A DNA stretch of 46,711 bases from Opitutaceae bacterium (GTDB lineage: Bacteria > Verrucomicrobiota > Verrucomicrobiia > Opitutales > Opitutaceae): positions 1-46,711 of the forward strand of contig JAIXVP010000368.1 of assembly GCA_027482905.1 (NCBI GenBank). The letters run 5' to 3'. Below the pieces are notes generated by a model, which was not told where the DNA came from, did not search any database, and saw only the letters and a list, made by a program, of their open reading frames with translations. This document shows positions 1 to 46,711 of this stretch, piece by piece (the first letter of the stretch is position 1; each line of letters starts with the position of its first letter). A program made the position numbers and the translations under genes.

Positions 1-1
1 C

Positions 2-394
2 TCGGTCGACCGCGTGGACCAGCTCAAGCAGGCGCTGGGCAAGGACCTGACCGTGCTCAGCGGCGACGACGCCCTCACCCTGCCCTTCATGGCGGTCGGC
101 GCCGAGGGTGTCATCAGCGTCGCCTCCAACCTCCTTCCGCGCGAAGTCGGCCGCCTGGTCGATCTCGCGCTGGCCAACGATTTCGCCAAGGCCACCGCCG
201 CCCACCGCCGGCTCTACCCGGTCTTCAAGTCCCTCTTCCTCGAACCCAATCCGGTGCCGGTCAAGTTCGCGATGCAGCAGGCCGGCCTGATCGGTTCCGC
301 CGAGGTGCGCGGGCCGTTAAGCCCGATCACCAAACCCACCAAGACCGCCGTGCTTGCCGCCCTGGCGGCCTTCGAGGCCGCCGCCAAAAAGTAA
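2..394 (+). CDS. dapA: 4-hydroxy-tetrahydrodipicolinate synthase, C-terminal part
   Basis: This is the last 130 residues of DapA, which condenses pyruvate with aspartate semialdehyde in lysine and diaminopimelate synthesis in the cytoplasm. The frame is open to the left edge, so the N-terminal half with the Schiff-base lysine lies outside the window. The visible part holds the conserved SGDDALTLPFMAVGAEGVIS stretch followed by ASN, then the helical C-terminal domain including EPNPVPVKFAMQ. The ending at LSPITKPTKTAVLAAL is usual for the family. dapB follows after 4 nt, so the two are probably co-transcribed. Confidence 0.95.
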   Translation, partial: SVDRVDQLKQALGKDLTVLSGDDALTLPFMAVGAEGVISVASNLLPREVGRLVDLALANDFAKATAAHRRLYPVFKSLFLEPNPVPVKFAMQQAGLIGSAEVRGPLSPITKPTKTAVLAALAAFEAAAKK

Positions 395-398
395 ACCC

Positions 399-1130
399 AT
401 GCCCACGCGCATCACCCTCATCGGAGCCAAGGGCCGCATGGGCCAGGCCAACCTCGCCGCCGCCCGCGAGGCGGGCGCCGTCGTCGTCGCCGCGCTTGAC
501 CAGGGCGACGACCTCGCCGCCGGCGTCGCCGCCGCCGACGTGGTCGTGGACTTCAGCTTCCACGCCGCCACCGCCGAGATCATCCGTCTCTGCGTCGCCC
601 ACCAAAAAGCCCTCGTGATCGGCACCACCGGCCATGCCGCCGAGGAGAAAAAACATCTGCTGACCGAGGCCGCGCGCATCCCCTGCGTGTGGTCCGGCAA
701 CTACTCCGTCGGCGTGAACCTGCTCTTCGCCCTGACCCGCCGCGCCGCCTCCGTGCTCGGGAGCGACTACGACGCCGAGGTCGTGGAGATGCACCACCGC
801 TTCAAAAAAGACGCCCCCAGCGGCACCGCCGCCCGCCTGCTCGAAATCATCCTCGAGGAACGCAAACTCGGCGCCGAGGCCTTGCGCCACGGTCGCGAGG
901 GCATCACCGGCGAACGCACCGCCACCGAGGTCGGCATCCACGCCCTGCGAGGCGGAGACGTCGTCGGCGACCACACCGTGATGTTCGCCGCCCTCGGCGA
1001 ACGCGTGGAGCTCGTCCACAAGGCCTCCGATCGCGGCATCTTCGCCCGCGGCGCCGTCCGCGCCGCCGCCTGGGTGGTCGGCCGCCCCGCCGGCGTCTAC
1101 GATATGCAGGACGTGCTGAGCCTGCGCTAA
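399..1130 (+). CDS. dapB: 4-hydroxy-tetrahydrodipicolinate reductase
   Basis: DapB uses NAD(P)H to reduce the product of DapA to tetrahydrodipicolinate. The 243-residue protein starts with a Rossmann nucleotide-binding motif (GAKGRMG, residues 9-15). It carries the DapB signature EVVEMHHRFKKDAPSGTA around residues 127-144, with the catalytic His pair at 132-133 and the Lys pair at 136-137. Length is slightly below the roughly 270 residues of the E. coli enzyme, as in many bacteria. The ATG at 399 is chosen because the Rossmann strand begins at once (MPTRITLIGAKG). A longer upstream reading overlaps dapA and has no family similarity. No Shine-Dalgarno sequence is evident. Confidence 0.97.
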   Translation: MPTRITLIGAKGRMGQANLAAAREAGAVVVAALDQGDDLAAGVAAADVVVDFSFHAATAEIIRLCVAHQKALVIGTTGHAAEEKKHLLTEAARIPCVWSGNYSVGVNLLFALTRRAASVLGSDYDAEVVEMHHRFKKDAPSGTAARLLEIILEERKLGAEALRHGREGITGERTATEVGIHALRGGDVVGDHTVMFAALGERVELVHKASDRGIFARGAVRAAAWVVGRPAGVYDMQDVLSLR

Positions 1131-1145
1131 GGGCGCAGACTCAGG

Positions 1146-1269
1146 AATGACCAATGCCAAATGACCAATTCCCAATGACCGGAACCGCCGAACACCCGTC
1201 GTTCGCGATGATTTGTCCTCGGTCCTACGCCATTAGTCATTGGACATTGGACATTGGTCATTGGTCATT
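1146..1269. repeat. Imperfect inverted repeat built of CATTGG(T/A)-type units
   Basis: Two arms, 1146-1180 and 1235-1269, are made of tandem short units of the ATTGGTC/ATTGGAC type. On my hand alignment they can pair at about 29 of 35 positions around a loop of about 54 nt. The composition is AT-rich against a very GC-rich background. The right arm ends six bases before the ruvA start codon, so any hairpin in the dapB-ruvA message would lie directly against ruvA initiation. It resembles the dispersed short intergenic repeats found in many bacterial genomes. It could be a non-autonomous element or a transcript-stabilising structure. Confidence 0.7.
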
Positions 1270-1275
1270 GTCCCT

Positions 1276-1890
1276 ATGATCACCTCCATCCAAGGCCTCC
1301 TCACCGAATGCACCCCGCTGCGCGCCGTGGTTGAGCTGAACGGCTTCGGCTACGAGGTGAACATCCCCGTCACCACCGCCGAAAAACTCCCGGCACCCGG
1401 CGCCCAGGTGAAGCTCCACACCTTGGTTATCTACCGCGAGGACGCCCAGACCCTTTACGGTTTCGCGTCTCCGGCGGAGCGGGACTTTTTCCGCCTGATG
1501 ATCGAGACCGTCTCCGGCGTGGGCCCCAAGCTCGCGCTCACCATCATGAGCCGCATGTCCCTCGCCGTGCTCGAGGGCGCGATACGCGACGGCGACGTAA
1601 ACTCCCTCTCGAAATGCCCCGGCATCGGCAAAAAAACCGCCGAGCGCCTGGTGGTGGAACTGCGCGCCAAGGTCGGCGCGAGCGCCGGCCTCTCGCCCGT
1701 CGCCGGCCCGGCCGGGAGCGAGGCCGCCGTGGCGCCGTCCGGCGACACCACCCTCCGCGACGCGATTCTGGCCCTTACCGCGCTGGGCTACAAACAGGCG
1801 GACGCCGACGCGGCGGTGCGTCGCGCCCAGATCGCCCTCGGCGCGGGTGCGACCACGGAAAAGTTGATCAAGCGCGCCCTGACCGGCTGA
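1276..1890 (+). CDS. ruvA: Holliday junction branch migration protein RuvA
   Basis: RuvA binds four-way DNA junctions and loads the RuvB motor during recombinational repair. The 204-residue length matches the family (about 200). The N-terminal OB fold is recognisable (MITSIQGLL, then LHTLVIYREDAQTLYGF). Two helix-hairpin-helix motifs follow (VSGVGPKLAL and CPGIGKKTAERLVVEL). A flexible linker and the C-terminal RuvB-binding domain (DAILALTALGYKQADADAAVRRA) complete it. The ATG at 1276 is chosen because RuvA proteins begin MI-x-x-(I/L)-x-G; the longer frame runs into the upstream CATTGG repeat. ruvB and ruvC are not adjacent in this window. Confidence 0.97.
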   Translation: MITSIQGLLTECTPLRAVVELNGFGYEVNIPVTTAEKLPAPGAQVKLHTLVIYREDAQTLYGFASPAERDFFRLMIETVSGVGPKLALTIMSRMSLAVLEGAIRDGDVNSLSKCPGIGKKTAERLVVELRAKVGASAGLSPVAGPAGSEAAVAPSGDTTLRDAILALTALGYKQADADAAVRRAQIALGAGATTEKLIKRALTG

Positions 1891-1905
1891 GCGCTCAAAC
1901 CGGTC
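1881..1905. terminator. Hairpin over the ruvA stop codon, possible bidirectional terminator
   Basis: GACCGG at 1881-1886 pairs with CCGGTC at 1900-1905, and the sequence between contains the palindrome TGAGCGCTCA (1888-1897). The structure covers the ruvA stop codon and sits in the short gap between convergent genes. There is no T-run on either strand, so it is terminator-like only. Confidence 0.35.
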
Positions 1906-1911
1906 GGGAGA

Positions 1912-2649
1912 TTACCGCTCGAAGGTGTAGGACGCGCCCTGCACCTGATAACCGGATTGCCCGGCCCAGGCGTTGATCGGGCGACCGGAAAACTCGCGCG
2001 GCGCGGACGCGGCGCGATTCCACTCCGCCAGAGTCGAGGCGCTCACATCCGGCTCCCAAGTCGAAGCGAGGATGGGGCCGGACTCCTCGCGCACGACTTC
2101 GGGGCCTTCGGACCAGCGGGAGAGCGAACCGCTCGCGCCACGCTCCGGAGCAATGCCCAAGGCGGCGAGGGTGAGGTGCTCGGGCACGCGGACGTGCGCG
2201 CGCGCCGGCGCGGCCTCGGCGACCAACAGCGGGGCAGGCGCGGCGGCCTGCCGGGCGAGACGAACGGTAGGCTCCGGGACGGCGTCGGTGTTGACCACCA
2301 AAGCGGGCTGGCTGACGCGGGCGACGACCAGGGCCACGGCGGCGGCCAGCCCCACCGGAACACCCCAGGTGCGCCAGCCGACGACCGGCGCGGCGCGACC
2401 GGCGCGGCGGACCATGCGGTCCTCGGCTTGGCGGAGCGAACGGACGAGGGCGTCGGGCGCAGGCGCGTCCTGGGCGGAGCGGCGGAAAAGCTCGGCGCAA
2501 CCGCGCTGCATCGCGGCGTAGGATTGGAAGGTGCGGCGGCGGGCCGGATCGGCGGCAAGTGCCCGCTCGAGCAGCGCGGCTTCCTCGGCGGAAAGACGGT
2601 GGTCCAGGTGAAGGTTGAGCAGTTCCTTGAATTTGGCGTCGTCTATCAT
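1912..2649 (-). CDS. Anti-sigma factor-like membrane protein
   Basis: A 245-residue protein whose start overlaps the stop of the ECF sigma gene by ATGA, which implies translational coupling and a sigma/anti-sigma pair. The N-terminal 60 residues (MIDDAKFKELLNLHLDHRLS, then AEEAALLERAL) look like the short helical sigma-binding domain of anti-sigma factors. I see no zinc-binding HxxxCxxC motif. One membrane segment is predicted at about residues 95-111 (WGVPVGLAAAVALVVAR). About 130 residues beyond it are probably periplasmic, rich in Ala, Pro and Arg, with no recognised fold. The expected role is to hold the sigma factor at the membrane until a signal is received. The assignment rests on context, the coupled start and the topology. 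Confidence 0.75.
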   Translation of the reverse strand: MIDDAKFKELLNLHLDHRLSAEEAALLERALAADPARRRTFQSYAAMQRGCAELFRRSAQDAPAPDALVRSLRQAEDRMVRRAGRAAPVVGWRTWGVPVGLAAAVALVVARVSQPALVVNTDAVPEPTVRLARQAAAPAPLLVAEAAPARAHVRVPEHLTLAALGIAPERGASGSLSRWSEGPEVVREESGPILASTWEPDVSASTLAEWNRAASAPREFSGRPINAWAGQSGYQVQGASYTFER

Positions 2650-3248
2650 TGGTCGTCTTCTCCGATCAGTTCACGTAGGCTGTCGCGGGCGCGGGCGATG
2701 CGGCTCTTCACCGTGCCGACCGAAATGCCGAGGATGCCGGAAATCTCCTCGTAGGACAGGTTCTTCACATTGCGCAGGATCAGGATTTCGCGGTGTTTGG
2801 CACTCAATTTCTCCATGCCGACGGCGATGCGGTCCACGAGTTCCTGGGTGACGGTGACGTCCTCGGGGGACTCGGATTCGCCGACAAACACTTCGGAGAG
2901 CGGCGTGTCGTTGTCCGCTCCGACCGGTTGGTCGAAGGACACGGTGCGGTCACGCTTGCGGCGCCACCAATACCAGTAGCGATTGCGAGCGAGGTTGGTC
3001 GCTATCTGGTAGAGCCAGGTCGAAAAGGCCGAATCGCCCCGAAAATTCGCGAGGCCGCGGTGGGCGCGGATGAAGGCGTCCTGCGTCACCTCCTCGGCGT
3101 CCTGCTGGTTGCGCAGGAGTTGATGCACCATGCCGTAGATCCGGTCCCAGTGCCGCGAGACCATCTCGTCGAAAGCGGCGGGGTCCCCGCTGCGAAAGCG
3201 GTCGACCAATATCCGGTCCAAGGCGACTTCTTGCGATTTGGCGGTCAT
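2646..3248 (-). CDS. ECF-type RNA polymerase sigma factor (RpoE-like)
   Basis: A 200-residue group-4 sigma factor. Region 2 spans about residues 20-90 (DRFRSGDPAAFDEMVSRHWD, with DAEEVTQDAFIRAHRGL and the DNA-melting part FSTWLYQIATNLARNR). Region 4 spans about 140-195 (LSAKHREILILRNVKNLSYE followed by the helix-turn-helix ISGILGISVGTVKSRIARAR). The start at 3248 is preferred because GGCGGAAG lies upstream at usable spacing and the length is typical for ECF factors. In-frame ATGs at 3368 and 3413 would add a Pro/Ala-rich tail of 40-55 residues, which cannot be ruled out. It lies at the end of the leftward acylphosphatase/ABC/TPR block and is coupled to the anti-sigma gene. Confidence 0.93.
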   Translation of the reverse strand: MTAKSQEVALDRILVDRFRSGDPAAFDEMVSRHWDRIYGMVHQLLRNQQDAEEVTQDAFIRAHRGLANFRGDSAFSTWLYQIATNLARNRYWYWWRRKRDRTVSFDQPVGADNDTPLSEVFVGESESPEDVTVTQELVDRIAVGMEKLSAKHREILILRNVKNLSYEEISGILGISVGTVKSRIARARDSLRELIGEDDQ

Positions 3249-3473
3249 GATTTCTTCCGCCTTCTGACGCGTGGCGGCGACAAATGTTCCGTCCGTCGCG
3301 GAGGCGGCCGGCGCCGGCTCGGGCGCGAGGCCATCCGCCTCGCGGGGCGGCCGGGACGGTGAACTCATGGGACGACCAAAAAGCCGTCCGGAGGTCCTTC
3401 CTGTCAATCGCATGCGGACTCCGCGCCCGGAAAATACCCGGAAGGGAATCCGTCCGAGTGACAGCGTCTCCGC

Positions 3474-4310
3474 TCAGGGCGCGGGGGGGGCGGCGGGGAG
3501 CACCGGGGCGGATGCGTGGCGAGGCTGAAACCGCTGCGTCTCCGGGATGCCCATCTCTTCTTCCAACTCGCGGATACGGCCAAGCACCACGTCGGGCATG
3601 GCCCCGATATCGTTGGTCGGCAGCGTGGGGTGCAGCTGTTTGAGGAAGGCGTAGGCCTCGGCGTTGCGCCCGAGTTTTCGCAGCAATTCGGCGTGGATCC
3701 GAGCGGCGTAAAAAGGGGCGTCCGGATGACGGGAGGCCTCGAGGTAGAGCTTGGCCGCGGTCTCGTTGTCCTTGAGCCGGTTGAGGTGCACGTTGGCAAT
3801 CTCAAGGATGAGAAGGGGTTCGCCGGGGTGAAACTCCAACGCGTTTTCGAGGTATTTGATCGCGACGGAGGATTGTTCCTCGTCGAAGCGGCGCTTTACC
3901 GCGTCCGGCACCGCGTCGTAGCCGCCGGCCTTGTCGATACGCCAGTTCGGCATGTCGTAGGCGATCATGCGGCTGCCGTTCAGCCAGAAGTAGAGCGGAC
4001 GCGGGTCGATCGCGGTGACCAACTTGATCGAGGTCTGCGTGCCGGGCAGGTCGTTGCCCTCCCAGATCGTGTTGGTGCGAATCCAAAACAGGTCGGCCAC
4101 GATGGCGCGAAACCCGCCAAGCAGGCCGACGGTCACGCCCTGCCCGAGCGCATCTTTCAGCGACTCGAGACGCAGCGCGGGCTGGCCGGCGCGGATCGAC
4201 TGCCACGCGGGAGCCTCCAACGGGCGCAGGGCCACGCCGGCGGCGAAGAGCCCCAGGGCGACGACCGCGCCGGTGCGAAACGGACGAAGGGCGGCGGAAT
4301 CAAATCTCAC
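3474..4310 (-). CDS. Membrane-anchored tetratricopeptide-type protein
   Basis: A 278-residue protein with one N-terminal hydrophobic segment (FRTGAVVALGLFAAGVAL, about residues 9-27) followed by a soluble helical region. The part from about residue 140 (KYLENALEFHPGEPLLILEI, then LYLEASRHPDAPFYAARIHA and LLRKLGRNAEAYAFLKQLHP) has the spacing of tetratricopeptide helices. The tail is Pro/Ala-rich. I start it at the GTG at 4310, inside the last codons of the permease gene (11-nt overlap). An in-frame ATG at 4343 is the alternative. Position behind an ABC-2 permease suggests an accessory subunit of that transporter. The specific function is unknown. Confidence 0.75.
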   Translation of the reverse strand: MRFDSAALRPFRTGAVVALGLFAAGVALRPLEAPAWQSIRAGQPALRLESLKDALGQGVTVGLLGGFRAIVADLFWIRTNTIWEGNDLPGTQTSIKLVTAIDPRPLYFWLNGSRMIAYDMPNWRIDKAGGYDAVPDAVKRRFDEEQSSVAIKYLENALEFHPGEPLLILEIANVHLNRLKDNETAAKLYLEASRHPDAPFYAARIHAELLRKLGRNAEAYAFLKQLHPTLPTNDIGAMPDVVLGRIRELEEEMGIPETQRFQPRHASAPVLPAAPPAP

Positions 4311-5142
4311 GGTTGCGGAAGCTATACACGGCCAGACCACCAATCACCCCGATGTAGGCCACGGCGTAACCGGCGACCTGGAGGGCGACGATAGGCGACA
4401 CCCCCGCGCCCTGCCCGATCTGGTCGGCCAGGTTGAAGAGTTGGAAATTGGGAAACACAAAACCGAGGACCCGCACCACCAGCCCGACCAGAGGGTTGTC
4501 CACGTTGCCCCAAGCGTCGCGGGCGAGGTATTGCAAATGGCAGATCACCAAAACAAAAAAACCGGTCACGACCGTGAACAGGTTGGTGTTGGAGAAGCTC
4601 GCGATGAGCAGCACGATGGCCGCCAGCACGCCGAATTTCAGCCACTGCAGGACCCCCACCACGACCAGGTCCCCATAGGCGATCAGGCGGCCGTTGGCGA
4701 AATCCTCGGGCCGTATGTCCATCAATTGCCCTTCCCGGTGCCAGAGCAGCGCCATCATCAGGCCGATGGTCAGCGCGCAAAACACCCCGATCACCGCGAA
4801 CACGCCCAGAAACTTGCCGAAGACAAACTCCGCACGCCAGAGCGGCTTGGCCAGGAGGGTGAGCGCGGTGCGGTTCTCGATCTCGCTGAAAAAGAGCTGC
4901 GCGGTGGTCGCGATCGTCAGGGCCGAGCCAAAGAAAATCAGCGCGCCGAAACCAAAGTCCGAGATGAACTTCAACTCGGACGACCCGAAGTTGAACTCGC
5001 GGAAAAACTGCGCGCTGGCGACCAGACCGACGGCGAGCAAGAGTAGAAAATTAAACAACTTCTGGCGCACGGCCTCCAGAAAAGTGTTCCCGGCGATCAA
5101 GCTCAGACGGGAAAAGGAAAAGGGAACGGATGCGACGCTCAT
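4300..5142 (-). CDS. ABC-2 type transporter permease
   Basis: A 280-residue integral membrane protein with about six hydrophobic segments. It begins SRLSLIAGNTFLEAVRQKLF, the usual opening of ABC-2 permeases of the NatB/YhaP/GldF type. The motif IENRTALTLLAKPLWRAEFV precedes the second membrane segment and is typical of the family. It should pair with the ATPase encoded just upstream (102-nt gap) as an exporter or membrane-remodelling complex. The substrate cannot be read from the sequence. It overlaps the TPR gene downstream. Confidence 0.9.
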   Translation of the reverse strand: MSVASVPFSFSRLSLIAGNTFLEAVRQKLFNFLLLLAVGLVASAQFFREFNFGSSELKFISDFGFGALIFFGSALTIATTAQLFFSEIENRTALTLLAKPLWRAEFVFGKFLGVFAVIGVFCALTIGLMMALLWHREGQLMDIRPEDFANGRLIAYGDLVVVGVLQWLKFGVLAAIVLLIASFSNTNLFTVVTGFFVLVICHLQYLARDAWGNVDNPLVGLVVRVLGFVFPNFQLFNLADQIGQGAGVSPIVALQVAGYAVAYIGVIGGLAVYSFRNREI

Positions 5143-5244
5143 GGACGGTGACGGGGCGGGGGCGAAAAAGGGGCGGCGGAAAGAGAAAAACGAGAAAAGG
5201 GAACGCGGTGAGATACCTTGCGAAAGGGACGGTGTCGCGGTCGT

Positions 5245-6159
5245 TCAGGGTTTGGCGTCGAGCGGAACCTCGTTCGAGCCCACGCCCGCCGAGGCGCCAC
5301 CGGGACGGCCGGGGCGCGAGACCTTGCTGAGGAAGAGTTGGTCCAGCCGCGCGCGCGGTTGCTCGACGGCGTTGAGGGTGTGCCCGCGCGCCGCCAGCCA
5401 GCCCCGCAGGGCCTCCAAATCCGCCTCGGGCAAAGGATCCACGATCAGGGCCTGGCGGTCGCGCTGCCCGACCAGCTCGAGCACCGAGCCCTCGACGATC
5501 AACTTGCCCCGGTCGAGGATGGCCACGCGGTCGCAGACATCCTCGATCTGCGCCAGCAAGTGCGACGTGATGAGCACCGTTTTACCCTGGTGTTTGAGCT
5601 TCCGGATGAGTTCGCACATCTCGGCCGAACCCACCGGGTCTACGCCGGCCGTGGGTTCGTCCAACACGATGAGCTTGGGGTCGTGCACCAAAGCTTGGGC
5701 GAGGCCGATGCGCTGGAGCATGCCCTTCGAATACGTGCCGACCCGGCGGTCGGCGGCGCCGGAAAGCCCCACCCAATCGATCACCTCGTCGACGCGGGCC
5801 TTGAGCGTGGCCCCCGATACGCCGCAGACCCGCGCGTAAAACTTAACCAGCTCCCGCCCGCTGAGATAACGATAAAAATAAGGCGCCTCGGGCAGGTAGC
5901 CCACGTTGCGTCGCGCCTCGACCCGGTTGGCCGGCACGCCAAACACCCGCACGTCGCCCACGGTCGCATCCAACAAGCCGAGGATGATTTTGATCGTGGT
6001 GGACTTGCCGGAGCCGTTGGGGCCCAGCAAGCCATAGACCTGCCCCTCGGCGACCTCCAGATTCAAGGCGTCGACCGCGCGGAGTTTCACCCCGCGCAGC
6101 GTGACGGAGAAGTCCTTGGTCAAGCCTTGGATGGAAATGGCGGAAACGGATGGGCTCAT
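5245..6159 (-). CDS. ABC transporter ATP-binding protein
   Basis: A 304-residue ATPase with every expected motif: Walker A GPNGSGKS (46-53), signature YSKGMLQR (143-150), Walker B LIVLDE (163-168), and the H-loop in VLITSHLL. The C-terminal 80 residues (IVEGSVLELVGQRDRQALIV onwards) form the extension typical of ABC-2 exporter ATPases of the CcmA/NatA type. I start at the ATG at 6159 (MSPSVSAISIQGLTKDF) because the first strand of the ATPase fold follows. An upstream in-frame ATG at 6270 would add a Pro-rich tail overlapping the acylphosphatase gene. The permease is encoded downstream. Confidence 0.95.
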   Translation of the reverse strand: MSPSVSAISIQGLTKDFSVTLRGVKLRAVDALNLEVAEGQVYGLLGPNGSGKSTTIKIILGLLDATVGDVRVFGVPANRVEARRNVGYLPEAPYFYRYLSGRELVKFYARVCGVSGATLKARVDEVIDWVGLSGAADRRVGTYSKGMLQRIGLAQALVHDPKLIVLDEPTAGVDPVGSAEMCELIRKLKHQGKTVLITSHLLAQIEDVCDRVAILDRGKLIVEGSVLELVGQRDRQALIVDPLPEADLEALRGWLAARGHTLNAVEQPRARLDQLFLSKVSRPGRPGGASAGVGSNEVPLDAKP

Positions 6160-6214
6160 CGGGGGAACGGGCGGGGGCGGAAGAAGAGGAACGCGTGAAA
6201 CCGGTGGAAAGGAA

Positions 6215-6493
6215 TCAACGTAGGGCGAAACCTTGGAACTGTGCGACGCGGATTTGTTGCACGCGCTCAATATTTCTCACGTGGCCATGCAACCGGTCGA
6301 GCACCCCGGCCACGAACGCCTCCACCGCCTCGGACGCGCCCTCGACCTCCAAGCGCACGCGCCCGTCGGTCAAATTCATCACAAAGCCCGCCACCTCATA
6401 TTCTTTCGCCACCTGCAAGGTCGCCTGCCGGAAACCCACGCCCTGCACATGACCCGAAAAATGAACGCTGAGATGAACGACGGAGGGGGGCAT
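6215..6493 (-). CDS. acyP: Acylphosphatase
   Basis: A 92-residue enzyme that hydrolyses carboxyl-phosphate bonds such as acetyl phosphate in the cytoplasm. Its length is exactly that of the family. The signature HFSGHVQGVGFRQAT contains the phosphate-binding Arg at residue 22, and the catalytic Asn is in GFVMNLTDGRV (residue 40). It is the first gene of the leftward block, 55 nt before the ABC ATPase start. Confidence 0.96.
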   Translation of the reverse strand: MPPSVVHLSVHFSGHVQGVGFRQATLQVAKEYEVAGFVMNLTDGRVRLEVEGASEAVEAFVAGVLDRLHGHVRNIERVQQIRVAQFQGFALR

Positions 6494-6637
6494 GAAAATT
6501 TCGACGCGAATTCCTCACAAAGGGTAAGACGTTGCAGGATTTCAACCTGTAATCGACCCCACCCCGCGCCGCGCCTTTCCATCCCGATCGCGGGTTTTTC
6601 CCGTTGCGTTTACCCTGCGACGAAACATGGTGCGCCG

Positions 6638-6652
6638 AGGATCGCCGATCCT
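6638..6652. promoter_or_regulatory. Perfect 15-bp palindrome just upstream of the 6662 gene
   Basis: AGGATCG-C-CGATCCT is a perfect inverted repeat with a one-base centre. It ends nine bases before the ATG at 6662 and lies where a ribosome-binding site would be, in the intergenic gap shared with the divergent acylphosphatase gene. It fits an operator for a dimeric repressor. With a one-base centre it is less likely to be a good RNA hairpin. Confidence 0.4.
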
Positions 6653-6661
6653 TAAAAACCA

Positions 6662-7384
6662 ATGGGCAACACGAATTCCGAAAACCCGTCCGACAACGAC
6701 TGGGAAGATCGCGGTGAGCTGGTCTGGAATGAATTCGATTGGGAGCGTTACCTCCGCCAACAAGACGAGACCGTCTTGAAATATCTATCTTTTTACGAGG
6801 AACTTAAAACCACTCCCGAGCGCCTCGACGAGGCCGCCAAACGCATGGGTTGGGGCGTCGAGGAGTGGACCAGCGAGGCCGTGCTCGATGGCGACGACGA
6901 GGACGATGACGAGGATGAGGACGACGAGGCTTCCGAAGTGGATCTAGGCGACGAATCCGATCCCTACACGCTGCACAAAAACCCCATTTACGTCGCCACC
7001 CGCGCTTTGTTTCTCAGCCTCAAGCGGGCTTGGGAGCAACTGGCCGACGCGCCGGATCGCGTGCCCCAAAAGCTTGCCCTGAGCTATTACGCAGCGCTGC
7101 TCCGCACCGAGGACCAGGCCATGCAAGCCGTGTCCGCCCTCGATTTTGGCGACTACGCGATGGCTATCAGTCTCTTTAAGCGTGCCTTGCGGGATCTGAA
7201 TGCCACCCTCGCCGCCCTCCTCGCGGAGGAAAACGACGCCATTCGCTCCCTCGTCCACTACCGTGCCTTGGCTCTGCCGCGCCTCTTCGACCTGCGCGAA
7301 GTCTGGCTCCGCGTGATGAGCGAGTGCCGCGACGAACTCGCCCGCCCGTCATCCGAGGAGACCGACGAAGAGTCGGAGGATTGA
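6662..7384 (+). CDS. Acidic protein of unknown function
   Basis: A 240-residue soluble protein I do not recognise. Residues about 1-75 are rich in Trp and acidic residues (WNEFDWERYLRQQDETVLKY). A linker at about 77-95 is almost pure Asp/Glu. From about residue 100 there is a helical domain (NPIYVATRALFLSLKRAWEQ, ALSYYAALLRTEDQAMQAVS, ALDFGDYAMAISLFKRALRD) whose helices have the look of a TPR-like or four-helix fold. The tail is again acidic. There is no signal peptide or membrane segment. It starts 169 nt from the divergent acylphosphatase gene, behind a palindrome. The two-part layout with an acidic hinge suggests a protein-interaction role, which is only inference. Confidence 0.85.
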   Translation: MGNTNSENPSDNDWEDRGELVWNEFDWERYLRQQDETVLKYLSFYEELKTTPERLDEAAKRMGWGVEEWTSEAVLDGDDEDDDEDEDDEASEVDLGDESDPYTLHKNPIYVATRALFLSLKRAWEQLADAPDRVPQKLALSYYAALLRTEDQAMQAVSALDFGDYAMAISLFKRALRDLNATLAALLAEENDAIRSLVHYRALALPRLFDLREVWLRVMSECRDELARPSSEETDEESED

Positions 7385-7510
7385 TCTACCTAACCCGAGC
7401 GGAGGGACCAGTTCAGAGCGTGATTCCGCGCGTAGTTTTCATCACGAATGAAGTCCGATTCGGGACTCGGGCTCATCAAACCCTCCCGAACAGAGAGCTA
7501 GACTGAATTC

Positions 7511-7527
7511 AGTGCCTAACAGGCACT
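7511..7527. terminator. 7-bp stem hairpin downstream of tRNA-Val
   Basis: AGTGCCT (7511-7517) and AGGCACT (7521-7527) pair perfectly around a 3-nt loop, 7 nt beyond the CCA end of the minus-strand tRNA. No T-run follows on the minus strand, so it may be a processing or weak termination signal. Confidence 0.35.
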
Positions 7528-7534
7528 TCTAAAA

Positions 7535-7611
7535 TGGTGGACCCTACTGGACTCGAACCAGTGACCTCTTCCATGTCAAGGAAACGCTCTAACCAACTGA
7601 GCTAAGGGTCC
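7535..7611 (-). tRNA. tRNA-Val (anticodon GAC)
   Basis: The complement folds into a full 77-nt cloverleaf including an encoded CCA. The acceptor stem is GGACCCT/AGGGTCC, the D-arm is GCTC..GAGC, the anticodon stem is TTTCC/GGAAG with loop TTGACAT (anticodon GAC, reading GTC), the variable loop is 5 nt, and the T-arm ACTGG/CCAGT has loop TTCGAGT. It stands alone between the acidic protein gene and recN. Confidence 0.97.
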
Positions 7612-7783
7612 GGCAAACTTGGGAGGTAGAGTAAGGGACGCCCGCGCCGGCTCCCGCAAGAAAAAATCTCGCAAATCTCCGCGCCGCCCAGCGTCGCTCC
7701 GTCGAACTGGGTGAACCGCGCCGGATTCCGAGAACCCGCTTGCCCCCTCCCGCCCGCGTCGCTCACTCCCACCCATCCACGCC

Positions 7784-9445
7784 ATGCTCCAGACCCTGCG
7801 CATCCGAAACCTCGCCCTGTTGGAGGAGGTCGCCCTCGAATTCGAGTCGGGCTTCACGGTCGTCACGGGCGAGACCGGCGCGGGCAAGAGCATCCTCCTC
7901 GGCGCCCTCGGCCTGCTCGCCGGCGAACGCGCCGACAAAACCATCATCCGCCAAGGCGCCGCCGCCTGCGAAGTCGAGGCGGCGCTTTATTTCCCCGATC
8001 CGGCCGCCATCGACGCCCTGCTTGCCCAACTCGATCTGCCGCCCTGCGAAGACGGCCAACTCCTGCTGAAACGCAGTCTCCCCCGCGAAAAAGCACCGCG
8101 CATCACCGTGAACGGCGGCCTGGCCACCCTCGCCGCCCTGCAACGCCTCGGCGAACGCTGGATCGACTTCCACGGCCCGAGCGAACCACGCCGCCTGTTG
8201 AAGGAATCCTGCCAGCTGGAACTGCTCGACCTCTTCGCCCGCGACGAAACCGAACTCGCCGCCTACCACGCCGCCTACCAGGATTGGCGCAACCTCCTCG
8301 CCGAGCGCGCCCGTCTGACCGGCGAAACCAAGTTGTCCCCCGAGCAAGCCGCCTTCGTCGAGGCCCAGCTGGCCAAACTCGACGCCCTCGACCTTTCCGA
8401 GGAGGCCATCGCGACCCTCGAGCGTGATTTTTCCCGCCTGAACCGCGCCCAGGAACTCACCCGCCTCTGCGGCGGATTGGAAAACGGTCTCGCGGGCGAC
8501 GATGGCGTCACATCCCGCCTCGGCGCCCTCCTTCGCGAGGCCCACCAGCTCGAACAACTCGACCCCGCCAGCCGCCCGCTGACCGAGCGCCTCCACGCCG
8601 CCAGCATCGAACTGAACGACCTTGCGGAGGAACTGCGCGCCCTCGGCGGCGAATTCCATTTCGACCCCGAACAGGCCGAACGCGTTTCCCAGTCGATGTC
8701 CGCCTGGCTCGACGCCAAACGCCGCCACGGCCCCGATGTCGCCGCCGTGGCCGCCGCCCGCGACGAACTCCGGCGCCGCCTGGAAATCCAGGGCGATCTG
8801 GAGGGAGCCCTGGCCCGCCTCGACGGCCGTATCGCCGCCACCGAGGGCGCCGCGCGCGCCGCCGCCCGCCCGCTGCGGGCCGCCCGCACCAAGGGCGCCG
8901 AGGCCCTCGCCCGCGCCGGCGCCGCCGGCATCGCCCGCCTGGGTTTCAAAAAGGCCGAATTCCTCGTCCGCGTCGTCCCGCTCGACGACCTAGGGCCCCA
9001 CGGCGATTGCGCGGTCGAGTTTCTGTTCTCGCCCAACGTCGGCGAGGCGCCCCTGCCCCTCTCGCGCATCGCGTCCAGCGGCGAACTCGCGCGCGTCATG
9101 CTCGCGCTGAAGACCGTGCTGGCCGACCTCGACGGCGTGCCCGTGCTGGTTTTCGACGAGGTCGACGCCAACGTCGGCGGCGAAATCGGCCGCGTGGTCG
9201 GCGAACAGATGGCCGGTATCGCCCGCGGCCACCAAGTGCTCTGCGTCACCCACCTGCCCCAGGTCGCCGGCCTCGGCGACAGCCACCTGCTGGTGGAAAA
9301 GGACCAGTCCGGCGAACGCGCCGTCGTGCGCATCGCCCCCATCCACGCCGACCGCGCCACCCGCGTCGGCGAACTCGCCCGCATGCTCGGCGACCGCCAC
9401 GCAAAAAGCGCCCGCCAACACGCGGAGGAGTTGCTCAAGCCCTGA
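7784..9445 (+). CDS. recN: DNA repair protein RecN
   Basis: A 553-residue SMC-like ATPase acting in double-strand-break repair. Its length matches the family (about 550). The N-terminal ATPase half opens MLQTLRIRNLALLEEVALEF and has Walker A GETGAGKS at about residue 29. A central coiled coil spans about 170-370. The C-terminal half carries the signature RIASSGELARVMLALK, the Walker B VLVFDEVDANVGGEIG, and the RecN-typical VTHLPQVAGLGDSHLLVEK. The start is fixed by the conserved MLxxLxIxNxALIExxxLEF opening. No Shine-Dalgarno sequence is seen (CCACGCC precedes ATG). Confidence 0.97.
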   Translation: MLQTLRIRNLALLEEVALEFESGFTVVTGETGAGKSILLGALGLLAGERADKTIIRQGAAACEVEAALYFPDPAAIDALLAQLDLPPCEDGQLLLKRSLPREKAPRITVNGGLATLAALQRLGERWIDFHGPSEPRRLLKESCQLELLDLFARDETELAAYHAAYQDWRNLLAERARLTGETKLSPEQAAFVEAQLAKLDALDLSEEAIATLERDFSRLNRAQELTRLCGGLENGLAGDDGVTSRLGALLREAHQLEQLDPASRPLTERLHAASIELNDLAEELRALGGEFHFDPEQAERVSQSMSAWLDAKRRHGPDVAAVAAARDELRRRLEIQGDLEGALARLDGRIAATEGAARAAARPLRAARTKGAEALARAGAAGIARLGFKKAEFLVRVVPLDDLGPHGDCAVEFLFSPNVGEAPLPLSRIASSGELARVMLALKTVLADLDGVPVLVFDEVDANVGGEIGRVVGEQMAGIARGHQVLCVTHLPQVAGLGDSHLLVEKDQSGERAVVRIAPIHADRATRVGELARMLGDRHAKSARQHAEELLKP

Positions 9446-9501
9446 TTCGGGGCGCTCGTGGAGGGTTCTTGATCGCCCGCCTGACCTTCCTCGAGGGCAC
9501 T

Positions 9502-9513
9502 GATGGCGCCATC
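9502..9513. promoter_or_regulatory. 12-bp palindrome in the recN-AraC intergenic region
   Basis: GATGGCGCCATC is a perfect 12-bp palindrome, about 154 nt upstream of the AraC-type regulator start and 57 nt after recN. It could be an operator. No clear -35/-10 pair can be placed next to it. Confidence 0.25.
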
Positions 9514-9627
9514 GCGGAGTTTGACGTAACATCCGATTCCCTTGCGCGGTCACCCATCGAGCAACCTGTTACACGAGGCAAATCGAACCGAAATTCGCTT
9601 CCGCGACTCCCTTGGGTATTCCTCCTA

Positions 9628-9661
9628 GACCGCAAAGACCAAAGCCGCCCATGATGCGGTC
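9628..9661 (+). promoter_or_regulatory. Inverted repeat directly before the AraC-type regulator start
   Basis: GACCGCA (9628-9634) and TGCGGTC (9655-9661) are perfect 7-nt inverted arms separated by 20 nt, ending five bases before the ATG at 9667. The site could be bound by the regulator itself, or could fold in the transcript and mask initiation. Confidence 0.35.
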
Positions 9662-9666
9662 GCGCC

Positions 9667-10572
9667 ATGCCCTCGAACGAATCCTCTCTCCTTCATATCG
9701 CCCGGCTCGGCGTGGGCTGGGAACACGACGCCAGCTTCGTCATCGACCGCCCCGGCACCGGCGATTTTTTGTTCATCCACTTTACCCGCCCGGCGATCGT
9801 CACCTTGGAGGACGGTCCGGTTCACGCGCCGGCCAATAGCTGCATCCTCTACACGCCGGACCACCACCAAAACTATCGCGGCGACGGCTGCGGCCTCTCC
9901 GACAACTGGATTCATTTCCTCGGCGACTCCGCCGAGACGCTCGCCCATCGGCACGCCATCCCGCTCAACCGCCTTTTCCGTCTCGCCCAGTCCGGTTTCG
10001 TGCCCGCCTTGATCAACGAGATGCGCACCGAGATCCACCGCAAGGACCCGCATTACGAAGAGGTGGTCGACCTCCTGCTTCGTCAGCTCTTCCTGCTTCT
10101 GCAACGCCACATCGAACTCGCAGACCGCAAACGCTTGAGCGGGCGCCAGGCCGAGCTCGCGGTGCTCATCGGAGAGCTCCAAGCGAACGTCCTCGGCACC
10201 CTCGACCACCCCTGGACCATCCAGGAAATGGCCCGGGCGGTCCACCTCAGCCGCTCCCGTTTCATGGGCCTCTACCGCGAGTTCTACGGCGTTTCGCCGA
10301 TCGAGGACCTGATCCGGGCCCGCATCAAACACGCCCAGTGGCTGCTCAGCGCCACCACGCTCTCCGTGGGTCAGGTCGCCGACGAATGCGGGTTCGGCAG
10401 CCTCTACCACTTCAGCCGCCTGTTCAAAAAACGCGTCGGCTCCTCCCCTTCGGATTTCGCCTCCAAATTCGGCAAATCCACCTCCCTCACCTGGGGACGC
10501 AACGAAACCATCGCCGACCAGGAGGTGTCGTTTCCTTTTGTGCTCCCTCCCAAAAACGACCCTCGCCACTGA
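9667..10572 (+). CDS. AraC-family transcriptional regulator
   Basis: A 301-residue regulator. The N-terminal 160 residues form the cupin-like effector domain (FLFIHFTRPAIVTLEDGPVH, then CILYTPDHHQNYRGDG). The C-terminal 90 residues carry two helix-turn-helix motifs: TIQEMARAVHLSRSRFMGLY and VGQVADECGFGSLYHFSRLF, the second being the standard AraC signature ending KKRVGSSPSDF. It is the first gene of the pectin locus, co-directional with the GH43 gene 107 nt downstream. A role as sugar-responsive activator of the hydrolase run is likely from context. The effector could be arabinose, rhamnose or galacturonate-derived, which the sequence cannot decide. The roughly 30-residue tail after the HTH is unassigned. 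Confidence 0.95.
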   Translation: MPSNESSLLHIARLGVGWEHDASFVIDRPGTGDFLFIHFTRPAIVTLEDGPVHAPANSCILYTPDHHQNYRGDGCGLSDNWIHFLGDSAETLAHRHAIPLNRLFRLAQSGFVPALINEMRTEIHRKDPHYEEVVDLLLRQLFLLLQRHIELADRKRLSGRQAELAVLIGELQANVLGTLDHPWTIQEMARAVHLSRSRFMGLYREFYGVSPIEDLIRARIKHAQWLLSATTLSVGQVADECGFGSLYHFSRLFKKRVGSSPSDFASKFGKSTSLTWGRNETIADQEVSFPFVLPPKNDPRH

Positions 10573-10679
10573 GCCGCGACCCGCGCGCGTTTGCCCCTTC
10601 CAACCGACCCTTTGCCCAAAACACCCGCCGCCCCGCATTCGCGTTGTCCCCGGCGCCCCGGCCTTTTCCAACCCCTGCC

Positions 10680-11717
10680 ATGCCCATCCCCTCCCTGCTC
10701 ACTCCCCGCATTCTCTTTCTCTCGCTGTCCCTTGCCGTGAACGCACTCGCCTCCCTCCCGCCCGCCGTAGTTGCAACCGCCCCGGCCACCCCCGCCGTCT
10801 GGAGTAATCCGCTCGTGCGCCATCGCGCCGACCCTTGGGTCTGCCGCGACGAGGACGGCCGCTATCTTTTCACCGCCACCGCGCCGGAATACGACCGCAT
10901 CGAGCTGCGCCGGGCCGACACCCTCGCCGGCCTCGGCGCCGCCGAATCCGTCGTGATCTGGCGCAAACCGGCCTCCGGCCCCGCCAGCCACCACATCTGG
11001 GCCCCCGAGCTCCACCAGATCGACGGCAAGTGGTATGTCTACTTCGCCGCCGGCCGCGCCGACGCCATCTGGGCCATCCGCATCTACGTGCTGGAGTGCG
11101 CCGCCGCCGATCCGCTCGCCGGCCCGTGGGTCGAAAAGGGCCGACTGGTCACCCACCTGGACTCCTTCTCCCTCGACGCCACCACGTTCTCGCACCGCGG
11201 CGTCCGCTATCTCGCCTGGGCCCAGCACGACCCCGCCATCGGCGGCAACACCAACCTCTACCTCGCCCCTCTCGCCAACCCCTGGACGCTGGGCGGCGCG
11301 CCCGTGCTGCTCTCCAAGCCCGACTTCGCCTGGGAGACCGCCGGCTTCCGCGTGAACGAGGGCCCCGCCGTCCTCGTCCGCCACGGCCGCGTCTGGCTCG
11401 CCTACTCCGCCAGCGCCACCGACGCGAACTACTGCCTCGGCCTCCTCTCCGCCGACGAAAACGCCGACCTGCTCGACCCGTCCGCGTGGAAAAAATCCCC
11501 CGTCCCCGTGCTCGCCACCTCGGATTCGGCCCGCGTCTACGGCCCCGGCCACAACAGCTTCACCACCCTGCCCGACGGCCGCGACGTCCTCGTGTATCAC
11601 GCCCGCGACTACCGCGACATCGCCGGCGATCCCCTGAACAACCCCGACCGACACACCCGCGCCGCGGTGTTGTCCTGGCGACCCGACGGGACCCCCGCGT
11701 TCGATTTCGGACCCTGA
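10680..11717 (+). CDS. Secreted GH43 glycosidase, probable alpha-L-arabinofuranosidase
   Basis: A 345-residue five-bladed propeller enzyme of family GH43, which hydrolyses arabinose or xylose linkages. The signal peptide is residues 1-24 (ILFLSLSLAVNALAS). The catalytic triad can be placed: base Asp51 in HRADPWV, pKa-modulating Asp166 in SLDATTF, and acid Glu227 in NEGPAV. The stretch TAPEYDRIELRRADTLAGLG and HIWAPELHQIDGKWYVYFAA are family hallmarks. The ATG at 10680 is chosen because it opens the signal peptide; the frame upstream overlaps the regulator gene. The substrate is inferred as arabinan side chains because PL4, GH51 and GH146 neighbours follow in the same direction. Confidence 0.93.
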   Translation: MPIPSLLTPRILFLSLSLAVNALASLPPAVVATAPATPAVWSNPLVRHRADPWVCRDEDGRYLFTATAPEYDRIELRRADTLAGLGAAESVVIWRKPASGPASHHIWAPELHQIDGKWYVYFAAGRADAIWAIRIYVLECAAADPLAGPWVEKGRLVTHLDSFSLDATTFSHRGVRYLAWAQHDPAIGGNTNLYLAPLANPWTLGGAPVLLSKPDFAWETAGFRVNEGPAVLVRHGRVWLAYSASATDANYCLGLLSADENADLLDPSAWKKSPVPVLATSDSARVYGPGHNSFTTLPDGRDVLVYHARDYRDIAGDPLNNPDRHTRAAVLSWRPDGTPAFDFGP

Positions 11718-11763
11718 GCCTGGCGACGCCCGCCTTCGCCGTTCCGCGCGTCGCCGCCCCCCG

Positions 11764-13593
11764 ATGAACCTTCCTCGCGGACGACTCGTCCTCTGGATGC
11801 TTTGCCTGTTTCCCGCCGGTCTCCGCGCGGCCGGGGCGCAACCCGCCCCCGTGACCGTCACGCACCAGGCCGACCGCGTTGTTTTGGCCAACGGCCTCGT
11901 GACCGCCGAGCTCGCCCTGAAAAACGGCGACCTGCTATCGTTTCGACTCGGCGACCGCGAACTCCTCTCCGAGCCAGGCTACCTCGACTGGCATGACGGC
12001 CGGCAACACCGCCTCGCCTCCGCCGCCCTGGAGCTGCGGTCCGACCCCGCCACAGCGCCCGACGGCCGCGCCGAGATCGCATTTTCCCAGTCTTGGTCGC
12101 GCGCCGAACGCTCCGCCCCGCTCGATGTCTCGCTCCACTACGTGCTGCGGCCGGGCGAGACCGCCCTGCGCCAGTTCGCCGTCTTCCGCCACCCGGCCGA
12201 CTACCCCGCCGGGGGCTTCGGGCAATCGCGCTTCGTGCTGCGCGTGAACGAGGGCTGGTTCGACACCATATCGGTCGACGACTCGCGCACCCGCCTCCTG
12301 CCGCCCGGCGCGACCCCGTCGGAAGTCGTCGGACCGAAGGAGTCGATGCGCTTCACCGCCGGTCCGTTCGCGGGCGAGATCACCGACAAATACCACTATT
12401 TCACCGAGTCCGGCGGCCACTTTTTCCACGGCTGGATGGGCTCCACGTCCGGCCTCGGGCTGTGGTTCGTCTACGGCTCGACCGAGGACCAAAACGGCGG
12501 CCCCACCCGTCAGCACAACACCGCCCACTGGCCGCGCATGCTGTTGAAAATTCTCTCCTGCGGACACTACGGCGCCCCCGGCGTCTCGATCCCCGCCGGC
12601 CAGGCGTGGAAAAAAGTCTACGGTCCCTGGGCGCTCTACGCCAACGCGGCCGCCACCCCCGCCGCCCTGCGCGCCGACGCCGGTCGCCAGGCCGAGGCGG
12701 AACGAAACGCCTTTCCGCCCGCCTGGCTGAACCACCCCGCCTTCCCGCCCGCCGCCGGGCGCGGTGCGGTCTCCGGCCGCCTCGTGGTGCGCGACACCCA
12801 CGCGCCGGATCAAACCGCCGCCGGCGCCTGGGTAGGTCTCGCCGAGCCCGCCCCCGACTGGCAGGCGCAATCCCTGGACTACCAACCCTGGGTTCGCGCC
12901 GACGCCGACGGCCGATTCGCCCTCCGCGCCGTCCGCCCCGGACGCTACACCCTCTTCGCATTCGTGCCCGGCGTGCTCGACGAATTCCGCCGCGACGACG
13001 TCGAGGTGACCGCCGCCGGCGAACTTGCGCTCGGCGAACTCGAATGGCGTCCCGTGCGCCGCGGGCGCCCGCTCTGGCAGATCGGCGTCCCCGACCGTTC
13101 CGCCGCCGAGTTCCGCCACGGCGACGAGCCCCGCCGCTGGGGTCGCTGGCTCGACTACGCCCGCGACTTCCCCGCCGACGTAGACTTCACCATCGGCCGC
13201 AGCGATCCCCGCCTCGACTGGAACTTCGCCCAGGGCACGCGACCCGGCCCCGGCGGCGAGGGCTGGGTCGGCACCACCTGGCGGGTTCGTTTCGAAGCGC
13301 CCGCCCCCGCCCCGACCGACGGCGAGGCCGTGCTGCGCCTCGCCTTCGCGGCCGCCCACAACGCCAGCCTGCGCGTGCTCCTCGACGGGAAATTGCTCGG
13401 CGAGAAACGCGGCTTCGGCTCGGACAACGCCCTCGCCCGCGCCGGCGTGCACGGCCGGTATTCCACCTGGGACGTCGCCTTCCCCGCCCGCCTCCTCTCC
13501 CCGGGACCGCACGTGCTTTCCCTCGAACAAAGCGCCGGCGGCGCCCCGTTCAAAAATGTGATGTATGACTGCCTCCGTCTGGAAACGCCGTAA
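11764..13593 (+). CDS. Rhamnogalacturonan lyase, family PL4
   Basis: A 609-residue secreted enzyme that cleaves the rhamnose-galacturonate backbone of rhamnogalacturonan I by beta-elimination. A signal peptide covers about residues 1-24. The N-terminal catalytic beta-sandwich runs to about residue 325 (ITDKYHYFTESGGHFFHGWM and GLWFVYGSTEDQNGGPTRQH). A fibronectin-like middle domain follows, about 335-430 (GAVSGRLVVRDTH, with GRYTLFAFVPGVLDEF). The C-terminal carbohydrate-binding jelly roll spans about 435-609, opening LWQIGVPDRSAAEFRHGD, a strong PL4 marker. The Lys and His used by the fungal RGL4 enzyme cannot be assigned with certainty here. It lies 46 nt after the GH43 gene and 24 nt before the GH51 gene. 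Confidence 0.9.
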   Translation: MNLPRGRLVLWMLCLFPAGLRAAGAQPAPVTVTHQADRVVLANGLVTAELALKNGDLLSFRLGDRELLSEPGYLDWHDGRQHRLASAALELRSDPATAPDGRAEIAFSQSWSRAERSAPLDVSLHYVLRPGETALRQFAVFRHPADYPAGGFGQSRFVLRVNEGWFDTISVDDSRTRLLPPGATPSEVVGPKESMRFTAGPFAGEITDKYHYFTESGGHFFHGWMGSTSGLGLWFVYGSTEDQNGGPTRQHNTAHWPRMLLKILSCGHYGAPGVSIPAGQAWKKVYGPWALYANAAATPAALRADAGRQAEAERNAFPPAWLNHPAFPPAAGRGAVSGRLVVRDTHAPDQTAAGAWVGLAEPAPDWQAQSLDYQPWVRADADGRFALRAVRPGRYTLFAFVPGVLDEFRRDDVEVTAAGELALGELEWRPVRRGRPLWQIGVPDRSAAEFRHGDEPRRWGRWLDYARDFPADVDFTIGRSDPRLDWNFAQGTRPGPGGEGWVGTTWRVRFEAPAPAPTDGEAVLRLAFAAAHNASLRVLLDGKLLGEKRGFGSDNALARAGVHGRYSTWDVAFPARLLSPGPHVLSLEQSAGGAPFKNVMYDCLRLETP

Positions 13594-13617
13594 CGTCTCG
13601 CCGCCCCCGTTCCCTCC

Positions 13618-15609
13618 ATGTCCACCCCGCCCTTTCTTTCCCTGCCCCTCGCCCTGCTGGCCTTCGCGACGGCGGCCGCGTCGCCCGCCACGGCCGCGTT
13701 GATCCTGAAGGTGGACACCTCCGCGCCCGGCAAACCGATCGGCACCGACCTCGTCGGCGTCTTCTTCGAGGACATCAACTACTCCGCCGACGGAGGTCTC
13801 TACGCCGAACTGATCCAGAATCGCTCCTTCGAATACTCCCCTCTGGCGCGGCGCGAATGGACCAATCTCACCGCGTGGGAACTGGCCCCGCGCGGCGGGC
13901 GAGGCGAACTCGATGTGGACGGCGCCTTCCCCCTGCACCCGAACAATCCCCACTACGCCGTGCTCTCGGTGCGTGATGGAGGCGAGGTGGCCCTGATCAA
14001 CGACGGCTTCGACGGCGTCGCCCTGCGCGCCGGCGAAAACTACCGGCTGTCGTTCTTCGCCCGGCGCCTCTACGCCGGCGGCCGCTGGGACGGGCAAAAA
14101 TCCGCCTCCCCGCTACCCCTCGTCGCCCGCCTCGAGACCCGCGACGGCGCCGTGCTCGCCGAACAGCACTTCTCCATCGCCGAGGACGCCTGGGTGAAGT
14201 TGTCCGCCACCCTTACACCCACCGCCACCGCCCCGGCCGCCCGGCTCGTGCTCATCGCGCGCGAACGCGGCGGCCTCGCGCTCGACGAAGTCTCGCTCTT
14301 CCCCGCCAAAACCTTCCGCGATCGCCCGAACGGCCTCCGCGCCGATCTCGCCCAGGCCATCGCCGACCTGCGCCCGCGTTTTGTCCGTTTCCCCGGCGGC
14401 TGCCTCGTCCACGGCGACGGCATTCCGAATTTCTACCGTTGGAAGGACACCATCGGCCCCGTCGAGCAGCGCCGCCAGCAGGCCAACCTCTGGGGCTACC
14501 ACCAGACCGTCGGCCTCGGCTATTTCGAGTATTTCCAATTTTGCGAGGACATCGGCGCCCGCCCCCTGCCCGTCGTGCCCGCCGGCGTCAGTTGCCAGAA
14601 CTCCGGCCACACCGGCGGCACCGGCCAGCAATGCCTGCCCCTCGCCGACATGGACGCCTACATCCAGGACGTGCTCGACCTCGTCGAGTGGGCCAACGGC
14701 CCCGTCACCTCGACCTGGGGCGCGAAACGCGCCGCCGCCGGCCATCCGGAGCCCTTCGACCTGAAATACCTCGGCGTGGGCAACGAGGACCGCATCACGC
14801 CCGGCTTCCGCGAACGCTTCGAGTTGATCCAGCGCGCCGTCCAGGCCCGCCACCCCGAGATTGTCGTGATCGGCACGGTGGGCCCCGCGCCCGACGGCGA
14901 GGACTTCGAGCGCGGTTGGCGCATAGCGGACGAGCTGAAGGTGCCCATGGTCGACGAACACTACTACAAATCGCCCGGCTGGTTCTGGGACAACCTCGCC
15001 CGCTACGACGCCTACGACCGATCGCGCGCCCAAGTCTACGTCGGCGAATACGCCGCCCACGACGACAATCGTCGCTCCACCCTGCGCGCCGCCCTCGCGG
15101 AGGCCGCTCACCTCACCGCCCTCGAACGCAACGGCGACGTGGTCGCCCTCGCCTCCTACGCCCCTCTCCTCGCCAAACGCGGCCGCACCCAGTGGAGCCC
15201 CGACCTGATCTACTTCGACAACACCGGCGTCTACCCGACCCTCAGCTACGAGGTGCAGAGGCTGTTCGGCAACAACGCCGTCGCGACCGTGCTGCCCGCC
15301 ACCCTGTCCGACGCGCCCGCCGCGCTCGCGTTTTCCACCGCCCGCGACACCGCCGGCGATCTCGTGCTGAAACTGGTCAACGGCTCCGCCGCTCCCCGCC
15401 CGCTGCGCATCGAGCTCGCCGGCTTCGCCCGAGCCTCCGCCCCGGCCTCGCTTTCCGTGCTCGCCCACCCCGACGCCGGAGTCGCCAACGAGGACGGCCG
15501 CCCGCCCGCCGCCGCCACGCGCACCGAAGGCATCGTCGTCGCGCCCGCCTTCGAACACGTTCTGCCCGCCCACTCCCTCACCATCATCCGCATCCCCTCC
15601 GCCCCGTGA
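13618..15609 (+). CDS. Alpha-L-arabinofuranosidase, family GH51
   Basis: A 663-residue secreted enzyme removing terminal alpha-L-arabinofuranose from arabinan and arabinogalactan. A signal peptide covers residues 1-27. The mature protein starts LILKVDTSAPGKPIGTDLVG, the usual GH51 opening. A CBM4/9-like insert lies at about 80-230. The TIM barrel carries acid/base Glu390 in GVGNED and nucleophile Glu477 in YVGEYAAHD. The C-terminal beta-domain spans about 545-663. The stop codon overlaps the GTG start of the next gene (GTGA), implying coupled translation. Confidence 0.95.
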   Translation: MSTPPFLSLPLALLAFATAAASPATAALILKVDTSAPGKPIGTDLVGVFFEDINYSADGGLYAELIQNRSFEYSPLARREWTNLTAWELAPRGGRGELDVDGAFPLHPNNPHYAVLSVRDGGEVALINDGFDGVALRAGENYRLSFFARRLYAGGRWDGQKSASPLPLVARLETRDGAVLAEQHFSIAEDAWVKLSATLTPTATAPAARLVLIARERGGLALDEVSLFPAKTFRDRPNGLRADLAQAIADLRPRFVRFPGGCLVHGDGIPNFYRWKDTIGPVEQRRQQANLWGYHQTVGLGYFEYFQFCEDIGARPLPVVPAGVSCQNSGHTGGTGQQCLPLADMDAYIQDVLDLVEWANGPVTSTWGAKRAAAGHPEPFDLKYLGVGNEDRITPGFRERFELIQRAVQARHPEIVVIGTVGPAPDGEDFERGWRIADELKVPMVDEHYYKSPGWFWDNLARYDAYDRSRAQVYVGEYAAHDDNRRSTLRAALAEAAHLTALERNGDVVALASYAPLLAKRGRTQWSPDLIYFDNTGVYPTLSYEVQRLFGNNAVATVLPATLSDAPAALAFSTARDTAGDLVLKLVNGSAAPRPLRIELAGFARASAPASLSVLAHPDAGVANEDGRPPAAATRTEGIVVAPAFEHVLPAHSLTIIRIPSAP

Positions 15610-17969
15610 TCCCGCGTCTTCCCTGGCTTGCCCTGCTCACCCTGCTGTTGTCCGCCTTCACCGCGAAACCGCTCCACGCCTCCACCATGCCCCGTCATTC
15701 CTTCAGCATCGCCGCCGAGGACTTCCTCCTCGACGGCCAGCCCTACGTCATCCGCTGCGGCGAGATTCATTTTCCCCGCGTGCCGCGCGAATACTGGCGC
15801 CATCGCCTGCAGATGTGCCGCGCCCTCGGACTCAACACCGTGTGCGTCTACCTGTTCTGGAATTTCCACGAGTGGGAGGAGGGGCGCTACGACTGGAGCG
15901 GCCCGGCCGACGTCGCCGAGTTCTGCCGCCTCGCCCAGGCCGAGGGCCTGTGGGTCATCCTCCGCCCGGGCCCCTATTCGTGCGCCGAGTGGGAGATGGG
16001 CGGCCTGCCGTGGTGGTTGGTCAAGACCGACGGCATCGGGCTGCGCTCCACCGATCCGCGTTTTCTCGAACCGGCCACCCGCTACCTCAAGGAAGTCGGC
16101 CGCGTGCTCGGTCCGCTCCAGATCACCCGCGGCGGCCCCATCCTGATGGTGCAGGTGGAAAATGAATACGGCTCCTTCGGGGACGACGCGGCCTACATGG
16201 GGGCGCTCCGCCAGTCTCTGCTCGACGGCGGCTTCGACGTGCCGCTCTTCGCCTGCAACCCCGCCGGCGCCATCGGCCAGGGTTGGAGATCCGACCTGTT
16301 CCAGGTGGTGAACTTCGGCGCGGGCGCCGCGCGCAAATCGTTCGAGACACTGCGCAAGTTTCAACCGACCGGCCCGCTGATGAACGGCGAGTATTACCCC
16401 GCCTGGTTCGACGTTTGGGGCCGCCGCCACCACACCGGCCCGGCCGGACCCATCGTGGCCGACCTCGACTACATGCTGACCCATCGGCACTCGTTCAGCA
16501 TCTACATGGCCCACGGCGGGACGTCCTTCGGCCTCTGGGCCGGCGCCGACCGTCCCTTCCTCCCCGACACATCGAGCTACGATTACGACGCCCCGATCAG
16601 CGAGGCCGGCTGGGTCACGCCGAAGTTCGACGCCATACGCGAGGTCTTCGCCCGCCACCTCCAGCCCGGCGAAACCCTTCCGCCCCCGCCCGCGCCCAAC
16701 CCGGTCGTCGCCGTGCCGCCCTTCGCCCTGACCGAGACCGCTCCCCTGCTGGCCAACCTGCCCGCACCCGCCGCCGACGACACCCCGCGCACCATGGAGT
16801 TCTACGGCCAGTCGCGTGGCGTCACCGTGTATGCGACCACCCTTCCCGCCGGCCCCGCCGGCCTGCTTTCGACCGAGGCGGTGCACGACTTTGGCTGGGT
16901 CTTTCTCGACGGGCGCCCCGCCGGCGTGCTCGACCGCCGCAGCCGCCGCTTTGCCCTCGCCCTGCCCGCCCGCGCCGCCGTCACCCGCCTTGAAATCGTG
17001 GTCGAGGCGATGGGACGCGTGAACTTCGGCCGCGAGGTGTTCGACCGCAAGGGCATCCACGGCCCCGTCCGCTTCACGCCGGCCGACGCCGAACCGTTCG
17101 TGGTCCGCGACTGGCGGATCCACTCGCTCCCGCTCGACGCCACGACCCTCGACGCCTTGCGTTTCCGGCCGGCCGACGCCACCGAATCCGGTCCGGCCTT
17201 CCGGCGCGGCGCCTTCGACCTCGCCGCGCCCGGCGACACCTTTCTCGACGTCCGCACCTGGGGCAAGGGCGTGGTCTGGATCAACGGCCACTGCCTCGGC
17301 CGCTTCTGGAACATCGGGCCAACCCAGACGATGTATGTTCCCGGCGTCTGGCTCCGCGCCGGCCGCAACGAAGTCGTGGTGCTCGACCTGCTCGGCCCCG
17401 CCCGCCCGGTTCTGGCCGGCCTGGAACGTCCCATCCTCGACGAACTGCGGCCCGAGCTCGATTTCGCCCGCTCCGTCCGCGCGCGCGGCGCCTTCGACGC
17501 CGACGGCCTAGCCGCCGCGTTCACCGGCGAACTCCGCCCCGAGGCCGAGTGGCAGGCGTTGGCCTTCGCCCGCCCCGCCACCGGCCGCTACCTCGCCTTC
17601 GAGGCCCTCGACGCCCATGACGGCCAGGCCCACGCGGCCATCAGCGAACTCGAGACCGTGTCCCCCGCCGGACAGGTCTTGTCCAAATCCGCCTGGACCA
17701 TCCTCTGGGTCGACAGCGAGGAAACCGCCGCCGAACCGGGCTACGCCGAGAACCTACTCGACGGGCAGCCCAACACCCACTGGCACACCGCCTACGGCGA
17801 AAAATCCACGCCGTTCCCCCACCGCGTCGTGATCGACCTCGGCGCGAACGTCGAGATCGGCGCCGTCCGCTACCTCGCCCGCGCGGGCGAGCTCAACAAA
17901 CCCGGCCGGGTGAAGAACGCCCGCGTCTACGTCTCCGACCAACCCTACGGTCTCGCCCCCGCCCGCTAA
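15606..17969 (+). CDS. Secreted beta-galactosidase, family GH35
   Basis: A 787-residue enzyme that removes beta-galactose from galactan side chains. The start is the GTG at 15606, overlapping the GH51 stop. It is chosen because it supplies a signal peptide (LPWLALLTLLLSAFTAKPLHAS); an ATG at 15687 would lack one. The catalytic barrel holds the GH35 signature GGPILMVQVENEYGSFG with acid/base Glu187 and nucleophile Glu262 in MNGEYYPAWF. Jelly-roll domains follow, with TWGKGVVWINGHCLGRFWNI near residue 560. The C-terminal 130 residues (YLAFEALDAHDGQAHAAISE, ENLLDGQPNTHWHTAYG) form an F5/8 type C (CBM32-like) domain. A much longer open frame upstream is only a shadow of GH51. Confidence 0.95.
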   Translation: MIPRLPWLALLTLLLSAFTAKPLHASTMPRHSFSIAAEDFLLDGQPYVIRCGEIHFPRVPREYWRHRLQMCRALGLNTVCVYLFWNFHEWEEGRYDWSGPADVAEFCRLAQAEGLWVILRPGPYSCAEWEMGGLPWWLVKTDGIGLRSTDPRFLEPATRYLKEVGRVLGPLQITRGGPILMVQVENEYGSFGDDAAYMGALRQSLLDGGFDVPLFACNPAGAIGQGWRSDLFQVVNFGAGAARKSFETLRKFQPTGPLMNGEYYPAWFDVWGRRHHTGPAGPIVADLDYMLTHRHSFSIYMAHGGTSFGLWAGADRPFLPDTSSYDYDAPISEAGWVTPKFDAIREVFARHLQPGETLPPPPAPNPVVAVPPFALTETAPLLANLPAPAADDTPRTMEFYGQSRGVTVYATTLPAGPAGLLSTEAVHDFGWVFLDGRPAGVLDRRSRRFALALPARAAVTRLEIVVEAMGRVNFGREVFDRKGIHGPVRFTPADAEPFVVRDWRIHSLPLDATTLDALRFRPADATESGPAFRRGAFDLAAPGDTFLDVRTWGKGVVWINGHCLGRFWNIGPTQTMYVPGVWLRAGRNEVVVLDLLGPARPVLAGLERPILDELRPELDFARSVRARGAFDADGLAAAFTGELRPEAEWQALAFARPATGRYLAFEALDAHDGQAHAAISELETVSPAGQVLSKSAWTILWVDSEETAAEPGYAENLLDGQPNTHWHTAYGEKSTPFPHRVVIDLGANVEIGAVRYLARAGELNKPGRVKNARVYVSDQPYGLAPAR

Positions 17970-17981
17970 AAACCGTCCCGC

Positions 17982-20369
17982 ATGCGCGCCCGAGTCCTGC
18001 TCGCCATGTTCTGCGCCTGCTCGCCGCCCGCCTTCGCCGGACCCGCTCCGCGCGTCGCCGAACCCTTCCCGGCGGACCGGGTGCGCCTGCTCGACGGTCC
18101 CTTCCTCGCCGCCCAGCGAACGAACGCCCGCTTCCTGCTGGAGGTGGTCGAGCCCGACCGCCTGCTCGCCGGCTTCCGCGCCCAGGCCGGCCTGCCCGCC
18201 AAGGCCGAACGCTACGGCGGCTGGGAGGCCCGCGGCATCAACGGTCATTCGCTCGGCCACTACCTCTCCGCCCTCGCATTCCACACCGCCGCCTCCGGCA
18301 ACGCCCGCGCGCTTGAGCGCGTGAACTACGTCGTCGCCGAACTCGCCGCCTGCCAGACGGCCAACGGCGACGGCTACGTCCTCCCGGTCGCCAAACGCGT
18401 CTACGAGGAACTCCGCGCCGGTCGCATCAAGGCCGCCGGTTTCTCCCTCAACGACGAGTGGGTCCCCAACTACACCCTGCACAAGGTCTTCGCCGGCCTG
18501 CGCGACGCCCACCGCGTCGCCGGCAACCGCCAGGCCCTCGAGGTCGAACGCCGCCTCGCCGACTACCTCGCCGGCGTCTACGCGAACCTCACCCCGGCCC
18601 AGGCCCAGGAAATCCTTCGCGCCGAGTTCGGCGGCCTGAACGAGGTGTTCGCCGACTTGTCGGCCGACACCGGAGACCCGCGCTACCTCGACCTCGCGCG
18701 CACCGTCTTCCATCACGACGCGATCCTCGGTCCGCTGGAACAGGGCCGCGACGAACTCGACGGGAAACACGGCAACACCCAGGTGCCCAAAGTCGTCGGC
18801 CTCGCCCGCCGGTATCAGCTCACCGGCGAACCCGCCGCCCGGGACGGCGTCGACACGTTCATGGAAAGCATCATCCGCCGCCGCTCCTTCGCGAACGGCG
18901 GCCACGGCGACCACGAGCATTTTTTCCCACCCGCCCAGTTCCCGGAAAAACTCGGCCCGCAAAACGCCGAGACGTGCAACACCTACAACATGGTCAAGCT
19001 CGCGGGCCTGAAATTCACCTGGCTGCCCGACGCCACCGACATGGATTTCGTGGAGCGCGGCCTAATCAACCACCTCCTCGCCAACCTCGGCCGCCAGCCG
19101 GGCGAGTTCGGTTATTTTCTCCCGCTCGGAAACATCGCCTACAAGACGTTCTCGACCCCCGACGTGTCCTGGTGGTGCTGCGTCGGCACCGGCATGGAAA
19201 ACCCCGCCCGCTACGGCGAACAGGTGTATTTCCACGGCCACGACACGCTCTGGGTAAACCTCTACGTCGCCTCCCGCCTCGACTGGCGGGAACGCGGGGT
19301 CGTCCTGCGTCAGGAGACCTCGTTTCCCGAGTCCGACCGGGTGCGTCTCGTGATCGAGAACGCGCCAGGACGCTTCGCCCTGCGCCTGCGCCATCCCGCC
19401 TGGTGCGCCGCCCCCGAACTTTCCATAAACGGCAAACCTGTGGATACCGGCAGCTCGCCCGGCTCCTACATGGTCCTCGACCGCGCCTGGCGCGACGGCG
19501 ACGTGATAGACCTTCGCCTGCCCATGGCGCTGCGCGCCGAGCCCCTGCCCCACTCCGATGACCAGATCGTCGCCCTGATGTATGGCCCGCTCCAGCTCGC
19601 CGCCGTCGTCCCGTCCGCCCCCGGCGCGCCCGACCCGGCCCGCCAACGTTACGGCGACCACCTGAAGTCCCCCGGCCGCGTCCCCGGCAACCCGCCTGTC
19701 TTGGTCGCGGCGGACGCCGCCGCCGCGCTCGGCGGCCTCCGGCCCGATCCGGCCGGAGGTTTCGCCGCCTTCCGCGCCGTCGGCGTGATGCAACCGGCCG
19801 ACCTCGTCCTCGTCCCGCTCCACCGTCTCTACGAAGAGCACTACGCCGCCTATTTCCGCCTCTATACCCCCGCCTCCTGGACCGAACGCCAAAACGAAGT
19901 GCGCGCCGAGGAGGCCGCCCGCGCCGCGCTCGAAGCCGCGACCCTCGACCGCGTCGATCCCGGCTTCCAACAATCCGAGGTCGAGCACGGCTTCGCCTCC
20001 GACCGCAGCGAAACCGGCGACCACCGCGACCGCAAGTGGCGCGACGCCCTGCCCGGCGGCTGGTTTTCCTATCGCATGGCGGTTAGTCCCGATAAACCCG
20101 TCGCGCTCGTCACCACCCACTGGGGCGGCGACCGCGGCCGCGAATACGAACTCTGGATCGACGACCACCGCATCCCGGTGCGCCTGCCGGCCGGCCCTCG
20201 CGACGCCTTTTTCGAGGCCGCCTACGCCCTCTCCCCGGAACTCACCCGGGGCAAAAACCACGTCACCGTCCGCCTCGCCGCCCCGGGAGCCCGCGCCGGC
20301 GCCTTCGGCCTGCGCATCGTCGCGGCCGCAGCGATCACCGCGTCCCAATGGCGCGAGGGTCGCCGCTGA
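17982..20369 (+). CDS. Beta-L-arabinofuranosidase, GH146/GH127 type
   Basis: A 795-residue secreted enzyme of the DUF1680 (alpha/alpha)6-barrel group, which removes beta-L-arabinofuranose from plant arabinans and glycoproteins. A signal peptide ends near AFAG (residue 20). Family marks are RYGGWEARGINGHSLGHYLS, NAETCNTYNMVKLAGLKF and WWCCVGTGMENPARYGE. The two adjacent Cys (399-400) supply the metal-held cysteine nucleophile used by this group. The CCVGTGMEN form matches GH146 better than the CxCCPPN form of GH127, from memory of the families. The C-terminal 130 residues are an extra beta domain (VALVTTHWGGDRGREYELWI). It sits 12 nt after the GH35 gene. Confidence 0.92.
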   Translation: MRARVLLAMFCACSPPAFAGPAPRVAEPFPADRVRLLDGPFLAAQRTNARFLLEVVEPDRLLAGFRAQAGLPAKAERYGGWEARGINGHSLGHYLSALAFHTAASGNARALERVNYVVAELAACQTANGDGYVLPVAKRVYEELRAGRIKAAGFSLNDEWVPNYTLHKVFAGLRDAHRVAGNRQALEVERRLADYLAGVYANLTPAQAQEILRAEFGGLNEVFADLSADTGDPRYLDLARTVFHHDAILGPLEQGRDELDGKHGNTQVPKVVGLARRYQLTGEPAARDGVDTFMESIIRRRSFANGGHGDHEHFFPPAQFPEKLGPQNAETCNTYNMVKLAGLKFTWLPDATDMDFVERGLINHLLANLGRQPGEFGYFLPLGNIAYKTFSTPDVSWWCCVGTGMENPARYGEQVYFHGHDTLWVNLYVASRLDWRERGVVLRQETSFPESDRVRLVIENAPGRFALRLRHPAWCAAPELSINGKPVDTGSSPGSYMVLDRAWRDGDVIDLRLPMALRAEPLPHSDDQIVALMYGPLQLAAVVPSAPGAPDPARQRYGDHLKSPGRVPGNPPVLVAADAAAALGGLRPDPAGGFAAFRAVGVMQPADLVLVPLHRLYEEHYAAYFRLYTPASWTERQNEVRAEEAARAALEAATLDRVDPGFQQSEVEHGFASDRSETGDHRDRKWRDALPGGWFSYRMAVSPDKPVALVTTHWGGDRGREYELWIDDHRIPVRLPAGPRDAFFEAAYALSPELTRGKNHVTVRLAAPGARAGAFGLRIVAAAAITASQWREGRR

Positions 20370-20407
20370 GCGGCGGGCCGGTCTCTCCGTCTACCTCACC
20401 CCAGCCC

Positions 20408-23400
20408 GTGCCATCCCTACCCTTCGTTCGCCCCTTCCTCGCCTTCGCGCTTCTGGCGCTCGGTGCGCTGCTTCCCTGCTTCGCGTCCGCCCAGACGATC
20501 GCCATCACCGAAGGTGTGCAGACCTACGGTTCGCTCAGCGGCGCGACCGTGACCCTGACCGGCAAGTCCGAACTGCGCCTGACCGCCGCATCCGCCGCGC
20601 TGACCGGCTCCGTCGTCAACCTCAACTCCCTCGACTCCGCCCTGCTGTTCACGAACGTGCGGCCCTCGACGGTCGCCTCGGCCTACCTGGGTCAAATCCG
20701 CGTGAACGGCGCGGCCGCCGTCTCGGGCACGAACGTGCGGATCGTCCAATACGGCGCCGGCGCCATCATCCTGCCCCACACCCAGGGGCTCGCGCCGCTC
20801 CAGGTGTTCACCGGTCCGGATTTCTCCGGCAGCTCGCGCGACATTCCCCAATACCGGACCTACAACAGCTCCGGCACGCTCGGCGCGTTTGACCGCACCA
20901 TCAGCTCGCTCCGGCTCCGTCGCGGCTACATGGCCACCGTCTCCACCCAGACCGACGGCACCGGCCCGAGCCGCCTCTACATCGCCCAGGACGGCGACCT
21001 GGAAATCGGCCGCCTGCCCGCCGAACTCGACAACGCCATCGCCTTCATCCGCGTCCTGCCCTGGCGCTGGGTCTCCAAGAAAGGCGCCTGCGACATCGCC
21101 CCGACCACCCTCGACGCGTCGTGGTTCTACAACTGGAACAACGACGGCAACGTCGTCCAATCCACCCTCGATCACGAGTTCGTGCCCATCCGCCAGCAAC
21201 GCTGGTGGCCCGCCTACCCGACCAACAAACCCGAATCCAACCACCTGCTAGGCTTCAACGAACCGAACAACCCGGTCGAGGACGCCTACACGTCGCTGGA
21301 CAACGGCAACGTCGACACCGCCATCGCCGTGTGGCCCGAGTTGCTCGCCGTCGGACTGCGCGTCGGCGCCCCCGCCGTCACCGACGGCGGCGAGACCTGG
21401 CTCTACGATTTCATGGCCAAGGCCGACGCCGCCCGCCTCCGCGTCGACTACGTTCCGATCCACTTTTACCGCTGCGGCTATTCCGCGTCCCAGCTCTACG
21501 CCTGGCTCTACAACATCCACGTCCGCACCGGCCGCCCGTTGTGGGTGACCGAGTTCAACAACGGGGCCAACTGGACCACCTGCGCCGACCCCACCCTGGA
21601 ACAAAACGCCACCACCATCGCCGCGTTCACCGAGATGCTGGACAACGCCCCGTTCATCGAGCGCTACGCCATCTACAGCGCGGTCGAGCCGGTGCGCCAG
21701 ATGGTGGACTCCAACGGCGCCCTCACCCCGGCCGGCACCGCCTACAAGGCCAACGCGTCCCCCATCGGCTACACCCAGCGCCTCCCCGCCGCCGGTTCGC
21801 GCGCCGCCGCCCAGTTCTCCTTCGACGGCACCACCCTGGACAACGCCGGCCTCGGAAACCACGCGATCGGCGCCGGCCGCCCCGCCTTCACCGCCGGCCG
21901 CACCGGCCAGGCCGTCCGCCTCGACGGTTCGACCACCCACCTGCAACTCCCTCCGGACGTCGCCAACGCGACCGCCTTCACCTTCGCCGCCTGGGTGCGC
22001 TGGGATGGCGGCGCCGTCTGGCAACGCATCTTCGACTTCGGCCGCGACACCACGCACTACATGTTCCTCACCCCGGCCGCCGGGTCAGGCACGCTGCGCT
22101 TCGCCATCAACAACGGCTCCGGCGAACAACTCGTCGAGTCCGCCGGCCTCGCCTCCGGCCAATGGCAACACGTCGCGGTCACCCTCTCCGGAGGAGTCGC
22201 GCGGCTCTACCGCAACGGCTCCCTGGCCGCGTCCGCCGCCGTGAGCATCACCCCCGCCCAGCTCGCCGCCGACTTGAATTACCTCGGCAAGAGCCAGTTC
22301 TCGGCCGATCCCCTTTTCGCCGGTCGCCTCGACGACGTGTTGATTCTGGACCGCGCGCTCGGCGCCACCCAGATCGCCGCGCTCCAGACCAACACCGCCC
22401 CCGCCTTCTCCGCCGCCACCCTGCCGGACGGAACCGCCACCCAGGGCGTCGCCTACACCGGCTCGCTGGCCGGCTCCGCCACCGACCCGGACGCGGGCGA
22501 CACCCTCTCCTACGGCAAGGTCGCCGGTCCCGCCTGGCTCCAGGTCGCGCCCGGGGGCGCCCTCTCCGGCACCCCGACCTTCGACGAGGAGGGCACGCAG
22601 GAGTTCGTGCTGACCGTGACCGACGCCGCCGGCGCCACCGACTCGATCGTGCTCAAGCTCACCCTGCCCCTCGTCATGGGCTCCGGCGTCTGGAACACCG
22701 ACGCGTCCGGCTCGTGGGGCACCACCACGAATTGGACCGCCGCGTTCCCCGCCAACGGCCGCGGCCGCAACGCCGATTTCAGCACGGTCAACCTTTCCAC
22801 CGATCGCACCGTGACCCTGGACGCCGCCCGCACCCTCGGCGGCCTGGTTTTCGGCGACACCACCGGATCGGAGAACCAGACCATCGCCACCACCGCCGGA
22901 GCCGCCCTCACCCTGAACACCGGCACCTCCTCCGCGCCCTCCATCCAGGTGAAGCAGAACACCGCCACGCTCAACCTGCCGCTCGCCGGCAGCTCGGGCT
23001 TGGTCAAGGACGGCGCGGGCGCGCTTGTCCTCGGCGCCGTCAATCCACTTTCCGGCAACATCACCCTCAACGCCGGCACCCTCGCCGTGATCGGCTCGGC
23101 CGCGCTTTTTCCCGGCGGCTGGAACAACACCGCCGTGGTCACGGTGAACGCCGGCGCCACCCTCGAGCTCGACCGCTGGGGCTACGGTCCGGGCGGAACC
23201 TATCGCACCCAGGCGCTGGGTGGCCTCGACTACGCGCCGGCCCGGCTCGTGCTCAACGGCGGCAAACTGCGCTACACCGGCGGCACGGCCGGCGCTCCGC
23301 TCGATCCCGCCGAGCTTCCCTACGGCCCGGGCTTCACCATCGGCGCCGGCGGCGCGACCTTGGAGGCCGCCAAGGCGGACGATACGTGGACGGTGAAAAA

Positions 23401-24463
23401 CGACAGCCGCGGCGTCGGCGTGATCGCCAGCGCGTCCGCCGGCACCCTGATCCTCGCCGGCGCCGGAAACGGCGTGCTGGAAAAAGTGATACCCGGGGCG
23501 GGCGGCCTGCTCAAAACCGGCGCCGGCACCTGGACGCTGCCGCTGGCCAACACCTACTCCGGCCCCACCGCCGTCAACGGCGGCACGCTGCGCGTCACCG
23601 GTTCCCTCGCCGGCGGCGCCGTTTCCGTGGGCTCCGGCGCCACCCTCGAGGGCACCGGCGTCGTCGGCGGGGCGCTCACCCTCCAGTCCGGCGCGCGCCT
23701 CGCCCCCGGCGCCGGGGGCGTCGGCCGCCTGATCGCGACCGGCGGGGTCACCTTCCTAGCCGGGGCCGCCGCGCGCTTCGAGTTGAACAAAACCGCCGCC
23801 TCCCGTGATTCGCTCGCCGTCACCGGCGCGCTCGTCCTGGCCGGCACGCTGGAGGTCTCGAACCTCGCCGGCACCCTCGCGCTAGGCGACTCTTTCGACC
23901 TCTTCGACGCGACCACCTGCTCCGGCTCATTCTCGACCTTCAGCCTGCCCGTCCTGCCCGCCGGCCTCGCGTGGGACACAAGCGCCCTCACCGCCTTCGG
24001 CGTCATCCGCGTGGTCGCGGCGGCGGACTACGCCGCCTGGGCCGCCGGCCTGCCCTTTCCCGTCGGCCAGTCCGACCTCACCCTGGATCCCGACGGCGAC
24101 GGCCTCGCCAACGCGTTCGAGTGGCTCTTCGAGGGCAACCCGCTCGCCGCCGACTCCGCCTCGCGCCGCCCGGGCGCCTTGGCGCGCACCGTGACCACGG
24201 CGGAGTTCCCCGGCGCGGCGGCCGACAAGACCTACCTCACCATGACCGCCCGCATCCGGAAAAACCACCCCGGTCTGTCTCTCGTGCCCCAGGCCGCCTC
24301 CGCGCTCCACCTGCTCGACGCCGCCGAAGCCGCCACGCCGGTGACCTCGTTCGTCGTCGCCGACGAAGCCGGTTTCGAAACGCGCACCTGGATCTACACC
24401 ACCGCCCTCCAGGACAGCGCCACCGGATGCGGCTTCATGCGCCTGAAGCTGGTCGCGGAATGA
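20408..24463 (+). CDS. Giant secreted GH128-like protein with LamG and strand-repeat domains
   Basis: A 1351-residue protein starting at the GTG at 20408, chosen because a signal peptide follows (FLAFALLALGALLPCFASAQ). An ATG at 20348 would overlap the previous gene. A conserved N-terminal beta domain (about 22-250) precedes a GH128-like (Glyco_hydro_cc) barrel, about 255-460, with acid/base Glu285 in GFNEPNNP and nucleophile Glu382 in LWVTEFNNG. Then come a LamG/concanavalin domain (466-662), a putative-Ig domain (665-757), and a long region of autotransporter-associated strand repeats (about 760-1200; LLKTGAGTWTLPLANTYSGP is typical). The C-terminus has DPDGDGLANAFEWLFEGNPL, a calcium-motif module common in Verrucomicrobiota exoproteins. 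GH128 members cut beta-1,3-glucan, so the substrate in this pectin locus is uncertain. Confidence 0.85.
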   Translation: MPSLPFVRPFLAFALLALGALLPCFASAQTIAITEGVQTYGSLSGATVTLTGKSELRLTAASAALTGSVVNLNSLDSALLFTNVRPSTVASAYLGQIRVNGAAAVSGTNVRIVQYGAGAIILPHTQGLAPLQVFTGPDFSGSSRDIPQYRTYNSSGTLGAFDRTISSLRLRRGYMATVSTQTDGTGPSRLYIAQDGDLEIGRLPAELDNAIAFIRVLPWRWVSKKGACDIAPTTLDASWFYNWNNDGNVVQSTLDHEFVPIRQQRWWPAYPTNKPESNHLLGFNEPNNPVEDAYTSLDNGNVDTAIAVWPELLAVGLRVGAPAVTDGGETWLYDFMAKADAARLRVDYVPIHFYRCGYSASQLYAWLYNIHVRTGRPLWVTEFNNGANWTTCADPTLEQNATTIAAFTEMLDNAPFIERYAIYSAVEPVRQMVDSNGALTPAGTAYKANASPIGYTQRLPAAGSRAAAQFSFDGTTLDNAGLGNHAIGAGRPAFTAGRTGQAVRLDGSTTHLQLPPDVANATAFTFAAWVRWDGGAVWQRIFDFGRDTTHYMFLTPAAGSGTLRFAINNGSGEQLVESAGLASGQWQHVAVTLSGGVARLYRNGSLAASAAVSITPAQLAADLNYLGKSQFSADPLFAGRLDDVLILDRALGATQIAALQTNTAPAFSAATLPDGTATQGVAYTGSLAGSATDPDAGDTLSYGKVAGPAWLQVAPGGALSGTPTFDEEGTQEFVLTVTDAAGATDSIVLKLTLPLVMGSGVWNTDASGSWGTTTNWTAAFPANGRGRNADFSTVNLSTDRTVTLDAARTLGGLVFGDTTGSENQTIATTAGAALTLNTGTSSAPSIQVKQNTATLNLPLAGSSGLVKDGAGALVLGAVNPLSGNITLNAGTLAVIGSAALFPGGWNNTAVVTVNAGATLELDRWGYGPGGTYRTQALGGLDYAPARLVLNGGKLRYTGGTAGAPLDPAELPYGPGFTIGAGGATLEAAKADDTWTVKNDSRGVGVIASASAGTLILAGAGNGVLEKVIPGAGGLLKTGAGTWTLPLANTYSGPTAVNGGTLRVTGSLAGGAVSVGSGATLEGTGVVGGALTLQSGARLAPGAGGVGRLIATGGVTFLAGAAARFELNKTAASRDSLAVTGALVLAGTLEVSNLAGTLALGDSFDLFDATTCSGSFSTFSLPVLPAGLAWDTSALTAFGVIRVVAAADYAAWAAGLPFPVGQSDLTLDPDGDGLANAFEWLFEGNPLAADSASRRPGALARTVTTAEFPGAAADKTYLTMTARIRKNHPGLSLVPQAASALHLLDAAEAATPVTSFVVADEAGFETRTWIYTTALQDSATGCGFMRLKLVAE

Positions 24464-24482
24464 CCCGGGCGCGACATCTCGC

Positions 24483-25706
24483 CTAGACCACCTTCTCGCG
24501 TCGCGAATCCGTTCCGGCGGACCGGACGAAGCCGCCGGAACGCTCCATCCGCGCCGGGAAATCCACCAGCTCGGCGCGCTTGCTCGCCAAAGTGGAGGCG
24601 ACCGGGGAGATAGGGCGAAGAGACGGCGCCAAGGAACGATCCGCGGCGTCGGAATGAAACACCAGACCTATCGCGGTCGAAGGCGGCCCCTCGCCAACGG
24701 CGTTGCTCGCGGTCACGACGTAGTGGTAACCCGAACCGAGGGCGGCGATGGCGCTCGAGTGCTCGGAAGACAACAATCCGGACACCACCTCCTCGTAGCG
24801 CGCATCCAGTCCCGGGGAACGCGTCCGCTTCAGGCGGTAGACCAGGGCGGACGCGGAAGCCCTCCAGGTGAAGACAGCCCGACCGGCCTTTATCTGCACC
24901 GCCAGCCCGGAGGGCGCGGGCGGCCGCGCGGACGCGGCCGGCAAGCGCACATCAAGCTCCTGACCGACGCCCAAAACCACCCGATGATCCGGACGAACCG
25001 GCACCCCCGCGCCCGCGCCGCGTCCCGGGCCAACGAGCACCACTTGAAATTCGCGACGCGCGTCCGGATTCGAAACCGGGCCGCCGGACGACTTGAACCG
25101 CAACTCCCGCGCCCGCTCATCCCACATCACGGTGATCTCCGCGCCGCCGGCGTGCGCGGGCAGGGTCAAACTGGCGTTCGCCCCCGGATAGACCCGGAGT
25201 TCAAGACCGCCGGCGGCCTCACCCGGCCGACCGGTCCCGATGGCGAGCGGTAAAATCGTCCCGGCCCGCACATAAAGCGGGATCACTTCAACGTTCGCGC
25301 CGGGCCGCACGGTTTGTTCTCCGGCAAAAACCGCGCCCGCCCAGAAATCGAACCAGTCCGCGCCCGCCGGCAAGGCGACGGGCACGGTTTCGGCGCAATC
25401 GACGGGCACTGGCTGCACCCAAAGCCGCGGACCAAAGAAAAAACCCCGCAACCGGGCGCCGGATCGGGCGTAATCCTTGGGACTCGCCGCCAGGGCCCGA
25501 ACGGATGCCTCCGACCCGGCCGCCGTGAATTCGGAGCGGTGGCAGTCGATGTAAGGCTCGAGCCGGGCGCGCAGCCGGATGATTTCCCCCAACGCGCGTT
25601 GGGTTGGAGCGGGCGCCAGCCATGCATCCGGGCCGGGGTTGGACGGGCGATAGGCGGGCGAAAACACGCTCGATTGAAACCAGCGGGTAAAAAGGACGGT
25701 GGCCAT
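24483..25706 (-). pseudogene. Truncated GH31 glycosidase remnant plus fibronectin-like domain
   Basis: A 407-residue frame that begins inside a GH31 catalytic domain. LFTRWFQSSVFSPAYRPS and LRARLEPYIDCHRSE correspond to the last part of the barrel. VEVIPLYVRAGTILPLAIGT and LELRVYPGANASLTL are the proximal and distal C-terminal beta domains. From about residue 265 a fibronectin-III-like domain follows (APSGLAVQIKAGRAVFTWRA, YHYVVTASNAVGEGPPST). The roughly 400-500 N-terminal residues with the catalytic Asp pair are absent. An in-frame TAG stands three codons upstream of the ATG at 25706, and no GH31 coding is found before the kinase gene 134 nt away. It is most likely a non-functional remnant. 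Confidence 0.75.
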
Positions 25707-25840
25707 GGGTCGCTAAACGGGGTGGGGAAACAAAGACGGAATCGGTCGCTATGGGGTAAGAACGCAAAGTCCCCGCGAAACCCGCCAAACCGGCTGTTTT
25801 TTCCAGGCCTCGCCCCCGCCCGAAGCGCGGACCGGAGATC

Positions 25841-28021
25841 TTAGCGCGCGGTCAAACTCGCGGCCTCGCGCCACAACAGCCGCGCGTTGATCCAATCGAA
25901 CCAGAAAACCCATCCCTGGGGAGTCGGATTTCCGGAGATCTGCGGGTCGCGAAAGTGCGCCTCGATCGCCGCGCTATCCCCCTGCACCAAGGCGCGCGCC
26001 TCGGCATCCCGTCCGAGTCGACGGAGAGCCATCGCCATCGTCATCCGCACCGAGATCAGACGCGGCACGTTCTGGTTTTGGTAGTCCAGCGACCTTTGGC
26101 CCCATCGCAACGCGCCCTCGGCGTCGCCCCGACGCTCGGCGTGGAGGGCGAGCACGAAACAGCGCCAGGCCTGGAGATAAGCGTCGGCGCCCGTCGCGGG
26201 ATCGGGCTCGCTCAAAGAGGCGGTCACGATGTCCGCCAGCGGCACCAGCGAGGCGAGCAGATCGGGCGAGGCCGGCGCCAGCAGACTGGCCTTGAGGATC
26301 TGTTCGGCCGGCAGCGGATTGCCCGTGCTCGCGAAACGCGCGACCGCCTCGCGCCGAAACGCGTCGTAGCGCGCGAGGTCGCCCTGCTCGCGCAGCGCGG
26401 AGGCGGCGGGCATGAGGCTGAAGGAGACGTTGTCCGAATCGGAGGCGTCCACCCGGGTGATCACCCGGGCGAGCGCGTAGTAGCGCAGCGCGGCGGCGTC
26501 CCAGCGCCCGGCCACGGCGTGCCATTCGCCAAGGTCGCGCAACACGCGGGCGCATTCCAGCGAGGGCCGCAGGAGCGGCTTCGGGATGTCCGCCACCAAC
26601 GCGTCCGCCTCGACGGTTTTGCCATAGCTGAGCAATACCGCCGCCTGGGCGATTTTTTCACCCGCCTCCGCCAGGGCGAGCAGACGGGTTTGCTCGCGCC
26701 GCGCCTCCCGCTCGCGCAGCAGCAGCCAGGTGGACGTTCCCAGGCCCGCGAGCAGCGTGAGCAGGACGAGCAGGCCGGCGATGAAGACGGCGCGGTTGCG
26801 ACGAACCAGCTTGCGCAGGCGGTAGACACGGCTCGGCGGCCGGGCCGAGACCATCTCGTTCGAGAGATGGCGGCGGATGTCGAGGGCGAGGCCGTTGGCG
26901 GTGTCGTAGCGTCGGCGCCGATCCTTCTCCAGCGCGGTGGCGACGATCCAGTCGAGATCCCCGCGAATCGCGGCCGGCAGGCGGGCCGGGTCCACCCGCC
27001 GCTGCTCCGCGACGGCGCGGAGTTCGGCCGGGGAAAGCGCGGCGAGCACGGACGAGGGACGAGGCGTCTCGCGCTCCCGCAGGATACGGCGCATCGTCTC
27101 CAATCCGGCCGATTCGAGTTCCCGCGGGTCGACGGGCGTGCGTCCGGTCAGCAACTCGTGCAGCAGCACCCCGAGACTGTAGATGTCGCTGCGCGTATCG
27201 AGGTCGGGGTTGCCGAGATCGGCCTGCTCCGGGCTCATGTAGGCGGGCGTCCCGATCAGATGGATGTTGGTGGTCAGGCCGATGTGCTCGCCGAGCCGGC
27301 TCTCCACCGCCTTGGCGATACCGAAATCGATGACCTTCGGCACCGGGTTGCCGTCCAGCATGGCGACCAGGATGTTGGAGGGCTTGATGTCGCGATGGAT
27401 GATGCCCTTCTGGTGGGCGTGCTGGATCGCGAGGCAGACCTGGACAAAAAGCTCCAGCCGCTGGGCGATGGTCAATCGGTGTCGCGCGCAATAATCCGTG
27501 ATCCGGATGCCCTCCACCAGCTCCATCGCGAAGTAAAGCCGGCCCGAGGCGGTCGCGCCGGCGTCCAGCACCCGGGCGATATGGGGATGGTCCATCAAGG
27601 CCAGCGCCTGGCGCTCGAGCTCGAATCGCGCGACCACGCTTTCCGAGTCCATGCCCAGGCGGATGATCTTCAACGCGACCAGGCGCCGCACCGGCTCCTG
27701 CTGCTCCGCCAGGTAGACCACGCCGCAACCGCCGGCGCCGAGGCGCTTCAAGAGCTTGTAGCGACCGATCAGGACGAGGGAGTCGCGCAGCAGATGGTCG
27801 GCCTCCGCCTGGATCGTCTCCGGGTCGCCGGCCCCCGGAGCGGTGGGGGGCGTGAGGAAGGCCTCGGCCGGTCCCTGCGCGGCGAGCAGTTCCTCCAACC
27901 GTCGGCGAAGCACCGGATCGTCCAGGCAGACCCGCTCCAAAAACGCCGCCCGATCCCGCGGCTCCCCGATCTCCAAGGCCTCCGCGAAGAGGGTTTTCTC
28001 CCGCTGGCGCAGGTCGCTCAT
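25841..28021 (-). CDS. Eukaryote-type serine/threonine protein kinase, membrane-anchored
   Basis: A 726-residue receptor-like kinase. An N-terminal helical segment (residues 1-80) is typical of planctomycete and verrucomicrobial kinases. The kinase domain spans about 87-380: glycine loop LGAGGCGVVYLA, Lys118 in VALK, catalytic Asp211 in HRDIKPSN, DFG at 232-234, and GTPAYMSPEQ. A single membrane segment lies at 411-435. The roughly 290-residue part beyond it is helical and TPR-like (LRRLGRDAEARALVQGD), probably the sensor. The ATG at 28021 overlaps the sigma gene stop (ATGA), so the two are co-translated. All catalytic residues are present, so it should be active. A longer frame upstream is a shadow of the sigma gene. 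Confidence 0.95.
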   Translation of the reverse strand: MSDLRQREKTLFAEALEIGEPRDRAAFLERVCLDDPVLRRRLEELLAAQGPAEAFLTPPTAPGAGDPETIQAEADHLLRDSLVLIGRYKLLKRLGAGGCGVVYLAEQQEPVRRLVALKIIRLGMDSESVVARFELERQALALMDHPHIARVLDAGATASGRLYFAMELVEGIRITDYCARHRLTIAQRLELFVQVCLAIQHAHQKGIIHRDIKPSNILVAMLDGNPVPKVIDFGIAKAVESRLGEHIGLTTNIHLIGTPAYMSPEQADLGNPDLDTRSDIYSLGVLLHELLTGRTPVDPRELESAGLETMRRILRERETPRPSSVLAALSPAELRAVAEQRRVDPARLPAAIRGDLDWIVATALEKDRRRRYDTANGLALDIRRHLSNEMVSARPPSRVYRLRKLVRRNRAVFIAGLLVLLTLLAGLGTSTWLLLREREARREQTRLLALAEAGEKIAQAAVLLSYGKTVEADALVADIPKPLLRPSLECARVLRDLGEWHAVAGRWDAAALRYYALARVITRVDASDSDNVSFSLMPAASALREQGDLARYDAFRREAVARFASTGNPLPAEQILKASLLAPASPDLLASLVPLADIVTASLSEPDPATGADAYLQAWRCFVLALHAERRGDAEGALRWGQRSLDYQNQNVPRLISVRMTMAMALRRLGRDAEARALVQGDSAAIEAHFRDPQISGNPTPQGWVFWFDWINARLLWREAASLTAR

Positions 28022-28620
28022 GGCGCGACCTCGCGTTCGGTCGGAGCGGCCGCGACCGCGGGTCCGTCGACCGCTTGGATGAGCCGGTAGAGACTGGCGC
28101 GGGCGTAGGCCCACTGGCGCTCGAGCGTGCGCTCGCTGACGCCGAGCACCGCGGCGGTCTCCTGGTTGGTGAAGCCGCCGAAAAATTTCAACGTGACCAG
28201 CCGCGCGCTCTCCGGGTCCTCGGCCTCCAATCGCACCAGGGCGTCGTTCACGATCAACACCCGCTCGTCCTGCTCGGGCGCGCTCAATTGCAGGTCGGCC
28301 AACTCCACCCGCTCGGGCCGGCTCCCGCGCTTGAGACTGGCCTTCTGGCGCGCGCGATCGACCAGGATATGGCGCATGGCCAGCGCGGCGGCCCGGAAAA
28401 AATGGTTGCGGTCGTTCCACTCGCGCCCGCGTTGGTGCATCAGACGAAGCCAGGCCTCGTGGACCAACGCGGTCGGCTGAAGCGTCACCCCCTCCGCCCC
28501 GCGCCGCAGCCGCTGCGAGGCCAGGTAACGCAGCTCGTCGTAAACCAGCGGCAGGAGCTTTTCGGGCGCGCACTCGGCGTGCCCGTCGCCCGCGTTCAAC
28601 TGGGTGGTGATCTCGCTCAT
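28018..28620 (-). CDS. ECF-like sigma factor (kinase-linked, TIGR02999-type)
   Basis: A 200-residue sigma factor of the group usually found beside Ser/Thr kinases. Region 2 holds the typical LLPLVYDELRYLASQRLRRG, then LQPTALVHEAWLRLM and HFFRAAALAMRHILVDRARQ. Region 4 is LEAEDPESARLVTLKFFGGF, then NQETAAVLGVSERTLERQWA with YARASLYRLI. I start at the ATG at 28620 (MSEITTQLN) because the family begins there; an ATG at 28671 would add 17 unrelated residues. The gene ends by an ATGA overlap with the kinase. The kinase may modify or control the sigma factor; such pairs lack a classical anti-sigma factor. It is divergent from the ABC exporter across a 205-nt gap. Confidence 0.93.
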   Translation of the reverse strand: MSEITTQLNAGDGHAECAPEKLLPLVYDELRYLASQRLRRGAEGVTLQPTALVHEAWLRLMHQRGREWNDRNHFFRAAALAMRHILVDRARQKASLKRGSRPERVELADLQLSAPEQDERVLIVNDALVRLEAEDPESARLVTLKFFGGFTNQETAAVLGVSERTLERQWAYARASLYRLIQAVDGPAVAAAPTEREVAP

Positions 28621-28741
28621 GACCGTTTGCCCGGTGTTCGTCCGCCAGGCGGCCGACCGGAGGGGAACCATGAAATCGGTTCGGGGCGCTCGACAATCTC
28701 TATGTTCCCCGGCGCCGCGGACCGATTCGCGGCCGGGCGAC

Positions 28742-28755
28742 GATTCATACAGTCA
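28742..28755 (+). promoter_or_regulatory. Shared motif GATTCATACAGTCA, copy 1
   Basis: This 14-mer occurs identically at 34945-34958. Here it ends 70 nt before the ABC exporter start at 28826 and lies about 120 nt before the divergent sigma start. TACAGT within it resembles a -10 hexamer, but no good -35 sits 17 nt away. A regulator or alternative-sigma site is possible. Confidence 0.45.
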
Positions 28756-28825
28756 ACTTCCGCCGTCGTCGCCGCGCGTCCCCGAAGCGTGACTCTCGTC
28801 CGACTTGCCCGACCGGACCCCGCCC

Positions 28826-30571
28826 ATGCCTCCCAGCCCCGCCCCGCTGCCCGCCAGTCTCCCGCGTTTCCTCTGGTCCCAGCGCCGCGCGTTCCTGCCC
28901 GGTCTCGGCGTCGCGCTCCTGCGCATCGTCACCATCGCCCCGCTGCCCGTCATTTTCCAACGCATCCTCGACGTCCACGTCCCCGCCAAGGATGTGCGCG
29001 GAATCCTCCTGCTCTCCGCCCTCACCGTCGGCCTGCTCGTCCTCCACCAAATCGCCAGCGTGCGCGGCGCCTCCCTGCTCGGCACCGCCGTCTCGCGCGT
29101 CGTCCTGGAGCTGCGCGCCCGCATTTTCCACAAGGTCCAGTTCCTGAGCTTCGGCTACCTCGACCGCCAGCAAACCGGCCGCCTGCTGTCCAAATATGCC
29201 TTCGATACCCAGAAGGTCGAGGGCGTGATGATGCCGGTGTTGAACGGCTTCATCCCGGACACGCTCTACAGCCTGCTCACCTTCGGCGTGCTCGTCGCGC
29301 TAAACTGGCCCCTCGCCCTCGTCGTGGTGCTGATGCTTCCGGTCTTCGCCTTCATGCGCGCCCGCTACTTCGCCCGCTTCCGGACCAAGAACGAGGCCAA
29401 CCGCATCGCCCAGGAACACCTCACCGGCTCGGCCAGCGAGTTGTTCACCGCGCTGAAACTGGTTCGCGTCTACGGCGAGGAGGCCCGCGCCGCCGACACC
29501 CTCGCGGCGGGCAACGACGCCGTCGCCCGCTCCCGGGTGGAGTTGATCGCGGTGTCGTCCAGCTTCGGCGCCTTCAGCTTCGCCGCGATCAAGGTCCTCT
29601 CGCTCATCGTCGTCGCCGGCGGCGCCCTGCTCACCATCCACGGACAGGTCAGCATCGGCGCGGTCATCGCCTTCGTCGCCGGCGTGCCCATCCTGGTGAA
29701 CCCGATCCAGATGTTCGCGAGCGTGAGCGAACAATACTTCACCGCCGAGGCCGGCTACCGCAGCGTGAACGAACTGCTCGACGCGCCCTACGTCGAGGAA
29801 TGGCACGGGACCGTCCGCCCGGAGCCGCTGCGCGGACGCATCACCTTCGACCGCGTGCAGTTTCACTACCCCGACAACGCGCGCGGCGCGATCAACGACC
29901 TCTCGCTCGACCTCGCGCCCGGCGAGAAGGTCGCCTTCGTCGGCCCCTCCGGCGCCGGCAAAAGCACCCTGGCCAATCTCCTCCTCGGTCTGCATCGCCC
30001 CCAATCCGGCGAGATCCGCATCGATGGCGTGGCCCAGGCCGACCTCGACCTGCGCTGGTTCCGCCGCCGCACCGCGCTCGTCATGCAGGAGAGTCCGCTG
30101 CTCTCCGGCACGGTGGCCGACAACCTCCGCTTCGCCCGCACCGACGCCACCGACGAGGAGGTTCAAGCCGCCGCCCGCCTCGCCCACGCCGAGGAATTCA
30201 TCCTCCGCCTGCCCGAGGACTACGCCACCCGGATCGGCGAACGCGGCGCGCTGCTCTCCGGCGGCCAGCGCCAGCGCCTCGCCATCGCCCGGGCTCTGCT
30301 GCGCGACCCCGCCGTGCTCATCCTCGACGAACCCACCTCGGCGCTCGATTACGAAAGCGAACGGCTGATCCAGCAGGCCCTGGACAACCTCGCCCGCGGT
30401 CGCACGGTGATCACGATCGCACACCGCCTCAGCACGATCCGCCACGCCGATCGGATCGTGGTGCTGAACGAGGGCCGCATCGTCGAACAGGGCACCTTCG
30501 CGCAACTCTCCGCCGCCGGCGGCTATTTCGCCCAGCTCCTCGCCTCCGGCGAAACCGGCCTCGCCACCTGA
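28826..30571 (+). CDS. ABC exporter, fused permease and ATPase (MsbA/LmrA-like)
   Basis: A 581-residue half-transporter that should work as a homodimer in the inner membrane. The N-terminal 330 residues carry six membrane segments with the type-1 exporter coupling region (FLSFGYLDRQQTGRLLSKYA). The ATPase has Walker A GPSGAGKST, signature LLSGGQRQR, Walker B VLILDEPTSALD and H-loop IAHRLST. The ATG at 28826 is used; an upstream TTG at 28805 is possible but adds only seven residues. The substrate is unknown: lipid, drug or peptide export is typical, and sugar import is not expected. It precedes the second GH35 gene by 23 nt, so it may be co-transcribed with the downstream hydrolases. Confidence 0.93.
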   Translation: MPPSPAPLPASLPRFLWSQRRAFLPGLGVALLRIVTIAPLPVIFQRILDVHVPAKDVRGILLLSALTVGLLVLHQIASVRGASLLGTAVSRVVLELRARIFHKVQFLSFGYLDRQQTGRLLSKYAFDTQKVEGVMMPVLNGFIPDTLYSLLTFGVLVALNWPLALVVVLMLPVFAFMRARYFARFRTKNEANRIAQEHLTGSASELFTALKLVRVYGEEARAADTLAAGNDAVARSRVELIAVSSSFGAFSFAAIKVLSLIVVAGGALLTIHGQVSIGAVIAFVAGVPILVNPIQMFASVSEQYFTAEAGYRSVNELLDAPYVEEWHGTVRPEPLRGRITFDRVQFHYPDNARGAINDLSLDLAPGEKVAFVGPSGAGKSTLANLLLGLHRPQSGEIRIDGVAQADLDLRWFRRRTALVMQESPLLSGTVADNLRFARTDATDEEVQAAARLAHAEEFILRLPEDYATRIGERGALLSGGQRQRLAIARALLRDPAVLILDEPTSALDYESERLIQQALDNLARGRTVITIAHRLSTIRHADRIVVLNEGRIVEQGTFAQLSAAGGYFAQLLASGETGLAT

Positions 30572-30594
30572 AAGCCACGACTTCGCTTCCCTCC

Positions 30595-31743
30595 ATGCCC
30601 CGCTTAACCATTCCGTTCACCCCGGTCGCGACCGCCGAGACCTACCAACTCGGCACCACCCAAAACCCCGCCGGCTCGACCATCGGCGTTGATCCGCTCA
30701 GCCTGCGGCTCGACGGCGAGCGCTGGATGCCCGTCATGGGAGAGTTCCACTACACCCGCTTCCCCGCCGCCGGCTGGCGCGAGGAGTTGCTGAAAATGAG
30801 GGCCGGCGGGATCGACGCCGTCGCGACCTACGTTTTCTGGATTCATCACGAGGAGGTCGAAGGCGAGTTCAACTGGACCGGCGACCGCGACCTGCGCCGC
30901 TTCGTCGCCGCCGCCGGCGAGGTCGGTCTGAAGGTCGTCGCGCGTCTCGGCCCCTGGTGCCACGGCGAGGTGCGCAACGGCGGCCTGCCGGACTGGGTGG
31001 TGGAAAGCTTCGGCGACGCCGCCCGCACCGACGCCCCCGCCTACCTCGAGTCCGTCCGCCGCCATTTCGGCGCCATCGCCGCCCAGCTTGACGGCCTGCT
31101 CTGGAAACAGGGCGGCCCCATCGTGGCCTTCCAGATCGAGAACGAATACGGCGGGCCCGCCGAACACCTCCTTACCCTGAAGCGCCTCGCCCGCGAGGTC
31201 GGGCTCGACGCCCCGCTCTACACCCGCACCGGCTGGCCCGACCTCGCCACGCCCCTGCCCTTCGGCGAACTCCTTCCACTCTACGGAGCCTACCCCGAGG
31301 GTTTTTGGGACCGCGACCTCGCGCCCATGCCCGGCTTTTACCCCGCCGGTTTCCGTTTCTCCCCGCTGCGCACCGACGCCGCCATCGCCACCGACCTGCT
31401 GGGCGAACGCGCGGCCGCCGACGCCGCCGACACCACCCGCTACCCCTTCCTCACCTGCGAGCTCGGCGGCGGCATGATGAGCAGCTACCACCGCCGCATC
31501 CGCATCGATCCACGCGACATCGAGTCGGTCGTCCTCACCAAGCTCGGCTCGGGCGGCAACCTGCCCGGCTACTACATGTATCACGGCGGCCTCAATCCCG
31601 ACGGCCTCACCTCCCTGCAAGAATCGCAGGCGACGCACTACTGGAACGATCTCCCGGAAAAAAACTACGACTTCCAGGCCCCGCTCGGCGCCGCCGGCCA
31701 GCTTCGCCCGCACTACCACCGCCTGCGCCGCCTCCATCTTTAA
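30595..31743 (+). pseudogene. GH35 beta-galactosidase, catalytic part, cut by an in-frame stop
   Basis: A 382-codon reading frame with a full GH35 barrel and no signal peptide, so the original enzyme was probably cytosolic. It has LRLDGERWMPVMGEFHYTRF, acid/base Glu184 in GGPIVAFQIENEY, and nucleophile Glu289 in FLTCELGGGM. It ends abruptly after LRPHYHRLRRLHL at a TAA that opens an A-rich stretch. The same frame continues with matching GH35 sequence to 32901, so an intact gene would code for about 768 residues. Either the gene is broken, or the A-rich stretch is a sequence error. The catalytic half might still fold alone, but the missing beta domains make activity doubtful. Confidence 0.8.
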
Positions 31744-31762
31744 AAAAAAAAAAACAAAAAAA
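31741..31762 (+). other. A-rich tract with stop codon inside the GH35 gene
   Basis: The stretch is T, thirteen A, C, seven A, in a neighbourhood near 70 percent GC. It introduces TAA at 31741 and would otherwise read Lys/Asn codons. The frame before and after is the same. The eight codons from the stop to the next recognisable residues correspond in number to the FLxDFGPx-type segment I expect between LHL and LA in this GH35 group. On the minus strand it reads as a long T-run preceded by the GC-rich hairpin at 31768-31781. Confidence 0.8.
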
Positions 31763-32901
31763 TCCTCGCCGGCCAGCCGGCTCATTTTCCCACCGAACGC
31801 CCGGCCTCGCGCGACGACACCTCGACCCTGCGCTGGTCGGCGCGCTCGGACGGCCGCTCGGGATTCGTATTCGTGAACAACTACGAGCGCCTGCGCCCCC
31901 TCGCCGCCAAATCGGACGTGCGCTTCGTCCTCGATTTGTCCGGCGGTCGGATCGAGTTTCCCTCCTCTCCCGCCACGATCCCGGCCGACTCCGCCTGCAT
32001 CTGGCCCTTCGGGCTCGAAGTCGCGCCCGGCGTCCGCCTCGACCACGCCACCGCGCAGCTCCTCTGCTCGCTCGACGAGGGTAACACCCGCACCGTCTTC
32101 TTCGCCGCCACCCCGGGCGTTCCCGCCGAGTTTGCGTTCAACGGCTCCGCTCCCGCCCTCCTCACTCCCGGCCGCGATGTTGCCCTCTCCGTCCAGGGTT
32201 CCGGCGAAACCACGCTCCGCATCGTGCTGCTCGACGCGGCCGACAGCCTCGCGCTCTGGAAGGACACCTGGCGCGGCCGCGAACGCGTTTTTCTCACGCG
32301 CGCCGGCCTGGTGGTCGACGGCGACGCGCTGCGCCTGGGGGCCGAGATCGCCGCCGACCTGGCCCTCGCCGTGTTCCCGCCGCTCGATCCAACCGCGCCG
32401 CTCGACGGCGTTTTTCAACCGCTGCGGTTCACGCCGCCGCCCACCCGCCCGTCGCCTCCGCTCCTTGAACCCGTGTGTCTCCGCGCCGCCGGCCCGGCCC
32501 GCGAGATCCCGCTCGGCTGGACAACCCCGCCCGTCGCCGTCGCCCCGGTCGACGCCGACTTCGCCGCCGCCGCCGCGTGGCGCATCGTCCTGCCCGCCGG
32601 CCTCGATGTAGCCGCGACCCCGCTCCTGCGCTTGCGCTACACCGGCGACGTCGCCCGCGTCCGCGTCGGCGATCGCCTCGTGCTGGACGACTTTTTCAAC
32701 GGCGACGTGCTCGAACTCGACCTCGTCCGCCACGCCGCCGCGCTCGACGCCGGCGCCGCCCTCACCGTGGAGATTCTGCCGCTGCGGGCCGATGCGCCCA
32801 TCCTCCTGCCCGCCGGCGCCCGTCCCGCGGTCGGCTCGCCGCCGGTCGCATGCCTCGCCGCCGGCGAACTCGTTCCCCGTCACCATGGGTTTTTCAGCTG
32901 A
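31744..32901 (+). pseudogene. GH35 beta-galactosidase, C-terminal beta domains (detached part)
   Basis: This continues the frame of the catalytic part beyond the TAA. LAGQPAHFPTERPASRDDTS, then LRWSARSDGRSGFVFVNNYE, is the conserved link from barrel to beta domain in this GH35 group. Beta-rich modules follow (IEFPSSPATIPADSACIWPF; LLRLRYTGDVARVRVGDRLV with LDDFFNGDVLELDL). A GTG at 31873 could start a separate protein, but it lies in the middle of a conserved strand (FVFVNNYERL), so independent expression of a stable product is unlikely. The end overlaps the next gene by 17 nt. Confidence 0.8.
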
Positions 32902-33952
32902 AAATCCGCCGCGTCGCCTCGCCCGGGCCGCCCTCCACGCCACCGTTTTCCTGCTCTCGCTCATGCCCGCCTCCGCCCAGTCGCCCGTTTTCCCCGCCGC
33001 CGCGCGCCCGCTGTTCCGCGATCCCGTCCACGACGGCGCCGCCGATCCCGTCGTCGTCTGGAATCCCCGCGCCGCCGCCTGGTGGATGTTCTACACCAAC
33101 CGCCGCGCCAACGACCCCGCGATCCCCGACATCGCCTGGGTCCACGGCACCCGCCTCGGTATCGCCGAGTCGCGCGACGCCGGCGCGACCTGGATATACC
33201 GCGGCGTGGCCGCCATCGATCTGCCGCCCGCGCTCGGAGCCTCCGCGACCATCACGCACTGGGCGCCCGAGATCGTCGCGCACGCGGGCCTGTTCCACAT
33301 GTATCTCACCGTGGTCCCGGGCGTATTCACCGACTGGCAACACCCGCGGGCCCTCGTCCACCTGACCAGCCCGGACCTCGAAACCTGGACCTACCGCTCC
33401 ACTCTCTCGCTCAGGTCGGACCGCGTGATCGACGCCTGCGTGCTGCGCCTGCCGGATGGGCGCTGGCGCATGTGGTATAACGACGAACGCGCCGGGAAGG
33501 CCATCAACGCCGCAGAGAGCCACGACCTCTTTACCTGGACCGACCTCGGCCTGGTCGATCTCCCCTCACGCCGGCCGGGCGAGGGTCCGAAGGTGTTTCG
33601 CTTCGCCGACGCCTTCTGGATGATCGTGGACGAGTGGCGCGGCCTCGCCGTCTATCGCTCCGCCGACGCCGTGGCCTGGACCCGGCAACCCGGGGAGAAT
33701 CTGCTCGCCCGCGCCGGCGCCGGGCCCGACGACGCGTCCATCGGCAACCACGCCGACGTGGTGGTGAACGCGGGCCGCGCGTGGATTTTCTACTTCACCC
33801 ATCCCGAGCGTCCGGTCGAAGGCGAACCCGCCCCGGGAGCGCAAACCCGCCGCAGCACCCTCCATGTCGCCGAGCTCGTGCTCGGACCCGAAGGTCGCCT
33901 CGCCTGCGACCGCGACGCCTCCGCCGACATTTCCCTTCTGCCGCCGCCATGA
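32885..33952 (+). CDS. Secreted GH43-like five-bladed propeller glycosidase
   Basis: A 355-residue protein with a signal peptide (residues about 10-32, ALHATVFLLSLMPASAQ). The repeated blade motifs are those of the GH43/GH32-type propeller fold: DGAADPVVVWNPRAAAWWMF, ITHWAPEIVAHAGLFHMYLT, DACVLRLPDGRWRMWYND and GEGPKVFRFADAFWMIVDEW. Candidate catalytic residues are Asp54, Asp183 and Glu233, spaced as in GH43. The match to well-known arabinanase subfamilies is weak, so the linkage cut is unknown. The ATG at 32885 opens the signal peptide and overlaps the preceding gene end. The stop overlaps the start of the next GH43 gene by ATGA. Confidence 0.8.
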   Translation: MGFSAENPPRRLARAALHATVFLLSLMPASAQSPVFPAAARPLFRDPVHDGAADPVVVWNPRAAAWWMFYTNRRANDPAIPDIAWVHGTRLGIAESRDAGATWIYRGVAAIDLPPALGASATITHWAPEIVAHAGLFHMYLTVVPGVFTDWQHPRALVHLTSPDLETWTYRSTLSLRSDRVIDACVLRLPDGRWRMWYNDERAGKAINAAESHDLFTWTDLGLVDLPSRRPGEGPKVFRFADAFWMIVDEWRGLAVYRSADAVAWTRQPGENLLARAGAGPDDASIGNHADVVVNAGRAWIFYFTHPERPVEGEPAPGAQTRRSTLHVAELVLGPEGRLACDRDASADISLLPPP

Positions 33953-34923
33953 ACCCGCGTCGCGGCCCCCTCCTCCTCATCCTGGCCGCCGGATTTTTCG
34001 CCGGAGCCGGTCCCGCCTCGGCCGCCGAGCCGCCCGGACGCCGCTCCCTGCGTATCCACGATCCGTCCACGATTGTCGCCGCCGACGGCGCCTTCTGGAT
34101 CTTCGGCACCGGCAAACGCGTTCTCTCCGCCAAATCCACCGACCTGCTCGCCTGGACTCGCCTGGGGCCGGCGTTGACCGAGGCGCCCGCCTGGGCCGGC
34201 GCGATCGCCCCGGGCAACAAAAACGCCCACTACTGGGCCCCCGACGTCATCAAGATCGGCGACCGCTACCACCTCTATTACTCGGTCTCCGAGTTTGGCA
34301 AAAACACCTCCGCCATCGCCCTCGCCACCTCGCCCACCCTCGATCCTTCCGCACCCGACCACCGCTGGATAGACCGGGGCATCGTGATCCGCTCCGGCGC
34401 GAGCGACGATTTCAACGCCATCGATCCCTCCGTCCTGCTCGACGCCGACGGCCGCCTCTGGATGGCCTTCGGCTCGTTTTGGGGCGGACTCTTCCTGGTC
34501 GAACTCGATCCCGAGACCGGTCTGCGCCTCGCCCCGGACTCCGCGCTTCACCACCTCGCCGACTCCGCCGAGATCGAGGCGCCCACCCTGGTCCGGCGCG
34601 GCGATTACCACTACCTTTTTGTCAACGAAGGCCTCTGCTGCCGGGGCAAGGCCAGCACCTACCGCATTCGCGTCGGCCGCAGCCGCGTTGTCACCGGTCC
34701 CTACCTCGACGACCAGGGCCGCGATCTGCGCGCGGGCGGCGGACGCGAATTCCTCGGCACCTCGGGCGATTTCATCGGCCCGGGGCACCCCACGATTTTG
34801 CATGAAAACGGCCGCGAATGGGTCGCCGTGCATTTTTACGACGGCTCCCACGACGGCCAGCCCACCCTCGCCCTCCGCCGCCTCGCGTGGACCGACGACG
34901 GCTGGCCCCGCGTCGTCGACTGA
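33949..34923 (+). CDS. Endo-alpha-1,5-L-arabinanase, family GH43
   Basis: A 324-residue secreted propeller enzyme that cuts the arabinan backbone internally. A signal peptide covers residues 1-26. The catalytic triad is clear: Asp38 in RIHDPSTI, Asp159 in NAIDPSV, Glu210 in EIEAPTLV. The surroundings NAHYWAPDVIKIGDRYHLYY and FGSFWGGLFLVELDPETG are arabinanase hallmarks, and the length is usual for a single-domain arabinanase. The ATG at 33949 overlaps the previous stop. It would supply oligosaccharides to the arabinofuranosidases encoded upstream. Confidence 0.95.
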   Translation: MNPRRGPLLLILAAGFFAGAGPASAAEPPGRRSLRIHDPSTIVAADGAFWIFGTGKRVLSAKSTDLLAWTRLGPALTEAPAWAGAIAPGNKNAHYWAPDVIKIGDRYHLYYSVSEFGKNTSAIALATSPTLDPSAPDHRWIDRGIVIRSGASDDFNAIDPSVLLDADGRLWMAFGSFWGGLFLVELDPETGLRLAPDSALHHLADSAEIEAPTLVRRGDYHYLFVNEGLCCRGKASTYRIRVGRSRVVTGPYLDDQGRDLRAGGGREFLGTSGDFIGPGHPTILHENGREWVAVHFYDGSHDGQPTLALRRLAWTDDGWPRVVD

Positions 34924-34950
34924 ATCCGCCCGCTCTTTGCGCCGGATTCA
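34921..34950 (+). terminator. Hairpin over the arabinanase stop codon
   Basis: TGAATCCG (34921-34928, including the TGA stop) pairs perfectly with CGGATTCA (34943-34950) around a 14-nt interior that can add a short CGC/GCG stem. No T-run follows. Its right arm is shared with the GATTCATACAGTCA motif, so termination of the upstream run and initiation of the PL11 message may be linked. Confidence 0.4.
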
Positions 34951-34958
34951 TACAGTCA
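34945..34958 (+). promoter_or_regulatory. Shared motif GATTCATACAGTCA, copy 2
   Basis: Identical to the copy at 28742-28755 and in the same orientation relative to the downstream gene. It ends 55 nt before the PL11 start at 35014. Conservation of 14 bases in two intergenic sites of one locus suggests a binding site or promoter core. Confidence 0.45.
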
Positions 34959-35013
34959 GAAGAAGGAAACCATCGCGCCCGCCCCGCGTCCAACCGACCT
35001 TACACCCTACCCC

Positions 35014-36987
35014 ATGAAAATCCCCGCCTCGTTCGCCCTGCTCGCGCTGTTGCTTGCCCAGCCCTCGTTCAGCGCCCCCGCACCGCAGGTCGAGGCGCTG
35101 TCGCGCGGCCTCGCCGGCCTCCAACAGCCCGACGGCAAGGTTTTCCTCTCCTGGCGCCTGCTCGCCGACGACCCCGCCGACATCGCCTTCAACGTCTACC
35201 GCACCACCACCCCGCCCGGCACCGCCCCGATCGACTTCGGCGCCTTCGCCTCCACCCCCGACGCCCCGCCCGGCACCGTCCGCCTGAACGCGAACCCTCT
35301 GACCGACGTCACCTGGTTCCTCGATCCGGCGCCGACCCTCCGCTACGCCACCGCCTACTACGTCCGCGCCGTCATCGGCGGCGTCGAACAAACCTCCTCC
35401 CGCCCCCTCGCCTTCGCCGCCGGCGCCGAGCCCCGCGCCTACCACTCCATCGCGATGAAAAACCCGGAGGGCCACCAGCCCGCCGAGGGCTCCGCCGCCG
35501 ATCTGGATGGCGACGGCGACTACGAACTGATCGTGAAACAGGAGGGCCGCGCCTTCGACAATTCCAAGAGCGGCGTCTCCGATCCCGTCATCCTCCAGGC
35601 CTACAAACTCGACGGCACCCTCCTCTGGCAGATCAACCTCGGGAAAAACATCCGCGCCGGCGCCCACTACACCCAGTTCATCGTCTACGACTTCGACGGC
35701 GACGGCCGCGCCGAACTCGCCTGCAAAACCGCCGACGGCACGGTCGACGGCAAGGGCAAGGTGATCGGCGACGCCTCGGCCAACTACGTCAACGCCGGCG
35801 GCCACATCCTCGCCGGCCCCGAATTCCTCACCGTCTTCGACGGTCTGACCGGCGCCGCCATCGACACCGTTCCCTACGAACCCGCCCGCCACCCGACCAA
35901 CCCCCTCGCGCCCACCCGCGACGAACTCAAGGCCGTCTGGGGCGACGGCAATGGCAACCGCTCCGATCGTTACGTCGCCGGCGTCGCCTACCTCGACGGC
36001 GTCCGCCCCAGCCTGATCATGTGCCGCGGCTACTACACCCGCAGCTGCCTCGCAGCCTACGCCCTGCGCGGCGGCAAACTGGTCAAACGCTGGCTTTTCG
36101 ACAGCTCCGCCGGCCCCGAGTCCAACCGCGCCTACGCCGGCCAGGGCAACCACCAGCTCTCCGTCGCCGACGTGGACAACGACGGCCGCGACGAGATCGT
36201 TTACGGCGCCATGGTGATCGACGACAACGGCACCGGCCTCTACTCCACCGGCTGGGGCCACGGCGACGCCCTGCACGTCTCCGATCACACCCCCGCCAAC
36301 CCCGGCCTCGAGATTTTCGCCATCCAGGAACGTTTCGGCAAAGAAGGCATGTCCTTGCGCGACGCCGCCACCGGCCGCCCCATCTTCACCGTTCCCTCCG
36401 TCAAGGCCGACGAGTCCGGCGGCGACAAGGGCGAGGGCCCCGGCCGCGGCGTCGCGTTCAACATCGACCCGCGCTTCCCCGGCAGCGAGTCCTGGGCCGC
36501 CGGCGCCGGCATGACCAAGATGTTTACCGCCGCCGGCAAGGTCATCTGCGACCGCCCGCGCGGCACGCCGGTCAACTTCGCCGTGTGGTGGGACGGCGAC
36601 CTCCTCCGCGAGTTGCTCGACCAAAACTTCATTGGCAAATGGAACTGGGAAACCCAGACCACCGACCGCGTCCTGACCGCCCACGAATGCATTTCCAGCA
36701 ACGGCACCAAGGCGACCCCCTTCGTCTCCGCCGACCTCTGGGGTGACTGGCGCGAAGAGGTGGTCTGGCGCACCCGCGACGGCTCCGCCCTGCACATCTA
36801 CACCAGTCCCATCCCGACCAAATACCGCATGGTGACCCTGATGCAGGACCCGCAATATCGCTGCGCCATCGCCTGGCAGAACGTCGCCTACAACCAGCCC
36901 CCGCACCCCTCCTTCGCCCTCGACCCCGCCCTGCCCCTTCCCGCCCGACGCGCCGTGGCCGTCCTGCCTCGGTCCGCTTCACGCTAA
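35014..36987 (+). CDS. Rhamnogalacturonan lyase, family PL11 (YesW/YesX-like)
   Basis: A 657-residue secreted lyase of the eight-bladed propeller family that cleaves the rhamnogalacturonan-I backbone. A signal peptide covers residues 1-20. The N-terminal beta domain opens VEALSRGLAGLQQPDGKVFL. The propeller carries the calcium motifs typical of PL11: DLDGDGDYELIVKQ, YDFDGDGRAELACKTADGTV and ADVDNDGRDEIVYGAMVIDD. The ending MQDPQYRCAIAWQNVAYNQP with PHPSF is a strong family signature. It is a second RG-I lyase, unrelated in fold to the PL4 enzyme. A 90-nt gap and the shared motif suggest its own promoter. Confidence 0.96.
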   Translation: MKIPASFALLALLLAQPSFSAPAPQVEALSRGLAGLQQPDGKVFLSWRLLADDPADIAFNVYRTTTPPGTAPIDFGAFASTPDAPPGTVRLNANPLTDVTWFLDPAPTLRYATAYYVRAVIGGVEQTSSRPLAFAAGAEPRAYHSIAMKNPEGHQPAEGSAADLDGDGDYELIVKQEGRAFDNSKSGVSDPVILQAYKLDGTLLWQINLGKNIRAGAHYTQFIVYDFDGDGRAELACKTADGTVDGKGKVIGDASANYVNAGGHILAGPEFLTVFDGLTGAAIDTVPYEPARHPTNPLAPTRDELKAVWGDGNGNRSDRYVAGVAYLDGVRPSLIMCRGYYTRSCLAAYALRGGKLVKRWLFDSSAGPESNRAYAGQGNHQLSVADVDNDGRDEIVYGAMVIDDNGTGLYSTGWGHGDALHVSDHTPANPGLEIFAIQERFGKEGMSLRDAATGRPIFTVPSVKADESGGDKGEGPGRGVAFNIDPRFPGSESWAAGAGMTKMFTAAGKVICDRPRGTPVNFAVWWDGDLLRELLDQNFIGKWNWETQTTDRVLTAHECISSNGTKATPFVSADLWGDWREEVVWRTRDGSALHIYTSPIPTKYRMVTLMQDPQYRCAIAWQNVAYNQPPHPSFALDPALPLPARRAVAVLPRSASR

Positions 36988-36989
36988 AT

Positions 36990-37014
36990 CCGTTGGCGAT
37001 AGTCGCGTCAACGG
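36990..37014 (+). terminator. Hairpin after the PL11 gene
   Basis: CCGTTGGCGA and TCGC-GT-CAACGG pair (6 plus 4 bp with a two-base bulge and a TAG loop), starting two bases after the PL11 stop. There is no T-run, so it may act as a transcript end-stabilising hairpin or a Rho-assisted terminator. Confidence 0.45.
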
Positions 37015-37749
37015 TCGGTATGGGCGCCGGGAATGCGCGAATGGGTTTCAAGGATCAACGATACAAAAGAGGGCCCGGACAGGCCGGTGACGACTCCCGT
37101 CCGTATCATCGATGTGAAGCAGCCGGCATACGCGTGATCGTAAAAGTCAGACAATCCGACTTCTGGCCTTGATGGGCGTGCCGTCGCGACGGCAGTTCAG
37201 ACATGAGGAAGCTTGGTCTATTCATCGCTTTACGCCTTTGAAACCAACCGTCATCCCACCACTTCAGGTCCCGGCGTTTGCATTCCAAATCGTTGATCGC
37301 GTTCTATGGTGCGGCTCCGTGCGCCAGCCTCCGTCCGTCGGTGGGCTCCTGAATTGCAGATGCCAATACCCACGAAATCCCCGTGCCGTCGTGTTAAACC
37401 AGGCGAAACAGCGTCGAGCAATCCCTGCGCATGCGATTTTTTGCGCCGAGCCTTTTGATACTCCTTTTCGCGGCCCACCGGTAAGACAATGATGACCAGG
37501 CCTTTATCCGGAGTGCCGTTGCCGGGCGGTGTGTCTGAATGGCGCCGCGGTATGTATCTCCCGCCCCCACGCCTTTCGTTTAGGCGAGTAGCCGGACCGC
37601 GCCATCCAACCTGAAACCACGCATTGCGAAAAGTTGGCGGAATTCGTCTCCAAATCTCGCTAAACAAGGTATCGAGCCATCTTGCGCCTCCGTGTAGCGC
37701 GCCGTCCCCTCTGCTAAAGAACACTCCCCCGCACTCCATTCCTAATGAT
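37015..37749. other. Intergenic region, no gene recognised
   Basis: About 735 nt of lower GC than the surroundings, between PL11 and the next GH43 gene. Open frames of 60-220 codons exist on both strands but none shows family similarity, codon bias or a plausible start. It may hold the promoter of the GH43 gene and decayed sequence at the edge of an insertion. Confidence 0.6.
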
Positions 37750-39684
37750 ATGATCATCTCCAACCTTCTCACTCGTGTCCCTGTCCTCCTAAGGGTTCTC
37801 ATCGCCGCGCTCGGCCTTCCTTTCACGGTGGGGATCGCCCATGCGGTCACCGATGGTCTGCCCGGTATGGTTGGAATTGGCACTTGGGGAAGCGAAGTGG
37901 AGTTCAAGGACTTCAAAGTCACAAAGAACGGCGAGCTGCTCTACGAGAGCGACTTCCGCAAGGGCATGGAGGGCTGGAAAACCTTTCGCGGTCGTTGGGA
38001 AGTCATCGACGGCGCACTCCGGCAAACCAGCACCGAGGCGGATTGCCGTGCCCTTATCGGCGACCCCGGTTGGATCGATTGCACCATTACCTTGAAGGCG
38101 CGTAAAATCGCCGGGGACGAAGGTTTTCTTGTCCTATTCGGTTACCCTGCCGCGGACGCGGATTTTAAGTCGTGGTTGAATCTCGGCGGCTGGGGCAATT
38201 CCCACCACGCCTTGCAATCCCCTAACATATTTGAAAAACGCACGCCCGGTCGCATCGAGACCGGGCGTTGGTATGAAGCAAAAGTCGAGCTGAGCGGAGA
38301 CAACGTGCGCGCCTACCTTGATGGTCAACTGGTTCAATCGGCACGCTTGCCCTCCGTGGCCGGCGCGCAACGAAACTTGGGAAACGCCCTGATTCCGGAT
38401 TTGGTCGCCGATCCCAGTATTTTTGAGGTCGGTGGCATGTTTTATTGCTATGCAACCACCGACGGGATGGGACAAGGCCTTGCGACGGCGGGGCTTCCCG
38501 TGGTCTGGAAATCCCGGGACTTTCTTAATTGGAGTTTCTCCGGATCCATTTTCCCGGCCGGTTTCGATCTGAAGTATTGGGCGCCGAGCGCCCCGGTGAA
38601 AAAAGACGGCAGATACTATCTTTTCCCCACCCTGAACAATCGCATAACCGCAGTGGTCGCGGATTCGCCCGAAGGTCCGTTTTATCTACCGAACGGCGGG
38701 GAGATAAACTCGCGGTCCGGCTGGAAAACTTTCCCGATAACGGTGGGGCACCCGATCGATGCGGATATCTTCAAGGATGATGATGGCTCATTTTACATGA
38801 GTTGGTCGGAGCGTTTTATGGCCAAGCTCAACCAGGACTTCACCGCGTTTGACGGCGAACCGTTCAAGGTTCGGACCAAACGCGGGGGTTATTCCGAAGG
38901 GCCGGTGATCCTCAAACGCGGGGAAGTTTACTATTATCTTTATACGCTGGGGGGCAGCGAATCCTATCAGTATGCCTACATGATGAGCCGTCATTCGGTG
39001 CGAGGTCCGTGGGAGGCTCCCGATCGAGACATTATTGCGACCACCAATCGGGAAGCGGGCGTTTTTGGCCCAGGCCATGGGACCTTCTTTAATCCAGCGG
39101 GCTCCTCGCGTTGGTTTTTTGTTCACCTCGAATATGGCAGGTCGGGCACCAATCGGCACGTGATGGCCGCGGAAATGCAATTCAACGCGGACGGCACGAT
39201 CGAGCCGATTCAACTCTCGCTCGACGGGGTCGGAGCCCTTCGGCCCGATCCCGCCTACGCCGCCACGAACCTGGCGCTCGGAGCCAAAGTCTCCGCCTCC
39301 TCGACCCGAGCCGATGTTCGTATCAAACCGATCGCCGACCCTCTGTTGAATCGCATCGAAACATTCTCACCGAGCAATGCGATCGACGCCTCGAATGGCA
39401 GTCGATGGATGGCACGCGACGGAGATGAGGCGGTCTGGCTCCAGATCGACCTGGGAAAGATTCACCCGCTCAGTCGCACCGAAATTTATTTTGTCACGCC
39501 AACCAAAGGACACGCCTACCTTTTGGAAACGTCTTTAGACGGTCAAAACTGGAAGCGCGCAGGCGGGCACGAAGACGTTCGAATCCAGTCTCCGCATGTG
39601 GATAAGCAGTTGGGTGAAGTTCGCTATCTTCGTGTGCAAATCCGGCGCGGAGCGCCCGGGATATGGGAGTTCCGCGTATATTGA
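37750..39684 (+). CDS. Secreted GH43 glycosidase with concanavalin-like and F5/8C domains
   Basis: A 644-residue protein. The signal peptide is residues 1-32 (VLLRVLIAALGLPFTVGIAHA). A concanavalin-like domain follows (about 35-200; VGIGTWGSEVEFKDFKVTKN, then ALIGDPGWIDCTITLKARK), similar to the accessory domain of some GH51 arabinofuranosidases. The GH43 propeller (about 210-545) has Asp221 in VADPSIF, Asp337 in PIDADIF and Glu383 in YSEGPVI. The C-terminus is an F5/8 type C domain (AIDASNGSRWMARDGDEAVW, IHPLSRTEIYF). Codon use is visibly less GC-rich than in neighbouring genes, suggesting a different origin. The ATG at 37750 fits the signal peptide; an ATG at 37624 would add 42 unrelated residues. 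Confidence 0.9.
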   Translation: MIISNLLTRVPVLLRVLIAALGLPFTVGIAHAVTDGLPGMVGIGTWGSEVEFKDFKVTKNGELLYESDFRKGMEGWKTFRGRWEVIDGALRQTSTEADCRALIGDPGWIDCTITLKARKIAGDEGFLVLFGYPAADADFKSWLNLGGWGNSHHALQSPNIFEKRTPGRIETGRWYEAKVELSGDNVRAYLDGQLVQSARLPSVAGAQRNLGNALIPDLVADPSIFEVGGMFYCYATTDGMGQGLATAGLPVVWKSRDFLNWSFSGSIFPAGFDLKYWAPSAPVKKDGRYYLFPTLNNRITAVVADSPEGPFYLPNGGEINSRSGWKTFPITVGHPIDADIFKDDDGSFYMSWSERFMAKLNQDFTAFDGEPFKVRTKRGGYSEGPVILKRGEVYYYLYTLGGSESYQYAYMMSRHSVRGPWEAPDRDIIATTNREAGVFGPGHGTFFNPAGSSRWFFVHLEYGRSGTNRHVMAAEMQFNADGTIEPIQLSLDGVGALRPDPAYAATNLALGAKVSASSTRADVRIKPIADPLLNRIETFSPSNAIDASNGSRWMARDGDEAVWLQIDLGKIHPLSRTEIYFVTPTKGHAYLLETSLDGQNWKRAGGHEDVRIQSPHVDKQLGEVRYLRVQIRRGAPGIWEFRVY

Positions 39685-40426
39685 CCCTTCACTTTCTTGG
39701 AGACTCGCCAAACGGCGGCGCCGTGCTCGGTCCAATCGGCTGGCTTTGCGTAGCCGAAAGCCGATCGTGTGCTCCGCAGCCGTGGATTCCACCTCGGGAT
39801 TCGGACCGGGCCGAAACGCCGGGCCGCGCGGTTCACGGACCAAGGAATAGCCGCAAAAGCAGATAAACGCCTCAAGCACGCCAACGTTCCATAAACACGG
39901 TCGGGCCATGTCCAAAGTGCTTGAAATTCCGACTACGGAAGCGTTGCACCTGCTCGTTGAGCATGGTGATAACGCGCTTCAAGCCACCGCATCACGCCAT
40001 CCGGGGCGCGGACCATGGCCGGCGAGGCGGATGGCACACGAAGGGTAAAGGCTGATCCCGGGCTCCGAGACCCTTGCCCGATCCTAAGAGGGGCCAGCGT
40101 GGCGGCGGTTAAACTGAGGATTGAACCACTTCACACATTCTCCGCCGACTTCCGCCCACTCGCCATCACCCCTGGCAACAACGATGATGCCTACCTTCGG
40201 AAAACCCAGTTACCCCGGCGGAGTATCGCGCCGGACGCTTCGCCAGAACACCCGGGTGAACGCGGTTTCCGAATCAAGTGGCGATGGACCCGGCGTGTCG
40301 TCCGGCGTTTAAACCGTCGATCCGGCGCCGGTTTCGTTTTGAAAATCCCAAGACCCGTAGTTCTCTACCCTTTGCCCATTTCGCTTAACCCGATCCGAAT
40401 CGCCGCCGTCAATTTTACCACGCTTT
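39685..40426. other. Intergenic region, no clear gene
   Basis: About 740 nt with lower GC than the locus average, between the GH43 and GH27 genes. Apart from a possible 46-codon frame at 39908 I see no coding pattern, repeat or RNA gene. Together with the gap before the GH43 gene it frames that gene on both sides with apparently decayed sequence. Confidence 0.55.
39908..40048 (+). CDS. Possible small protein or gene remnant, 46 codons
   Basis: An ATG-initiated frame whose first 30 residues (MSKVLEIPTTEALHLLVEHG onwards) look like a real amphipathic helical protein start. It then degenerates into a Pro/Arg-rich tail before a TAA. I do not recognise it. It could be the beginning of a gene lost by deletion. 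Confidence 0.2.
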   Translation: MSKVLEIPTTEALHLLVEHGDNALQATASRHPGRGPWPARRMAHEG

Positions 40427-41725
40427 ATGCCCACCGATCTGCCCCCGCCTCCTCCTGCCTTCCACTCCTGGGCGCCGCGCCCACCCCTGGGTTGGAACAG
40501 CTGGGACTGTTTCGCCACCACCGTCACCGAGGCTCAGACGAAGGACCACGCCGACTACATGGCGAAAAATCTGCTCCGGCACGGCTGGGAATACGTGGTC
40601 GTCGACATTCAGTGGTATGAGCCGCACGCCACCGGGTATGACTACCGCGACGACGCCCAGCTGGTGACCGACGCCCACGGGCGCCTCCTTCCTGCGGTCA
40701 ACAAGTTCCCCTCCTCCGCCGAGGGCGCCGGCTTCCGCCCCCTCGCCGACTATATCCACGGCAAAGGCCTGAAGTTCGGCATCCATCTGATGCGCGGCAT
40801 ACCACGCCAGGCCGTTGTGCAAAATCTGCCCATCCTCGGCACCGTCCATCACGCCGCCGACATCGCCGACACGGTCAACACCTGCACCTGGAACAAGGAC
40901 ATGTTCGGCGTCGATATGACCAAACCCGGCGCCCAGGAATACTACGACTCCGTCTTCGCCCTGATCGCCTCCTGGGGCGTCGACTACGTGAAGGTCGACG
41001 ATCTCTCCCGCCCCTACCTGCGCAACCGCCCCGAGATCGAGGCCATCCGCCGCGCGATCGACCGCTCCGGCCGCCCCATGGTCCTCAGCCTGTCCCCCGG
41101 CGAGACCGACCTCGCCGGCGCCGACCATGTCGTGCAACACGCCAACCTTTGGCGCATCTCCGACGACTTCTGGGACCAGTGGCCCCTGCTCCATTCCCAG
41201 TTCAAACGCCTGCACGACTGGTCGACCCACGCCACGCCCGGCGCCTGGCCCGACGCCGACATGATCCCTTTCGGCACCATCGCGATGGGCCGCAAAACCC
41301 ACTTCACCCCGCCCGAACACCGCACGCTCATGAGCCTGTGGTGCATCGCCCGCTCCCCGCTGATGTTCGGCGGCGACCTCACCAAGATCGACGACTTCAC
41401 CTTGTCCTTCCTGACCAACGACGAAGTCCTCGCCGTCAACCAGCACGGCTCCGCCCCTCGCCAACTCTTTCGCACCCCCGACGACCGCATCGCCTGGGTG
41501 TCGGACATCCCCGGTTCGGCCGACAAATACCTCGCCGTCTTCCACGCCGCCGACGCGCCCGCGACCACCACCATCCCGGTGGACCTCGCCGCCCTCGGCT
41601 TCACCGGCCGCGTCCGCGTCCGCGACCTCTGGACCCGCCGCGACCTCGGCGAGTTCACCGGCGCCTTCACCCCTGAGATCGCCGCCCACGACGCCGGGCT
41701 TTACCGGGTGATGTTGGTAAAGTAA
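40427..41725 (+). CDS. Alpha-galactosidase, family GH27
   Basis: A 432-residue enzyme removing terminal alpha-galactose. There is no signal peptide, so it should act in the cytoplasm on imported oligosaccharides. The opening PPLGWNSWDCFATTVTE is the GH27 signature. The barrel has YVVVDIQWYEP, nucleophile Asp191 in DYVKVDD, and acid/base Asp247 in WRISDDFWD (by the R-x-x-x-D spacing of human alpha-galactosidase A). LWCIARSPLMFGGDL and LTNDEVLAVNQHG precede the C-terminal beta domain. The Pro-rich start (MPTDLPPPPPAFHSW) is short and fits an ATG preceded by GCTTT. Confidence 0.95.
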   Translation: MPTDLPPPPPAFHSWAPRPPLGWNSWDCFATTVTEAQTKDHADYMAKNLLRHGWEYVVVDIQWYEPHATGYDYRDDAQLVTDAHGRLLPAVNKFPSSAEGAGFRPLADYIHGKGLKFGIHLMRGIPRQAVVQNLPILGTVHHAADIADTVNTCTWNKDMFGVDMTKPGAQEYYDSVFALIASWGVDYVKVDDLSRPYLRNRPEIEAIRRAIDRSGRPMVLSLSPGETDLAGADHVVQHANLWRISDDFWDQWPLLHSQFKRLHDWSTHATPGAWPDADMIPFGTIAMGRKTHFTPPEHRTLMSLWCIARSPLMFGGDLTKIDDFTLSFLTNDEVLAVNQHGSAPRQLFRTPDDRIAWVSDIPGSADKYLAVFHAADAPATTTIPVDLAALGFTGRVRVRDLWTRRDLGEFTGAFTPEIAAHDAGLYRVMLVK

Positions 41726-41765
41726 GATACCCGACCTCTAGATTCCGAATCCGCCCATCGTCCTC

Positions 41766-42668
41766 ATGCCTCCCACCATCGCATTCGTCGGCGTCGGCCG
41801 CATGGGCGCCAACATGGCCCGGCGCCTCAAGGAACGAGGCTACGCGGTCACCGCCGTGTATGACCGCCACGGCCCCTCCGCCCACGAACTCGCCGCCGAG
41901 ATCGGCGCGACCGTCTGCACCGGCCTCGCCGCCGTCACCGCCGCCGCGGACGTCATTTTCACCGTCGTCACCGACGACGACGCCCAGCGCGCCGTCTTCG
42001 CCGCCACCGGTGACAGCCTGCTCGTCAAGGCGACCGGCAAGACCTTCGTGAACTGCGCCACCCTAAGCCCCGCCGTTCACGTCGAGATCGAGGCCGCCGC
42101 GGAGAAAGCCGGCGCCCACGCCCTCGAAGCCTGCATGGCTTCCAGCATCCCCCAGGCCCGCGCCGGCACCCTCTACCTCATGTGCGGCGGCGACCAGGCC
42201 GTGTTCGATCGCCTCAAACCCGTGCTCACCCAGCTCAGCGACCAGGGCAGACTCCTCCGCTACATCGGCCCCGCCGGCACCGCCGGCCAGGTGAAGGCGC
42301 TCGTCAACATGGTCATGAACATCAACACCGCCGGCCTCGCCGAGGGTCTCGGTCTCGGCGCCACCCTCGGCCTCGACCCCAAGATGCTCCTCGAGGTCTT
42401 CTCCCAGACCGGAGCCAACTCCCGCGTCGTCGCCACCGACGGCGAGGACATGATCAACCGCGACCACGCCTGCTATTTCAGCGCCGCCCACGCCGCCAAG
42501 GACAGCGGCATCGCCCTGGCCCTCGGCCTCGAAAAAGGCCTGTCCCTGCCCCTCGCCGCCGCCACCAAGGCCCAATACGACCGTCTCGTCGCCCTCGGCT
42601 GCGGCGACCTCGACAAGAGCGGCGTCGCCGAGCTCACCTTCCCCTGCCGCAAGGGCACCGGAGGCTGA
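41766..42668 (+). CDS. Beta-hydroxyacid dehydrogenase family protein, substrate unknown
   Basis: A 300-residue cytosolic NAD(P)-dependent enzyme of the 3-hydroxyisobutyrate/tartronate-semialdehyde reductase family. The dinucleotide-binding motif is FVGVGRMGANMARRL. The catalytic Lys177 and its partner Asn181 are in GTAGQVKALVNM, and the helical domain ends KDSGIALALGLEKGLSLPL. The usual substrate-binding stretch DAPVSGG-x-x-GA is replaced by EACMASSIPQARAG, so the substrate may differ from the named members. It follows the GH27 gene by 40 nt in the same direction and may process a sugar-acid from pectin breakdown. Confidence 0.88.
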   Translation: MPPTIAFVGVGRMGANMARRLKERGYAVTAVYDRHGPSAHELAAEIGATVCTGLAAVTAAADVIFTVVTDDDAQRAVFAATGDSLLVKATGKTFVNCATLSPAVHVEIEAAAEKAGAHALEACMASSIPQARAGTLYLMCGGDQAVFDRLKPVLTQLSDQGRLLRYIGPAGTAGQVKALVNMVMNINTAGLAEGLGLGATLGLDPKMLLEVFSQTGANSRVVATDGEDMINRDHACYFSAAHAAKDSGIALALGLEKGLSLPLAAATKAQYDRLVALGCGDLDKSGVAELTFPCRKGTGG

Positions 42669-42692
42669 CCCTCACCGCCGCCGCGCGTCGGT

Positions 42693-43103
42693 TCAAACCG
42701 CCCCGACGGAGCGGGCCGCGTCGCGGACGACCGCGATGAACTCGCGCAACTCGACGGGTTTCACGAGGTAGCGGAAAACCGCCGCCTCGTTCACCGCCCG
42801 CAAAAGCATCTCCGGCTTCATGAAACCGGTCACCAAAATCCTCGCCGCCTCCGGATACTCCTCTCGCACCTGCACGAGGAAACTCAATCCGTTGCCGCCC
42901 GGCATCATGTGATCGGCCACCACCACGCGAAAAGCCCGCTTGTGCAGGGCGAACTCGGCCTCTTTCACGCTTGAGACCGCCACGACCTCGAAATACGGCG
43001 AAAGGGCGGATCGGTAAAGATCCAGCAAGGGCACTTCGTCGTCGATGACGAGCACCGCGTCCTTGGGTTTCTCGGCGGGGGAGGAAGAGCTGGCCTGGGT
43101 CAT
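42693..43103 (-). CDS. Stand-alone response regulator (receiver domain only)
   Basis: A 136-residue CheY-like protein without an output domain. Acidic pocket Asp21-Asp22 is in VLVIDDEVPLLD, the phospho-acceptor Asp64 is in VVVADHMMPGGNG, and the switch residues are Thr92 (VTGF) and Lys115 (YLVKPVEL). The first 15 residues are a flexible Ser/Pro tail. No histidine kinase is encoded nearby, so the partner is elsewhere. It is convergent with the dehydrogenase gene (24 nt) and divergent from the ankyrin gene (124 nt). Confidence 0.95.
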   Translation of the reverse strand: MTQASSSSPAEKPKDAVLVIDDEVPLLDLYRSALSPYFEVVAVSSVKEAEFALHKRAFRVVVADHMMPGGNGLSFLVQVREEYPEAARILVTGFMKPEMLLRAVNEAAVFRYLVKPVELREFIAVVRDAARSVGAV

Positions 43104-43227
43104 GCCCGAGCTTCATCGGCACAAATCGGCCTTAGCAAACCGTTTCAAATCGTTTTCCTCTGGGTAAATCGCCTCAGACCTACAGGATTGCCGGACGCAT
43201 CCGATTTAAAGAACTTCCCTCATCGTC

Positions 43228-44253
43228 ATGGATCTCGCCAAGTTGCTCGAAGCCCTGCGCACCGGTCAGGACCTGCCCCTCACGCCGGCCCTCTCCGATC
43301 ACGCCCTGTGGTTGACGCCCAACGCCTCGGGCAACACCGCCCTGCACGTCGCCGCCCGTCATGGCCGGCTTAGGCTCGTCCCGCCCGAGCTGTTCACGCC
43401 GGAGTATTTCGCGATCAAGAACCAGGCCGGCTACACCCCCCTGCACCGCGCTTTCGAACACGTCGTCGCCCCCACCGAGCTGCCTCCGCGCCTTCTATTG
43501 CACGACCTGCTCGCCATCACCAGCAACGCCGGCTTCTCCAGCTACCACATCGCCGCCGCCAACGGCCATCTGACCATCCTCTCACACTCCATCCTCACCC
43601 CGGAGTTGCTCACCATTCGCACCCACCTCGGCAACACCTTCCTCCACGAGGCCGCCGAGACCGGGCACCTCGACGACGTGCCGCCGGTGTTCCTCAACAC
43701 CGCCGCCTTCGCCCTCGCCAACCTCACGGGCGAGACTCCCCTGCACACCGCCGCCTTGAACGGCCACCTCGCGCAGGTGCCGCTCGCCCTGCTCACCCGC
43801 GAAGCCCTGCTCGCCCGCACCACCGCCGGCGATACCGTGCTCCATGCCGCCGCCCTGGCCCGCCACCTCGACCACGTCCCTGCCGAACATCTGGTGCACG
43901 ACACCCTCGTGCTCGCCAGCAAGGGTGGCTACACCGTGATCCACGCCGCCGCCGAAACCGGCCAGCTCAAGGCCATCCCCCGGACCTCCATCACCAGCGA
44001 CCTGCTCGCCACGCGCAACGACCACGGCGACACCCCGCTGCACGCCGCCGCCGCCGAGGGCCACCTCGACCAGGTTCCAGTCGCCATCCTCAGCCCCGAA
44101 CTGCTCGCCCTGCGAAACTACGACGGCCTCTCCGCGCTTGATGTCGCCCGCCATGGCGGCCATCTCGCCCAGGTCCCGGAACACCTGCTGCCCCGCGAAC
44201 CCGGCCTCATCGATCGGATCACCGCCGCCCTCGGCGTGCGCAAACCGCGCTGA
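43228..44253 (+). CDS. Ankyrin-repeat protein, nine repeats
   Basis: A 341-residue protein almost wholly made of ankyrin repeats of about 33 residues. Nine G-x-T/S-x-x-H/D helix starts can be counted: GNTALH, GYTPLH, GFSSYH, GNTFLH, GETPLH, GDTVLH, GYTVIH, GDTPLH, GLSALD. The inter-repeat loop is unusual: instead of the common ADVNA-type loop it reads HLDQVP-x-x-LLT-x-ELL-x-x-RN. There is no signal peptide or membrane segment, so it is probably a cytosolic protein-binding scaffold. The start at 43228 gives a capping helix (MDLAKLLEAL). Its partner is unknown. Confidence 0.9.
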   Translation: MDLAKLLEALRTGQDLPLTPALSDHALWLTPNASGNTALHVAARHGRLRLVPPELFTPEYFAIKNQAGYTPLHRAFEHVVAPTELPPRLLLHDLLAITSNAGFSSYHIAAANGHLTILSHSILTPELLTIRTHLGNTFLHEAAETGHLDDVPPVFLNTAAFALANLTGETPLHTAALNGHLAQVPLALLTREALLARTTAGDTVLHAAALARHLDHVPAEHLVHDTLVLASKGGYTVIHAAAETGQLKAIPRTSITSDLLATRNDHGDTPLHAAAAEGHLDQVPVAILSPELLALRNYDGLSALDVARHGGHLAQVPEHLLPREPGLIDRITAALGVRKPR

Positions 44254-44278
44254 ATCGGGTTCCGGCACCGGCCGATTC
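44252..44278. terminator. Hairpin between convergent ankyrin and hemW genes
   Basis: GAATCGG (44252-44258) pairs with CCGATTC (44272-44278), with an inner CCGG/CCGG. The left arm starts inside the ankyrin stop codon. No T-run is present. The design resembles the hairpin over the arabinanase stop at 34921. Confidence 0.4.
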
Positions 44279-44282
44279 CGGG

Positions 44283-45521
44283 CTAGGACAACAACCCGAC
44301 CAGCTCCGCACCCACCGCGTCGGCGAGCAACCGGCCCCGCCGCGTAAGTCGCGGCGCCCACCCGCCGCCACCGCCCAGGGAATCCGGCTCGATCAAGCCC
44401 TGCTCGGCCAGGCGGCCCAGCGTCGCCCTTGGCTCCAGGGCCCCGGCCGACTCCGGAAACCTCGCCTCCAACGCGTCCAGGTCGACGCCAGCGTTGAGCC
44501 TGAGCCCGAAAACCAAGGCGTCCTCCAGCAGCAGCCCCGCGCTCAAGGCGACGCGGTCCTCGCCCATGCGCGCGCCGTCGTCCAGCCGCCGGCCCCACAG
44601 CTCCAGGTCGGCGGGATTGGCCCCGCGCCAGCCGCCGTGCTGGCCCGCCGCCGACGGACCGACCCCCACCCATTCGTGCATGCGCCAGGTATTCAAATTG
44701 TGGGCACAGACGTGACCCGGACGGGCGAAATTGGAGACCTCATATTGCGCGTAGCCCGCCGCCTCGAGCTCATCCCAGGTCCGTTCGTAGAGCCGCGCCT
44801 CCAGGACCGGATCCAGCTTCACCTTCCCGCCGGAGAGCTTCACCCACAGCCGGGTGTCCTCCTCGAAAGTCAGGCAGTAGGTGGAGAGGTGGTCGGGCGC
44901 GAGTTCCACCGCCTGACGCATATCGGCCAGCCACGCCGCCTCGTCCTGGCCGGGCAACGCGAACATCAGGTCGAGGTTCACGCTCGCAAACCCCGCCGAC
45001 CGCACCCGCTCGTAGGCGCGGAAAACCTGTTCGCGGGTGTGTTGACGCCCCAGCGCGTCGAGCAGGCCGGGGTCGAAACTCTGCACCCCCAGCGACACCC
45101 GCGTGCCCCCGAGTTCCCGCAGCACCGCGAGCCGCGCGTCCGTGACCGACGCCGGCGCCAGCTCCACCGTCCACTCCGCCGGCGTCCCGCGACAGGCCGC
45201 CAGCACCGTCTCCCCCAACTCGCGCAAATCCTCCGGCGCGAGCAGACCGGGCGTGCCGCCGCCCCAGAACACCGTGTCGACCGGCCGGCGCCAGCTCACC
45301 AGCGCCAGCTCGCGGCGGACGTTCGCCAGATAGGCATCCACCCCGGCGCGGGTCGGCGTGGTCTGGTAGAAGGCGCAAAAATCGCAGGTGCTCGCGCAAA
45401 AAGGCACGTGGACATACAGCCCCAGCGGACTGTCCGCGAAGGCCGCATCCAGCCCGGCCGCCGGTTCGCCGGCTGGCGGACCGACGGTGATTTCGTGCGT
45501 TGCCATGGAAGGGTTGCCCAT
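44283..45521 (-). CDS. hemW: Radical SAM heme chaperone HemW (CPO-like)
   Basis: A 412-residue protein of the HemN/HemW family, which binds an iron-sulfur cluster and SAM and delivers heme. The cluster motif is C42-x3-C46-x2-C49 (FCASTCDFCAF), preceded by GLYVHVPF. Other marks are VFWGGGTPGLL, ELGGTRVSLGVQSFDPGLL, NLDLMFALPGQ, and the HemW-type C-terminal part AHNLNTWRMHEWVGVGPSAA. It lacks the N-terminal extension of true coproporphyrinogen dehydrogenase HemN. The ATG at 45521 is chosen over 45506 because GGAGG stands nine bases upstream, one of the few good Shine-Dalgarno sequences in the window. Confidence 0.93.
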   Translation of the reverse strand: MGNPSMATHEITVGPPAGEPAAGLDAAFADSPLGLYVHVPFCASTCDFCAFYQTTPTRAGVDAYLANVRRELALVSWRRPVDTVFWGGGTPGLLAPEDLRELGETVLAACRGTPAEWTVELAPASVTDARLAVLRELGGTRVSLGVQSFDPGLLDALGRQHTREQVFRAYERVRSAGFASVNLDLMFALPGQDEAAWLADMRQAVELAPDHLSTYCLTFEEDTRLWVKLSGGKVKLDPVLEARLYERTWDELEAAGYAQYEVSNFARPGHVCAHNLNTWRMHEWVGVGPSAAGQHGGWRGANPADLELWGRRLDDGARMGEDRVALSAGLLLEDALVFGLRLNAGVDLDALEARFPESAGALEPRATLGRLAEQGLIEPDSLGGGGGWAPRLTRRGRLLADAVGAELVGLLS

Positions 45522-45554
45522 TTTCGCTGTCCTCCAATCGATATTCAAATCGCG

Positions 45555-46472
45555 ATGCACCACCAACCTGTTTTCTCCCTGCCCCGCCTGTTTCGCGCCG
45601 TTTTCTGCGCCGCCGCCCTCCTCCTCCTCGCCGGCTGCGATCTGAAATTGGTCGATCTCACCCCGAAGGTCCTCCCCGAGAATCCCTCGCGCATCTACAC
45701 CTTCGCCCTTCGCGTCACCCCGAAGAGCACCAAGGTAGTCGAATCCAGCATCGAGGCCCGCATCGTGATCGACGGCCAAAGCCATCCGATGACCACCGGC
45801 ACCCTTGGCAAGGGCGTCTTCGAATATGAATTTCAGCTGCCCGCCGGTCGCGACGAGCTGGCCTACTACTACACCGTGAACTACACGGTGGAGAACAACG
45901 CCGGCATCGTGCGCCGCGAAGACTACACCGATGTCACCAAGACCCGCGTGGTCGGCCGCTACGTGCTCACCATGGAAACCAACCGCGGCCCGGTCGGCTC
46001 CCGCATCAGCGTCGTCGGCCGCGGCTTCGGCAACGCCGACGTGATCAAGTTCGACGACCAGCCGGTGCGCACCGTGAACGAGTCGAGCAACGCTCTCAGC
46101 TTCTACGTTCCCGCCGTCGAGACCGGGAAAAACTACCGCGTCACCCTCGAAGGCGCGGCCGGCAACTCGCCGGTCGGCACCTTCCGCGTCGACCCCGCCG
46201 TGCTCGACGTCTCGCCCGCCCGCCTCGAACTCACCCCCGGCGGCGTCCAGCCCCTCACCTTCACCGTGCCGAATGTCGCCTCCTCCGGCGGCCAGCTGCT
46301 CGACGTCACCACCGACGTCCCCGAGAGCGTGATCATGCCCGAGGTCATCGTGCCCGAGGGCGCCAACTCCGTGACGGTCGACGTCAAGGGCGGCAAACCC
46401 GGCGTCGGCAACCTCTTCCTCAAGGGCTACGGCAGCTCCGGCGAAATCACGATCCCGCTGATCGTGAAGTAA
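45555..46472 (+). CDS. Lipoprotein with IPT/TIG-like domain
   Basis: A 305-residue protein with a type II signal peptide ending in the lipobox LLLLAGC (Cys28), so it should be lipid-anchored in the cell envelope. An N-terminal beta domain of about 100 residues (SRIYTFALRVTPKSTKVVES) is followed by an immunoglobulin-like IPT/TIG domain at about 140-215 (RGPVGSRISVVGRGFGNADV) and a last beta domain (LELTPGGVQPLTFTVPNVAS). No enzyme motif is seen, and a structural or binding role is likely. Its start is only 33 nt from the divergent hemW start. A strong terminator follows 31 nt after the stop. Confidence 0.85.
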   Translation: MHHQPVFSLPRLFRAVFCAAALLLLAGCDLKLVDLTPKVLPENPSRIYTFALRVTPKSTKVVESSIEARIVIDGQSHPMTTGTLGKGVFEYEFQLPAGRDELAYYYTVNYTVENNAGIVRREDYTDVTKTRVVGRYVLTMETNRGPVGSRISVVGRGFGNADVIKFDDQPVRTVNESSNALSFYVPAVETGKNYRVTLEGAAGNSPVGTFRVDPAVLDVSPARLELTPGGVQPLTFTVPNVASSGGQLLDVTTDVPESVIMPEVIVPEGANSVTVDVKGGKPGVGNLFLKGYGSSGEITIPLIVK

Positions 46473-46503
46473 ACCACCACCGCCTTCCCGACCGCCCTTT
46501 TCG

Positions 46504-46533
46504 CGCGGAGCCCACCCGGGCTCCGCGTTTTTT
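46504..46533 (+). terminator. Rho-independent terminator
   Basis: A perfect 10-bp GC-rich stem (CGCGGAGCCC / GGGCTCCGCG) with a 4-nt loop is followed at once by six T. It ends the lipoprotein transcript and separates it from the convergent prmC end. It is the only textbook intrinsic terminator I find in the window. Confidence 0.9.
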
Positions 46534-46545
46534 ACGCCCCGGCGG

Positions 46546-46711
46546 TCACGACGCCGACGCGGCGCGCGCCAGAACGAAGCGATCCCGGCCGCGCAGATCG
46601 GCGCGCGACTCGCCCTCCGTCAACCCCGCCGTCGCGACCGCCGCGAGCAGGGCCGCATGCTGCGCGATCCCCGTTTCCAACGCGAGCCGCCCGCCCGGCG
46701 CCAGCCGCCGC
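46546..46711 (-). CDS. prmC: Release factor glutamine methyltransferase PrmC, C-terminal end
   Basis: The last 54 codons of a gene entering from the right edge. The translation RRLAPGGRLALETGIAQHAA, then DLRGRDRFVLARAASAS, matches the end of PrmC/HemK, where L-x-x-G-G-x-L-x-x-E-x-G and DL-x-G-x-x-R are conserved. PrmC methylates the GGQ glutamine of peptide release factors. The catalytic NPPY motif lies outside the window, so the assignment rests on the tail alone. It is convergent with the lipoprotein gene. Confidence 0.75.
   Translation of the reverse strand, partial: RRLAPGGRLALETGIAQHAALLAAVATAGLTEGESRADLRGRDRFVLARAASAS

Follow-up and report, generated by a model that had tools for sequence, protein, structure and literature searches.

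A length-preserving, A-rich overwrite that places a stop codon in a GH35 gene of an Opitutaceae draft genome: very probably an artefact

Introduction

Runs of A are known slippage sites, and an uncalled base may be turned into an A by certain base-calling, correction or assembly programs. Intrinsic (rho-independent) terminators combine a stable GC stem with a T-run that follows it directly. On the side of sequencing, short reads contain uncalled bases and B-tails, as passages of one earlier study set out (PMC3334598). The locus described here – an A-rich tract that puts a stop codon inside an otherwise open GH35-family gene – can be set beside each of these, and beside the orthologues of that gene in the same genus, in which the reading frame is single and uninterrupted.

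The tract lies in contig C365 of an Opitutaceae metagenome draft (GCA_027482905.1, here G000) of 457 contigs and 86.85% completeness. This contig, analysed over its full 46,711 nucleotides, is referred to below as the window. An initial annotation of the window had offered three explanations for the tract: an artefact, a recent mutation that split the gene, or a functional feature. Our analysis strongly favours the first, with overwrites in other genes as support, and speaks against a functional terminator.

Results

The interrupted gene is an open reading frame of the GH35 family on the plus strand (30595-32901), which runs from ATG to stop over 768 codons, internal stop counted. Its family membership, proposed from the translation, is borne out by orthologues in the same genus and by a match of residues 1-382 to Pfam Glyco_hydro_35 (PF01301) that stands far above the curated cut-off (E 2.7e-56; 191.9 bits against 27); searched by itself, the second half of the frame matches no Pfam family at E 0.001. 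There is one internal stop only, a TAA at 31741-31743, by which the gene departs from the uninterrupted frame of its congeners. This TAA opens, in frame, the tract T-A13-C-A7 (31741-31762, plus strand); the letters and translation of the window confirm both its composition and the open frame on either side. Together with the two bases that follow, the tract makes up eight codons that read *KKKNKKI (31741-31764).

Within the window the tract stands alone. It contains the sole A or T run of at least eight bases, the other homopolymer of that length being a G8 (3483-3490). A8 matches six times, always within the tract, as compared with a mean of 0.46 and a maximum of 4 in 100 shuffles. The exact tract pattern has no match in the viral_contigs set, and the source draft holds no second version of the stretch.

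The genes around it are those of polysaccharide breakdown. The frame is followed by a gene for a GH43-like protein (32885-33952; E 3.9e-9) and by one for a family 11 rhamnogalacturonan lyase (35014-36987; E 3.7e-200), and this combination suggests a cluster for pectin or galactan utilisation. A second, distant GH35-like stretch (37% identity) is found at 15720-16253. Further downstream, GC content falls to 0.56-0.59 over positions 37001-40000, from 0.68 in the kilobase before and against 0.63-0.69 in the two kilobases after; this segment is possibly acquired DNA.

The nature of the tract becomes apparent from comparison with relatives. With the first half of the frame as query, matches were obtained in 25 of 57 genomes, source included, and a GH35 orthologue was identified in 9 of the 14 other genomes of the genus, with 77-90% of amino acids identical over residues 1-382 (in one case 15-382). 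All nine carry normal gene sequence at the tract site, where the codons in register with the eight of the window read F[VI][RH]D[FYH]G-x-L, and none shares the tract. A conserved segment had been predicted at this place with the motif FLxDFG; the segment is there, in the form F[VI][RH]D[FYH]G. Alignment of the whole frame with eight of the nine orthologues (the one from G008 was left out; the comparison of tract DNA covers all nine) shows no identical tract codon, eight different ones and no gap in each. A first comparison of tract codons lacked L033, and in it five rows on the wrong strand (L027, L028, L030, L034 and L035) were not counted. Gene length is likewise preserved: orthologues L112-L116 encode 765-768 amino acids and L117 encodes 787, while L118 runs past its contig and L023 stays open for at least 881 codons, up to the end of the piece compared. 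Since the same eight codons stand in register and gene length is kept in nine of nine congeners, the tract is a length-preserving overwrite and not an insertion, as the initial annotation had proposed.

The overwrite is sharply bounded. The 24-base blocks on either side match congeners at 15-24 of 24 positions, the tract itself at 4-8 of 24. Among its 20 A positions, 13 agree with none of the nine congeners, six agree with one to four, and position 11 agrees with all nine; thus not every A represents a change. The two non-A letters behave differently from the majority of the A's: nine of nine congeners have the initial T and seven of nine have the C at position 15, and judged by this agreement both letters look like true bases. 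Per 60 codons, the window differs from congeners by 3-7 amino-acid changes before the tract and 11-24 after it. Among the intact congeners themselves (36 pairs) the corresponding figures are 1-9 and 5-26, and the flanks of the window, falling within this range, give no sign of decay of the GH35 gene.

Runs of at least 11 A's occur at four places in the source draft: the tract in the window and one each in contigs C110, C99 and C47. Three of the four reach 13 bases, where a 4.35 Mb sequence of independent bases is expected to hold about 0.0002 such runs at 31% AT and 0.006 at 40% AT. The run in C110 is an A16 (14093-14108, equivalent to L009:1501-1516) that lies antisense to a gene for pyruvate:ferredoxin oxidoreductase (PFOR), in which it turns FFDGF into FFFFF with length kept; FFDGF stands in register at this site in eight congener genomes and in PDB 6cin. 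Three of the PFOR matches (L222 in G003, L223 in G005 and L227 in G004) contain one or two internal stops that may precede the actual start of the gene. In C99 an A16 forms the very start of the contig (L110:1-16), directly before otherwise GC-rich sequence. That sequence is not repeated in full elsewhere in the draft, where its matches are partial, about 30-132 bases long and 72-90% identical. The fourth run, an A11, closes a reading frame in C47 that we take to be helicase-like; used as a query it has no match in the 14 congeners, and it is therefore counted neither for nor against an artefact.

A survey of all 57 genomes found A or T runs of at least 13 bases in six: four of the 15 genomes of the genus (source counted) and two of the 42 outside it. 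The latter are G049, where the locus has a GC content of 40%, and G056, where a T-run stands at a contig start. Within the genus the carriers are G000, G002, G004 and G007, all of them fragmented (457, 540, 580 and 330 contigs, respectively) and 79-87% complete. Such runs are absent from the better assemblies of close relatives, namely G010, which is a single contig, and G005, G009 and G011, these four being 99-100% complete. They are absent also from G001, G003, G006, G008, G012, G013 and G014, among which G006, G008, G012 and G014 are themselves fragmented, a point that counts against an artefact.

The genus holds 16 such tracts in total, three in the source draft and 13 in the three other drafts. 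They measure 13-19 bases and eight are exactly 16 long. For five of the 16 the nearest contig end is no more than 20 bases away, against an expectation of 0.09 (P about 2e-8, with a threshold picked after the data had been seen). Several fall within recognisable genes. In G002 an A16/T16 in proB (L098:1501-1516) gives LKKKKKP where 14 of 14 other genomes have L-x-L-K-[KR]-K-P in register; the proB relatives are already A-rich there, with AAG and AAA codons, which makes this a weaker case of overwriting. In G004 one A16/T16 falls in a class I fumarase gene (L107:1501-1516), with QKKKKN in place of P[DE]Y[FLI]KN (12 rows in register; PDB 6mso), and another in a gene for a branched-chain-type ABC ATPase (L104:548-563), identified by a Pfam match and aligned to the distant PDB chain 6hs3 without a gap at the tract. 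An A16 in G007 (contig C3; L076:1501-1516) lies within a reading frame that matches aldose 1-epimerase. Length is kept in each of the five tracts compared, out of the 16 – GH35, PFOR, proB, fumarase and the ABC ATPase, the last by reference to distant PDB chains only – just as register is kept against all nine orthologues of GH35.

Long A-runs are found well beyond the genus. Of 273 genomes of the order, 47 have runs of at least 14 bases, and good genomes are not exempt (25 of 182); a long A-run is thus no proof of artefact by itself. At 24 of the 29 loci with such runs that were retrieved from the order the flanking GC content is below 0.55, and it is in such surroundings that natural long A-runs are more likely.

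Discussion

Taken together, the length-neutral nature of the substitution, its confinement within the genus to fragmented drafts, the enrichment at contig ends and the retention of what appear to be true letters point to a loss of base identity at the level of reads, written as A. On this comparative evidence we regard it as highly probable that the GH35 tract is a sequencing or assembly artefact of the metagenome draft; in the organism itself the GH35 gene at this place is very probably intact.

Such an artefact could come about as follows. One or a few reads would form the only bridge over the spot and would contain a run of cycles with no usable signal. Base calling, read correction or the encoding of N could then turn the uncalled or low-signal bases into A, and the assembler, at low depth, would retain the bad read for want of an alternative. 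Genuine base calls would account for the lone C and the initial T of the tract. The range of tract lengths, from 13 to 19, means that no single simple rule fits all tracts. One such rule was considered, the zeroing of a 32-bit word (16 bases) in 2-bit packed sequence: it suits the eight tracts of length 16, fails for lengths 13-15 and for the C in the window, and is kept as a possibility only.

The strongest competitor is a recent and real mutation, in which 21 bases were overwritten with A's and the GH35 gene was split into a pseudogene or two half-proteins. The tract does lie well inside a 46.7 kb contig, the draft offers no alternative version of the stretch, and both halves are otherwise open, with variation inside the congener range, the state to be expected if the event were very recent. 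But the non-A letters of the tract match most congeners, and the event would have to be repeated independently in PFOR, proB, fumarase and the ABC ATPase across three drafts; we know of no mutation that swaps some 20 mixed bases for A while keeping the exact length. We consider this explanation improbable. Less probable again, indeed very unlikely, is a novel mutational process in the genus that replaces about 16 bases at a time with A's, length kept, in conserved genes of several species.

A functional role for the tract has next to no probability in our judgement. Two forms of it may be distinguished: an antisense intrinsic terminator, and a slippery A-tract that would let the ribosome or the polymerase bypass the stop by programmed slippage. 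The terminator, proposed by the initial annotation, would be formed on the minus strand by the 14-base GC palindrome GCCGGCcaGCCGGC (31768-31781), which we take to be ordinary coding sequence. The site does share with intrinsic terminators a GC stem and a T-rich minus-strand tail: a consensus scan lists it, as a loose match with a stem of five pairs (31781-31768), and the interval 30501-33000 contains six terminator-like sites, this one included, where shuffles give 1.4. It differs from them in lying inside a coding gene and in the weakness of its fold, which is no better than that of shuffles (z -0.70; 45 of 200 shuffles fold as well). Stem and T-run, moreover, do not adjoin on the minus strand, five bases (GAGGA) lying in between. 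The T-run is nothing other than the suspect tract, and it is absent from nine of nine congener rows. The region 30000-34000 has no Rfam match to a structured RNA. The proposed terminator is thus not upheld. That same absence from congeners tells against programmed slippage, for which a slippery run upstream of the stop and conserved in relatives would be expected; here the TAA comes first, at the 5′ edge of the A's, and slippage within the run would come too late to avoid the stop.

As remote is a chimera, in which the contig joins unrelated or two-strain sequences via a shared poly-A k-mer: such k-mers can be common to unrelated contigs and five of the 16 tracts stand at contig ends, but a join would not be expected to preserve exact length and register in five of five genes, and both flanks belong to one GH35 gene, in which conservation drops after the tract by no more than it does among congeners.

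The biology of the GH35 gene is ordinary, and the value of the case, if the tract is indeed an artefact, is as a warning on public draft genomes. Length-preserving overwrites of the A16 type stand unmarked in public drafts and create spurious stops and the false appearance that conserved residues, such as the DG of FFDGF in PFOR, have been lost. Being visible neither as N's nor as frameshifts, they can mislead automatic pseudogene calls and motif surveys. Candidates could be found by screening GC-rich drafts for A or T runs of at least 13 bases and comparing these with congeners. The openings of abstracts from the literature on poly-A, uncalled bases and assembly errors contain no description of such A-overwrites, which at that level is not proof of absence.

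How the locus stands to the systems nearest to it can be put briefly. With the GH35 (PF01301) orthologues of its genus it has gene, register and flanks in common, and it differs from them only by a 22-base tract with a stop. With runs of uncalled or low-quality bases, as treated in passages of PMC3334598, it shares a loss of base identity over successive cycles that leaves length intact. Those passages concern raw reads in which uncalled bases are marked by a dot, whereas the window presents A's in a finished contig, and the conversion from the one to the other is a step that we infer.
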